A stretch of DNA of 64,000 nucleotides, from assembly GCA_027604685.1 (NCBI GenBank), contig JADHYX010000065.1:1-64000 (forward strand), given 5' to 3'. Below, one piece after another: positions 1-64,000 of this stretch. This stretch comes from Lobulomyces angularis. Lineage: Eukaryota; Chytridiomycota; Chytridiomycetes; Lobulomycetales; Lobulomycetaceae. Position numbers and translations under genes: made by a program. Position 1 is the stretch's first letter; each line of letters begins with the position of its first letter. The notes under the pieces are model-generated. The model did no database searches. It saw only the letters and a list, made by a program, of their open reading frames with translations, and was not told the origin of the DNA.

Positions 1-2
1 AT

Positions 3-161
3 GGATTGCTACGTTGCAAAAACGAAATATGTAAGCAAATGGTGAATGGAAATTTAGTTGAGAGACTTTGGAACAGGTATGATGTAGCAACATTAAATTT
101 GAAAGATATTGTAGAAACAACTTTGCTGCATGGAGTTAGACCAGTTCATTTAAGTCGATAG
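3..161 (+). CDS. 3' end of an unidentified protein gene (partial)
   Basis: An open frame enters from the left edge (codons start at base 3) and runs 52 residues to a TAG at 159-161. The peptide is polar and well mixed (for example ICKQMVNGNLVERLW and LKDIVETTLLHGVRPVHLSR), unlike the Lys/Asn/Phe strings of chance frames here. That is why I accept it as the end of a real gene whose body lies outside the window. No family was recognised. It could also be the last exon of a gene with earlier introns. Confidence 0.5.
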   Translation, partial: GLLRCKNEICKQMVNGNLVERLWNRYDVATLNLKDIVETTLLHGVRPVHLSR

Positions 162-1999
162 ATTAGACTGTAATTTTTTTTCCTAAATAGTATTCGCTAT
201 TTTTTTAATTGGTGTTTGTTGTATTATTTTTTTGGATATTTTAATGTTCTAAAAAATAATGCCCAAGCACTATACAAGGCAGAAGATTTTTATAACTCAA
301 AGGATTAAAAAAAGAAACGCTTTTACTTTTAAGATCTTATTGTTTTCATTTAGGTATAGTTTGTATACAGTTTGTGCTTTACCATCAAATAATAAAGGAA
401 AGTAATTGAATTTACTGCATTTGTTTTTAAAGGTAAAAGGCATATCATTTAAATGGTGGTTGATCATTACAAACGTCAAAAAAATAAAATAACTGTGAAT
501 GAAGTACAGAGGAAATATGCTACTATGTAAGACCAAATTCATCATCAATTTAAATTATTTTTAAAATGATTTGATTTATGTAATTTTTAAAATGATTTGG
601 AATTGAGCAATTTGTTTATGAACATTTATTATTATCTTTGTTGAACATCTAAACCTACTATAATCCTCGCTAGAACAAACCTTGGTGATCTTACTTATTA
701 TCTCAAGACCTCTTCTTCAATATTTTTTCATTGTATGTAGTTTTTTTCATTCCAAAATACAATTCTTTTTTATCCGAATTATCCAGTATCTGATGCAAAT
801 TCGATTTTATTTTTAGGGAAATATGAAAAAAAAATTTCCACCTGTTTGCTCTTCTTTGCATTCTGTATTTAACTCCACCGTTCTAATTCCTACTTTTTGA
901 AAAGTTGAATTATTTGATCATCCAGATTTCCCAACTGTATAATAATAATATAATAATAGCATAAATAATTTATAATAATAGTATAAGAATATTGTACTAA
1001 TATTTGTGCTGCAAATTTTCTTTTACTTGTTTTTGTAAAACATGTTGCTTGTAACTATTGATATATAAATTAATAATCATATCAAAAATATAATATATTA
1101 TTTTTCTATAATCATTTTCAAATATTTTAATTTGGATTTAGAAGGTAAAAGCTCATTGATGCGTTACGCCAAAAGTATTTTTTACCAATTGAAATCTAAG
1201 CTATTTTTTTAAGAATGAAAAATTAAAAAAACCAACTTTGGTAAAAAAAAAAAAGGACAATGAGATGTTTGACTTTTTCTATTAATCATAATGGAAAAAA
1301 CGATAAAATTGACAAGTTTAATTCTGTTACTTTTTTAATTTTGATTTTAAAACAAATCGAATGGTTGAGCTGTGGACCCTTGAAGAACACCTTCCAGCTT
1401 TTCTTTCCTTGTAAATTTTTAAATAATTAATTTTTTTCAGATTATAACGGATTTATCAGTTTTTCTTCAATTTTTTGATCTTTTTTATATCATGATTATC
1501 ACTTTCTTCCCTACTATTTATTATTGTACTCATTCAGCCATCAAGAATCATAAATAAGAAAAAAGTTTGAAAACTCTCTCTTTGAAAAATAATATAAATG
1601 TCTTTAATATGGAAAAAAAAAAAAAATTAATATTAAAAGTAATTTTTAATTATAATAAATTGTAATTTTTTTTAAAATAATTAAAACAAAAAAAAAAAAA
1701 AGTTAAAGAAAACGACTTCTACTTTTTTTTTTTTTTTTTTTTACAAAGAGAGAAAATAAAAAAATAAAGAAAAAACTATATTTTTTTTTTCTTAAAATAA
1801 ATACAAAAGCACAGAAACACATATCATTTTTTTTTTTTTAAGGGGTTAAAAAAAAAAAAATTTTTTTATGGAAATTTACATCAATGAATAATTATAAACA
1901 AAGTTACTAACAGGGAAAAAGAATGATAATTTTTTTGATATAAAAAGAGATGGTTATTTTTCATAATTTTTATTTAAAAATAAAAAATTACTATTCAAT
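162..1999. other. Long AT-rich intergenic region
   Basis: About 1.8 kb of homopolymer-rich DNA between the partial left-edge gene and the DUF4360 gene. Short frames on both strands (such as one at 297-548, minus) are rich in Leu, Phe, Ile and Asn and have no recognisable domain. I see no RNA gene. The last 300 bases hold dense A and T tracts, as expected of a promoter and 5' leader in this genome. Confidence 0.5.
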
Positions 2000-2861
2000 A
2001 TGAAACTAGCTCTTGTATCATTACTTGCTTCGACTTTGGTATCTTCTCAGATTTCCCCTCCTACCACTGTAAGCACTTATTTGAAGAGCAAATTTTAAAT
2101 TTTATTTTATTTTTTTTTAACGAATATCTTATTAACACTTTAAATTTTAGGGTGATAAACCACCACCAGGTTCAGTTACAATTGGCCCAATAATATACGG
2201 CGGAACTGGTTGTCCTCAAGGTACTGTTTCCGAAAATATGAATTCTGACGGTACTGCCATTACTCTCTTATTTGATTCTTACATTGCCAGCATTGGCCCT
2301 AACGTTCCAGTAACTGAAAACCGTAAAAATTGTCAAATTAACGTTCAATTGAATGTTCCTCAAGGTAATTAAATATACATATAAATAATTTATTATTAAA
2401 TTAAATAATTATATTCTTAATAGGTTGGCAATATTCCATTGCTACAATTGGTAATATTTTTAATAATAATATAAAATATTTTTTTTCTTAAATAACAATT
2501 TTAAAAATTTAATGGTTATATATGATAAATTAAATTTTTTATTTTATCAGATTACCGTGGATTTTTACAATTGGATCCAGGAGTTGTCGCTCAACAATCC
2601 GCACTTTATTATTTCCAAGGTTCAGTAGATCAAGATAGATGCACTACAACTTTTACAAATGCTAACAATGGAGATTACACTATTAGGGACAAATTTGGTT
2701 TAGCAACAACGGTATGGTCAGGTTGCAACGCCAAAGCAAACATCAATATCAATTCTCAAATTAGATTAACTGCTCCTGCTGGTAAGTCTGGGTTTATTAC
2801 TACTGATTCGATAGACAGTAAAGTTACCCACGTTTACGGAGTTCAATGGGAGAAATGTTAA
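2000..2861 (+). CDS. Secreted DUF4360-family protein
   Basis: Four exons join in frame: 2000-2068, 2151-2364, 2424-2450 and 2551-2861, all with GT-AG introns; the third exon is only 27 nt. The product starts with a classic signal peptide (MKLALVSLLASTLVSS) and a short Pro-rich linker. The body matches the DUF4360 pattern: GGTGCPQGTVS, then LLFDSYIASIGP, RKNCQINVQL, then PQGWQYSIATIDYRGFLQLD, and a C-terminal half rich in Thr and Asn ending in Cys. Five cysteines suit an extracellular fold. DUF4360 proteins are known as secreted proteins of fungi and some bacteria with no established activity. The family call is by motif memory and is fairly sure; a role in wall or host surface is only inference. 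Confidence 0.85.
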
Positions 2862-3246
2862 AAGTAGAGTTTGATAAAACTCTTTTTTCTTTTTTTTTTT
2901 TTAGTTGAACTTTTTTTTTTTTTTTTTTTATGTTTACAATTTAAGAAATTTTTTTTAGAATTAAAAAACAAAAAAGGAAATAATAAAAATAAAAATTTAA
3001 ATATATAAATTAAATACAAAAATTTTTTTTATTTTATTTTATTTTTTTTTTGCTTAAAATGAAAAAATTTTCAATTTCTTTTTATTAATGTACATTTTTT
3101 TTTTTAATGTATGTTAATGCACTTAAAAAATTAAATTACTTGTTTTAGTTTTAAAAATGTATTAAAAAAAAAAAAACAATTTCCACCACCTATACAAAAA
3201 CACCGAAAAAATTTAAAATATAAAATATTGTACAATGATAACATCA
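2862..3246. other. Convergent 3' intergenic spacer
   Basis: Poly-T and poly-A blocks separate the stop codons of two convergent genes (DUF4360 protein on +, CBS protein on -). Nothing else was seen. The T and A tracts probably contain both polyadenylation regions. Confidence 0.4.
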
Positions 3247-4759
3247 TTAAACTTTTATTGCTAACAGTTCAAAATGCTCAGGAACAAATGCTGTCAACAA
3301 CGTTGTTAAAGATATGCAAGAAATGGGCTTGTAGTGTGCATCATCAACAACCCAAATTCTATGAAGCTTATTACGGCATAACTTTTTTTAAAAAAAAAAA
3401 AATTAAAAAGAAAATAAATTTTTTTTTTTTTTTTTAAATTATATTTTACATTTTCTAATATATCTTCCAAATTTTTTACATCTTTTTTTTTTAAAACTTG
3501 GAATTTTTTTTGACACAATAGTTTCAAATTAAATTCTTTAATAGTCAATAAAAGATCATCCAAATTTTCCTACCAAAAAAAAAAAAAAAAAAAAAAATTT
3601 ACTCAGTTAAAAAAAAATTTAGAAGAAAAAATTAATATACTTTAACCATATATCTAAGATCCTCTCCAGACAAATCACCGACAAATTTATCAAAGGCATC
3701 GACAACCGCTAAACCAGTGGACCCCTTGGAGTAAAGTGTTTTAAACCCATCAAATGCCTTCATAGTTTCTGGGACAACAGTAAAGTTAAGACCATATTTG
3801 AAAAAATTTTCATTAAATTCCATTTTTTTTAAAAACTCTTCTCCAAGTAGTGTCAAGCGGTTTTTAAAAAGAAAGTTGACAAAGTCAGTTTGAGTCAATA
3901 TTTTCAAATTTTCAAATGTATTTTCCTTTTCTTGAGGTAGGACCAGTGCCCGATGAAAACGAGAAGTCGTAAACATCCTTAGTAACGTTGTTAATGGTTC
4001 CTCAGCACGGATACTCCAATCTGATACTTTTTTGTATTATTGTAAATAAAACTCTATTTTTTTTTTTTTTTACTCTTGTTACTTTGAGATTCTCGAGTTG
4101 TCAACATGGAGTTGGTTACTACTTTTACAGGAGTTTCAAAAAAAGATCTTTCTTCCTTTACTATTAATAAATATCGTTCTACCCAATTATCCACATTGAC
4201 ATTTATTTGTTCCTCTTCTTTTAAATGAAAAACCTATCAAAATAATAAAATAATAAAATAATAAATATATCTCTCTTTTTTCTTTTATTGTGTATAAATT
4301 TTTTTTTTTTTATTACTTTTGCAAAAACAGAGTGTGCTAGAATATCAAAAATTGATACCATAGCTATCCAGTTTGAAAAAAAAAAAAATTTAACATCAAT
4401 CATATATATATATATATATAAGAATTAAAAGGAAAAAAATAAAAAAAGAAAATTCCAATTTTTTTAAACTACCAACTAGACACTTTTCGCCATCGCTCAT
4501 TCTATACACAGGTAAGGACAAAAGATTTTCATTTTTCAACAAGTTCAAAGTATATTCAATGGTAGAGTCCTCGTTCACGGAGACCAGTTTTTTTTTTTCT
4601 CCTATTGAATAGAGTAAGTCTTGAACTGTTAATTCACTGTAAAACAAAAATTTTTGTTATTTTTTTTTTTTTTTTATGGATTATGGTGAGTATAAAAAAA
4701 TTTATTTCTTACCCTAACTTATTGTAGATCTCGTTTATCATTGGTTTAGAATTGCTCAT
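3247..4759 (-). CDS. CBS-domain protein, SNF4/AMPK-gamma-like
   Basis: Exons on the minus strand start with MSNSKPMINEIYNKLG at 4759 and end with VPEHFELLAIKV at a TAA (3247-3249). Four CBS motifs can be read: LVSVNEDSTIEYTLNLLKNE with SLPVYR; NWIAMVSIFDILAHSVFA; the second pair around TTSRFHRALVLPQ with KILTQTDFVNFLF; and the last, HRIWVVDDAHYKPISCISLT. CBS pairs bind adenine nucleotides, and the HR-[AI]-[LW]-V and [ST]-[LQ]-T-D signatures resemble the gamma subunit of the Snf1/AMPK kinase and its PV42 or SDS23 relatives. Order and number of motifs fit that family. I cannot tell the AMPK gamma subunit from an SNF4-like paralogue. Introns are short and T-rich; the first exon codes for 16 residues only. 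Confidence 0.8.
4396..4422. repeat. TA dinucleotide repeat in an intron
   Basis: A run of about nine TA units inside an intron of the CBS-domain gene. It is a plain microsatellite and probably neutral. A similar TA run lies at about 52813-52833 in the 3' part of the carnitine carrier gene. Confidence 0.7.
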
Positions 4760-5239
4760 GTTTTAATGTTTTGATCGTCAATCTTTACTTTTTTCTTTGT
4801 TTGTATTACATACAATGAAACATTGAAATAAAGAACTTGTTTTACAAATTCCAAATTGTGGATCTTCTGAATTTAAAAAATACGAAGCACATAATTGCAA
4901 AAAGTTGCATCAATCAAAGTTGTTTCTTTCTTTTCCTTACAACGTTACATCAAGTTATGTAATATTTTTAACCAAACAATAATTATATATTTTTTAGTAA
5001 ATCACTTGTTTAAATAAAATAATTTCTCTCATTTGAGCTAAACTCAAGATTTTAACTTTTTTAATTTTAACTTAACCAAACATAAATAATTAAATCTTGA
5101 TATAAAAAAAAATTTTTGTTTTCTTAATTTGAAGAAAGTGAGTTTTATATTAGAAAAAAATTATATATATATGTTATAAATTATTAAATTTTTTTATTTT
5201 ATTTTGTTTTATTTTTTATTTTTTTTTATTATGGCAATT
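4760..5239. other. Intergenic region upstream of the CBS-domain gene
   Basis: 480 bases of AT-rich DNA between the eL33 stop and the CBS gene start, both on the minus strand. It should hold the CBS gene promoter (4760-4950 is less homopolymeric) and the eL33 3' end. No motif stood out. Confidence 0.4.
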
Positions 5240-5972
5240 TTAAACTCGTGAAGGATACAAGAACTGAAAAAAAAAAAAATTATTTAAAAAAAAAAAATTT
5301 AATAAAACTTACAACTCTAGCACTAGCACCAAAACTTTTAGGTGGTAGATTTGAAGCAAATTTTGCTCTTACAACACCAGAAGTACCGTGAGGTCTAGTT
5401 ACTCTTCCCCAAATTACTCTAATTCTTGAACCATCAATTTCTCTTTTGGCTCTATAAACATAAGCTACTCTTTTTCCTAAAAAAAAAATTTTTAATAGAG
5501 TTATAGCAAAAAACTTTAAATGCCAGTTTTTACCTAAGTAAAAATCAGTATCTTTAGTGGTATTCACTCCTTCAACTTGAAGTAACGAAGTATGTTCTCT
5601 AACATTAGTCTTGGCTCTTTTATAAGAAAGAATTCTAGCTTTTGCGTATAAACTAAAAAAGAAAAAAATAATTAAAAATTTATCAAAATTACAAGAACTT
5701 TTTTTCTTTTTTGCAAAGTTATTTTGATTTAATTAAGATTAAAGAGAAAAAACAAAATATTAATAAATATGTTGAAAGTTGTATTTTTCAGTCAGATTTG
5801 ATTAAAAAATTCAACAACATTATGCACAAGCGGAAGTGTAAATTAAAAAAGAATCTCTTACCGATGGGATTTAGGTTGAGTAGCGTGCACCTAGAAAAAA
5901 AAACATTTTATTTAATACATAAGGCAAATGGATGGGATGGGATCAAAGTAGATTTTTTTTTTTAGTTACCAT
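5240..5972 (-). CDS. RPL33: Large-subunit ribosomal protein eL33 (RPL35A)
   Basis: Five exons: ATG alone at 5970-5972, then 5862-5890, 5534-5652, 5313-5476 and 5240-5263. Joined, they read [20 protein letters not shown], then [54 protein letters not shown], and end FGASARVFLYPSRV. This is the full-length eL33 fold (about 110 residues) of the cytosolic 60S subunit, and the family is unmistakable from the RPHG-[TN]-SGVVRAKF signature. The start codon makes up the entire first coding exon, a split right after ATG that is common in ribosomal protein genes. Other upstream starts were rejected because only this ATG splices in frame onto [10 protein letters not shown]. Confidence 0.93.
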
Positions 5973-6495
5973 TATTGTTTTTTTTTCCAATTTGGGACGT
6001 AGTTGCTTCAAATCTTAACAATTGGTTGTTACACCAGTATTTTTTTACATTTTTTCAAAACAATAATTCCAAAAATTTTTTCTATTGGAATTGAAAAATA
6101 CATAAAAATCAAAAATCTGCTCCTTTTCTCATTTACATTAAAAAAAAAAAAAGAATAGTCAATGTAATGCAACAAAATGATAAAAAAAATTATGAAAAAA
6201 GTTTCATTGCGAGATATTTATAGATTCAAAATTGAATAAAGGTTTTCGTGAATTAATTTCTTTTTTTTTTGAAACTTGGTTGAAAAAAATCTACTTTTTA
6301 AAGATTTTGTTGCCTCAATAATAAAAATATACTTTTTTTTTGGAATGAATTTAGAATGAATTATTAAAAACTATATATAAATAAGAGCAATCGATCAATG
6401 TAAATAACATTTAAAAAGTGACTACTACATACACAATAAAGAAAGTTTTTTTAATTTTTGGTTTAAAGACAAAAGATCTCAACTTCAAAAAAATG
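5973..6495. other. Intergenic region between SAK-HAD gene and eL33
   Basis: About 520 bases separating the 3' end of the HAD gene from the 5' end of eL33 (both minus). The part next to 5972 should be the eL33 promoter. It contains several long T and A runs. I see no gene or RNA in it. Confidence 0.4.
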
Positions 6496-8418
6496 CTAAT
6501 TTTCAGAAATGTTGCTCATACTTTTTACACCATTGTTCAAATTTTGATTAAATTCAAATTTTCTAAAAGTTTCCTTCAGATCCAAGTTAAATACAAAACT
6601 TTCAATATAAGGTTTATTTATCAACTTATTTTCCATAAAAGTTCTACTGAGGTAATCTTTAATTTCTTCAATAACAATACCAATTTGTTTCCCTTTTAAA
6701 TTCGGATGATCTAAAAATAAAAAAAAAAATTACTCCATTTTTTAGATTATTATAAAAAAACATACGCTTTAATACTACTTCACCAAATTTTATTTCCTGT
6801 GGCATTTGACTGTTGGATGTGGATTTAGTTAATTTACTATTTTTTAAACCAATTTTAAAAACTTCATTCATTTGACCATAAACAAAAATTTTTTCAACTT
6901 GTCCCGTGCTTTCATTCTGCAGTACTTTCCAGTCTTTAATTAATCGAACATCTCGCTTTTTAACTCCATTTTCCATTCCTAATACGATTGTATTATCAAT
7001 ACTGTATGCATTCAGCTCTAGTGATAAAGTGGTATATTTCTCTATTTCGGATTTAGAATTTTCAGCACTAGGATTAATTTCTTGATGACAATTGCAGTTT
7101 GCAACCTCCTTCAAATAATTCAGCTTTTCTTCTTCTGTGTCGAACATTATTTCTATTTTGCTAATTTTTACTGCAACGAGCATACCTTGCAAAACTCCAG
7201 TTGAAGTAATTTCTAGTTTATATTTGCGTCCAAATTTGAAAAAATTAATGTCGGCTAAATATGAATTAAGATCTTTTTGCAATGAAATTAAATTTTTCGA
7301 AATTACAAATTCAAAGTTAACTAGGTTTTTTAAAATCAGATTTTTAAAGTCTTCATTTTCTTCATGAAATATAAACAAACTTAAAAGTTTTGATTTAGAA
7401 TCGCTATCTAGGATTATCGTTCGCTTTTCCAACTGCTCCTCTAATTCAATAAAATTTCTAAAAATACTGGCTGATAATTTTCTGGGTAAAGGACTTTCTT
7501 TGATAAAGTCTTTTGCTTGCCCTAAATTACTTTCACTAGATCGGGCAGACTTGTTATTTTTATATTGCTCTTCGCGCTCTACTGCTAATCTAATCTTTTG
7601 ATTCCGAAAATCAATCAGCTGATTAACCATTTCAATTTCCATCTTTTGATCTACAATAAATTTTTGTTGCAAAAGCAAATGCGTAACCAATACAATTTCA
7701 ATATTCAGAGATCTAACTTCATAAAATTTTTCCAACTCCTTTTTAAACAAGTTTAAGTGATGTTTCCGATCATCAAAAATCTTCACTTCTTTAAAATTTT
7801 CATTATAGTTAAGTAGATTTTTCAATACGGCACATTTATAATCAAAAGTGGTTTGAAAACTCCTGGAATTATTTGGTGTTGATAGTTCTTTCAAAAGTAT
7901 TCTTAAAAAAAAAAAAATGTTAAAACAAACTTTATAAAGTGCAAAAAAAAAAAAAATTATATATATTTATTATACAAATCAAAATTAAATCCAAAATCTG
8001 AAGTGTTAATTAATTCTTCAATTCTTTCCTTAAATAAATCCCTCCTTCTCCCGGTCAATAAGATGACAAATGTATCAACTCGTTGCTGTTCTTGTATAAC
8101 TTGTTTTACACATTCTTCATCAAACCAATCAGAACTAGGTTTTTTAGGTATATAAGGTTCACTTAACGTTTCAGGGGCAATAAACCAACCACAATCTGAT
8201 ATTAAATGGCTAAAAAAAAAATTTAAATAAATATTTAAAGAAAAAAGTCACCCCAATAGCTCGCTAGTCCAAATATTCACGTTTGGCATCGGAGAACAAA
8301 ATAGTGTAGAATCAAAATCAATTACGATTAATCGAGTGATTTCCTTTTTTTTTGTCAACTCAAAACTTTTAACGATTTCTCTTTCAAAAAAAAATTTATT
8401 TGCATCGTCGTCATCCAT
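6496..8418 (-). CDS. SAK-type HAD domain protein with long C-terminal extension
   Basis: Exons from 8418 read MDDDDANKFFFEREIVKSFE, then the HAD nucleophile motif RLIVIDFDSTLFCSPMPN, next SDCGWFIAPETLSEPYIPKK, then DTFVILLTGRRRDLFKERI, and after an intron LLKELSTPNN with FDYKCAVLKNLL and VKIFDDRKHHLNLF. These are the DxDxT, T-G-R and [ED]DR..H features of the 'Swiss Army Knife RNA repair'-like HAD family found widely in fungi. The N-terminal half is thus a probable Mg-dependent phosphatase or phosphotransferase; its substrate is unknown. About 400 further residues follow, charged and partly helical, without a recognised domain, ending at TAG 6496-6498 after an intron. The family assignment is strong; RNA repair is only the family's name-giving inference. 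Confidence 0.83.
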
Positions 8419-9185
8419 TTTTCTTTTTTTAAATATTATGATATATTTGTTATTTTTTTATCAATCTTTACTTCCTTATTTTTTTTTTTTGTATAAAAAA
8501 ATAAAATTTTTATTTAAAAAAATAATTAATAAAAAAAAGAAAAATAAAATAAAACATTACTTTTTTTTTCTTGAAATAAAAATAATAAAAAAATAAAATA
8601 AAGTAAAAAATAAAAACAACAAAAAAAAAATTTTTTTTTTTTAGTTTTAAATTTTTGTTTTCAAATTATGGCTTTGATTAAAGTACCTAAATGAAATTAC
8701 AGTGACAGTGTGATCTTCACTGTTAGATGAAAACCGAAGACCTTTAATGCCCAGGATTGCTCAGTCTAATACCTGCTAAACTTTTGTCAATCAATTTGCA
8801 ACCAACATGGTTTGTCAAATACTATATAAACCTATAAATTCTCATCCTGCTGATTACCAAAAATTTTTCAACTTTCATTTTTCAAGCTTCAAAAAAAAAA
8901 ATTTAAAAACCAACAAATAATTTACTGAAAGAATGCACAAAAAATATACTCAACAAAAAAAGCTATTTTTAGAAAAAAATTAAATGAAATATATGGAATT
9001 AATTTTTGCCATTTTTTTTTAAATTTTATATATTTAAAACCAAAAAAAAAAAAATAGAGGCAGTAACTTTTTTCCCAAAATAGAATTTTAAGTAAAGAAA
9101 AAAAAATACCGTAGAAAAATAAAAAAAAATTAACAGTTTACGAAATAAAGAGTTTTTTATTAATAAAAATAAACAATTAAAAAAA
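8419..9185. other. Divergent promoter region, with hairpin and TATA-like element
   Basis: This 770-base spacer lies between divergent genes (SAK-HAD on -, secreted protein on +). 8419-8640 is dense homopolymer. 8660-8890 is clearly less AT-rich, and has a perfect 7-bp stem (8699-8705 with 8717-8723) and a TATATAAA at 8823-8830. The contrast in composition suggests a promoter core or a small non-coding RNA. I recognise no RNA family. Confidence 0.4.
8823..8830 (+). promoter_or_regulatory. TATA-box-like element
   Basis: TATATAAA in a locally GC-richer stretch, about 355 bases upstream of the start codon at 9186. In a genome this AT-rich such a string is expected by chance, so only its setting gives it weight. 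Confidence 0.25.
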
Positions 9186-9834
9186 ATGAAAAGTAACTTG
9201 ATATTTTTTTCAATGATGATTTTATCGCCAAAGATCAGTGCATTGTTCAACATAAATACAAATCACCCTGGTATTAAAAAAATAGGAGAATTTTTTTTTT
9301 TTAAATTTTTAATTTTATAGGTGAAGTTTGCGTTACTTCTTCATGTCATGGTGTTAACATAAAATGTGATTTTGGAACTAAAGAATCAAGTAAACCTTCA
9401 ACGTGCGAAACAAATTTTGATTATGCACCATGCTTTATTCCTATTCAACAAAATTGCACATACCAGCCAGAAACTGACACATGTGCATTTAACGTCAATG
9501 AAACTTTTGTTGAATGTTTAAGTAAAAAAAAAAAAAAACTTACCATTTTGAAAATCAACTAAATTTTTTTTATTCTTATAATTTTCGCAAATTATAAGGA
9601 ATGTATGACGCTGAAGGCGTAATGAATAACGCAGATATCAAACTTTTTATACCTAATAACACCGTAGAAATTGTTCCTTCCCAAACCACCAGTAAAACCG
9701 CACCAACCACTAAAAGTACCCAAGTTATTGGTGTGCAGCAAGCAACTAGCTCCGCTTTCAATAAATTAAGTTCCTCTGGTCAAGCTTTAGCAACGTTTAC
9801 TGTCTTGATTTTAATGTTTATTAATTTTGTTTAA
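9186..9834 (+). CDS. Small cysteine-rich secreted protein, probably GPI-anchored
   Basis: Three exons (9186-9270, 9321-9521, 9599-9834) join in frame. The N-terminus is hydrophobic (MKSNLIFFSMMILSPKISA), a likely signal peptide. The middle carries about eight cysteines (for example EVCVTSSCHGVNIKCDFG and NCTYQPETDTCAF) with N-glycosylation sequons. A Ser/Thr-rich stretch follows (VPSQTTSKTAPTTKST), then a small-residue site (SSSGQA) and a hydrophobic tail ending at the stop (TFTVLILMFINFV), the layout of a GPI-anchored surface protein. No family was recognised. Role at the cell surface is inferred from architecture only. Confidence 0.72.
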
Positions 9835-10001
9835 TATACAATTTTAAAAAATATTTTTTTTTTTTTTTTTTTAATATTGCAGTACTTCTAATTCAAAATT
9901 TAATTTAGTTTTCTTTTTTTTTTCTTTTATTATTAATTAAATACATGAATTTTTATTTATTACATATGGTATAAAAAAAAAAAAAAAAATGAAAATGAAA
10001 T

Positions 10002-13000
10002 TTACGCATCTTGATCTCGAAACAATCTCATTAATTGATCAATCGACAATCTAGTTTGCCGCTGATTACCAAATTCACCATGCCCCATTATACCATCTGA
10101 AAGTTGCTGTTTCTGGGTTTGCAGTTCTAATATTCTTTTCAAAAAAAAAAAAAAGTATCAATTTCGAATTCTAAAACTAATGATGTCAAACCTGTCTTCA
10201 ATCGAATTTTGAATAACGATTCTTTCAACGTAAACATCTTTTGTTTGCCCCATTCTAATAAAAAAAATACATATATAAATGAAAATACCAAAATTTTCTT
10301 TAACAACCTGTGGGCTCTATCAATGGCTTGATTTTCTATTGCTGGGTTCCACCATACGTCTTAAAACAAATAATAATATAAGTAATTGACTAAAGGTCTT
10401 CAGTAAGATACCCATTAAAATTACTCTATTTGCGCAAGTTAAATTCAAACCTAAACTTCCACATTTTAAACTAATTAAAATTAATCTCGTTTCTTTATCT
10501 TTTTTTAACTGTTCAACCGCTTCACTAAAATAAAAAAAAAAGAATTGTCTGAATTTATTTTTTCAAAGTAACTCATACCTTCTGGTTTTGGTACTCATTG
10601 AACCATCATATCGTACATATTTAATGCCTAACTTTCTTAAAGGCAACTCAATTAAATCAAGGAACGCAACAAATTGGCTAAAAACAATAATTTTATCATC
10701 TGCATTAGTTTCCATTGATTTCTTGATACAAGAAATTAACGCTTCAATTTTGGTACTGTTAAAAGTGAAAGAGAGAAAAAAAAAAATTTAAATTTAATAT
10801 ATAAATTTTATTTCTTGTTACCTGGAAACCCAATCATTTTTTTTTAAAAGTTCATCTTCCTTTTTAACAACTTCCTCTTTCGCCAAGTATTCTTCTTCAT
10901 TTTTTAAAGCAGAAGGATTATATTTTTTCAAAAAGCTATGCAAAGTCAATATTTTGTCCCTTTCCATATTTCCTCTACAGTGTGGACAAAGCCTCGTGGA
11001 TGTTAATAAATTGTCGCAACACCTAAAGTACATTGAAAAAAAATTTTATTCTCAAAAAATGGTTACTCATTGCAGAAGCAGTGACCGCACATTTGAATAA
11101 TTTTTCCGTTCGCATGATCTATAGCATCAAAACAAACAGGACATTCCATTTGCTCATTGTTATTTATGACCCTTTGAACCACATCATTTGGCATACCATC
11201 CAAAAGTAATTTTTCCAGTTCTACAATATCTCCCGCTATTAACATATAAAAATTTTTTTAAACAGCTTTAAAGATTTAATAAAATAAATTTACCAGCCGC
11301 AACAATTTGATCTCCAAAAACTGTTGCCAGAGAAGGATGACAACAGCATTGACGGAGTCTTAAAAGTAAAACTATTTTTTTATGTTTTTATTAACCATAA
11401 TAAAGATTATAAAAGAGCATACCTAATACTGAAGAATAATTTTTCATTATGGTTCCTTCTCTCCGAAATTTATTAAATTTAGCTTGAGCTCTGATACATA
11501 AAATAAACATATATAAATATTATTTTGATTAATTTTATACCTTTTAAACATAACATCGTAAAAATTTCTTTCATCTTCGTCAAATTGATTTACATTTACG
11601 TTTACAATTCTTTCTGGCAATACCACCAGAGGTTTACCATCTAATAATTCGGTTTTTTTTCTTGAAAGACACATGGCCTTTACTAAAGTTTGTACTTTAT
11701 TCCTTGCCGTAGCAGAAACCATACCGCTTTTTTTTGAAAATGGCCGTTTTATGTGGTATGAAAATTCCGACCACTCACAGTATGGTTTTATTTTTAAAAA
11801 TCTCAAAGGAGAGAAAAGTTCATCTATTTTATTTTGAATCAAAGTTCCCGTTAAGCACCATCTGTAGCATTTAGTTAAGTCATAAACTTTGTTTCATAAT
11901 ACCTGTAAATGCTATTTAAATGTTCTACTGCTTTTCCAATGTTGGAATCCTTATTTTTTATAGTATGAGCTTCATCTAAAAGCATATATTTAGCTTTTCT
12001 CACCAACTACTTTTATCATACCTAGCACAATCCTCCACCAATTTATTTGAAATAGGTTACCGAGACGATTAGCTGGTCTTTTGCTGCTTTTTTTTGTTTT
12101 ATCAGCTTCTTCATCTAGAAATACAACAAATTGATGGAATAAGGTTCAAATACAGTATTAATAAATTGCATACCCAGGAAAAAGTCTTTAATTTGCTTAT
12201 TTTTCTTTTTTGCATTACTTGCTTTTTCAATTTTTTTTTCGTTTATCCATTCTGACGTTACTACAAAGAAAAAAAAATTTAAATTTATAAAAAAAAATTT
12301 GAGCATACTTGCACCGTAAGTGGTAATAACAACTTCATATTGTTTTAATATTTTTAAATTTTTTTCTTTCCCTCCTGGCGAATCGTTATGGTATATATGA
12401 ATACTTTTTTCTGTAAAATAATTAGTTTTATCTATCATTTCTTCTTTCCATTGATTCAGCAGAGATTTCTAAAATTTTTAATGGTTAAAAAGATATTGGC
12501 AAGTTGTTATATTTATACAGGGCATATTATCAAAACTTGATTTGTAATATCATTAGTACCGTCACTAGTGGGTTTATTCGACAATAGTAATGCAATAGTT
12601 TGTATAGTTTTTCCTAAAAACAAATTTTTAATTCTAAAATTGCAAATGTGGTCTACCTAATCCCATATCGTCAGCTAAAATACCTCCTTTATTACTACTG
12701 TTCTCCATTTTTAACATCCATTCTAATCCTAGTTGTTGATGTGGCTGCAGTGTAACGGTCTAAAACTATTTAAGTGATGTCCTAATAAAAAAAAAACTAC
12801 GTACCATCAATGCAGGTGTCGGTAGTCTCCGATTAATTGGGGTAATATTTTCATTATGAGCAACATTTGATAATAAATTTTTCAGATCACTGTCCACCAT
12901 GTCGTCTGCATTACTTGATCTTTGTAAATTATTAACTGTTGGTGTCCAATAAGTTTTTTGTGTTGGGGGTATAATAGATGGCAGTTGCATCAAAGTAGAA

Positions 13001-14161
13001 GCACTTAAGAAAACAGGTGTTTCAGTAGCCAGTGCTCGTTTGCCAGCAGCATCCATTCTAGCCTGCTTCAACCGTTGTTGAGTCAGTGGATTAAGGTGAA
13101 ATGGAAATTCCGTTGGGGCAATGGGAGAGACAGTGGATTTGAAACCCCATTCACGTTTTACTAGAGGAGGCGCTATGCTGGCATTTTGCTTACTATAGAC
13201 AAATTTTCAATATTAGTTTATTCAACCATTTTTTATAACAAAATATTTATCAAAAAAAATAAAATAAAATACTCAAAGGGAACAGTCCTTTCAATTTCTT
13301 TCAACTTTTCTTTAGAGGTATCATCAAATGAAGAATTAGATCTTTAAAAAATAAATACTCAAAATTAAATTGCATAGTTACAAAATCGGATAAACTAAAT
13401 TATTTGAGTTTTCTATTTTGTTCCTCTGTAAAGCTGTTTCAACTGGAATTTCAGCATTTAACTCTAGAGATAACTTTAAGGCGTACTCAGCATCTTGTTG
13501 TTCTTGCAGTTTTCTTTGTTTTTCCAATTCTAAATCCAGCTGTTGTATAGAAAATGCCTTCAAACATAACATTGATGCAGTAAGTCAAAGGTTATAATAA
13601 ATTAAACATTTAACTTACAAGTTTTTCATCACCCGTTAAGTCAATTACTTCCGTCTCTTGTTTTTTTTTTGTAGAGAATGTAAATTCTTCAGTTGTGAGG
13701 TCCAAAATATCATCATCATCAGAAAATTCAGAAATATAATATGTCTCTGAAACAGGTTCGATTTTGCTAATATCATTATTATTTGCAGCATTATCTGTGG
13801 GAATGTCGTTATCGCTAAATTTACTGGCAAAATCATCAATTTTAAATCTTTTTTCATTATTTAATGTTTCATTTGAGCTCAATTTTCTTTTTAAAAAGTC
13901 TTTGGAAGAGCAAGGCTCGTCATTCCAAAGAATAACATCCTCGTCTGAAGGAACATTTAATGTACAGTTATTATCATCATCGCAATCATCGTAATATACG
14001 CCATTAAGCGCAATAACGTCATCATTATCATCACTATTATCCTCTTTCAAAGCCAATTCTTCTTCATCTTCAGAATCCTTTATTACTTCAGGCACAATCG
14101 ATGTATCGTAAATAAAATTTTTATTATTTTTATCATCTGTTTCATTTAAAATAGAACTCAT
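10002..14161 (-). CDS. SNF2-family ATPase with embedded RING finger, ULS1-like
   Basis: A gene of about 15 short exons from ATG 14161 to TAA 10002-10004. The acidic N-terminus carries two SUMO-interacting motifs (DDILDLTTEE and TEVIDLTGDE) and, in the next exon, a ubiquitin-interacting-type helix (DAEYALKLSLEL). The SNF2 core follows: LQPHQQLGLEWMLKME, Walker A in ADDMGLGKTIQT, CPKSLLNQW, the DEAH box in LLDEAHTIKN, and CLTGTLIQN. A C3HC4 RING is inserted between the two RecA lobes (ECPVCFDAI, MCGHCFCNE, CPHCRG), and the C-lobe ends with DRAHRMGQTKDV-like motif VI. RING-in-SNF2 is the Rad5/Rad16/ULS1/HLTF layout. SIMs and the lack of a visible HIRAN domain favour ULS1, a SUMO-targeted ubiquitin ligase and DNA translocase of the nucleus. 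Orthology to ULS1 rather than Rad16 needs a tree. Confidence 0.88.
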
Positions 14162-14645
14162 TTTTTAAACATAATATTTTTTGGCAAAGATTATCTGAAT
14201 TTGTTTAAAGTAAAAAAAAAATTGTGAGAAAATTTTTGAAAAAACTTGACAATTTTTTTTGAAAGTTTAAAACAAGGGTTTAAAAAATCAATTCAAATAT
14301 TTTTTGCTCAAATTGCTGTTAACAGCTGTAGTATTGTAAGGATGTACAATTTTTTGGGTGTTTTTCAGTATCCGTGCAGGTATCCTTCGCCTTAGTTTTC
14401 AACAATACTTCTGTTTCGCAAAAGCTGTGGCTACCTTATGCACCATAGACATAAATCTCAGCTGGATGCATTGTGATGCATTTTGAAATTATCCATACAT
14501 GCATTTTAAATAGGATAACTTATCAAAAGTTAAAATTTAAAGTTATCTGCTCATGAATTTTGAGGCGCTGGGGCTACAGGGGCGGTTGAGGCACCCTCTT
14601 ATAAAACCGGCAGTAAAGCACTTCAATTGTAACAAATTCAACAAA
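14162..14645. other. Divergent promoter region
   Basis: Spacer of 480 bases between the ULS1-like gene (-) and the next gene (+). It is less homopolymeric than most spacers (14340-14480, 14560-14610). An in-frame ATG at 14553 precedes the start chosen for the next gene, so part may be its 5' leader or coding. No clear element was identified. Confidence 0.4.
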
Positions 14646-15324
14646 ATGCTTCCTAATCTACTCAGAAGCAACTTTTCAAGAGTAGGTTCCAATTCATTCT
14701 CCTCGTCGTTGAACAATCTCATTCATGACCAACTTAGAACAAGAAACTTTTCTTTTACCTCCAAAGCTCTTTTTACACCATTAAAGACTGTATTAGGCAA
14801 ATTTTCTTTGGCTACTTCCTTTGCAAAGGGTAGTTTCGTTTTTGCTTCGTTATTTTCTATTGTTGGTATGTACTAAATGTTACTTACAACTAACAACTTT
14901 TGATATAAGGTTCTTCTCAACAACTTCTACTTGCAAAAAAATTAGAAACTACAATTATCGAAGCTCAAGCAGATGGAATAATTACTGAGGAAGAAAAGTT
15001 GGAAGTAAGTAAAATAATTTTTAAAAAACTTTTAATGAAAATGTTTTAGATTGCAAGGGAAACTTTTGATTTGGCGTCAACGTTACCATTCGTTTCTTCA
15101 GTAAACAGTTTAATTAATCATTTCGATTTTCATTCGAAGGATGATTCGAATCAGCTTTTAGAAGGTGAGATTTAACAAAAAAAAACACTCAAACTTACAA
15201 TTCCAATTTTTAAAATTAAGGTTTTGGAACTAACGTTATTGAACATTCCAATGAAGAGACCAAACATTATGTTAAAGGTATAGGGAATTTTGTAGTTTCC
15301 GTTTATGAACAATTAAAAAGATGA
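14646..15324 (+). CDS. Predicted mitochondrial protein of unknown function
   Basis: Four exons join in frame from MLPNLLRSNFSRVGSN to FVVSVYEQLKR and TGA 15322-15324. The first 40 residues are rich in Arg, Ser and Leu, without acidic residues at the very start, as in a mitochondrial presequence; the ATG at 14553 would add 31 residues and is less convincing. A hydrophobic segment (KGSFVFASLFSIVG) is followed by a helical acidic part (KKLETTIIEAQADGIITEEE). No domain was recognised. Mitochondrial location is inferred from the N-terminus alone. Confidence 0.6.
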
Positions 15325-15651
15325 AAATCCTCTTTTGCAAAGACCAACAAAATTTTAGAATAAAGTTTCTCATAGAAATACAACACCATTCAAACCTCTT
15401 ATCAATTAAATCTCATGTAATTGTATTAAAAAAGTTAGTCTCATCTGTTAGCTTTAAAAGTTACTTCTCATATCTATTTTTTTTTTTTGTTAAATAAACT
15501 CCATCTCATGATAAGAAATCTCAATTTTTTTGGAAGTTCAAAATTAAAGAAATCAAAAAAATTTTGATAACCCCATTTTCGTTTTAGTGTGCTAAGTAAA
15601 TTTTTTTTTTGATCCAATTAATTATTCAATACAACTTCTAAAAAATAAAAT

Positions 15652-17761
15652 ATGTTTTCCAAACTTTTCAAAAGATCAAAAAAACCAGTAAAGGGTAGTT
15701 ATTCCACCACGCACGTTAGAGCAAACGAAAAGCTTCCAAGTTATCAAAGTTCTGTGTTTGCTTTATCTAATAGTGAAGAGAGTGTAACTCTAAGTAACAT
15801 AGACGAATTTATTTCTGATTATGAAAAGCATCAAAAAAATGTGTTGGCCCAAACTATTTTAAGTATTGATTCTTTTTTTTTATTTTTTTGCTACTTTCCC
15901 ATTTTAAAGTTTACAATTTTTTTTTAACTAAGCTCATGCAAGTATGACCGATGTATTACTTAACAACCAAGTAAAAATGAATAATCAGGAAGAATTTGAA
16001 CTTAAAATTTCCACTGAAGGTAGTTGATTTTAACCATGCTGAGTTTTTTAGACCAATTTTTTTTTTTTAAGGTAACATTACCAATCAAAAGTCAAGTGGT
16101 AGATGTTGGATATTCTCTACTTTATCTGCTATGAGAAGAGGAGTTATGGAAAAGTAAGTGTTTTTTGTCCCTTTCCAATTTTTAGCATAAAAATCAGTTA
16201 TAATGCTTATTTTTTTTATTTTCTTATAAAGATATCATTTGGAAGAATTTGAGCTTTCTCAAAGCTTTGTATTCTTTTATGATAAGGTTGAAAAGAGTAA
16301 TTACTTTTTAGAAACTATTATAAATATTACACCAACTGAGGTAGATGATGATTCTAGACTGTTACAATCTTTATTTTCGGATCCAGTTGCTGATGGCGGT
16401 GGTAAGATTTAAAAAAAGAAAATATATATCTAATTTGTTTCAGAATGGAGTATGGTAGTGGAGTTAGTGGAAAAATACGGTATTGTTCCGAAATCAGCAT
16501 ATCCTGAATCTTACAATAGTGAAAATACTGCCGAAATGAACTGGTTATTAACTAGAAAACTTAGAGAATATGCTATCCACCTACGCAAAATGATTTTAAT
16601 TGAAAAAAAAAGTATTGATGAAGTTAGAAAACAAAAATTGCAATATTTAAATGTGATTTATAAAATTTTGTGTACCTGTCTTGGTAAAAATTTTTTTTAA
16701 CTAAAAGTTTAATTTGAAAAATCTATTTGTTAATGATTAATTGTACGAAATTTATTTACCTTTATTTTTTTTTAGGTTCTCCACCTAAAGAATTTGATTG
16801 GAAATTTAGATGCAAAAATGGAGAATTTCACAGTTACGAAAATTTAACTCCACAGTCATTTTATAAAGAAAATGTCTCAACAAGCTTTGGAAGTTCAGTG
16901 GTTGAAACTGTTTTATTAGCCAATGATCCACGTTTTCCTTACTACAAACCGTTAGTACTGGAACACAAGGGAAATGTTTATGGAAAAAAATTGATTCAAG
17001 TTAATGTACCAATTGAAGTTTTAAAGGAAGTGTCAATTTTGACATTAAAAAATGATCAACCTGTTCAATTTGAGTGTGATGTTGGAATGGTAATTATTAT
17101 TTTTTTATTTTTCTAAAGAATTTGAAAATATGTTAACAATTCTATTCAGTTTTTTAAAAGTGGTATAATGGACCTTTCAATTATAAATTACGAAGCTGCT
17201 TTTGATGTAAATGTTCATAACATAAGTAAAGCAGATCGTGTCAAATTCAAAGAGTCAAAGGTATTTAAAACTTTTTTTTTGCTGACTTTAATTCTTCAGC
17301 CAACACACGATATGTTATTAACTGGCTGTCATTTCGATGCAAAAGGAAATCCATTAAGATGGAGAGTGCAGAATAGTTGGGGTGTTAGTGGTAGAAGTGA
17401 CGGCTATGAAGTAAAAATTTTATTTTAATTCTTTTCTGATTTAAAATCATCTTTTATTAATTTGTTTTTAATTCAAAAAATATTAAGGTTTTAAATGATG
17501 CATGGTAAAAGATAAAAGCAAGCGCAGTATTTATTTACAAATTTTTTTTTTTTTTTTTTTTTTCCAGGTTTACTGAATATGTGTATCAAGTTGTTGTTGC
17601 TAAAGAAGTTTTAAAAAATAAGGAACATTTAAAAAATATTTTAATAGCATTGGATGATCCAAAACCAATTATAATTCCAAGGTAAAAAATTACATTGTAT
17701 TATTAATAAATTCAAATTTTTTTTTTTTTGTTTTTAAAGATGGGATCCATTGTCAAACTAA
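15652..17761 (+). CDS. Bleomycin hydrolase-like cysteine protease (peptidase C1B)
   Basis: Ten or so exons join into a protein of about 500 residues. All papain-type landmarks of the bleomycin hydrolase family are present: the active-site Cys in SSGRCWIFSTLSAMRRGVME, then LSQSFVFFYDKVEKSNYFLE, DPVADGGEWSMVVELVEKYG, the catalytic His in PTHDMLLTGCHFD, and the Asn in WRVQNSWGVSGRSDGY. The C-terminus reads PRWDPLSN, near the family's usual PxWDPM end, where trimming exposes the self-processing arm. These enzymes are cytosolic hexameric aminopeptidases, also inactivating bleomycin and homocysteine thiolactone. The N-terminus (MFSKLFKRSKKPVKGSYSTT) is extended and basic and may target or anchor. 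A small exon ending VLNDAW splices through a split Trp codon near 17515. Confidence 0.9.
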
Positions 17762-17880
17762 AAATATAAATTCTCCAATTTCTGTTTAGTGAAAGTGAAA
17801 CCTTTTTTATATTTTTGTAAACTTTTTGTCATACGTAAAAAAAAAAAAAAATAAATTTTATTTTTTGTTAAATTAATACA

Positions 17881-18857
17881 ATGATAACAAATATAACCAA
17901 AAAATTAACAATGGGGAGTAAAAAAAAATTATCTATAAACACCATATTAACAAGAGGAATTTCAATAACAGCGAAGACGACGCCAATAACGTCTACAATA
18001 CCAAAAAAAGGAGTAAATTTAATTTCTTTTTCAAGTTATCAAGAATTAATAAAAAAAAATAAAAAATATATTAATAAAGAAGAAAAAAAATTTTTTTATT
18101 CGACTACGTTAAATTCTAGAGAATTTTTTGATTTTTCTGCACCAGATCCAGAGAGTGCTGGTGGTCCATTACAAAGCGCTATAAAACAAAATACCATTTT
18201 ATCTGATGCCTTAAAAAAAAAACCAATTGAACTCAACGTTTATGATCAATTTGTCAATAACATGATGAAAATGGGAAAAAAGAGTTTGGCTAGGAGGTAC
18301 CTGGATCTTGCACTGAAGAGGTTACAACACTCTGCTGATCGATATAATGAGGAAGTAAGGAGTAACAGAGATATAAAGGAAAAAATTTTTCTTGAAGGTA
18401 AGAAGAAAAAAAAATTAAGATTTGCAAAATTAATTACTTTAAAATTATTTTTCCTTTTTGTTTTTATATAGGAACACCAATTGATTTATTAAATGAGGCT
18501 GTTGAAAAAGCTTCTCCATTAATTAGACTAGTGGGAGAACGTAGAGGATCAAAAGTACAACTAACTCCGCGCCCACTTCACGATCGTAGACGAAGAAGAA
18601 CTGGTATTATTTGGATTTTAGATGCTTGTAAAGAAAGTAAAAGTTCTAAATTAAAATTTGATCTAAGGTATATTTTTTTTTTCTATATTTTTGTTTTATA
18701 ATAACTGATTTTTTTTTTTTTTACTTTTAGACTTGCCAATGAAATTTTTGCTGTTTTAACAGGAACTAGTTCAGTTTTACAAAAAAAAATTCAAATTCAT
18801 AAAACTGCTTTAGCAAATAGAAGTAACATTAATCTTTTTGATAGAAAAAGAAGATAA
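17881..18857 (+). CDS. Mitochondrial small-subunit ribosomal protein uS7m
   Basis: Three exons, about 300 residues. A long N-terminal part rich in Lys, Thr and Ile (MITNITKKLTMGSKKKLS) serves as presequence and extension. The uS7 domain follows: KPIELNVYDQFVNNMMKMGK, KSLARRYLDLALKRLQ, then after an intron NEAVEKASPLIRLVGERRGS, KVQLTPRPLHDRRRR, and the C-terminal helices ANEIFAVLTGTSSVLQKKIQ and IHKTALANRSNINLFDRKRR. uS7 nucleates the 3' head domain of the small-subunit rRNA. The divergence from cytosolic uS7 and the presequence support the mitochondrial form. It lies 120 bases after the protease gene on the same strand. Confidence 0.87.
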
Positions 18858-19075
18858 AAAATAATTTTTTTAATGAAGTAAAAAAACAAATTATAGTAAA
18901 AAGAATTTTTTATTTCTTATTTATACTCTTTTTTTTTTTTTAATTTGATTTATATATTAATTAATTTTTTTATAGTATGATGGTAAAAGTAAAAAAAAAA
19001 AATTACAAAAGTTAGAAAAAAATAAAAATAAAAAAAAATAAAACAAAAAGAAGAAAAAAAAAATGAAATATGAAT

Positions 19076-21075
19076 TTAATTTAAATTTTTTTTTTTTTCA
19101 CTTTCAATGGTTAAAAGGTTTACAGTATTTAAATGATTTTTTTTTTTCGCATCTGACAAAGCGGTTCCACCCCATCTGTCAGTTGCGTTAACGTCAACGT
19201 CATGATACTTTAGTAAGTACTTTACTATCGCATAATGTCCCTCAGATGCCGCCAAATGTAGTAAAGTTCTTTGGTCGTAATCTGATGCAGTCGCAGGAAC
19301 TCCTTTTAGTAAGAGTAACCTTAAGGTAGTAATGTCACCTTCAGCTATTTTATAGAAAAAAAAAAAAATTTAGATTTAATAAAATAAACTTTTTTTATTT
19401 TATTCTACTACCTGCGGCGTACAACGCATTAATTTTATTGTATCTTTCATCCATTTTATTATTGGCTAAAGGGTTTACACGAGAAATTGCAACGTCGGTA
19501 TGGACGTTATCAAAGTTGTGAACAGTAAAGGCATTCACAAATTGTTTAAAAAATTCAATTCCTCTAACTGAATTTCCTATTTCATCCAGTGGTGGAGCGT
19601 AAACCGTTATCGACCCTAAACCAGGAATACATGAAAATATAACTCCCGATACCCCAGATTTTGCTGGTATTCCAATCTAAAAAATAAATAAATAAAAAAT
19701 TAAAGCAAAAAATATTTTTTTATATTTATACCTTAAAGGTCCATTCACCACTATAATCATACATACCACATGATGACATTAATGATAAAATACTACGACA
19801 CGTACTTAACGATAAAGGAAAATAGAATAAAAAAAGTTGATGATTTTTAAAAATTTTTCTTACAGTGAGTTAAATATTTGTCGTCCAGTTAACGGACATA
19901 CTCCACCATTAGCAATAGTTGCTGCTGCAATAGATTGCTTATTACAATTAGTTTCAATCGAACAACATTGAAAATAAAAATCCAAAGTTTCTTCTAATCT
20001 AATAAAACAAAAAAAAAAAAAACCTTGTGTTTTTAGGGAAAACTTGATTTTTTCTCATTAAATAAGCTAAACAAAAATTAGAATCAGCTGTTATTTTTTC
20101 TGATAAATAAACACTATTGTTAAATCCCCAAGATATATTTCCACTCAATTCTTTTAACTTATTCATTAGGTAATCAAATCGTTCATGAAGTGGGTCTGAA
20201 TTTTTTATTAAACTACATGACATTATTGCACCCGCATTAATCTGTATAAAGTTTTATTTTAAAAAAAAAATTTTTTTTGTTACCATCGGATTGTGAGGAA
20301 GATTTTTTTTATTCATTGAAAGAGAGTTAAAAGCTACACCACTCGGTTCACGACCAACGTGATTGTGAACGATTTCTTCACCATGTTCTTCTAAGGCTAA
20401 CCCATAAATTAGAGGCTTTATGCAACTCTGTATACAAAAATTTTCGTGGGCATCACCTAGATCAAACCTTTGTCCATCTAGAGTACATATTGATATTCCA
20501 AAAAGATCCTTATTAACTTTTGATAACTGCGGAATATAAGCAGCTGTTTCACCTTCACTTTCGCTGATCGCTGATTTAACACTTTCGTATATTTCTTTTA
20601 CTTTTTCACAAAAATTTTGAAAATCTGGTATAGTTAGTTTTCCTAAATTTAATTTTTTTAATTTAAAAAAAAAAAAATAATTAAAAATTCATTTAACGTA
20701 ATTTTCTTCTACCCAAAAATATTCTTTCAAGTAAAAAGCTATGACCACTTTTTCCAAGAATTTGAATGAAGTCATCTAATATAAAAAAAAAAAAAAGTTT
20801 AGGATTCAAGTTTTCTAAGTTTATATAATTGCCTATAGTGATATCAGTTCTATAATGATGTTCATCTTTCATTAAATCCAAAAAAATTGTCTTAAATCTA
20901 GGATCCTACAAAAAAAATAAAAAAAAATATATATATAATAAATACTTACATCCTTTAAAAAGCCATTTTTAATTAAAAAAACAGCAATGTCATGACCGTT
21001 ACAAACTCCGTATTCATTTGCTAAATTTTCATCAAAAAACTTGAATGCTATTTGATGTTTTTCTAAGATATCCAT
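19076..21075 (-). CDS. Glutaminase with C-terminal ankyrin repeats (kidney-type architecture)
   Basis: About nine exons from MDILEKHQIAFKFFDENLAN. An N-terminal helical domain resembles the EF-hand-like part of animal GLS. The catalytic serine-dependent beta-lactamase-like domain has the SxxK pair in IQSCIKPLIYGLALEEHG, then GREPSGVAFNSLSMN, LPHNPMINAGAIMSCSLIK, TIANGGVCPLTGRQIF, MYDYSGEWTF and GIPAKSGVSGVI. Two ankyrin repeats follow (DYDQRTLLHLAASEGHYAIV and NATDRWGGTALSDAK) before TAA 19076-19078. The enzyme turns glutamine into glutamate and ammonia. No clear presequence is seen, so cytosol or mitochondria is open. The ankyrin-tailed form is best known from animals and their relatives. 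Confidence 0.9.
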
Positions 21076-21638
21076 ATCATCAGTAACTCTAATAAAATCA
21101 TTTTTGTTTCTTATTAATAAGTGTATTTCAAGAACTCAAGTTTGTTTTACGAAATAGTCTTTGAAATTGATTCCTTTCTGAATTCTTTAAATGGACCGTC
21201 ATCCATAAAACTTAAAACACTGGAGGAATGCTTTAACATATAAAAAAGATTTTAATTTATTTTGTTTTTTTTGAGGTGGGTGATTTTTTACATTTTGTAT
21301 TGATTACCTCCACAAAACGAGGGTTAAAAAAAAAAATAGGAAGAAAAAATGTGACTCAAAACGTTATTATTATTTGTTCAATATTTTTTCTTATAAAATG
21401 AGGAAAATGATGAAATTTAAAAGAAAAAACTGTTGGAAGATTATCCAATTTTTTTTTTTTATTCTATCAAAATAAATTAAATTATATTTTTTCTGTAAAT
21501 ACCATACTAAATTATAAATAAAAGAAAAATCCTAAAATTATAAGAATCAAATTAAAAAAAAGTTAAATAAAATGTTGAAATTGAAAGAATATTAAACAAT
21601 AAATTTAAAAATAGAAAAAAAAAAAATTGGGTTCTTTT
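21076..21638. other. Intergenic region
   Basis: About 560 bases between the glutaminase start and the end of the F-box/RPEL gene, both minus. 21080-21300 is of mixed composition and should contain the glutaminase promoter. The remainder is A- and T-tract DNA. No gene was seen. Confidence 0.4.
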
Positions 21639-22417
21639 TTAATTACAAACTATCCCAAAAACTCTAGGATCCTTTAACAAATAATTCTTTTGTAAACAAA
21701 ATTCAATGCTCTTCCTCTTTCTTAAATTTTTTTCCAGTAAAAATTTTTTAAAATGTTTTTCCAGTAAGATTTTTTTAATTGAATTATCAGAATGTTGTGA
21801 ACCAATTTTTTTCTTTAACTTTGTTTCAATTGCATTAAGATTTGACCTTTTTTTTAAGATTTTGTTTAATTCATCTTTTTTCATTTCCAGACCCAGTTTT
21901 AGAACAGAGGAGGATAGCTTTGGTGATAACCTTTTTTTTTGTTCAGAATTTACTAGTCCTAATGGTACTCTCAGAATACTAAATTTAATTATTAATTTTA
22001 TTGATTTTTAAATTAATTAAAATAATACCTTAAGTCTTCAACTTTAGGTCTGTTGTTTAGAGAATTTTTAATCAACTTTTTTAAAAAAAATTTGTTCATT
22101 TTTTGAATTTTTTCTGATGTAGAATTATTATACAAGATAAGTTGCTGATCAGCAACAGTACCATTCGGATGATTCACTACTTTCCCTTTTAAAACACCTT
22201 TTTGAATTAAGTCAGTTTGAGTCAACCTTTGAGGCAAGGTTAATTGATGGAGAAGGAGCTTTGGATTTTTGATGAATTGAAAATAATCTTGCAAAACTTT
22301 GTCATTAGTTAAATAATTAAAGTTTTTTGAAACTTTTTTAGTTTGGTTAAAATCACAGTCATCGAGACATCGAAAAACAAGATGTAAAACGTCGAAGTTA
22401 AAAGTATCCATGCTCAT
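21639..22417 (-). CDS. F-box-like plus RPEL-repeat protein
   Basis: Two exons joined by a 48-nt intron near 21980-22028. The first 45 residues (MSMDTFNFDVLHLVFRCLDD, then FNQTKKVSKNFNYLTND) follow an F-box pattern. Next come stretches matching the actin-binding RPEL motif: LTLPQRLTQTDLIQKGVLKG, then NSLNNRPKVEDLRILRVP, and a weaker third, GLEMKKDELNKILKKRSNL, after LSPKLSSSVLK, as in fungal RPEL proteins. The C-terminus is basic and helical. RPEL motifs bind G-actin; F-boxes link to SCF ubiquitin ligases. RPEL is the firmer call. A start six bases further in (second Met) is equally possible. Confidence 0.6.
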
Positions 22418-23094
22418 AGTTTAATTAATTATTGTTATTTAATTTGAATAAATAATATTTTTTAAAAAAGTTAAATTTTTTAATAATTTTTTATGGCAAA
22501 ATGTAATGAAAATTTTACATTTTGTTAATTTTTTTTTAGCCACAGTAGAAGAAAGAATTCGTGAAAGTAGTTTTTCAATGCCAACTGGATAAATTTGCTA
22601 TATCTGATGGTAATTAATGTCGCTGCTCAATATCTAGTTTTTGTGGTGCAAATGATGTGTTGAACTTACATACACTGTGTAATAAAATTTGCCTTGGAAA
22701 TGATAAACAAAGTATGTGGTGGTGAAGATCCTTATTATACCAATATTGAACGAATTGATGTTAGACTTCACTGTGCAACTTCATTTGAAACATATGTTGA
22801 TATATTGGTTAACAAAAATTATCATAAATTTGCTGTTGCAAAAGAATACAATCTCGAGGATGAACTTTTTTTATGAAGTGCTTTAAGAGGCAACTATGGA
22901 AAGTGCTAACTTGTTAGTGTCCATCTTAAATTAATCTTAATGCCGAAATTCAAAAAACTTTGTTTCTAACATGAAGCATCATTCCTCCACTTGTTTTTCT
23001 ATAATTTCCCCACCTATTTTAAACAAACGCACATGAAAAATTATCCTCTCATTTTTTGAAAAATTTATGACTTTTATGATTTTTAAATGGAATT
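22418..23094. other. Intergenic region with a short unassigned frame
   Basis: Non-homopolymeric DNA at 22530-23000. A plus-strand frame of about 67 codons ends at 22876 (CGGEDPYYTNIERIDVRLHC, then FETYVDILVNKNYHKFAVAK). It has no ATG near its beginning except an internal one at about 22700. The residue mix looks coding, so this may be a relic exon or pseudogene. I recognise no family. Confidence 0.3.
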
Positions 23095-23210
23095 AAAGAA
23101 ACAAATCAAGGAGTTTACATCAAAATAATTAATAAAGATACAAATCAAAGAGTTTACATCAACATACTTAATAAAGACACTATCAAAGAGTTTACAATAA
23201 AATAATTAAT
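23095..23210 (+). repeat. Three tandem copies of a 39-bp unit
   Basis: Copies at 23095-23133, 23134-23172 and 23173-23210. Each begins AAAGA, carries the core CAAAGAGTTTACA (one copy has GGAG), and ends ATAATTAAT or close to it. The third is 38 bp and more diverged. The array stops eight bases before an ATG at 23218, so it forms the promoter or leader of the next gene. Confidence 0.85.
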
Positions 23211-23217
23211 AATATAT

Positions 23218-23742
23218 ATGACTACACCAAACTTTCCGTCAGAGTATATCTTTGATTATCTGTATTCAACAAGCACCAATTTTATGGAAGTTAATCTATT
23301 GATTGACGATATATTGCGTAGGGCAAAGAGATATTATATTTCATGCAAGTACTGTAAAAATATAGCACGATTTGAAGATCAAACATGTTCCATCCACTCT
23401 AAGACATATCAAAACGAGAATATCAAGAGATGTGGTAGGCCAACACTATCTGGGCGTCCATGTCAACGTAAGATAGCTATTGATAAGATTTCCTGTTTTC
23501 AACATATAAAACCTCAGGAAAGAAATGATGACAAACCTTCACAAAACAGTTTTCCTCCACCACGTTCAATGGTTATGCTGAAGAAACTTCAAGAGAAGAT
23601 AGACAGAGGTAGGCCAAATTATGATCCAAACAACGAAATAAAAAAGGAGAAGAAGAAAATAGAGTGTACACCAATGCCCGTAGATGTGAATCGCCTAAGG
23701 TCTTTAATAACTGAATATTATGAAAAACACCTCAATACATAA
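23218..23742 (+). CDS. Intronless Cys/His-rich protein of unknown function
   Basis: One uninterrupted frame of 174 codons, ATG to TAA, in a window where nearly all other genes of this size have introns. Codon use is less A/T-extreme than its neighbours. Two putative zinc sites are visible: CKYCKNIARFEDQTCSIH (CxxC...CxxH) and CGRPTLSGRPCQRK followed by CFQH. The tail is charged (Lys-rich, KKEKKKIECTPMPV) and ends in a helix. C-x-PT-x-SG-x-PC motifs of this kind occur in scattered small zinc-ribbon proteins, but I cannot name a family. The lack of introns and the base composition make acquisition from elsewhere possible. Confidence 0.75.
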   Translation: MTTPNFPSEYIFDYLYSTSTNFMEVNLLIDDILRRAKRYYISCKYCKNIARFEDQTCSIHSKTYQNENIKRCGRPTLSGRPCQRKIAIDKISCFQHIKPQERNDDKPSQNSFPPPRSMVMLKKLQEKIDRGRPNYDPNNEIKKEKKKIECTPMPVDVNRLRSLITEYYEKHLNT

Positions 23743-24182
23743 TTTTAACAGAGTTAGAAATGACAAAAGCAATTTTTTTAAATACATTATAAGAATCATA
23801 TAAAATTTGATTTTGCATTATTCACATTGAAAAAATGTTACAATATTCCATTATATGTAACAGTAATTATCGTTAACCTACGACATTATTGATTGTCCAT
23901 ACAGGTAAAGGTTTTTTTAGCTATGTTAAACGTAATTATAATTTTAGGTAGAGACTGGAATTTTTATCCTGTACAGCTATAGTTCCATCAATTTTAAATA
24001 ATCCTGCCGAATATGAATTACATAAATTTTAATTGTTAACTCTTGGTTGATTTGAAAAGACTTTTTTTATCAAAAATAAAATTAGTATTTACAATAAGTT
24101 TTTTATCCAAATATTGAGGTTCTAAAAAAATTTTCTGTGTTAAAAATTTTTTTTTTAAAATTAAAGAATTAAAAAATAAATA
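23743..24182. other. Intergenic region
   Basis: 440 bases between two plus-strand genes. No frame, repeat or RNA was recognised; 23830-24000 is less AT-rich than average. Confidence 0.4.
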
Positions 24183-24857
24183 ATGTTTCGATTCGCTAGT
24201 AGAATTAATTACTCAACTGCGATAAAAACAAATGATTTGTATAATATATTGAATTTATCAAGGTCATGCTCAAAAAAAGATATCAAACACCAGTACTACA
24301 AGCTATCCAAACAGTTCCACCCAGGTAAATCTTGTAAAGAGCACACACTCGCAAATTTTACTTTGATGTAAAAATTTTATCATTTTTGGAAAGGCATTAA
24401 TTTTAACTAACAAATAATAACGTAGATCAATGTACAGATGCAAATGCTAAAGAAAATTTTATTAAAATTTCACTAGCGTATGAAATATTGGGAGATGAAA
24501 AAAAAAAGAAATTATATGACGAAAATTTAATTAGTCACAAGACCAACTATGTGTACAAACCTGACTTCAAGACCAGCCACGACTCACATTTTTACAAGAG
24601 TGATTTTAATTTTAACAGTTCACCAGAAGAATTTTATTCAAATCAGATGGAAAATGAAAAAAAATTTACAGGCAACAGTGATAATCAAGAAATTCGGATT
24701 TTAAGTTGGTGTTTGGGTAATGAGTTTATTTTTTGGTAAAATAATTTTTTTAATTTTTGTAGGAATTTCCTCAGCATTGTTAATTTTGAAATTTTGGCTA
24801 AGAGATTCTGTTTTAAGTAGTCGTCAACAGCAAATTAAAAGAATGAAACATATTTAA
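24183..24857 (+). CDS. Membrane-anchored J-domain protein
   Basis: Three exons. The N-terminus (MFRFASRINYSTAIKTND) looks like a mitochondrial presequence. The J domain follows at once: LYNILNLSRSCSKKDIKHQY, YKLSKQFHPD with the HPD tripeptide restored only by splicing (the Asp codon is split by the first intron), then FIKISLAYEILGDEKKKKLY. A linker rich in Ser, Asn and Phe leads to one hydrophobic segment (ISSALLILKFWLRD) and a basic tail. J domains stimulate Hsp70 ATPase; the layout resembles DNAJC4-type proteins. Mitochondrial membrane location is inferred. Confidence 0.85.
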
Positions 24858-25111
24858 AATTTTGAAAATTTTTATTATAGTTTTGATGTGCCTGCTAAAA
24901 GTTTTTCCAACCGGAGGAAAAGTTTGTTTTTAGTTTAAAAATTGTAAATACTTTTTTTTTTTGGTTGATACATTAGATTTTTTATTTATTAAATATTATT
25001 GTTTCATTTAAAAAAAAGATTTTTTTTCCTCATCTTAAAACACTTCTTAACTTCAACTGAGTTTAAAAAAAAAAAAAAAAAAAATTTAATCACGAAATTA
25101 TTTAAAAAAAA

Positions 25112-27143
25112 ATGTTAAATAACTTACCTTCAGAAGAATTAGGAACCTCAAGCGCAGGGCAACCAAGAAACGTCAATTTATTACAAAAATCCAATACTAC
25201 CGTTAATGCAACCAACAAAAAGAGTAATGCACAACAGGCAGAAAACTCTACCAACAATAACAAAAATTTAATTTTTTCGAAATATCTGTAAGTAAAAATC
25301 AATTTTATTTAACAAATGTCATATAAATTATTTTAGAGTTTCTCTAATGTCAACTTTAAACTTAAATAATTCAAACTCTCCAAGTCCATCAGTTTCTTAC
25401 AACACTCAAAAACTGCTAAATTCGAGTTCCAATTCCTCTAATTCTGTAACTTCTAATAATAGAGCTGATCAAAAAGAACAGCAAGGACCGCAAGTTATAA
25501 AATTCAGAACTTCCTTGCGAAATACTGTTTATCAAGTAATGAAAGATAGAGGTTGGAAAGAAACAGACAGGTATTTCCAAAATTTTTTTGAATCTAGATT
25601 TTTTTTTAATTCATTACCAGATTTTAAAAATATTTTTAAAGAAAAACTGGTTTAGTAAACTTCTATCCTCATTTCATTAAATAAATAAAAAAAAAAATGC
25701 ATAAAATAAATACAAAAAAATTATGTTTAACACAAAAATTTAGTGATTTAGACTGGGATTTTTTTTGGGCTGATGTTCATTGGGTACATGAGACATTTGA
25801 TCATGTATACCTTCAAGAACATCAAAAAATAAATCACTTTAGAAATCATTATGAGTTGACTAGGAAAGATTTGTTAGTAAAAAATGTAAAAAGAATGATT
25901 AAAACTGTGGAAAAAGAATATGGGAAACATGAAAGTCAAAAATTTGAATTTATAACCACTAGTTATGTTTTACCTCAGGAGCATGCATTATTTCAAGAAG
26001 AATTTAAAAGAAATCCTGGCTCTATTTGGATTATGAAACCAGTTGGTAGAGCACAGGGAAAGGGAATTTTTTTGATTAATAAGATGAGTCAAATTAGTCA
26101 ATGGAAAAAAGACCCTAGAAGTGGTGGGATGTACAATCAAAATTCAATCAATTCAAATGGCGAAAAATCAACACAAGTCGAAGAGCCTGAAGCTTACATT
26201 GTTCAAAAATATATAGAAAATCCTTATCTAATTGGAGGTATCAATTACTCTTTCCTTGCACTATTTTATCGTGATAAAATTTTAATTTTTAAGGAAAAAA
26301 ATTTGACATTCGGTGTTATGCACTAGTAATTTCATATTATCCCTTGGTGGTTTACATTCACAGAAATGGATTTTGTAGATTTTCGAATTTTCAGTTTTCA
26401 ATGAATGTAAAGGACATCTCTAACTTATGTAAAAAGTTAAAAATATATTGCAAACTAAAATTACAGACAACTAACAATTTTTATACATAGATATACACGC
26501 AACCAACGTAGCAATACAGAAGACTTCGCCTAATTATGATGGAGATAAAGGTTGTAAATGGCTACTGAGGAATTTAAAAAATTATTTACTTTCGAAGCAC
26601 GAACACCAAAAAGTTAATGATTTGTTTACTGAGATGGAAGCATTAATTGTTCGAAGTTTGATGTCTGTACAGAAGGTAATGATAAATGATAAACACTGTT
26701 TTGAGTTATATGGATACGACATTTTAATTGATGAAAATTTGAAACCATGGTGTTTGGAAGTAAATGCTAGTCCCAGTTTAACGGCTGAAACACAATTTGA
26801 TTATGATTTAAAGCATGCTATGCTCAATGATTGTTTTGATGTCGTTGATTTTGAAAAAAGGTAAGTACTATCTACTATTATTAAAATAATATTTTAAGGT
26901 ATACAGCAGATAAAACGAAGTTAAGAGCTAAAGTTGGCGGATTTGACTTAGTATATAACGACGGCCCAGTAAAACATGAAAAGGCTAGCTATTATTCAAG
27001 CTATCTTGGTATCCCTAATTAATATTACTACTTAATTTAATATAATTTCAGGTTGTTACCAACCTATTCCACGGGTTCATAAAGCTTCAAAGAAAGTGAA
27101 TATACCATCAGGTGGAGGAAATGTAAATAACACTAATACATAA
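25112..27143 (+). CDS. Tubulin-tyrosine-ligase-like polyglutamylase, TTLL9-like
   Basis: Exons from [16 protein letters not shown] through a Ser/Asn-rich leader into the TTL domain: [59 protein letters not shown], then the ATP-grasp core [56 protein letters not shown], and [20 protein letters not shown] with [11 protein letters not shown]. WADVxWxxExFDH and [13 protein letters not shown] are hallmarks of TTLL9 and its TTLL1/TTLL4-type relatives. These enzymes add glutamate to tubulin tails, mostly in axonemes. The disordered leader exon (25112 to about 25290) splices in frame (split Leu codon), but a later start at 25347 is possible. Confidence 0.9.
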
Positions 27144-27416
27144 TGATGTGGAAAAAATTTTTTTTTTATCCATTATTTTGTTTAATTTTTCATATTGTGT
27201 AAATTAATATTAAAAAATTTTTTATTGTATACCATCATAAAATAATTTTTTTTAGGAATTTTAATTAAAATTTGACAATTTAAAAATTTTTGGGAATGAT
27301 TAAAAATTATTCTAATAAGCTACACTTGATCTCTGACCTTAATTATTCGAAGAAAAAATTTTGATTAAAGATATGATATATATCTATAATTTTTCTCATT
27401 TTATATATTTGATATT

Positions 27417-29682
27417 TTAAAAATATTTTCTAGAGATTAATTTTATGGTTTCAGTTGGTTTCTTTTTATAAGGCATTTTATTTATGTTATGAGAACTTTT
27501 AAGATATGGCCCAATGTGATATTTCATTAGAGACAAAGCAGCAACAATTAAAACGGTGCTAAATAATGTATTTACGTTAAATGTGAGGAATTAGTCAACC
27601 TCAATTTATACCCTAAAACGTCAGCAACAGCGGTAATGTATGGAAGAGATATATTATCTGGGTCCAAACCTTTGGACCAAATAAAACTAGTAAAGTGATG
27701 TGCAACATATAATAAAATGATGGTCTAAAAAATAGAAATTGTAATAAATCTGAAGATTTTTTTTTTTTAATTTTTTTTTCTTACCAAACAGAGGTTCACT
27801 AGAGAATAGACCAAAAAAAACATCAAGTCCATTTTTACATTTGCCAATCCAAAAATCTTTACAAAAATTAAAAATGCGCTTCCAATCAAGGTTGATAACG
27901 CAAGGAGGCTAAAAAATGCATGCCTAGAAATAAAAAAAAATACGTTAAGTTATTAAGTTGACTTCAGATTATCACTTGTTATTTTTCTTTAAAGTTTTGT
28001 CCCCACTGGTTGCGTTTTTATAAATATTTGTGTTTATTTCAATGTTATTTAATTCACTTAAGTTTTCAACTTTTAAATGGCTGTCATCAATAAAATTTGT
28101 GGACAACTGCAGTGCTTCGAAATTACTATCAATGCAAGTATACATATTGTCTGAATTTGTTCGGCAGTTTGTTTCTTTAGTAACTTTGACACATTGTAAA
28201 GGGACATTTTGATCAAAATTAAGGGGAGGGCATGATATATCAAGGTGACCAGAATCTTCATCAAATTTTGTTAATACCTTATCGACTTTTGAGTTCTCCT
28301 TCAGGTGCAAGCTGGTTGAAAATCTTGAGGCATAAATCGATGCAATATTTCCTGTCAAACCGTTTAAAACAGGTACTAACAATGCCATTGTCTGAAATTC
28401 TACAATTGATCTCGCCAAAATAACTCCTGCAACACTAGAAAGCAAAACTGATAGTATCATAGAAATACAACCTTCACTTAAAACTTTCTTAACGTAGCTA
28501 TTCCCTCTTACTGGTTTTATCCATAGTATTAGACCAATTAAATTTAAACCAATTAAAAAATAGGAGATAAGGTCATTATATTCTAGATTCAACGATTAAA
28601 TTTTATAAAAAATTATTTATCAATTACTTTCAAAAGCTTCAAACATTTTTCCACATACTGCTAACATCAGTATTACAGCAAAGTCACCAAAGCTAGCTAA
28701 ATTAGGATTGTTAAATTTATTTTCTGATTTTATAGTACCAGCTACAGGTATGGCAACATTGTCTGGGTCACACCTAAAATGATAAGCTTTAAGAATTTAA
28801 GCATTATTCGTACTTAAATTTTCTACAGGTCATAACCATCCAGTACATTAAAATAGATAAAAACATTGAAGAAACAACAAAGCAAAAAATAGCACTAGAC
28901 ACTATTATAGCTAAATGGCTAAATTAAAATAAGCAAGATTTTGGTATTATTATCGCTAAATTTACCCAACACCGTGCCTGCAGCCGCCTAATACCTATAA
29001 AAAAAAAATAATTAAAGATTAAAACTGAAAAAATATTAAACTATACCCATCCCCAGGATCCGGCAAATAAACCCACAATAATAGATTGTATTTGCAAAAC
29101 AGCAAAATTTCCAAATAAGATTTTCCACTGATCTTCAGAAAAATAACCAAAACAGTAGGTATTTTTGGTCTTTGTAACGGTTTCACTTAATGGAGACGCG
29201 TGACGATCCAAGTATCCTAGATTTGCTAAGGTAGCCAATCTTGCCGCTAATGTCATCTCCAAATTACCTTTTAATCCTAAAAGTATCGGAACTAAAAAAA
29301 CAGTGTTTTGTTTAACGAAACTTGTTTTTTTTTTTGTTTACCTAATATAAAAAGTTCATTAATTTTTTCAAAAATTTTCCAACTTTCTATAAGACTTAAA
29401 AGTTCTCCTGCCATTATCAAGCCTCCTAAAGACAGCAATATACTAGGTAAAACCTAAACTTTATTATGAATTTTTTTTATTAAAAATTTAATTGTAGTGT
29501 ACTTCTATCAAGATCTGATTTTTAATAAAAAATTTGAATAAGATATCAGTTATTTTTTCACTACTGATTTCATTTTTCTTCAGTTCGATATTATCATCTT
29601 TCAAATTAAAGGTTCCCAATTCAACATTTTCAATTTTTTTATATTCCACATTAGTAGAATAAATAGATTTAAATAACTCCAT
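27417..29682 (-). CDS. SLC41/MgtE-type divalent cation (Mg2+) transporter
   Basis: About nine exons from MELFKSIYSTNVEYKK. Two related MgtE-like halves can be read. Half one: LPSILLSLGGLIMAGELL, ELFILVPILLGLKGNLEMTL, AARLATLANLG, and CDPDNVAIPVAGT. Half two: YFLIGLNLIGLILWIKP, LLSSVAGVILARSIVEFQT, LLVPVLNGLTGNIASIYASR, and GLDPDNISLPYITAVADVLG. Conserved DPDN loops and the LKGN/LTGN pore motifs define the SLC41 family of plasma-membrane Mg2+ transporters. A hydrophilic loop of about 90 residues sits inside half two. The last helix (TVLIVAALSLMKYHIGPYL) is reached through a 50-base intron with a GTTGAC donor, giving a stop at 27417-27419; reading through it instead ends the protein early at RLTNSSHLT. 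Confidence 0.88.
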
Positions 29683-30697
29683 TTAAAGTTTCGAAAATCT
29701 CAATATTTTTTAATGATATCTCACAAAAAAATACAGTGAATTACAAAATTTTTTTTAATAATATGAAGATTTTTTACGCGTCAAAAAAAGATTGGTTATT
29801 TTTAACCGTACGGTAAAAAATTAAGAATCAAGCTTTTTGGTAAATGAAACAAAGATAGGTATTATTAAATAAAAAACACAGAAAACAAAAAAATGTAAAA
29901 ACGAAATTAAATTCAATGCTGAATTGTGACGCTGTGACTTCCTGCTTTCGAAAAGTTGTTAGTGGAGTCAGTTATGTAAAACTAATTGCTCTGATGATGC
30001 AGTAGGTAAAAGTAAACTTCTAAGAGATCTTTTATGGGGGAAATGTTGAGATTGGCCAAAAGATTATTGTAGAAAACTAAAAAAAAAAAAAGGTACATTT
30101 TTACAAAAAAAACCTTGTTGTCAAAATATAAAGTATATCTTACAAAATGTTATTTTATAAAAAATTATTTATTGTACTAGAATTAAAATTTTTTTAAAAA
30201 TAGGAAAAAAAAAAATATATAATTAATGTGTCTTATAAGTTTCATTTTGATTTGATGCTCAAATATCTTAAATCTAATCTATGCCTTATTCCAATAATAC
30301 CGTCTTTACAAAGTGGTTTCCAAATCCAACTGTACTGGAATTTTTTTCACTGCAACGACTTCATACTTATTTTTATTTTTTACTCTTAATTGTACGCTCC
30401 TTATTGCTTGATATCCTCTAATTGATGAGGAGCAAAGATAGGATCAGGCAGCTAATTATGACATACAACATTTCTTTTAACTTGTAAAAGATATTCAGGG
30501 CCCATATAACCAAATACTCTGTTGAAGCAGTCGAATCAGTATATATTGTACAAAATGTGTGGTAACGGGTTTATGTATTTTTGTTAAAAAAAAATAAAAT
30601 AAAATAAAATTTTGAATCTTCTTTTGTGTTTATTTTTATTTTTTTATACTATATATTCATTACAAAAAAAAAATTTTGTTTTTAAAAATTTTTTTTA
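29683..30697. other. Intergenic region with a degenerate kinase-like trace
   Basis: Spacer of about 1 kb between two minus-strand genes. 30230-30545 is of mixed base composition. On the minus strand it holds short broken frames, one of which (FGYMGPEYLL near 30510) resembles the GYxxPEY activation-segment end of protein kinases. Stops and frame changes interrupt it. The rest is plain AT-rich DNA. Confidence 0.35.
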
Positions 30698-32082
30698 TTA
30701 ATCCAAATCTAAAATGTTAAAATCTTTTGGTGCATCGCCCTCGCAGGTCCATTGTAAATAAACGTCTATGATTAAATTTGTACAGTCTTCTAAAATACTA
30801 CTATAGTTTGAGGGATTAAAATCCTTTTTAAACATGGATGTATGAACGCTGACAGCATCAATATCAATTTTTTTAACGGGTTCACTACTACCAACAAGGT
30901 TATTGTCACTATCGTCATGATACTTTAACAGTGTAAAGAGATTAGCAAACTTTGGAGGTGGCATCAAAATAAATGTTTCAATGCTGTTTGTGATTAAAGG
31001 AGAGAAAAAAAATTTTAACTTTTTTTTAATTTTCAAAAAAAAATAAAAAATGGAACCTGTGGCTAGGACCTGCTATGTTACAGCTACTGAAACTACTACT
31101 TGGCAGATTTTCCTCATATTCCCATTCCTCCTTCTCTACATCACTTTCGCTAACAATTGGAACTACTTTCTTTATCATTTGAGCAATATAAAACAAGTTT
31201 CTGCTTTCAAATTTTAATAAATCCTCCATTCTTTTTTCCTTTTCCCCTTCATTCAAGAGAGGTCCCAAAAATTTTCCTGTAAAAAAAAAAAAAAAATTGA
31301 TGTTTTTTAACAAAAAAAAAATAATAATATTTCATTACCGTACTGCTCAAATACATCTTTATGCTGCTGATAAATACCGTTAACACTTGTCTTAAATTTC
31401 TTATCAGTTGCGTACATAAATCCACCTATCGCTAATGTAGCAATGCCTGCAAAACCCCACCCTGTTATATCTTCAGGTTGCCTTGGTGCTTTTATCAAGT
31501 GTTTTGGAATGCCAACTTTTGATTCTAAAAATTCCGTGGTATATGTGTGCATTGCTGTTAAACTTTTTTCTAAAATAATTTCATGTTGAACTCCAAAGTA
31601 AGGTGTATCGAAACTATTCATAAATTAAAAAAAAAAAAAAAAAAAAAATTAACCTTATCAAAGCACCAACATTAACAACTTGCTCTAAATTTGAATGGCA
31701 AAATTGGTCTTTTTTGAATCTAACTTTATTTAATTTTTTTAATTCACGTAAAGCGTCAATCAACAAAATTCCACCCATTGAATGCGATATCAAAAAAACC
31801 ATTGGACGAATAGTTGAGTTCGCCTCATTAATAAGTAAATCTGCTAAAGCTTCACTGTGCAAAGTGGCATCTCCTTTACAATCATACTCATATGGTGCTG
31901 TGTCAAATGAAACTTTTAAGTCATTACTAATTTCCGTAACTTTGTCGTAGAGGTCACCAGGAAAGTCATAAAAGCTAATATAACAGTTAAAAAATAAATC
32001 GTTTATGTTGTTTTTAATCTTTTTACCTATCTTTGCTTCCTTGAAATCCATGAATAAATAAAATCAAAGGATTTTTTGACAT
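30698..32082 (-). CDS. Alpha/beta-hydrolase (lipase/esterase-like, DUF676-like)
   Basis: Exons from MSKNPLILFIHGFQGSKDR, which gives the oxyanion-hole strand (FIHGFQGS), through FPGDLYDKVTEISNDLKVSF to the nucleophile elbow MVFLISHSMGGILLIDAL (S in HSMGG). After the next intron come SFDTPYFGVQHEI, a single hydrophobic helix (GFAGIATLAIGGFMYA), a charged region, and a C-terminal lid with FANLFTLLKYHDDSD, IDIDAVSVHTSMF and the stop after FNILDLD. This order matches a set of fungal serine hydrolases of unknown substrate (Ser-Asp-His inferred: the His is likely in VSVHTSMF). The TM-like helix suggests membrane association. The gene is strong, the substrate unknown. Confidence 0.82.
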
Positions 32083-33215
32083 AATAAATATGCAACTTCA
32101 CCAACAAACAGTTTTTTTTTTTTTTAAACGTAAAAAAGCTAGTTTAATATAACAATTTTTTTTTTTTTTTTTTTTATAAAAAATTTTTTCTTAAACAAAA
32201 TATTTCAATGATCCGAACCAAAAACTCTGCTACAATGTCATTTCAAGAAATATCTTCTTTTGAAATAATTTTACTTTAAAAAAGTTTAAGAGGAAATTAC
32301 ACACAAAACCTTTTTGCTGTAATGTATAAGAGATATATCATACAATCAATTGAAGAATTGAAGTAAACAACTGCAATTAGATGATTATGAGGTGGAAAAA
32401 TTCCCACAGATATTTCCAAAAAAATACAAAAACTAATCCAACAACATAATTAAATAACCTTTTTAATTTTTAATTTTTTTTGCAAAAATTGCAGAAAAGA
32501 TAATGATTCTCAAAATATTGTGAAAAAGAGTCATCATTAAGAAAACCTTTTTTTCCTAAACTTTAAAGAGAAGAAATCAAAAAAATATACTTAAAAGGTG
32601 AAAAAAAAAAAAAAAATATCATTATTTTTTCTAAAAACAAACTGCATAAAATTATTGAAGATGTTTACAAAATTTCTAAATTCTTTTTTTTTTTAAAATG
32701 GATTTTTTTCTTTTTTGTATGTCAATTTTATGACAATCCACAAAAAACGTTTGGGAAAAAAAGAAATTGATATTAGTTAAGAATTTGACAGGGTTAGCAA
32801 CCTATATTTTTAATTAGATGAAGTTTAAATGTTTTATATTCAAGAATTTAGTGGTTTACAAACTTTGCCTTTTTGATTGAATATGGCTAGATTTACAAAT
32901 ACATAACATCCTTGATCAAGACAATGCCAATTGGGCAATTTAATTATTTTTGTGAAAAGGTAATCTAAAAAAAAGGGATGCAACACCAGCATGGTGTAGG
33001 TTCACAAAAAAAAGAAAAGTCAAACAGTTGTAAAAATGTTTAATTGTAACAAAAAATATTGAATTTAAAATACTCATTTGTCAATTTTGCTGATTATTAT
33101 TCACTTTTTATAAATTTTTTAATTTTTTTATTTATTTTTAAAAATTCAAAAAAAAAAAAAAATATAACTTTCTTTTTAAGATAAAAAANNNNNNNNNNAA
33201 AAATATGAAATAAAA
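32083..33215. other. Divergent intergenic region, with assembly gap
   Basis: 1.1 kb between the hydrolase (-) and COQ4 (+). It is full of A and T runs and ends in a 10-N scaffold gap at 33189-33198, only 18 bases before the COQ4 start. No gene was recognised. Confidence 0.5.
33189..33198. other. Assembly gap of 10 N
   Basis: Ten undetermined bases inside a poly-A stretch just upstream of COQ4. The uniform length suggests a placeholder rather than a measured gap. Confidence 0.95.
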
Positions 33216-34007
33216 ATGAAAAATCAATCACTTTCTTTAATTTCTCGAACATGTTTTGGTAAGAAAAAAAAATAAAAATAAGTATATAAATAAATAAAAT
33301 AAAAGAAAAAAAACCTAAAAAGTGGAAAAAAAAAATTAATTTATTTGTTTCAAACTAAAAAAAAAAAATAAAAAAAAAAAAAAGCTGTTACTTCATCTAT
33401 AAATGCATTCAAAGATCCAACAAAAGCTGATCAAGTTGCCATATTAGGTGAAGTTACTGGTCCATATTTCTTAAACAAAATTAGAGAAAAAATGTTGCTT
33501 GACAGAACAGGAAGAAAAATTTTGAGAGAAAAACCTATAATATCAAGCTCAACTTTGAATCTTGACATGTTAAATCAGTATGAAGAAAATACTTTTGGAA
33601 AAGAGTACGCCAAAATGTTAAAAACCTTAAATATTTCCCCTGATACCAGAAGCCAAGTTCAGTTTATTGAAGATAAAGAACTGGCTTATATAATGACAAG
33701 ATATCGTCAGGTGCATGATTTTTGGCATTTATTGACAGGTTTAGGAGTATCAGTGGAAGACGAATTATTGCTAAAGTGGTTGGAGTTTACACACATGGGC
33801 TTACCAGTAGCAGCTATATCTAGTATCTTTGGTCCATTTAGGTTGAATGATGCATCCAAATTTTGGGAGGTTGGAGTTCCTTGGGCAATCAGTTGTGCTA
33901 ACAATTCGAAATATTTAATGAATGTTTATTACGAAGAACTGCTTGCCAAAGATATTGATTTAGTTAGACAAGAGCTTAATTTTATACCTTATCCCAAAAA
34001 AATTTAA
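33216..34007 (+). CDS. COQ4: Ubiquinone biosynthesis protein COQ4
   Basis: Two exons, 33216-33258 (MKNQSLSLISRTCF) and 33385-34007. The short first exon gives a presequence-like N-terminus. The body has NAFKDPTKADQVAILGEVTG, LREKPIISSSTLNLDML, then the metal-binding HDxxH motif in YRQVHDFWHLLTGLGVSVED with the following Glu in KWLEFTHMGLPVAAIS, and FGPFRLNDASKFWE. This is the complete COQ4 family pattern at the usual length (about 220 residues). COQ4 works in the matrix-side coenzyme Q complex and in oxidative decarboxylation of the ring. The first-exon start lies 18 bases from an assembly gap, so a longer 5' end cannot be excluded. Confidence 0.93.
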
Positions 34008-34762
34008 GTAAATTACGTTTAATGAGAAGAATGTTTTTAAAAAAAAAATTTTCAAAAAATAATAAATATTTAACGAAGAGCTCAAAAAAAAAAAAAAATT
34101 AAATAAATTAAAAATTTTGTTAAAAAAGTTAAGAAACATTTTCTATATTTTATTTTTTTTTTTTATTTTTTCTAGACAAAATTTAATTGGAACTTTTTTT
34201 AATTAATCTTGATTTTTTTTTTTGAAATATTTTAAATAAAAAAAATACAATATACAATTTACTCACTTAAAAATACTCAAAACTTGAGTAGAATCGGAAA
34301 TCAAAACTGACTGAATTATAAATTAATATAGACTTAATGATATGTTGGAAATTATTTGGAAAGAAAAAGCTGATTTATTATAGAATAACGTTGACTCAAA
34401 CCAGAATATATCCATGGCAACCAGTACAGATTTCAAGCAGCAACACTACTGCCAAATATCGTATTTTTAAAAGTTGAGAATTCTATTTTTTTTGTTTGTT
34501 ATTTTTTTATATAATTGGAAAGAAGCTTTGAGGTATTTTTCATAAAACCTAAAACCCTTCCTAAGCAAAATCAATGCTTTGAGCTTAGTTTGAGTCATTA
34601 TTTTTTTTTTTTTTTTTAAATATAAAAAAAAAAAATATTTAAAATTTAAAAAAAAGATAAAAATTTCAAATAAAAAAAATTAATAAAAAAAAATTAATAA
34701 TAAAAAAAAAAAATTAACTAATTGTACGAAACAAAAAAATAGAAGAAAATTTTCAAAAAGAA
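34008..34762. other. Intergenic region before family gene A
   Basis: 750 bases of AT-rich DNA between COQ4 and the first gene of the cysteine-rich family. 34270-34480 is mixed in composition. No frame or repeat was recognised. Confidence 0.4.
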
Positions 34763-35555
34763 ATGTCGAATAAAACCTTTTTTGATCTACGTAACGTCAG
34801 CTGTTCCAGCTGCAAACAGCGCGTTTCGCCGTGTGTCGATGAACTGGAGCAGTCGATGACCAATCACTTTTCACCGCACTTGCATGCTCACTACAGCGAC
34901 TCCTTCAAATCTTGCTTCTGCGAAACTTCAGAGCAACGTAGGGTCTTTAGCAAATGCATTACTGACTATAAAGTAAATGTTCCTTCTTCTTCATCGTCAA
35001 GTTGTAAGGTCTTCCACAATTTTCCTTCCGCATACCAGCTTCCAACTCTTTGTGAATCTAATCCAATCCCCAAAGAATTTTTTTTAGACTATTGTAATAA
35101 AAAAATATAATTTTTATTTTATTTTATTATTAATTTTTAGATAATCAATATTACCAAAAAAATTCAATCAACACAATACAGACACATTCTGAATTTCAAT
35201 TTTGGCCTCTAATATTTTTACTTTTAAGTTTAACCACATTTATTATGATAGCTTTATTTATAAGAAAAAAATGTGTTGAGGGTGATGCATTAGAAGATTT
35301 TAACACTAATATTCCTCTAGAAGATAGAAATTTATATCATTATCATCAAGAATTTGGTGATGAACAATTGCCAAAGGTGAAAAAAAAAAGTTCTTTTTCT
35401 TTCAACTTTGAGTTCCAAATTAAATATTTATTTTTTTATTTTAATTTTTTCTTTTTAAAACTTTCTGTTAGTATGAAGGAAGGGAAATTATAACTTTACC
35501 GGATAAAAGTTATAAGATAGGTAATGAAGTGGAAAGTAACGAAATAAAAACATAA
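34763..35555 (+). CDS. Cys-rich single-pass membrane protein, family member A
   Basis: Three exons. Exon 1 (to about 35088) encodes MSNKTFFDLRNVSCSSCKQR and a hydrophilic ectodomain with cysteines in CSSCKQRVSPC, SCFCE, KCITDY, SSCKVF and LCESNPIPKEFF. Exon 2 (from 35143, phase 1) gives a membrane segment (FWPLIFLLLSLTTFIMIALF) followed by RKK and the conserved DRNLYHYHQEFGDEQLPK. Exon 3 (phase 0) adds YEGREIITLPDKSYKIG and a short tail ending at TAA 35553-35555. No signal peptide is visible; the basic residues after the helix and the N-terminal sequon predict an outside N-terminus. It is the most diverged of the five paralogues and its GC content in exon 1 is notably higher. Function unknown. 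Confidence 0.78.
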
Positions 35556-36167
35556 CTCGGATCCCTTTTTTTTTATTTCTCTTTTAACAATAGTAATTAT
35601 TTTCTTTATAATATTTATAATTTTTTTTTTATTTACGTTATGAGATAAATATTGAAAAGTTGGACAATAGGATTGATTATATTGAACACATTTATAAAGC
35701 TTCCTATCAGAAAGGTTCATGCAAACCAAAATGAAAATTCAGAAAAATGTTGCTATTTGAGTACCTTGTAGATTTTAATAATCTACAGTAATTATGATAC
35801 TAGAATAATCTCAAAGATAAACCAATTACAATTAAACCATTAAAAAAAACCAATAGATCCAAGTTATTAAAAAAAATAAAAAAAACCTTAAAAATTGACC
35901 AGCGTTACTGGAATTTTTCAAATATAGTTCAATTTGAGGTCTCTAAATCTAACCTGTATAAATCAAAAATACTCTTGTCTATTTTGTTTTATGCCACTAT
36001 GCATAGATTCGTCGGGGTTCTGATTTGGATTGATTTGTGTAAGCTATACATTTCCCCTAAGTTTACCTCTAAAAAATTTTATATAATAAATTGCTAAAAT
36101 TTAAAAGTGTAAATAAAACTAGAGAAATTAAAAAAGAATAAGAAAAAAAAAATCCCTATTTATTTTT

Positions 36168-36524
36168 TTATTTTGCACCTTCAAAAGGAGTCAAACAAAC
36201 GGTTTCTAAAGTGTGAATGTTTGTTCTAAGTAGTTTTAAATTTTCATCTCCATCTTTATCCTAATAATATATGATATATTTTGAGGAAGATGGAGACCAT
36301 GCATATCCAAACGTGGGAAGGTTAAAAAAAATAAAAGTGGAACATAATTACATAAAAGTGGAACATAATTACCTGATGTCATGAGTTAGATGAGTTAAGA
36401 CCACTTTACGGCATTCATTTAAACCTTGAAGATTTAGCGGCAATGGTTGAATTTCAACTTGAAGATTACTGTTTTTATTAGGCCAAGTGCTAAAAGGCAA
36501 TATATTAACCATCATGAAAATTTT
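36168..36524 (-). pseudogene. Coding remnant of an unrecognised protein
   Basis: On the minus strand one block reads VNILPFSTWPNKNSNLQVEI and PLPLNLQGLNECRKVVLTHL up to a GT donor near 36372. A second reads GDENLKLLRTNIHTLETVCL and ends TPFEGAK with TAA at 36168-36170. Both look like real protein. The only plausible splice joins them out of frame and hits a stop, so I class it as decayed or frameshifted. No family was recognised. Confidence 0.35.
36332..36373. repeat. 21-bp direct repeat, two copies
   Basis: The unit ATAAAAGTGGAACATAATTAC occurs twice head to tail. It falls in the intron-like part of the coding remnant and may have arisen by slippage. Confidence 0.85.
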
Positions 36525-36926
36525 GGAGCCTTATGAGCAGCATCAGTGAAGAATTCAACGTTATTAACAGTAGAAATGATCTTTATTAAACAATAGAATT
36601 TTGTTGTGGCAAAGTGGAGGCTGGTTCTCAGCACACAGAAAACAATGGTTGAAAAAAGTCCTATTTTTTTTTTGTAGGTTGTAAGTTTTATTTCAAAAAC
36701 TCTTCTTTTTATTTAATCTGTTACTTCGGCATATTTTTTTATACTTTTTTTATACTTTTTCTTTTGTGCTAGTCAATCTATTTTTTAAGATATTCAGCAC
36801 AACCCTGCCCCAATCCATTAGGGTTTTCCTAAAAGTAAAAGATTTTTGCTTTGAAAAATTAAAAAAATGTAAATTATAAAATTTCAACATAGAATATAAA
36901 CTTTTTGATAAAAAAAAGAAAATAAA

Positions 36927-37984
36927 ATGAATTCCTCTTCCTCAAACGAAACCGTAGTTGATTATTTTGGTGGTACTAAATTAAAATGTGACACCTGTTA
37001 CGTTAAATGTTCAAATGAGTTTGAAGATTTGATTTACCTCGATCCCTTACCATTCAACAAGTTAAAGATGTCATTTTCAAATTGTTTTTGTAAAAATATA
37101 GATGAATTATTTGAAACTTATAATTTGACTATGTGTAACACTTATCCTGCTTCTTCAGTTGAAATTTGTAAAACAAGTTACCATGGATTTACCAGTCCCG
37201 GTGACGGTATAAGCAGCAGAGTTTGCAAATTAAATCGGATTCCTGAAGAATTTTTTTCTCAATATCGTAATTATAAAAGAAACACCTTTTTATTCTTTTT
37301 TAATTTTGGTTTTTTTATTTTTTTTATTTTTGGTTAGGTGCTAAACTTGTTGCTGACGATGTTGAAGATTATCCCCCCCAGTCTTTTATTCCACAAGAAA
37401 AAGAAAGAAAAGATTTGGGATCTGTACCATATGTGGTACTTACCATATTTTCTTTGTTGGCGGCTTTTTTAATTATGTTGAAATTGGAGAAAAATAGAAA
37501 AAGGACAAATCAAGTTTTTAATCCTTCATTACCTTCAGATGTTGTCATCCCTTTGAATGAAAGAAGTTTATACTATTATCAAGAGGAGTTTGGTGATGAA
37601 CAGTTACCTAAGGTAAGAAAAATCCTTTCATTCTATTTTATTTTATTTTATTTTTTTTTTATATATATTCATATAAAAATAAAAAAATGAAATTATATCA
37701 ATTTAATACACTAAATTTTTATTATTTTTTTATTTTTGTAGTATTGCAGTGATTTGGAATTTCAACCGTCTAACGAAGACATTCCTTTACAAGTTCTAAA
37801 TTCTGACGTTATTAATACAACAACAACAGCAGGACTACCAACGTTTGAAGAATCTCAAGTTTCTACAGGACAAAGCATTGACCAGGGTGAAACTTTGAAT
37901 GAATTACCGCAGAATGAGAATATCGGTAATGTAACTGCGGATTCTATTATTCTAGTACCGTTATCGTCAAATGAGCAACTTTAA
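36927..37984 (+). CDS. Cys-rich single-pass membrane protein, family member B
   Basis: Three exons with the family's structure. Exon 1: MNSSSSNETVVDYFGGTKLK, then CDTCYVKC, SNCFCKN, TMCNTYPASSVEICKT and VCKLNRIPEEFF. Exon 2 (phase 1, from about 37338): ectodomain stalk, membrane segment (VPYVVLTIFSLLAAFLIML), basic stop-transfer residues (KLEKNRKRTNQ), then NERSLYYYQEEFGDEQLPK. Exon 3 (phase 0, from 37742): YCSDLEFQPSNEDIPLQVLN and an acidic, Thr/Gln-rich tail (TFEESQVSTGQSIDQGETLN). Sequons near the N-terminus and positive charges after the helix suggest N-out, C-in without a cleaved signal. Intact. Its 3' half is almost identical to pseudogene D. Confidence 0.82.
37560..37960 (+). repeat. 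Inverted-repeat arm shared with 40810-41245
   Basis: From about the RTNQV codons of exon 2, through all of intron 2, to near the end of exon 3, gene B and pseudogene D are nearly identical at the DNA level, intron included, and lie in opposite orientation about 2.9 kb apart. Upstream of this tract the two genes differ strongly. The second arm is at about 40810-41245 on the minus strand. Confidence 0.8.
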
Positions 37985-38668
37985 TACCAATCAACCTTAA
38001 GTTGTGTAAATGAACTATTTTTTTTTTTACCATAAAAAACATTTAATTATATAAAAAAATTGCAGAGCAAAAAATGTTTTTTTTTTTTTTTCATTGAGTG
38101 ATTTTAAAAAATTGTTTTTACTATTGTTCTTTATTTTGTAATTTTTTTCTTTTTTTTTTTTTGTTTTCTTAGATCATTTACATACATTAGATATTGTTAG
38201 TTTATTGTGCATGATTTTATAATATATATAGACGCTATTTTTATTTTTATTTTTTTTGTTTTTTTTTGTTACAAGTTGATTTGAAAAAGTTGTTTGGATA
38301 GTCTATTATTTAGTTTTAAAACATGATTAAGTTTTTTAAATTATGGTGCTTTTTAATATTTTAATATATTATAAGCAACTTATTTGTTTTTTTAAATTCA
38401 AAAGTAAAAAAGTTCTGTGTCTGTTTATTTTTATCAACTCCCTTATTTTATTTTATATTTTTTTCACAATGCATGAAAACTTTAGTTGAATAATAATATG
38501 TTTAAAAAAATACATTATTGTTAAGTAAATGAGCTATAAAAAAAAAAAAATGCAGTAAACCAGTAACTCCAATCAATTGAAAAAGAGCATCTGTACTTTT
38601 CAACTTTATTTAATCACTTATAGTTTTTTCAAAAACTTAAAAACTTACGCACTTTTTTGATATTAATC
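37985..38668. other. Convergent spacer between family genes B and C
   Basis: 680 bases rich in T tracts between two convergent stops. No further family copy or other feature was found. Confidence 0.4.
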
Positions 38669-39759
38669 CTAAGGTTGATCAGAATTGGCGATTTGCTCGT
38701 ATGATGTTAAGGGTATGGAAACACTAGTTTCGTTTCTTTCTGTAATTTCTGAATCAACATTCTGTTGTGTTTCTATTGAAATTTCACCTCGCTCAACGTT
38801 TAGTTCTGTGGAAAGTTGAGACTCTTCAAAGGTCGGTAGTGGAGGAATGGTGGTAGTAGTATTACTGCTTGAATGTAGAGGTTGTAAAGATATGTTTTCA
38901 TTAAATGGTTGATAATCAAAATCACTTGCATCTTTTGTATACTACAAAAAATAAAAATTTGTTAAAAACAGTTAATTAATTTAAATTGTATATAGATAAA
39001 AAATAAAATTATTTATCAATTTATTTAATTCAAAAAAAAAAAAAAATTACAAACAAAAGTAATAAATGTTTACCTTAGGTAACTGTTCATCACCAAACTC
39101 TTCTTGATAATAGTATAAACTTCTTTCATTCAAAGGAATGACAACATTTGAAGGTATTGTGGGATTAATATTTGGAGGTGGTCGCATTAATACAGCGTTA
39201 AACTTCCACCTAACAAGAACAGCCAACAGTAAAGCGAATATAAATAAGAATAGAAAAGGTCTATAATCAAAATTTTTTTTTTGTTCTTCTGGCATGTAGG
39301 GCTCCGTTAAACTTTCGTTAGTTGCAAGTTTAATTCCTAGAAAATTACAAAAAAAAAGACATTAAACTCTGTTTTAAAAAATTAATTTTTTCCTTAAGTT
39401 ATTTTTATTTTATATTTTTTTAAATTTAATTTACGATAATGCACAAAAAATTCATCAGGAATTGGAGTTAAAGTGCAAGATTCATAATGCAATTCTACAT
39501 CAGGAATGGGATATCCTTCAAGGTTTTTTATACAGTTATCTGTCGATGTAACATACTGTTTACCACAGACAGTTGAATTTCCCAAAATCACATTCAACAT
39601 GTCTCGACAAAAACAGTCCTTAAATGAGCTTCGTAAATTATTGAAAGGTAACGGGTTTTTTTTAATCAAATCAGAAAAACCTGATGAGCAATTAGCATAA
39701 CAGGTACTGCAAATTAATTTCTTATTTACAAAATTATCCAAAAAGTTAGTAGAATTCAT
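38669..39759 (-). CDS. Cys-rich single-pass membrane protein, family member C
   Basis: Three exons. Exon 1 starts MNSTNFLDNFVNKKLICS (39759, chosen to match B, D and E), with CSTCYANC, DCFCRD, VCGKQYVTSTDNC and SCTLTPIPDEFF. An in-frame ATG at 39840 would add a 27-residue basic and hydrophobic leader. Exon 2: GIKLATNESL, membrane segment (PFLFLFIFALLLAVLV), RWKF, then NERSLYYYQEEFGDEQLPK. Exon 3: YTKDASDFDYQPFNENISLQ and an acidic Thr-rich tail ending at TAG 38669-38671. The frame is intact across all exons. Transcribed towards gene B. Confidence 0.82.
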
Positions 39760-40790
39760 AAATTTTTCATTAAAATTTTTTTTTTTCAAAGCTAAGTAAT
39801 TGAAAAGAATTGGAATTTTACCGTGCCCAATTACTCTCATATGACATCAGGAACTAGTTTTTATGTAGTATTATAAATCAGTTTATATACTCAACCTCCC
39901 CGGTCATGAATTCTTGGTTCCATGGAGTTTTTCTCTTGATCCTTTCAATCATGGGAATCGAAACTTCAACATTCACTTTTAGTAACTTTTTTTAAATTCA
40001 ATGCTTCTTAAACATTCATCATAAATTTTTATAACATAAATGTATAAAGTAAAAGTAAAATAAACATTTATTAATTCAATACCAACAAAATAGATTTTGA
40101 CTAACACTTTAGTTGTTGTAAAAAAATTGGGAATGTTCAAAAATGATTCTTGTGCATTTAGTATCAACATCAATTTCTATTTAATTTTAATAAAAACCAT
40201 TGTTTTCCAGCTGGGAAGTAATTTTGGAGTACCACTCCAAAATATTGACTTTGGTTTACTTTAAACTGTTTTAGAAGTTGAATTAGAATCCAATACAAAA
40301 GAGTACGTGGTCACAAATTATATGGTGCATCTTAGTATGATCTGTATCGTACATTGCAAATTAAATTTGGAAGGACGTTGCATCAAAATAAAAAATAAAC
40401 TATTTTTTTAGGAGTTTTATAGTTTCATTATATATGAAATATCAACAGTTTTTAGTTGCCTGCCTAGTATTCAAAAGCTGTTTTTTTTTTTTTTAATAGA
40501 CCTTCTTTTATCTCAACTTGCCTTTTTTCTTAGTGCTTGGCCAAAATGTTTTCTTACAATAATTTTTTTTTTTTTTTTGAAGAAATTTTATTTCACAATT
40601 TACCTAAAACTTTTATATTTCTATTTTTTCTATTTTTTTTATAAAATTTAAAAAAAAAAAAAAAAAAAAGTGAATTTAATTATATTTTCAAAAATTAATG
40701 CATTTTTTTTTTTTTAAAGTAAAATTTCTTTACATAATTGTTATTAACTTATGGAGAGTAAATATGAAATTATTAAACCTTTTCTTTTAT
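39760..40790. other. Intergenic region between family genes C and D
   Basis: 1 kb. A 29-codon plus-strand frame at 39906-39995 starts MNSWFHGVFLLILSIMG, which looks like a signal peptide but has no continuation I could find. A perfect hairpin lies at 40221-40243. The rest is AT-rich. Confidence 0.4.
40221..40243. other. Perfect inverted repeat, 10-bp arms, 3-nt loop
   Basis: ATTTTGGAGT and ACTCCAAAAT flank ACC. The arms contain G and C, so this is not the trivial A/T palindrome common here. It could be a terminator-like, cruciform or protein-binding site; nothing in the sequence decides. Confidence 0.6.
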
Positions 40791-41896
40791 TCATCCTGAG
40801 ATTGATTGGTATTGACAGGTTGCTGGTACTAGAATATTAGAATCCGAAATTACATTACCGATATTCTCATTCTGCTGTAATTCATTCAAAGTTTCACCCT
40901 GGTCAATGCTTTGTCCTGTAGAAACTTGAGATTCTTCAAACGTTGGTAGTCCTGCTGTTGTTGTTGTATTAATAACGTCAGAATTTAGAACTTGTAAAGG
41001 AATGTTTTCGTTAGAAGGTTGAAATTCCAAATCATTGCAATACTACAAAAATAAAAAAAATAATAAAAATTTAATATATTAAATTGATATAACTTCATTT
41101 TTTTTATTTTAATATGAATATATATAAAAAAAAAATAAAATAAAATAAAATAGAATGAAAGGATTTTTCTTACCTTAGGTAACTGTTCATCACCAAACTC
41201 CTCTTGATAATAGTATAAACTTCTTTCATTCAAAGGGATGACAACATTTGAAGGTAATGAAGGATTAGAAACTTGATTTGTCCTTTTTCTATTTTCCACT
41301 ACTTTTCTGGTAATGAAAACAGCCAAAAATATAGCTAAAATGAAAAGTACTATATAATCCAAAGGTGGTTTTATTTTTTCTGTATAAGCTGGAGAATCTG
41401 GAGGATCTGAAGAGGGAAAGGAATCGAAGTAAATTTTATTAGATAAAAGTTTAGCACCTACCAAAGTAAAAAAAATAAAAAATAAAAAATAAAGAATAAA
41501 AAATAAAAAAATAATAAAAATTTTTAAATTTTTTCATTTTAATATTTTTTATAATACGATATTTAAGAAAAACTTCGTCAGGAATTGGATTTAAATCACA
41601 GAGGTCGTGAAGTATAAACCATTCGGGTGAGGGAAATCCATAGTAAGTTGTTTTACAAATTTCAACTGATGAAGCAGGATAAGTGTTACACATTGTCAAA
41701 TTTTAAGTATCAATAACTCAGCTACATCTTTACAGAAACAGTTTGAAAATAACTTATTCAACTTCTTGAACGGTAAGGGACTGAGGTAAATTGCATCTTG
41801 AAACTCTGTGGAACAATTAACGAAGCAGGTATCACATATTAATCTACTATCACCAAAATAGTCAACTATGGTTTCGTTTGAGGAAGTGGAATTCAT
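40791..41896 (-). pseudogene. Cys-rich membrane protein, family member D, frameshifted
   Basis: It has the three-exon structure of the family and begins MNSTSSNETIVDYFGDSRLI with CDTCFVNC and SNCFCKD. Exon 1 is broken: compared with gene B one T is missing at about 41711-41716, so the frame runs into TGA at 41696-41698; the correct frame resumes at MCNTYPASSVEICKTTYYGF. Exon 2 (membrane segment IVLFILAIFLAVFI, then RKVVENRKRTNQ and the LYYYQEEFGDEQLPK motif) and most of exon 3 are open. The final residues differ from B because of further small indels near 40800-40835. The missing T lies in a short T run, so a sequencing error is possible. Confidence 0.7.
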
Positions 41897-42620
41897 TTTA
41901 TTTCCTATTCAATAAATTTAATTTTTTTTTTTTCATTTTTTTTATTTTTTCAAAGCAAAAAAAAAATATTTTCTTGAAAAGTTTTTAAGCACTTGAATAC
42001 AATGAAAAAACAGTGAAAATACCGTACAATGCAATACAATGAACCGCAAAGGGTTACAGAGGATTATTACAGCGAACTGCAGATGAGAAATAAATGAAAT
42101 ATATTCCCAATTGACTTTCACTCACCGCCTAGTGTTTTTCCAAGTTTATTTTTAACAAATTTCTTCAGCTTTTGTAAAACCTTTATAATCTTGCAATTTG
42201 TTTTGGCACAAATTTTTAATTGAATTTTATTTTTCTATTTTATTTCTATTCTTTTTTATTTTATTTTATTTTATTTCCTTTTTATTTTATTTTTTTTCAT
42301 TGTTTGATTTTTGAAAATTTAAAAAACTCAAAATTTTATTTTCGCAGTAATCTAAATTTTCTATATTTCTAAATCTTTTTTTTTTTTAATGAAATCTTTT
42401 TAACTAAAAATAAAATAAAAATAAAAATAAATAAATCAGTTATTTTTCATTTTGTTTTTATTTAAAATTACTTTGGTGAAAAAAAAAAAAATATGTTGTT
42501 ACCTTTTTTTTTTTGAAACATCATTTATCCACAGAACTTGATTTTATTTCATGAAGAGTAGAGATTTAAAATAATTTCATCTCCTTTTTTTTATTTAGTT
42601 TTTTTACCAAAAATACAAAT
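41897..42620. other. Intergenic region between family genes D and E
   Basis: 720 bases. 42000-42200 is mixed; 42230-42310 is a T-rich block of TTTTA-type repeats. No gene was seen. It should hold the promoter of D and the 3' end of E. Confidence 0.4.
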
Positions 42621-43590
42621 TTAAATTGAATTGACAGTTTGCTCGTTCGTTGTTGTAGGTATTGAAATGGTAGTTTCCGCGTTTTCTATACTTTCTGTAT
42701 TACCACTCTGTTGTATTTCATTCAAAGTTTCACCTTGTTCAATGTTTTGTCCTGTTGAAACTTGAGACTCTTCAAAAGTTGGTGGTCCAGCCACAGTAGT
42801 AGTATTAGTTGTAGTGTCAGAATTAAGCACTTGTAAAGAAATATCTTCCCTAGAAGGCTCATAATTAAAGTCACTAGCATCTTTTGTATACTAATAAAAA
42901 AAAGAAAAAAAGGGTGATAATAAAAAATAATAAAAGAGTTTTTTACCTTGGGTAACTGCTCATCACCAAATTCCTCTTGGTAATAATACAGACTTCTTTC
43001 ATTCAAAGGAATGGCATTGTTTGAAGGTACCGCGGTGGTATTAAAATTTTGCTCTGTCGTTGTGTCCTCACTCCATTTTTTTTTGACAATAGCAAGTACG
43101 AAGAAAGTAAATAAAAATGGTATTATAAATGGTCTAGGGTCAAGATTATTTTCTACAATTGCTACTTCAGGTGTTTTGTTGGACGTTAATTTCCTTTCTA
43201 AACAAAAAATAAAAAAATATTTTTTTTTTTTTTATAAAAAGAGAAAAAAAAAAAAAAAGAACATTCATTACCATATAAAGAAATGATTTCTGGAGGAATT
43301 GGATTCAAAGCACAAATCTGCGGAAGAATTTGTTTATCTGGGATGGGAAGTCCACCATAATTTGATATACAAATTTCGGTCGAAGGATCATATGATTCAT
43401 AGCAGCGAGCGTTAGATACATCATTACAAAAACAACCTAAAAATATGTTACTTAACTTCTCTATAGTATAAATTTTAAGGAAGGTATAAAATTCTTTTGA
43501 ACAAAGCTTTTCATGACAACTACTGCAAAGTAATTTGCTACTTTCGAAGTATTCGTAGAGGGTATCATTACTGTTTGAGGTAGAATTCAT
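42621..43590 (-). CDS. Cys-rich single-pass membrane protein, family member E
   Basis: Three exons. Exon 1: MNSTSNSNDTLYEYFESSKL with CSSCHEKLC, GCFCND, RCYESYDPSTEIC and ICALNPIPPEII. Exon 2 (phase 1): stalk, membrane segment (PFIIPFLFTFFVLAIV), KKKW, then NERSLYYYQEEFGDEQLPK. Exon 3 (phase 0): YTKDASDFNYEPSREDISLQ and a tail with TFEESQVSTGQNIEQGETLN, stop at 42621-42623. The frame is intact. Its tail is close to those of B and D, its exon 3 start is close to C, and its ectodomain is distinct. The start was chosen by alignment; an ATG five codons upstream is also in frame. Confidence 0.82.
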
Positions 43591-44663
43591 TTTTATAATT
43601 ATCAAAAAAAAAAATAGAATTTTAATTTCAAAGCAAATATTTTTTCTAATAAAAACCCCAAATAAAAAAACTGCACCCCTTTTTCTTCAGAAGGGTAATA
43701 GTTTATAAATATAGAAACTGTCAAATCAAGTCTAAATTATTGTCTTTTTCAATTAACATAAACAATTTGAATCAAGTTTGTTTTCAGTTTTTTTATAAGT
43801 AAATAGTTTGTAAAATAGATGATATGATCCAAAACACTTAAGTAATATGAATTAGAATTCACCTTAGACAATTATCCATAATTTACAGTTAGAAGGTTAG
43901 CTCAGCTTTTAAAACTAAGTAGATTTGACTAATTCAATAGTCAGGAAAACCGAAAATCGTGAAAGTTTGGAAATTATTCAATTAGTTTATGATCATAAAA
44001 CAAACAATAAGTTTTTTTTCAATTACAAGAAAAAAAAAAAATTGATATTATAATATAAAGGCAATTTGCACTTTTATTTCTTACTATTTAACACTTTATT
44101 TCAGCCAGAAAATAGTGTTTCAATCAAAACTACATTTTTCATACTTACCGTTTACTAAACTTGTGGTGATAATAGGTATTTGCATTTTGTTTAACTGTTT
44201 TATTTGTTTTTTATTTTTTATTTTATTTTCTATTATGCGTTTTTGATATGCTAAATAACATTTTTGACATTTACTAAAAATGGTTTTTTATAGTGTAAAT
44301 TTCTCAACAATTTATAGTACAACTAACAGAATTGATCATTAGGAAAAAAAAATAGAAAATTAAAAAATATTCCTGTATTTTCTTTTTTTTTTTTCTTGAT
44401 TTTTAAAAGCTAAATAATTCTAAAAACAGCTAGAAAAAAAAAAAAAAAAAAAAAATATTCCTGTATTTCCTTTTTTTTCTTTTTTTTTAAATAATTCTAA
44501 AACAGCTAGAAAAAAAAAAAATATAGCGAAGAACAATTTTGAGCAAATTTTTGTTTTTAAAAAAAACATTAAAAAAAAAAAAAAAGATTAAAAATTAATA
44601 AATAAATTTGGTAATATCCATTGATACTTTTGAAATTAGAGGTAAGACAATAAAAAAAAAATT
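43591..44663. other. Intergenic region with an imperfect tandem duplication
   Basis: 1.07 kb between gene E and the cyclin gene, both minus. 43640-44200 is mixed in composition and should hold the gene E promoter. 44368-44520 holds a duplicated block. No gene was seen. Confidence 0.4.
44368..44520. repeat. Imperfect tandem duplication, period about 88 bp
   Basis: TATTCCTGTATTT starts at 44368 and again at 44456. Each copy ends in a AAATAATTCTAAA...CAGCTAG block followed by poly-A. The second copy has lost about 20 bases in the middle. Confidence 0.75.
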
Positions 44664-46928
44664 CTACTCGCGTTTTAATGGAGCAAGCACAACATTGTAA
44701 GTAACGTCTAAAAAACCATTAAAAAAAAATATTTTAATAATAGTATTTATTACCTTCAGTAAATGACAGAGGGGTTTCAAGATTAGAGTCAACATTTAAA
44801 TTATTTCCAAAGTCAAAACTATTGGGTAAAGTACATTCATTACAGTTACTTTTGTCATCATCTTCTTCAGTAGGAGGGGTGGGTAAAAATCTCCTGTTTG
44901 TTTTAGAGGGAAGTGTTTTCGATTCCTCAATGTTACTAAAGGTTCGTTTTCTTTCTGGGCTTGGCAAAGAAGTAACACCAATAATATTTTTTCTTTGGAC
45001 TACACTATTTTTGTTTTTTTTGTTTGCTTTGAAATAATTTGGTATAGTCTTTTGAGTTTTGACAGAATTGTGAAGTTGTTGCATGCTCTTATGGTTGAGT
45101 TTTATACTTGAAGAGGATGCGGAATAAGCAGTGGCATCAAAAGTTGATATGGCATTCACATTACTATCCTCAATTTCAACTGAAATACCGTTTGTATCAC
45201 TTTCTCTTTCTAACCTAGCATCAATGACATTATACATTATTTCCATACTTTCTAGTACTAGGGAATACTCAGATTCTAAGCTGCTTCCACTGTTTAATTC
45301 ACAATTAATACGAATTTCTTCATCTATTAATTCTTCTAATTCTTCGACGGTAGCCTCTTTCATTTCCCTTGATGTCTCCAAGTAATTTTCAAAATCCAAA
45401 TAGTTTAGTTCATGTAGCTCCACTTCTAGAAGGTGACTTTCAAATAATTTAACACATCTATAAAAAGTTGAAACAGAAATTGTAATAATATTGTAATCTT
45501 CGTAACGAAACAAAGTAGACTTTTCATCATCGTATACAAATTCTGTATCTATGTCAGATTCATCGTCTGAGTCAGAAAATTCTGATTTTTGCGTCTCCTC
45601 AGAGTTTGGTAATGCAGGAGAATTTTTGACCTCCTCAATATCCACATCATCAATTTCATTTTGAAGATTACTTTGATAATTTTTTACAGCTAAATTATAA
45701 TCTTTAAAAAATTGGTGTTCATTTTTGAGTAATTCATCAACAACTTCATGCTCTGCCTTCAGATTTTTCAGCGCCAGTTTTAAAGCAACTTAAAACAAAT
45801 AAAGAGGTTATTATTGATAAAATTCATTTGATAGGCATTATATAAAAAGATTTTTTTTTTTTTTTTAGCTAATTTGAAAAAAAAAAAAATATCAATTTTA
45901 CCTGCAGCTTTAATATATGGCATAAATTCCAAAAAAAATGATTGACTTTCGAATATGTACAAATATTCCTCAATAAGTGGTTTTAAACGATTGAAGCTAC
46001 AGTTAGTTCGTGGACAACAAAACTTAATATCGGAATCGGTGTCTTCAGGATCATATTTGGAGTCCAGGTTAAGTTTTATACTGTGGGAACAATTTTCATT
46101 GTTAACTTCACTATTGAAAGTCAACATTGTTAAATAATGCTCTAAGAATGACATTGACGTGGACAACTTTAAATCCCATTTCAAATTTTCTAATACTACA
46201 AATTCCATATCCTAAACAAAAGAAAATCTTTAAAAAGTAGTTCTTTTAAAAGACTTACCTTAAGGTCGATTTCATCAAATGATGCTATACCAAAAGAATC
46301 ATCGCAATATTCTTTTAGCTGCGACAAAGCAGGACAGTTTACCTGGTGAAACTTCGCTGCTAACAAAAAACAAGTTGCTGAAAGTATCTGTAAAAATAAT
46401 ATAAAAAAATAATAAAAATTTTTTATAGATTATGGGAGGATAAACTTACATTGAAGTACGTTTCATCCAAGTCTAATTAAAAAAATAAAATAATTAATAA
46501 ATTTTTACAGGTATCGAAAAAAAAAAAAATTGTTTGCAAATTATTTTCGGATATTTGTAATCTATTTTATTTGATTGGTAAGGGAATGGTCAAAAAAATT
46601 AAATTTGATTCTTTTTAAAAGTCAAAGGATTTTGAGAGTAGTTCATAACAATAAAACCCTTAAAAAAAAAAAGTTCACCGTTACCCTCCTTCGACACAAA
46701 CCTATCAAAGTAGTTGCAACTTAAAAGATAGGTTTCCAAAGGGGAGTCGCTTAAAATTGCTAGTTCTCTAAGCCATACAACGTTAAATTTTCTTAGTAAG
46801 CTTAGCCTACTGTTTAGGTTAAACTTGTTGTAGTTAATAAAGTATTTTAAGCTGCTAAACTTTTGATTTTGATACAACCGTAACTTTTGATCAGAGGTCA
46901 AATCTTTAAAAAAAAACTCATTAATCAT
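44664..46928 (-). CDS. Cyclin (G1/S, D/E-like) with PIP-box and phosphodegron motifs
   Basis: About seven exons. The N-terminal cyclin fold reads FNVVWLRELAILSDSPLETY, LLSCNYFDRFVSKEGNLDET, then ATCFLLAAKFHQVNCPALSQ, LKEYCDDSFGIASFDEIDLK and DMEFVVLENLKWDLKLSTSM. That matches cyclin box helices 1-5 and the (M)E..VL..L.W.L..ST signature of D/E cyclins. A C-terminal cyclin half (ISVSTFYRCVKLFESHL) is interrupted by acidic inserts. The tail carries QKTIPNYF, a perfect PCNA-binding PIP-box pattern, LPSPERKR, a CDK-type site, and RFLPTPPTEEDDD, a Cdc4/Fbw7-type degron. Ends at TAG 44664-44666 after DVTYNVVLAPLKRE. It should activate a CDK in the nucleus. Cyclin class is uncertain because the C-half is divergent. 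Confidence 0.83.
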
Positions 46929-47384
46929 TGATTTGAAAAAAAATGGATTTTTTTTTTTTATCCAAAAAAAAAATTTTTGTGATTTTTTAGAGGAATCCTA
47001 ATACCCTCAGTAGTCCAAATGTTAACAGGCAAACAAATTTAATCAAGTTTCAATTACAACAGAATATAGCAGAAGCTACAAAGAATTGAAATTTAAGTTT
47101 TTGCAGTGAGCTTTTTTAAATAGAAAAGGATTTCTTGCTACAATGTAAACTTCCAAAAGTTGCACATCCAACATCTACTTATTTTTCCTTGTAAGAAATT
47201 TTTTATTTTATTTATAAGATGAATGCATATTAAAAAAAATTTAATACCTAAAAAAAAAAAAATGATAACTAAATTAGAAATTAAAATTAGTGAGAAAAAA
47301 AGAAAAATAAAGAGAGTAATTGAAAATAAAAATAAATAGTAAAAATAAAATTAAAATAATAGTATTAATTAACATAAAAAAAAT
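46929..47384. other. Intergenic region upstream of the cyclin gene
   Basis: 455 bases of AT-rich DNA between two minus-strand genes. 46990-47190 is mixed and probably the cyclin promoter. No gene was seen. Confidence 0.4.
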
Positions 47385-48766
47385 CTACCATCCCAAATTT
47401 TTTCTATTTATATTAGGGTCTGAGCCAACTCTGTGTATAGCAGCATTGAAGCTGTTGGATTTTACAAATTCAGGAATGGTTGATTTGTCTAATGAAGATT
47501 TGGAGCTGTTACTGTCAGTGAGATTTTCTTTGCTGTATTCTTTTTTAATTTGAACTGCCAAGTGGGATAGCCCATTTATGAGCACGATTTTTCCCAGCCA
47601 GTCGTAATCAAAGTTTGGCTTCTCAATTTTGGTGATTAAAAATTTATAGATACCCGTACATTTTGGAAAACCATGGCTGTACTCGCATTTTAATTCAAAA
47701 TGCAACTCATCTTTTAGAAACTTTAATAAGTTTTGAATAAAACCTCCATGGGTCATAAGTAAGATTTTTGTTTCTTTCATCTTGATTTGTTTTTCGAGTA
47801 AAACTTTTTTTAAGTTTTTTAGTGAATCCAGTTTTTGTTGTGGTTGTTGTTGAGGAATATTTAAATGACAAGAATTATTTTTTGATCCTACGGCAGTCAG
47901 GTCGTCATCAGATGGTATAGAACCTGGCAACAAGCTGTTGAGGGAGCATTTAGAACTTAAAATTTCTCTAGACGTTCTCCTTTCAATAGGAATGCTTTTT
48001 AACTCAGAGTCGTTAGGAGTTTTATCAACTTTTTCATTGTCGATTAATTTTAAATTATTTTCAAAAATTTGCATATTTTTTTTCAAGATTTCAGAGTGTG
48101 GTTCAACAAGATGTTTTTTTACAATCTCGGTGTAAAAGTTTTGAGTTCTCTCGAAAAAATTTTGATTACTTTCTCCCGTACCGTTCGTTTCCATATATTC
48201 CTCCATTGATTTATCTGCTTTTTTTAGTATCTTTTTTGCCAATGGCCAGGAGAGCCCTGTCAAGTTTCCTAAATCCTAAAAAAAAATAATCATTTTGTTG
48301 ATTAGTTAAAATTTTATTTAATTTTTTACCTGTTCTCTTAGTTCTTGCCTAAGGTGCACAGGAACACTAGGATGAAATTTTTGGATTTCTTTTAAAGTCT
48401 GTTTTAATTTAACAGTATTTAAAAAAAAAGGAAATTTAAAATATTTATATATATTCAAAAGTTAATTTTACCTGTTGAGATCTTTTTAAATCACTGCAAT
48501 AAAAGTGATCAAAAGTTTCTTTTTTTAAATATTTTGCAAGTGCTATAGCTTGTTTTAGACCAGCCTCATTCAAGTCAGTATCTAAGATAAAGAAATTAAT
48601 CAAGTTGCTTCTAGTTTCATACCAGATTGTCCTTGAAGTACTCTTGGAACTTGGCTATTGACATCAGTTTCGGCACTAATTATAAAAAAAGAATTTGAAA
48701 AGTTCTTTTTTTTCAAACTTACTGTCTGACTACAAAGAGAGTCATGTATTGATTCTTTTCTCTCAT
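47385..48766 (-). CDS. Phosphoglycerate-mutase-family phosphatase with long insert
   Basis: Exons from MREKNQYMTLFVVRHAET, where the catalytic RHAET signature is formed only by splicing (the His codon is split by the first intron). It continues NSQVPRVLQGQSDTDLNEAG, LKQAIALAKYLKKETFDHFY, CSDLKRSQQT and LRQELREQDLGNLTGLSWPL. The second conserved His is in ILLMTHGGFIQNLLKFL. Between the two lies an insert of about 150 residues rich in Lys, Ser and Gln (including IPQQQPQQK), absent from typical members. After the His the C-terminal strand (HGFPKCTGIYKFLI) and a Ser-rich tail follow. The family includes TIGAR-like and broad phosphatases; the substrate is unknown. Confidence 0.88.
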
Positions 48767-49450
48767 TATTAATTTAATCCTACTGTATATTATTCAAATT
48801 ATGTAAAAATTTCTTTTCTTTTTTATGAAAAAAAAAAAAAAAAAAAAAAGTAATAATTAAAGGCTAACTTTTTTCTTTTTTTTATCTTTTTTATACAAAA
48901 ATTTTTAATTTATTATAATTATTTTATTTCAAAAAATAATAAAAAATAAAAAAAAATATAAAAAATGTTCCAAAAGGTGTTAAAATATTAAAAAAAATTT
49001 TTTTTTTAACCAATCCAAAATTTTTTTCAATTAAAAGAAAAATAATAAAAATTTTCTAAGTTGATTCTAGAAACTTAATTTTCTTACTTTTAAATAAGAA
49101 AAAAGACTTTTTATTAATTATTATAATAATTCTAGTAAATTAAATTGGTAAATTTATATTTTATTTTAAAATTTTTTTTTCAGAAGTTAAATATTAATAA
49201 AATACTAATTACAATCGCATTTGTGTCAAATTAAAAAAGAACATTACTCCTGTTTATAAATTATATTAAATAGTTATTAATAATTACAGTTGTTTGTGAT
49301 AAGTGAGTTCAAATAAAAATGGACTTAGAAAAGCAAATATAAAAATCAAACATCATTAATTTTTCTTGATTTTCTTTCTCTTTTTCTTAATGTATTAAAT
49401 CCAGTAGGCCCGCAGTGTTAAATTCAATTTCCTAAAAAAATATATACACT
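48767..49450. other. Intergenic region between two minus-strand genes
   Basis: 680 bases, largely A and T runs. A minus-strand stretch at about 49329-49400 reads GPTGFNTLRKRERKSRKIND, coding-like and basic. It could be a last exon of the F-box-like gene, but I found no acceptor that puts it in frame. Confidence 0.35.
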
Positions 49451-50316
49451 TTAATTAATACCATTTTCAATTCTATGTTTTACTTCAATAGATCCTAAAC
49501 ATACAAAAGGTAAAGATAAACAATCTCCAGAAAATTCCGGCATACTGGGAAACATTAAATTAAAATCGTACTTATTTTCATCAAAAATTTTGTACAAGGA
49601 AATGAATTCCAAGTAATTTTTTTCACTCTTCAACAAAAATTCAAAATTTGTACTCTTAAACCTTAAAAAAGACATTCTTTTTAATTTTTTATTGTTAAAC
49701 CCTGGGTATACATTTTTTTTTTTTTTTAAATTTTTATATTTTTCTTCGTAAATTTTAAATTCTCCTTGATTTCCTAACAAGAGAATTTCTTTTTTAAAAT
49801 TGAGTTGATTTTCAATTAGAGGTATTTTTCGTATTAAGTTAAACTTTTCTTCTCCAAGATCCAGATTTTTTTGTTCTTTTATCTCTGCAGAAAAGAGTGT
49901 TCCTTCTTGCAACCAAAACCAAAATCCTAGTTTTTCAAAACTGGCATTTTTTTTTACTTTAAACGACATTTTATTAAGTGTGCACTTTTTTTTTTTTTCC
50001 GTTGCTGGTTCCAATTCAAGTTCTAAAATTCTTTGAAATTCTTTTTCATTTTTGTACTCAAAGAAAATATTTAGATACACTAAAAAAAATATTTTTATTT
50101 CTAGATTAGTATAGTGATAAAAATTTTAGTGTTTTCTCTTTTTTGATTAATTTTTTTTATTCTAAACTTACTTTTTCTTGAACCATTTTTTAATTGAAGC
50201 AAAATGACTTGAGTTAGTTCATAGTCTTTTTGTATCGCTAACGAAAGATTTTTAATGTCTTTAATAGTAAGATGTGTGCATATGAGATATAGTAGATCAA
50301 AATGAAGCTGGTTCAT
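49451..50316 (-). CDS. F-box-like protein of unknown function
   Basis: Two exons joined near 50080-50175. The first encodes MNQLHFDLLYLICTHLTIKD and NLSLAIQKDYELTQVILLQL, an F-box-like L..dll..I...L...D...L..t pattern. The second encodes about 205 residues rich in Phe, Glu and Lys (for example FEKLGFWFWLQEGTLFSAEI and SMPEFSGDCLSLPFVCLG), with no recognised repeat. An F-box would place it in an SCF ubiquitin ligase as substrate receptor. The 3' end is uncertain, because the terminal GGT could be a splice donor. Confidence 0.5.
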
Positions 50317-50332
50317 TTTTTTCTTTTGAGAC

Positions 50333-50533
50333 TTATTTTTTCATTCTCCGAAGTATTCCACCATAGAAAAGTCCACGAAGAGTATTTGGAAAAGGTTTTT
50401 TTGACTTGGAAATTAGCATACTCAAAATAATTCCGCATTTATTGACGCAGCAATTTTTAGTCGAAACTAACCTAGTTTTTTTTAAGGTTTTTGAAAAAGA
50501 TTGCAGCGTATGAACAACATGTGTTTTCTTCAT
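50333..50533 (-). CDS. Possible small basic protein
   Basis: An intact 66-codon frame, MKKTHVVHTLQSFSKTLKKT to FYGGILRRMKK, ends 16 bases before the F-box-like gene start. It is basic and of coding-like composition, with four cysteines including CCVNKC. No family was recognised. It may be a separate small gene or a 5' exon of the gene downstream. Confidence 0.3.
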   Translation of the reverse strand: MKKTHVVHTLQSFSKTLKKTRLVSTKNCCVNKCGIILSMLISKSKKPFPNTLRGLFYGGILRRMKK

Positions 50534-50713
50534 TTTTTTTTTTTGTTTACATTTAGTTTCTTAAAAAGATTGAAAATGAGTTTTTTATTTACAAAAATAA
50601 ATGCTGAATTTATTTGTTAAAAATATGTTTTACTTTTGAAAAAGGTTGAACATTTTTTTTTTTTACTATTTTTTTCATTATTTTTTTTTTTTTAAGTACA
50701 TTTAAAGCTCAGA

Positions 50714-50721
50714 TCACGTGA
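50714..50721. promoter_or_regulatory. Palindromic TCACGTGA element
   Basis: A perfect E-box palindrome TCACGTGA (core CACGTG) in the spacer about 40 bases upstream of the MAK11 start. bHLH factors such as Cbf1 bind this core in fungi. In DNA this AT-rich the core is rare by chance. Confidence 0.45.
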
Positions 50722-50738
50722 CCTTTTTTTTTTTTTTT

Positions 50739-50748
50739 NNNNNNNNNN
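50739..50748. other. Assembly gap of 10 N
   Basis: Ten undetermined bases after a poly-T run, 13 bases before the MAK11 start codon. Confidence 0.95.
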
Positions 50749-50761
50749 TCTGTAAAGAATA

Positions 50762-52478
50762 ATGAGCTCAATGTCAATTTCAACAGAAAACATAGAAAAG
50801 CAAGAAAGTTCAATTGTTGATAGCAACAAGGATGCATCGCTACAACTGGAATTATCGGAACTAAAGCAACCTTCGGATGAGCAACTCCCCGTAAATTTTC
50901 AGTTAATTTTAGGTTCATATGAGCGTTTGCTGTATGGATTTGACTGCATTTTAAATAAAGAAAAAACTATAAATCTAATACCATCTTTTGTTTATCCATC
51001 ACATCTATCTTGCGTTAAAACTCTTGCTTCAACCAAAAGATTTTTGGCATCTGGTTCTACTGATGAGCATATTAAACTCTACGATATAAAGTTGAAAAAA
51101 GAAATTGGTACTTTGATGTTACAGCATGAGGGAACAATCACTTGCTTAAACTTTTTTTCAAACACACATTTATTGAGTGCCAGTGAAGATGGAAACATAG
51201 CCATCTTTAGAACTTCAGATTGGGAAAGGTTGAAAACTTTAGCTGGGCATAAAGGTTTATAATTTTTTATTTTTTCCCAAAAATAAACTTTTTTTATTTA
51301 TTTTAATTAAGGTGGTGTTAATTGGGTAGATTGTCATCCTTCTGGTAAAATTGCCTTATCTGTTGGTAAAGACCAGACTTTAAAATGTTGGGATTTAATT
51401 AGAGGTAAGGAATTTGGAAATTTTAAAACTTTTTTTTTAATTTAATTTTTAATTTTTTTAGGTCTATGTGCTAGATCAACTAGACTCAAATTAGGTGTCG
51501 CAGAACGAGTTTTGTGGTCAAACACAGGAGACCTCTACGCAGTTCTGTATAATAATAGTATTGAAATAGTTAATGTGGAAGAAGGTAAAACGAAAGCTGT
51601 TATTACAATGAAGGAAAGAATTAATTCGATGGTATTTACCGTCCTAAAAGGAAATCAAGATAATATTGATGACATTGATATAATCGTTTTCGGTTGTGAA
51701 AATGGAATGGTAACTCAAAAAAACAAAAAATAAAAAAATCTATAAGGCATCTAAATTTAAAAAAATTAAAATTTTTTTTTCCTAGATTAATGTATGGAAA
51801 ACTGATGGTTCATTATTATTCGAATTTCATTCAACTCATAAAAATAGAGTAAAAGATATTGACGTTTTTAATGATTTAAAATTAAATATATCTTTTTTAG
51901 CTACCTGTTCCACCGATGGTAAACTAAAAAAATTTATTGTTTATTTTATTTTTTTTTAAATGTGTTGAAATTAAGGCGGAATAAAAGTTTGGAATTTAAC
52001 AGATAAATATATTTTACCAGAAACAGAGATAAAAGCATTAGGAGAACATGAAACGAAGGTGAGACTCACCTGCTTAAGTTTTGCACAACCAGGAAAAATT
52101 TTAAAAATAAAAGAAAAAAAAAAACCAACAAGCATCAACAACGAAATTCAATCCGACTTTGAAGAGGACTTAAAATTAATAAAAAAAATTAAAAAAAAAC
52201 CAACCGTCTCAATTGAAATCGATGGAAACGTTACTACAAATAAGGAGATTGAAATGAAATTTAAGAAAAATAGAAAAACTTTTAAAAAAAATTATAAAAA
52301 AAAGAAGAATTCTGATAGCATCTCCTTCACACTCGACACCGCTGGTGAAAAAAAATTCAACAAAGATACATTAACGAATACGGACAATGATAAAAAAACC
52401 TCTCCTCCTTCTAGTAAAAAGAGACCTTTAAAAAGTGCCATAAAAAAAACTTCAAATAAAAAAATTAAAAAAATTTAG
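50762..52478 (+). CDS. MAK11: WD40 ribosome-biogenesis protein MAK11/PAK1IP1
   Basis: About six exons. WD repeats can be read in order: FLASGSTDEHIKLYDIKLKK, HLLSASEDGNIAIFRTSDWE with LKTLAGHKGGVNWVDCHPSG, ALSVGKDQTLKCWDLIRG, then GLCARSTRLKLGVAERVLWS, DIIVFGCENGMINVWKTDGS, and FLATCSTDGGIKVWNLTDKY. The SGS-[ST]-DE and HPSGK-[IL]-ALSVGKD signatures are specific to MAK11/PAK1IP1, a 60S pre-ribosome factor of the nucleolus. A Lys-rich tail (KFKKNRKTFKKNYKKKK and more) after the propeller fits a nucleolar protein. The start lies right after an assembly gap, so an upstream exon cannot be excluded. Confidence 0.9.
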
Positions 52479-52725
52479 AGTTTTTTTTTTTTTATCTAGA
52501 GATTTAATTTTTCTTTTATTCAAATCTTTTATTTTTTATTTTTTTTAGTATAAAATTTTTTTAATATATTTATCAAATTATAATTAAAATAAAAAAAAAA
52601 TAAATAAAAAATTCATAAAAAAAAAAAAAGTAAGGCGTGAATAAAAAAAGAAAATAAAAATAATAAAAGAAAAAAAAATTCTATATTTTTTACGCTTTTG
52701 CTTTTAATTTTATATTTGTTTACTT

Positions 52726-54190
52726 TTACCATAGAGAATGTAAAAGTTTTAGACAGGCTGCTCTACCCAAGAAAGCTAAAAATAAAATAAAACAAAAATT
52801 AGGCAAATATGTACAATATATATATATATATATAGAATAATATATATTTTTTTTTATTTTCGTTACCAGCAGCTGCAAAAAATTTCAAAAAAAAAAAAAC
52901 ATTAATTAAGAGCATTATTTTGATTAAGTTTTTTGTCACCATTAGCAGGAAATGCCCTCAATAGGGCGGGACCTAAACCTTTAAATAGAGCTCCAGGACC
53001 TTCATTTTTTATCATCTGAGCAGTGCAATCTACAAATCCTTTATATGTACCAGCTGATAGATGTAACAACAAAAAAAAAAAATTTTAATTTTAAATTATA
53101 ATATATTTTCAACCTGGAGCTGCTTGAATTCTAGATTTAATAACATCAGGTGGAATTGCGATACTCCACATTGCAACACCAGCCATACCTGTAATTTTGT
53201 TAAAAAAATTATTTATTTTCCTTTTAATTAATACCTCCAGCAAACAGTTCAGCAGGAACAGACAAACTTCCATCACTTGGTCTAACTAGAGTTGCTGTAT
53301 ATTCATAGCCTACGAAATATGCTGCAGATCCAGGTACATCTCTTGCAAGTGTAGCTATATGAAAAAAAGATTATGCAATGTTTTAAAAAAAAAATAAAAT
53401 TACCAACAGATCCTCTATACAAGGATTTCAAGCCACCTTCGGCAAACATTCCTCTGGCAGCGTCAAACATACCTTTGAAAATTATTTTTTAATTCATTTA
53501 AATTTTATAAACAAAAAAAAGGAAAAACCTTTATATTTATTATCCGTTTGAGTTTGCATAACAACCTTTACTCTTTCCATAGGGGTGGTGATGACGGTGG
53601 TAGGAATTGCAGAAAATCCTCCAGCAAAGGCATATTCAGTCTAATAAATGCTCATATTAAAAAAAAATTTTACTTTTTTGTTTACCATAGATAGTTGTTT
53701 CGTTTCTCGTTTTGGAGTTAAAGAATAAACTAATTGTTGACCCATATCATAAGAAAAAAAAGATAAAGCAAACATTGGTGTAACCCCTATTAGTGGAGCT
53801 AATGTTATAAAAAAAAATAATAAAGATAAAAAAAAAAAAGAGAAAATTAAATATAATAAATTTTTTTTATTTTTTTTTACCAGTCATCCCTCTATATAAA
53901 CCAGTTAAACCATCTTTAGCAACAGTTTGTTTTACACAATCTATAAGTCCACTGTAACTGTTGCTGGTCTGTAATCTAACCTTTACTGTATCAAAAGGAT
54001 GCTATATTTATTTATTTTTAATTAATTTATTTTCTTTAACAAATAAAAGTTTATATACACCGGCTAACACTGCGGAGACCTATCATAATAAAATGAGTTA
54101 TGTAAGTTGAAAATGCCTAAAAAAAAGAGATACCCCAGCAGCACCACCAGATAAGAAAGATTTGACACTGTCCATTTCACCTTTTACCAT
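52726..54190 (-). CDS. Mitochondrial carnitine/acylcarnitine carrier (SLC25A20/CRC1-like)
   Basis: About ten small exons encode a full three-repeat carrier: [41 protein letters not shown], then [46 protein letters not shown], and [59 protein letters not shown]. The Px[DE]xx[KR] signatures and the TPMERVK and R-[DA]-[VF]-P sequences point to the carnitine/acylcarnitine carrier of the inner membrane, which feeds beta-oxidation. The usual C-terminus ([15 protein letters not shown]) appears only if a 6-nt microexon at 52867-52872 is used, ending at TAA 52726-52728. Reading on past the previous donor instead ends at [12 protein letters not shown]. Confidence 0.88.
52867..52872 (-). other. 6-nt microexon (CTGCTG)
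   Basis: On the minus strand TTTTTTGCAG precedes CTGCTG and GTAACG follows. It is flanked by a GTGACA donor near 52960 and an acceptor before CTTTCTTGGG near 52775. Inclusion gives PANAAAFLG, which matches the PANAACFLG-type C-terminus conserved in the carrier family; skipping would shorten it by two alanines yet stay in frame. Confidence 0.7.
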
Positions 54191-54536
54191 TGTGTATAAT
54201 TTCTACGTCTCCTTTAGACAAATTTGTTTCTCACTGATGTTTGATTTTTAACTTTTGGAAAAAAATTGTTTAAAAAACCCTCTACACGTGATCGCAAAGT
54301 AGGGTTTGCGGCAAAATTATTTCAGTATTATTTTACACTTTTCAAAGTTTTCTTAACTAAATCAGAAATTCTATTAAGAAATGCTTTTAATCTGCTTAGA
54401 TCTATTTATCAAGTGGAGAGAAGTTCAAGTTATTTTTGCAAATAACTCAATCCAACGTTCAAAATTTTCTTTTTACACCATAACAAAAAAAAAGTTATAG
54501 AAGGTTTGGTATTATTATGTGTACAAATTCAAATTT
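54191..54536. promoter_or_regulatory. Promoter region of the carrier gene, with CACGTG core
   Basis: 345 bases between the MED19-like gene 3' end and the carrier start, both minus. It includes ACACGTGATC near 54284-54293, another CACGTG core. Nothing else was identified. Confidence 0.35.
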
Positions 54537-55394
54537 TTAATTTAAAATATCAACTTCTTGACGACTCTCTTTATCCTAAAATCATTTTTATTTACAAAGG
54601 TTGAAAATTTTTTCAAAAATTACCTTTTTCTTCTTTTTCTTTGGTGCCTCATCGATCCCATTTATACTAATTTTCCGCTTCTTTACTTCAATATCATTTT
54701 CTGTTTTTCTATCTTGTTCTAGAGTGTTTTTTTGCAAAGTCTTCATTGAAAATTTAATCTTGGGAATTGTAGCTTTTGTAGTGGTATTACTTTGTTTTGA
54801 ATCTATAAAGTAATTGTTATCCTAGATATTTTTATTTCAATCTTACCTACAGCAGATGACTTCTGCGAAGTTGCTTCTGTCTCAGTATATGAATTGGATA
54901 TAGAAGTTTTACTATTTAAATTATTTTTTCCATTTTCTTTTTTTATATTTTCTTCTTTGATATTTAAAGACTCAAAAATTGTACCATCGAACTGAAAAAA
55001 AAAATTTAAATTAAAAAAATAAAAATAATTAAAAGTAAAAAAAAGTAAAAAAAAAATTGTGCATACACCAGGAATGCTGCCTTTTTGTAGCATAAAACTA
55101 GCCTCTAATGTATCTTTGTCAAAGGTGGAAATTTCTTGTACACCACCTTTTAAAGGTTCAAAAATTGCATTTAAAAAGTTAGTATCAGTGTGTATATTTT
55201 TTCCTAGCAGAATTGTAGTTGAGCGATACATAACAAAAATTAAGATAGTTACCAGGCAAATCCTGCAAATAGTGAGAGTAGTCCTCACAGGTGATGTTTG
55301 CCCTAGTGTGCGTGTTGAACTTCTTAAGTAGGTTAAACCTTCCGAGTAGATCTGACTCCAAATATGAATCCTGCTTTAGAGATGCTGATGGCAT
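54537..55394 (-). CDS. Mediator subunit MED19-like protein
   Basis: Five exons from MPSASLKQDSYLESDLLGRF. The order matches MED19: DLLGRFNLLKKFNTHTRANI, DYSHYLQDLPG (compare the invariant LPDLPG of animals), then TNFLNAIFEPLKGGVQEIST with LEASFMLQKGSIPG, in the place of the animal LSGFRLHTGPLPE segment, then a Ser-rich linker and a Lys-rich basic tail (DEAPKKKKKK, then DKESRQEVDILN after the last intron). MED19 sits in the Mediator head/middle and contacts Pol II and activators in the nucleus. Sequence identity is modest, so the call rests on order, the DLPG landmark and the basic tail. Confidence 0.68.
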
Positions 55395-55753
55395 AGCTTC
55401 TGCTTTGAAAGTTGTTAGTAATTCAGCAGCTATTCATACCTTTTTTTGACATACAATCTTGGAAAACCCTTCATGGCGGTTTTGTACAAAACAGGGTTTT
55501 TTGAAATAAGCAGCAAATGAACAAAAAAAGCATTTTTGAGTAGAAAAAGAAGGATTTCCTCTGCAAAATTTCGCTTCCGCTGGCAGTGAAAGTCCCAATA
55601 AAATTGATGGAAAAAGTCTAAATTTTTTTATTTAATTTGGAATTTCAAAAACAAAATTTTTGTCACACTTTCATGATTAAAACAAATTTTACAGCAGCTA
55701 CGTTTTTTAAATTTTTATTTTGCTTCATAATCTCATAGTTAATCTCTATTCGC
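55395..55753. other. Divergent promoter region
   Basis: 360 bases between the MED19-like gene (-) and the RING gene (+). Mixed composition at 55400-55600. No specific element was recognised. Confidence 0.4.
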
Positions 55754-57014
55754 ATGAACAGCAATAGCTCTTTCTACTCAAACCCCTCTCTTGGGCAATT
55801 CTCCTCCCAGCAGATATGGGCCCCTTGTATTTCTTTTTTTTTTCCTTAAATTTCTTTAAAGCTCCTAAATAGGGAAAGCTGTTGCTATTACTCTCGCTAT
55901 ATTTTTAGGAATTGTTATTGTAGTTTGTGTGAGGTGATTATTGCCTTTATTTTATAAAATTTGTAATACTTTTTGAATCAATAGTGCTTATTTGTATTTA
56001 TTTAAATATTTTGATGAGGATGAAGATCGTGAAGATGAAGAATCTAGACATTTTGTAGAATTGTAAGATGTCATTAAAAATTTTTTTTTTTTGGTTTTAA
56101 ACAATCAATTTTTTAATTATCAAAGTCCTTCATTACCTCCACACGCTAGATTATCAAAATTAGAGATTTCAAAATTTAGGACCTCGGTTTTCAATAAAAA
56201 AAGACCTATAAAATACAAACCGCCGAGAAAGGAAAAAATGCGCAGCATGAGGAAGAATAAAAGTGTGTCATTTACATTAGAACTAAATTCCTTACCAAAT
56301 TTGAATCTCAATTTTAATGAGAACAAGATTTCTTCTCCAATTCGTCTTAATTTTAGTGAAAACAAGATTACATCCCCTAGTCAATATAACGAAAACAAGG
56401 TTTCTCCTGGTCATCTTAATTCTAATGAAAACAAAATGGTTAATTCTTTGCAACTTGATTCAACTTTAAATAATCAATTCTTTAATTTTTCATTTAACAT
56501 TCCTTGTTTTCCTGAAAAATTTCATGAAATTAAATTTGATGAAGCAAGCAAAAAATCACGATTTTCCCATCGATTTTCTTCTTCAGATTATAATTCCAGG
56601 CGATCAAGTAAATTGGTTTTTTTAATTGACATGTTCTTACTCCTTTTTTTTTTCTTTTGTTTGGTACAGGTTTAGTATCTTCCACAGATGCTTGTATTAT
56701 ATGTTTAGAGGATTTTGAAGACGGCGCAGAAGTTAGGCACCTTCCTTGTGGCCATTTTTATCACTCTATGTGGTAATTTTTTTTCCCTGTATTTTTGAAT
56801 TTTTGTGAATTATATATTTACATATTCTTTTTTAGCATTGATGAATGGCTCTTCAAAAAATCAGGGTAATTTTCTAATATATTCATAATTTTTTTATTAA
56901 GAATAATTTTTTTTTTATAATATTAGTTGTTGTCCATTGGTAAAAATTATATGATGTTGTAAATATAACTACAATTCCTTCTAGTGCAAAGAGTTTTTTG
57001 TGGAAGTTGAGTAA
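55754..57014 (+). CDS. Membrane-anchored RING-H2 E3 ubiquitin ligase
   Basis: About seven exons. The N-terminus is short and polar (MNSNSSFYSNPSLGQFSS), followed by one membrane segment (KAVAITLAIFLGIVIVVCV), an acidic stretch (DEDEDREDEESRHF) and a long Ser/Asn-rich linker with repeats of a FNENKISSP-type unit. The C-terminus is a C3H2C3 RING-H2: DACIICLEDFEDGAEVRHLP, CGHFYHSMCIDEWLFKKSG, CCPLCKEFFVEVE. The last zinc ligands are contributed by a 13-nt exon (56927-56939) and a final exon ending at TAA 57012-57014. The layout is that of Goliath/RNF13-like or ATL-like ligases in endomembranes. The 5' exons are inferred by phase matching and are less sure. Confidence 0.82.
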
Positions 57015-57486
57015 GCTCAGAAAAAAAAAAAAAATTTTACAAGAACAAAAAGGCTTTTTATTGATTAAAAAAAAGGTTAAGTATTAAATTTTACTATCTA
57101 TACATATATTTATTTATTTATTTATTTTTTTCTTCTTTCTTTATTAATTTGTAATTTAATTTGAAATTTTTGTTAATTTGGTGTATATATGTAACAAAAA
57201 AAAAAAAAAAAAAAAAAGTATATGCAATTGAAGTTCAAATAAAATTTAAAAATTGTGTTCAGTTTTAATATAGTTACACTTTTTTTAATAATAATTTTAC
57301 AAAAATTATTGTTTATTCTATTTGAAAAAGTTTGAGATTTTTAATAAAAATAAAAAATAATACAAGAGTGGTAAAAAAAAATATATAAATATATTTTTAC
57401 AATAGATAAACAAATAAATATATTGATTATAAAACTTTATTTTGCATTATATATATTTACATATATATATACATATTTATTCTTTT
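57015..57486. other. Convergent 3' spacer
   Basis: 470 bases, mostly A/T tracts and TATATA-type runs, between convergent stops of the RING gene (+) and the CRT10-like gene (-). Nothing else was seen. Confidence 0.4.
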
Positions 57487-59729
57487 TTAAATGATAATTG
57501 ATTCAACGTTTAATAATTCTTTTGTTTGATCTCTCTTGATTTCATACAAATATATCTCCGAATTAAAGTAAACTATTTTTTATTTTTTTTTTTTAAAAAA
57601 AAAAATAAAATAAAATTAATTGAAAAGTAAATTTTTTTTAGTGATACCTATATAAACCAAAATTTTGTCAACAAAATTTTGAAAATTTTTAATTTTTTTA
57701 ACGGTAAAACCTAGGATGGGGCAATCAGGAGGGATTTTTAGCGGTAGGTATGTTTCAACTTTCATGGAAAATTCTTTATGTGAAAACTTATTCGTGGTTC
57801 GTACAATTCTGTTGATGGATATAAAGCCTGACTGACTAAAAAAAAATTAAAAAAACAAAAAAGTAATTTTTTTCAAACACTACCTACATATTAAAGCAAT
57901 TCCAAGCTCCGGGACTATTTCAGTCATACAAATTCTATGGTCGACCTAAAAGAAAATTATGAATCGATAGTTGATAATCTAATTTTTTACATTTCTTATG
58001 ATTCTTCTATCAAATTTTTTGTTAATCTTCTTAAATTCTCTATAAATTCTTTTGGCGTTCATCAAAAAGGCATTCAAGATTGATGTACATAAAATTAAAT
58101 TATTTTTTTCCAAAAGATCTTCCTCCACATCATTAACTTCATCATTTCCTTCATCTTCCCAAGAATAATAATTTTCTTGCTGGTAATTTTCGAAGGCACT
58201 GAGTATTGACTCAAAAACATCTAAAACGTCTGGGTCTGACACAGCAGCCGTAGTTACCAAGGTAGCAGATTCAGATTCTTCCATAATCGGATTTCTTTCC
58301 TCAACACTGTTTTCAGTGGATTCAGCATTTTCGATAAATTCAAAATATTCGGTTTCGGCTGTTGTCATTCTAGAATGTGAAGGATAATATAATTCTGAAT
58401 CATGCTCATTGGTTGATTCGTTTTCGCTGCCGCTGAAATTTACGGAGTTTTCTTTGAATTTTCTTTTATTTTTTTTTGTAATTTGGTCATTGTCTATGTC
58501 TTCACCGAAACTTAAAGCAGCGTCATCGTTTTCAAAAGCTTCATCATCTTCTGAATTGAATGAAAGATCCACTAATTCTTCATCTGTTTCTATTTCAATT
58601 GTTGTTGATTCTTCAAAATCACTTGAAAAATTAAATTTGTCAACTGCTTTTTTTGAAAAATTCAAGTTCCAAAAATTTTTGTCATTGATAAATTTAAAAT
58701 TATACGGATCCACAAATCTAATAGTCCAACACCTAAAAAAATAAAGGAATTTAGCATCTCATTTGATATTTTTCAACCAGTCGTGGTCAATGTGGTGAAC
58801 CCGTATTGTTTCTCCAGTAGAAACATCCCATATTCTACAAGTACCGTCTATAGATGCAGAGCCCTATTTTTCAATTACTCTATTAAAATTAAAAAAAAAA
58901 AAAAAAAATATATAAAAAAGATTCTTGCCAAATAGTTTCCACAGACTGTAGCGTTACAAAATTTAAATTTAAAAAAAAAAGACATTAATAGAAAAAAATA
59001 ACAAACTGGAATTTCTTACCAGTAAAATCAATACTGGGGATGTTATTTCGATGACCAACCAGAACTTTTTGAGACTTAACTGTAAAGTCTTTTTTAAAAT
59101 ACACCAAATGAATAGTGTGATGATTGTTTGAACAACTTAAAGTGCCGTTTTTATTATGAAATGCAATCCCCCATGCGGAAATTCCAGTGGAGATCGACTA
59201 TTTTTTTTTTTTTGTATAATAAATAAAAATTAGAATAAAAACTTGACATTTTATACCATTGACGGCCTCTTAAAGTCATTAACAAACCAAAAAGTGAGAA
59301 AACCATGCTCATCAACGACAATCAGCACTTCATGATCATGTAATAAGCCTACTCTTTAAAATAAAAATAAAAATAAAGAAAAGAACAGTGTTCAAAAACA
59401 CCAAAACAAAAAAAAAGGAATATTATATATTATAAATTACCTGACTGCATTAATGTTGGAGGCATTTTGTTTTACTAAGGTTTGTATCAAATTAAATTCA
59501 AGGTCAAAGACTTTAACTTCAAATCCACTTGCGACAAAAAGCAGATCGCAACTAATGGAGGAAGCCACCAAATTCAATCTTTTGCAATTATTTTTTTTTT
59601 TTTAGTTGTTAAAAATCCAAAAAGCAGATAAATAAAATGCTCATGTTACCTCCATAAAGTGTTTTGATCTAATGCATTCACTTTTTTGCCATCGTGTATG
59701 CTTCGTACTCTTAACTTTGTTAGATCCAT
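57487..59729 (-). CDS. CRT10-like WD-repeat protein
   Basis: About nine exons from MDLTKLRVRSIHDGKKVNAL. Propeller blades: NLVASSISCDLLFVASGFEV, GLLHDHEVLIVVDEHGFLTF, then ISTGISAWGIAFHNKNGTLS with HTIHLVYF, VGHRNNIPSIDFT, then SIDGTCRIWDVSTGETIRVH. An acidic, disordered insert of about 180 residues (for example TIEIETDEELVDLSF) splits the propeller. The end (DHRICMTEIVPELGIALICR, SQSGFISINRI, ILVYIVYFNSEIYLYEIKR) closes it. SAWG.A.H, GHR.NIPS and LG-[IV]-AL-[IV].Q.G are the marks of fungal CRT10, a regulator of ribonucleotide reductase genes in yeast. The stop at 57487 assumes a last exon joined near 57560; without it the protein ends about 30 residues earlier. Confidence 0.8.
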
Positions 59730-60061
59730 TCTTAACAAAAAAAGAAATTTTTTAACCAAGAAAAAAATTTTTTTCTTCTTTATTGTTTGAATGAGTTTAG
59801 TTTAACAATTTTCTTTATAAAAACCTAGATACATTTTATTTTTTTTTATTTGCCAAAAAAATTATAGATTATAATTTTTAATTATCGGCAAGGGTGCTTT
59901 TTACATTTATTTGAACTTTTATTATCAGAATAGGTTTTTTGTTTTATTTTATTAGAAATAAAAGTATTCTGTTAATACATTAAAAGGCTTATTTTAGCTA
60001 GTGTAAAAATGAGTATAAATTATTTTAAAATCTATGTACAAAAAAAAAAAAAAATAATTAG
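59730..60061. other. Intergenic spacer
   Basis: 330 bases between two minus-strand genes, the 3' end of the POLQ-type gene and the start of the CRT10-like gene. AT-rich; no element was recognised. Confidence 0.4.
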
Positions 60062-63000
60062 CTATTGTAAAGAACCCCATGTTGTTCCGCTTCTCATCTT
60101 TACTTTCAAAGGCACATTATACTCATGTACTGTCATAGTTTTATCTATTAATAACTTCATCTCTTCTAACAAGTTATTTGGAATTTCCTACAGGTTTTAA
60201 AAAAAAAAAAAATTAATCTAAGAAATTTAGCTTTTTTACTTACGAATATCAACTCATCATGAATTTGCAGGAGTAGATGTGGTATTAATTTAATACCTGG
60301 TTTAGATGATCCAAATCTTTTTTGAAATTCTTTGTAAATGGCTACCATAGATATCTTAACCAAATCTGCTGCAGAACCTTGAACTATGGTATCTTAAAAA
60401 ATAAATTAATTGCTTTTTACTTTTTTTTTTTTCTAATATAATATGCATACTCAAAGCTTGACGTTCCGCATGTGACCTATAATTTTGAAATAATTCATTC
60501 CCTTATAGCATTTAAATTATTTTACCTTTGAGGGAAAGATTGTGAATGAATAAGCGGTAAAAATCTCTTTCTCCCAGTTATTGTTTCTACATAACCTCTC
60601 TCACTGCATTTGCGAATAACTCTAAAAAATAATTACATTGACAGATAAATAGCAACATTTTCTATTAAGAATACTCTTTTTGAAATTTTGGTATGGCAGC
60701 AAATTTTTTTCTAAAATCTTGAATAAAATCCTCAGCCTCTCTAACGGAAAGATCAAGTTCCTTTAATGGTGGAAGAACGGAAAATGAAAAAAATAATTAT
60801 AGTTTTAAAATTTACTTCAGAAAGGGATTTTGCACCAACACCATATAACACAGCGTAGGTGACATTTTTAGTTCTTTTTCGAATCGACGTAGTAACCATT
60901 TCAATGGGTATGTTAAACCATTCGCTGGCAATAATCTTAAATGGATCTTCGCCAATTTCAAAACTCCTCAATAAAATTTTTTCTTGAGCCAAATACGCTA
61001 CAGAGGCAGAACAATTAGCCTTAAGCATACTTTAAAATCTCTTCCATACCAATCAAACGAAGCTCAATCTGACAATAATCCACACTTAATAAACAGCTTC
61101 CATTAGTAGCTTCGAAACATTCCCTAATATTAATTGTTTCGATGGTCAAGCTTTCATTCGATTGAGGTAAATGTTTAGGATGTGGTATATTTTGCAAATT
61201 TGGGTTCGAGGTTACAATTCTTCCTGTGGAGGTTTGGTAATCAAAGTTACAGTGAATGCGAGGCATTTCAACGTCATTATGATAACCATTTAAGCTTATT
61301 AACGGTAATAGATGATTACTCACAAGTGTGGAAATAGTTCTATGCTGCATCAATACGGTTATAATTGGATGCAAATTTTGAAGCTTCTCTAAAACTTCTT
61401 TGTTTGTTTTCCTCTTCAATTTCGAATTTGCTTTGCATACCAACGGATAAGGTAGCTGTAAATCATCAAACAATACTTGCGCTACTTGGACAGGGGAAGC
61501 CAACGAAAAAAATTTTCCAGCTAAAGTATGAGCTACATTTTCCAGATTTTCTAGCATCTATTCAAAGGGTTTAAATGAAATATACGTCACAAAAAAAATT
61601 TTTATTTTTTTTATCACCTTTGTGAAGAAATCCCAAAATGAAAGGAATTTTTGAAAATTTACCCCCAGCCCAACAAGTTCCATGCTAGCAAGAACTTGTA
61701 TTAATGGCATTTCCACCTCAAAAAAGTGTCTCAACAGAGATTTAGAGCGTAATTTTCCTTGTAAGTAGTGCATTAACTTTAATGTTTGAACATTTTCCCT
61801 ACAACATTTTTCAACATTGTTGCTTGGCATAGTATAGGTACTTTGAGGCAAAAAAATTTTCATCTTCATAAAAAATTTTAGATATTATTCCTGCGATTCT
61901 TTTACCATTTGCTGCAAAGACTTTTCCTGTTGATCTGGATTAATGCACTGTTTTATAAAAGGTTAAAAGCACAACCTTAGAATAATAAACCCATGCGGCA
62001 ACACAGGGATCTACTAAAGTAAAAGATACATGATCAAAGCCAGCATTAAATAGCAACTTAACCTAACATTATGTCGTCTACTAAATATTATTGAAAAATT
62101 AAGCATTTAAAACCTGAAACTTTGCATCAAAACAAATTTTTACAGATTCCTTTTTAAAAATGGAGGCAATCCTGTTAAAGTCAACTTTACTTAGATTTTG
62201 TACATCAAAATCTATAATGAAAAATTAGTGTTAATTTCAAACTATCAAATTTTTTACAATATACACAATTAGGAATCCAACATACTGAAAAACCTTCCAT
62301 TTTGATATTACCTGAAGAATTATCTTTGGTCCATGCAATGTTCCAGCAATATTCCTCTATCATTTCCCATTCCTTACAAATATCATCGAAAGCATTATTA
62401 CCAACTTTAACATATATTATTTGAAAATTATCTCCATAAGTAATAAGATTTTGGGCATTGGAAGAAGGGGTTTTAAGATATAGATTTTTCTTCTTTGCAT
62501 GCTCAACATTAGACTTGATTGCTTGTTGCGTTGTGGAGTTGCTCGTCCAATTTGCGTAACTCCCTGATTTGATTTTAGAAGCGGAAATAACCTTCCTTGC
62601 CGAATTTAATATGGCACTGTTAGGTTCCATTAAATTTTTGGCAGCTCTTTCCAACACCTTCCTATCAGACTCAAGAAGTTGTTTAGCCGAATTTACAATA
62701 GAACAGGCTGCTCGGAATTCAATTCTATTGGAGCTATCCACGTCCATTTGACTCCCTTTTGAACTTTTAAATGGATGATGCTTTTTTAAATGTTCAAAAA
62801 TCTTTATAAAAAAAATAGTTTGTTGAAAATGTTTGTAAATGAACTATATTTACCTCTTCTGGTGCTGCACAAGCTATGCTAGCAACACTGTGAAATCCAG
62901 CTTTCCATAAAATCCTTGCCCTAGTTCCTGAAAAAATAGCGAAGTAATTAATTCAATACATCTCAAATATTTACCTTTCACAAAAGGAATTCTGACTAAT

Positions 63001-64000
63001 TCAATTAATTCCTTTTGCACTCCAAAGTTAAGTCTTTCTTTAAACTGTAATAACAGCAATTCAAGGTTTGACCAACCGAGCTTTTCACAAAATATCGTTA
63101 CCATTCCCGAAAAAGTTGCTGCTAGTGATTGTAATTGCTGCAAAGTTCCTCTGTCTACTCCATATTTATTCATAACATATTTAAATTCGTTTTCTTGAAC
63201 TAAATCATTCTGGGAGTTTAAAAAAAATTAAATTTTGATAAAAAACTGCAGAATTATAAGCGTTACCAACATCATTGATGCCCAAAATCTTTTATGAATT
63301 GATAGAGATGATGAGTTTTGAACAGCACATTTTTGGATGGAAGCCTTAATTAAAAACCATTCCGAAATTCCGACTGTTTCTGCAATATTTCTTTGCACTT
63401 CATTCAAATGATTAAAGACTCTCAAATACAAATTCCAATTTGGAACCAGATTTAAAAATGTTGGTGTAACTTGATATATGATGTGCAACTTAAAAAAAAG
63501 GAATTTAGTTTCTCATTTGACATTAAAAATTCTTATTACTTCATCTTCCAATACAAAATTTCTTAAGGCCTTCTTTAATTCTTCGAACACGATTAATGAT
63601 TCTTCTGGTGAAAGGGCAGAAGAAACGGCTGCGTATCCCAATTTAGTAGGGCTAAATTTTTGAAGTGAGCCTGGCTTTTGAATTAAATTAGAAGACTTGG
63701 TTTTTTTTGGCGAAAAAATATTTTCATCTGGTTTACATATAATTTCCACATTTATAAATTCCCCTTTTACCAAAAACTCTAAAAAAAAAAAAAAAACGAT
63801 GTTGAAAACTATTGAAATTAATTATAACTACCAGTTGCTGAGTTCACAGTTGCGGTCACAACGGCATCATGACTCCCTTGCTGGCTAAACAACAAAGTTG
63901 ACTCAATGTATTGTTTTACATCAAGTGAGGTCGACACGATCCCATTTACAATAACTTCAAGTAATGCTCTCTTCATTCCTTTTTGATCGCTAGTTAAACA
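60062..64000 (-). CDS. POLQ: DNA polymerase theta-type helicase-polymerase (3' part)
   Basis: The gene enters from the right edge and ends at TAG 60062-60064. From the edge it encodes the end of a Ski2-like helicase: ALLEVIVNGIVSTSLDVKQY, YAAVSSALSPEESLIVFEEL, HIIYQVTPTFLNLVPNW, then LQQLQSLAATFSGMVTIFCE and the ratchet region LNFGVQKELIELVRIPFVKG. A short linker leads to a family-A polymerase: TGRIVTSNPNLQNIPHP, motif A VDYCQIELRLIG, motif B RKRTKNVTYAVLYGVGAKS, motif C LLLQIHDELIF, C-terminus GTTWGSLQ. Helicase and polymerase in one gene define POLQ, the enzyme of theta-mediated end joining. Motif A has Cys where Ser is usual. The N-terminal helicase motifs lie outside the window, and the whole is split by about 15 introns. 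Confidence 0.9.

Follow-up and report, generated by a model that had tools for sequence, protein, structure and literature searches.

A clustered orphan family of small cysteine-rich membrane proteins with a near-invariant tail block in the chytrid Lobulomyces angularis

What do the five paralogous loci found within positions 34763-43590 of a contig of the aquatic chytrid fungus Lobulomyces angularis encode, and what may be the task of the one part of their products that hardly varies? Positions refer to the window, i.e. the whole stretch of 64,000 nucleotides that was analysed. The loci represent an unnamed orphan family of small membrane proteins, restricted to chytrids within the databases searched. 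Tentatively, and with less than even confidence, they may be seen as encoding N-out, single-pass proteins with divergent ectodomains and one docking tail for ubiquitin-dependent sorting. What the analysis shows directly is the gene structure, the cysteines, the selection on the tail block, a gene-conversion tract, the lineage restriction for the databases covered, and the presence of two WW-HECT genes.

Gene structure and relatives

A search with g2 as query retrieved the other copies (E = 6e-37 for exon 3 of g4 to 1e-4 for g1), and start codons were located at 34763 and 43590, in agreement with the sequence-only reading, which had proposed five related genes, two on the plus strand and three on the minus strand (Table 1). 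Three exons could be read through in four of the five loci. The common layout claimed for all five genes applies to the four intact copies; exon 1 of g4 contains a one-base frameshift leading to an in-frame TGA. Because of this frameshift, either g4 itself is broken or the assembly is wrong at this place; the start of NCBI protein HDU92_007530 was placed only downstream of it. Similarly, intron phases 1 and then 0, said to be the same throughout, were found in all four intact models, the frameshifted g4 falling outside this count. All ten introns of the five loci start with GT and end with TAG, and their GC content is 4-17%, versus 25-42% for the exons. An upstream element (TTTGCTTTGAAAA, at most one mismatch), located 24-70 nt before four of the five start codons, was discarded as evidence, since its count in the window (5) matches chance expectation (mean of 2.96; 22 of 100 shuffles reach 5).

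Table 1. Features of the cluster, with positions in the window.
Feature	Position	Strand	Remarks
g1 (HDU92_007527)	34763..35555	+	exons 34763-35093, 35141-35376, 35472-35555; 216 aa; most divergent copy, short tail
g1 tail block	35305..35376	+	TNIPLEDRNLYHYHQEFGDEQLPK
g2 (HDU92_007528)	36927..37984	+	exons 36927-37266, 37338-37612, 37742-37984; 285 aa
g2 ectodomain exon (P0001)	36927..37265	+	eight cysteines; equivalent ectodomain unit is exon 1 of every copy
g2 side of g2/g4 gene-conversion tract	37500..37949	+	437/450 nt identical, intron 2 included
g2 tail block	37541..37612	+	VVIPLNERSLYYYQEEFGDEQLPK; next Y is first codon of exon 3, so that LPKY spans the intron
g3	38669..39759	-	exons 39435-39759, 39074-39336, 38669-38941; 286 aa
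g3 tail block	39074..39145	-	
g4 (HDU92_007530 is its 3' part)	40791..41896	-	exons 41558-41896, 41174-41457, 40791-41042
g4 side of g2/g4 gene-conversion tract	40835..41286	-	partner of 37500..37949
g4 tail block	41174..41245	-	
g5	42621..43590	-	exons 43272-43590, 42947-43197, 42621-42890; 279 aa
g5 tail block	42947..43018	-	last 19 codons without amino-acid change versus g2, g3, and g4

As to relatives, a search of 5.8 billion proteins returned matches only from L. angularis and Clydaea vesicula, a sixth paralogue (P0011) being among them, which, for the databases covered, bears out the lineage restriction that had been claimed. The Clydaea vesicula proteins are nearly identical to copies of the cluster (P0007 differs from g2 by one substitution and a 33-residue gap, P0006 differs from g3 in three residues, and P0009 matches g5 without any difference along 172 residues). 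The near-identical locus also shows a putative inversion. Such similarity would not be expected between genera, barring a wrong label or a mixture in one of the records, and these proteins were therefore not accepted as independent support. In collections of viral and prokaryote contigs, 134 and 33 stretches, respectively, fitted a pattern, and no relative was among them. A Pfam search yielded no credible match to an established domain, none of the four ectodomains matching any family at E<=10, in line with the earlier statement that no named family fits. A FeoB_associated match of P0011 (E 0.00047, below the curated cut-off) was rejected, as it covers only residues 140-164, i.e. the membrane helix, and a DUF747 match of g2 (E 0.2) was discounted as well. 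Likewise, PDB sequence matches to the RIG-I C-terminal domain, a cytosolic RNA-binding domain, were too weak (best E 0.045).

Ectodomain and membrane topology

The eight-cysteine ectodomain described in the sequence-only reading was retrieved in all four intact copies as well as in P0011, with the spacing C-x2-C-x(3-6)-C-x(22-26)-C-x-C-x(7-14)-C-x(10-15)-C-x(15-18)-C. The same five proteins match the proposed end motif, C-x(2-3)-[NT]-x-IP-x-E-[FIV], and possess the N-terminal N-glycosylation sequon noted before, which starts within their first ten residues. In the intact copies (4/4), the eight cysteines lie in residues 1-112; residues 113-135 are free of cysteines, and no copy has more than one past residue 165; g1 has one further cysteine at 155. 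Amino-acid identity between the intact ectodomains is 29-42%. Among g2, g3, and g5, ectodomain dN/dS is 0.32-0.48, thus below 1, so that the exon as a whole gives no sign of diversifying selection; together with the E values of the g2 search, these ratios place the likeness of the copies beyond chance. AlphaFold2 modelled the fold with low confidence (pLDDT of 45.6 for the full length and 43.0 for the ectodomain), and a Foldseek comparison with this ectodomain model (best E 5.3) was given no weight, since the underlying structure predictions were too poor.

Each intact protein has one best hydrophobic helix (hydropathy of 1.67-2.58) and an N-terminus that is not hydrophobic. Indeed, no 19-residue stretch that begins within residues 1-24 has a hydropathy above 0.64 (4/4), confirming that no signal peptide is visible. 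Basic residues had been described after the helix; these are clear by eye immediately beside it on the C-side (RKK, KLEKNRKR, VRWK, and KKK) but weak as net charge over the 15 residues after the helix (-1, +4, +1, and 0 for g1, g2, g3, and g5, respectively). Net charge before the helix is -1, 0, 0, and -1, giving differences across it, after minus before, of 0, +4, +1, and +1. An N-out, single-pass, signal-peptide-free topology would be the most economical reading of these sequences, with modest support from charge, and the Cys-rich part probably lies outside the cell.

The opposite orientation, in which the eight cysteines would bind zinc in the cytosol and the C-terminal part would be luminal or extracellular, appears unlikely. 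CxxC and CxC, both present in the ectodomain, are common zinc ligands, and this orientation would also agree with the absence of a signal peptide, with the sequons that occur C-terminal to the helix in g2, g3, and g5, and with the nearly equal charge across the helix in g1, g3, and g5. However, basic residues adjoin the helix on its C-side in all four intact copies, the tail has a net acidic character and hardly any cysteines, and an N-terminus in the lumen would agree with the early sequons and with the even number of cysteines. Quite improbable is the idea of type I proteins with a signal peptide on an unannotated upstream exon, although the upstream open frame of g5 contains a hydrophobic run and an acceptor-like site (TTATTAG) at -57. 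The open in-frame codons upstream of the ATG number 15, 5, 29, 4, and 32 for g1 to g5, hence merely 5 for g2 and 4 for g4, and form no common upstream extension; in addition, the first methionine aligns across the copies and is the start of the NCBI models P0005, P0006, and P0010 too.

Tail block, gene conversion, and ubiquitin ligases

A common tail sequence had been claimed for all five copies. A near-invariant block was indeed found, but g1 reads LYHYHQEFGDEQLPK instead of LYYYQEEFGDEQLPK. Over 19 codons of this block, g5 shows no amino-acid difference from g2, g3, and g4 (pN of 0) at 78-89% synonymous difference (pS of 0.78-0.89), and selection therefore holds the block fixed; for g1 versus the other copies, pS is 0.58-0.89 and pN about 0.145. 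The tail is net acidic in all four intact copies, as had been stated, but short in g1 (51 residues beyond position 165, versus 114-121 in g2, g3, and g5). Gene conversion seems to account for some of the identity between the tails of g2, g3, and g4. The g2/g4 tract of about 450 bp covers the tail exons and intron 2 and leaves the ectodomain outside, and dN/dS between these two copies is 0.91 for the 3' piece of exon 1, 1.31 for exon 2, and 0.92 for exon 3.

The tail block is presumably cytosolic and terminates in LPKY, which is kept in all seven database proteins, representing g1 to g5 and the sixth paralogue. Four places past its Y, a large hydrophobic residue, such as the Commissureless motif GLPSYDEAL (PMC5578492) has there, was seen by eye in only three of six copies (g2, g4, and P0011), this position being Ala in two copies and Glu in g1. 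LPxY counts among the motifs known to be bound by WW domains of Rsp5/Nedd4, and PMC1557994 describes it as a determinant of the specificity of Rsp5. Together with the two genes of the L. angularis genome that encode three WW domains followed by a HECT domain (at C98 and C39), the LPxY end of the block points to sorting or endocytosis as tail function. Against this stand the frequency of LPxY, which occurs in about 7% of yeast proteins (PMC1557994), and the length of the constrained block, which extends beyond LPxY, so that the main tail partner may be other than a WW ligase. The constraint on the tail block, the g2/g4 conversion tract, and the LPxY/WW link go beyond the sequence-only reading.

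In the reading preferred here, the eight-cysteine N-terminus of about 110 residues would be translocated at the surface or an endomembrane in type III, N-out fashion, with no signal peptide being cleaved off, would be held by disulfides, and would have, outside the cell or in the lumen, a binding partner that varies between copies. The helix would halt translocation, the C-terminus remaining cytosolic, and the near-invariant block IPLNERSLYYYQEEFGDEQLPKY would dock all copies onto one common partner; the likeliest candidate is a WW-HECT ubiquitin ligase of the Nedd4/Rsp5 type, bound via LPxY. The protein or its bound cargo would thereby be sorted to endosomes and vacuole. Whether called surface sensors or sorting adaptors, their role is a guess.

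A zoospore surface receptor or adhesin, with an ectodomain for binding to a partner cell or substrate and a tail block for recruiting a ubiquitin-unrelated signalling or cytoskeletal protein, is conceivable but leans towards unlikely. Diverged ectodomains on a fixed tail block would fit a recognition set with one output, but no lectin, adhesin, or kinase domain was found in Pfam and the ectodomain dN/dS of g2, g3, and g5 lacks the whole-exon signature of diversification. It is very improbable that a decaying young family, partly maintained by gene conversion, without important function, is present, as the frameshift of g4 and the g2/g4 dN/dS near 1 could suggest; the tail block is strictly constrained in g5, and strongly in g1, at high synonymous divergence, and the ectodomain dN/dS given above argues against decay as well. 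The family by itself brings no new mechanism. The cluster shows separate evolution of ectodomain and tail inside one gene, and the fixed tail of this small clustered orphan family is a concrete handle for finding the cytosolic partner.

Comparison with known systems

The eight cysteines, with CxC mid-domain, resemble those of the CFEM domain (PF05730) found in surface proteins of fungi, but the consensus spacing of PMC4530338 occurs in none of the five proteins (four intact copies and P0011), nor does its relaxed cysteine-only form, and none of the four ectodomains matches the CFEM profile in Pfam. A CFEM profile search of the own genome gave no match, but no control genome carries CFEM above the cut-off. 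CFEM is reported to be missing from the species of Chytridiomycota that PMC4530338 examined. The GDNF/GAS1-type helical Cys domain (PF02351), considered only for a general likeness, matched none of the four ectodomains in Pfam; the own-genome search for it was without positive control.

Animal receptors of the TACI/BCMA type have a Cys-rich N-out ectodomain that is translocated without a signal peptide, as proposed here, but with a different cysteine arrangement. Similarly, yeast Rcr1/Rcr2 span the membrane once, N-out, and carry basic residues C-terminal to the helix as well as PY motifs further along the tail; unlike the present family they are not known to have a Cys-rich ectodomain, and no Pfam match to them was found. 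As adaptors, the proteins would work like the single-pass Commissureless of Drosophila or like Shisa-like proteins, without belonging to those families. Shisa-like adaptors (Shisa, WBP1, VOPP1, and TMEM92) share with them a Cys-rich N-terminus, one helix, and a PY-type motif or proline-rich tail (PMC5578492 and PMC10531659), the PY-type motif here being the LPKY of the presumably cytosolic tail. Kinship was rejected, as the C*C*CC*CC cysteine pattern occurs in none of the five proteins and no Pfam match was obtained; moreover, a Shisa-like member has a putative signal sequence (PMC5578492), whereas no signal peptide is visible in the family here. PRRG proteins possess a Gla domain (PMC5578492), which Pfam does not find here, and the tail block, apart from LPxY, is unlike the Commissureless motif quoted as GLPSYDEAL (PMC5578492), as compared by description only. 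Comm1, PRRG1, and PRRG3 are described in the same source (PMC5578492) as transmembrane proteins without signal sequence and with a cytosolic LPxY serving as WW-domain ligand; the family here would share these traits, its LPxY being placed in the cytosol by the proposed topology. A bolder and rather unlikely proposal is that the Cys-rich transmembrane sorting adaptors with LPxY known from animals have in this cluster a counterpart that evolved independently in fungi, in which the ectodomains would diverge towards different specificities while conversion and strict selection would keep one cytosolic docking block for all copies.

Gene models and protein layout

The five paralogous loci proposed by the sequence-only reading (g1 to g5) were all retrieved within the interval; only four of them, however, possessed complete three-exon models, in which the intron phases were indeed 1 and then 0. 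The window matched the chytrid Lobulomyces angularis (Lobulomycetales): HDU92_007527 corresponds to g1, and the g2 protein was identical letter for letter to HDU92_007528. All 10 introns had GT...TAG ends and a GC content of 4-17%, compared with 25-42% in the exons; this uniformity and low intron GC content make the gene models credible without transcripts. The exon layout of g4 was that of the other copies, but its first exon contained a one-base frameshift, either genuine or introduced during assembly, and its NCBI gene model (P0008) begins 3' of this frameshift. The GC content of g1 exon 1 (34763-35093) was 42%, clearly higher than the 31-34% in exon 1 of the other copies.

As read initially, every intact protein carried eight cysteines, presumably engaged in disulfides, N-terminal to a single membrane helix (19-residue mean 1.67-2.58); the CxxC and CxC units were fixed, and the ectodomain ended in C-x2-[NT]-x-IP-x-E. 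In line with the reported absence of a signal peptide, the N-terminus was not hydrophobic (best 19-residue mean 0.64). In addition, no upstream open frame common to the copies and able to carry a signal-peptide exon was found among the upstream frames of g1 to g5; g5 alone had a long open upstream frame with a hydrophobic run. A sequon started within residues 1-10 in all five proteins examined, but sequons also occurred C-terminal of the helix in g2, g3, and g5, so that they are not decisive for topology. The basic residues described after the helix were located directly on its C-side, but were weak as net charge over 15 residues (after minus before the helix: 0 for g1, +4 for g2, +1 for g3, and +1 for g5). 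Beyond them the tail was net acidic, as claimed. This charge pattern modestly favours a predicted N-out, C-in topology without a signal peptide.

Selection on the tail block and probable gene conversion between g2 and g4

Ectodomain dN/dS amounted to 0.32 (g2/g5), 0.45 (g2/g3), and 0.48 (g3/g5), synonymous sites being saturated or nearly so in comparisons involving g1. Over the 19 codons that close exon 2 (the tail block), the synonymous difference between g5 and g2, g3, and g4 was 78-89% with zero amino-acid change, and that between g1 and the others 58-89% with a pN of about 0.145, each pair offering only about 9 synonymous sites. The lack of amino-acid change despite high synonymous divergence indicates that the tail block is under selective constraint.

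Among g2, g3, and g4, the tail block was identical at 56-57 of 57 nt. Intron 2 of g2 and g4 was identical at 125 of 129 positions, versus 49 of 71 for intron 1 (Fisher p 5e-8), and the shared tract at 437 of 450 positions, versus 418 of 568 upstream of it (p 7e-28); as the tract limits were set after viewing the identity profile, these p values are descriptive and not tests. The tract edge was sharp near 37500, identity rising from 64% to 96% across adjoining 50-nt bins. The simplest cause is gene conversion between these inverted copies that extended over the tail exons and intron and spared the ectodomain and helix. For this pair, dN/dS, based on few sites, was 0.41 and 0.91 for two pieces of exon 1, 0.92 for exon 3, and 1.31 for exon 2, which lies partly within the tract. 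The exon 1 bin of lowest identity (37200-37249, 54%; neighbouring bins 86% and 74%) lay around cysteines 7-8.

Distribution and genomic surroundings

Lineage restriction held in the protein searches. Alignments of four and of five members each retrieved seven proteins (among 4494 and 1878 scored candidates, respectively), which belonged without exception to L. angularis or Clydaea vesicula; a weak search with one ectodomain retrieved one protein among six scored candidates, from the same two organisms. Translated searches of the genome gave matches in this cluster only, among the best candidates scored, and a DNA search with g1 added two short matches (68 nt and 63 nt), on contigs C326 and C1. 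At NCBI, a different L. angularis contig carries a sixth paralogue (P0011, HDU92_007802), which was not found in the assembly searched here, the best match being g2 exon 1 at 55%. No relatives were found in viral and prokaryote contigs. As these searches rely on short word matches, relatives that evolve rapidly in other chytrids may escape detection. No publication on the family was noticed in the open-licence literature, these organisms being named in part of that search.

The Clydaea proteins P0009 (in part), P0007, and P0006 differed from the Lobulomyces window by 0 to 3 substitutions, which raises the possibility of mislabelling or mixing in one of the two records. Furthermore, a 40-nt stretch (40337-40376, +), occurring once in the window, encodes the first residues of P0009, which runs on into g5 exon 2 sequence, located on the opposite strand in the window. 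This points to either an inverted g4-g5 block or a difference between assemblies.

A TTTGCTTTGAAAA-like element occurred 24-70 nt before the start codons of four copies; its count in the window was no higher than chance, and it is perhaps a remnant of duplication.

Cluster loci and surrounding features in the window
Feature	Position	Strand	Remark
g1	34763-35555	+	
g2	36927-37984	+	
g3	38669-39759	-	
g4	40791-41896	-	
g5	42621-43590	-	
TTTGCTTTGAAAA-like element	36845-36857		g2 upstream
TTTGCTTTGAAAA-like element	39783-39795		g3 upstream
TTTGCTTTGAAAA-like element	41947-41959		g4 upstream
TTTGCTTTGAAAA-like element	43625-43637		g5 upstream
Coq4 (PF05019)	33372-34007	+	E 5e-78; directly upstream of cluster
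Cyclin_N	46599-46997	-	weak, below cut-off; downstream of cluster
Family A DNA polymerase exon (PF00476)	61021-61557	-	E 4e-35

The LPKY motif and comparison with known families

That the family lacks a name was upheld: the Pfam search returned nothing credible for its proteins, which displayed neither the tested CFEM nor the tested Shisa-like cysteine pattern. Similarly, no GDNF/GAS1 profile match was found in the ectodomains, and the best hit of a PDB sequence search had an E of 0.045. Two AlphaFold2 models (pLDDT 45.6 and 43.0) were too poor for fold comparison.

The tail block ends in LPKY, a motif present in 7/7 database proteins; in the four intact models, exon 3 opens with its tyrosine codon. 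According to PMC1557994, LPxY is a specificity determinant for yeast Rsp5, occurs in some 7% of yeast proteins, and is found at the carboxyl end of Rsp5 itself; in a WW network, Rsp5 was bound by 24 of 38 LPxY proteins. The genome contains two Nedd4/Rsp5-like genes (on contigs C98 and C39), each encoding three WW domains and, downstream on one strand, a HECT domain. LPQY and LPVY occur at the HECT ends of the two.

The animal proteins Commissureless and PRRG are transmembrane, in some cases without a signal sequence, and carry a cytosolic LPxY (PMC5578492). This parallel, the LPxY-Rsp5 link, and the two WW-HECT genes together suggest that the tail LPKY may engage a WW-HECT ligase, with sorting or endocytosis as the output common to the copies, while the ectodomains of different copies would bind different partners. 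A further partner of the tail block besides an LPxY reader is likely, since the constrained block exceeds LPxY in length. The finding is real and the family unnamed; architecturally, this orphan family is of a familiar kind and does not represent a new mechanism.
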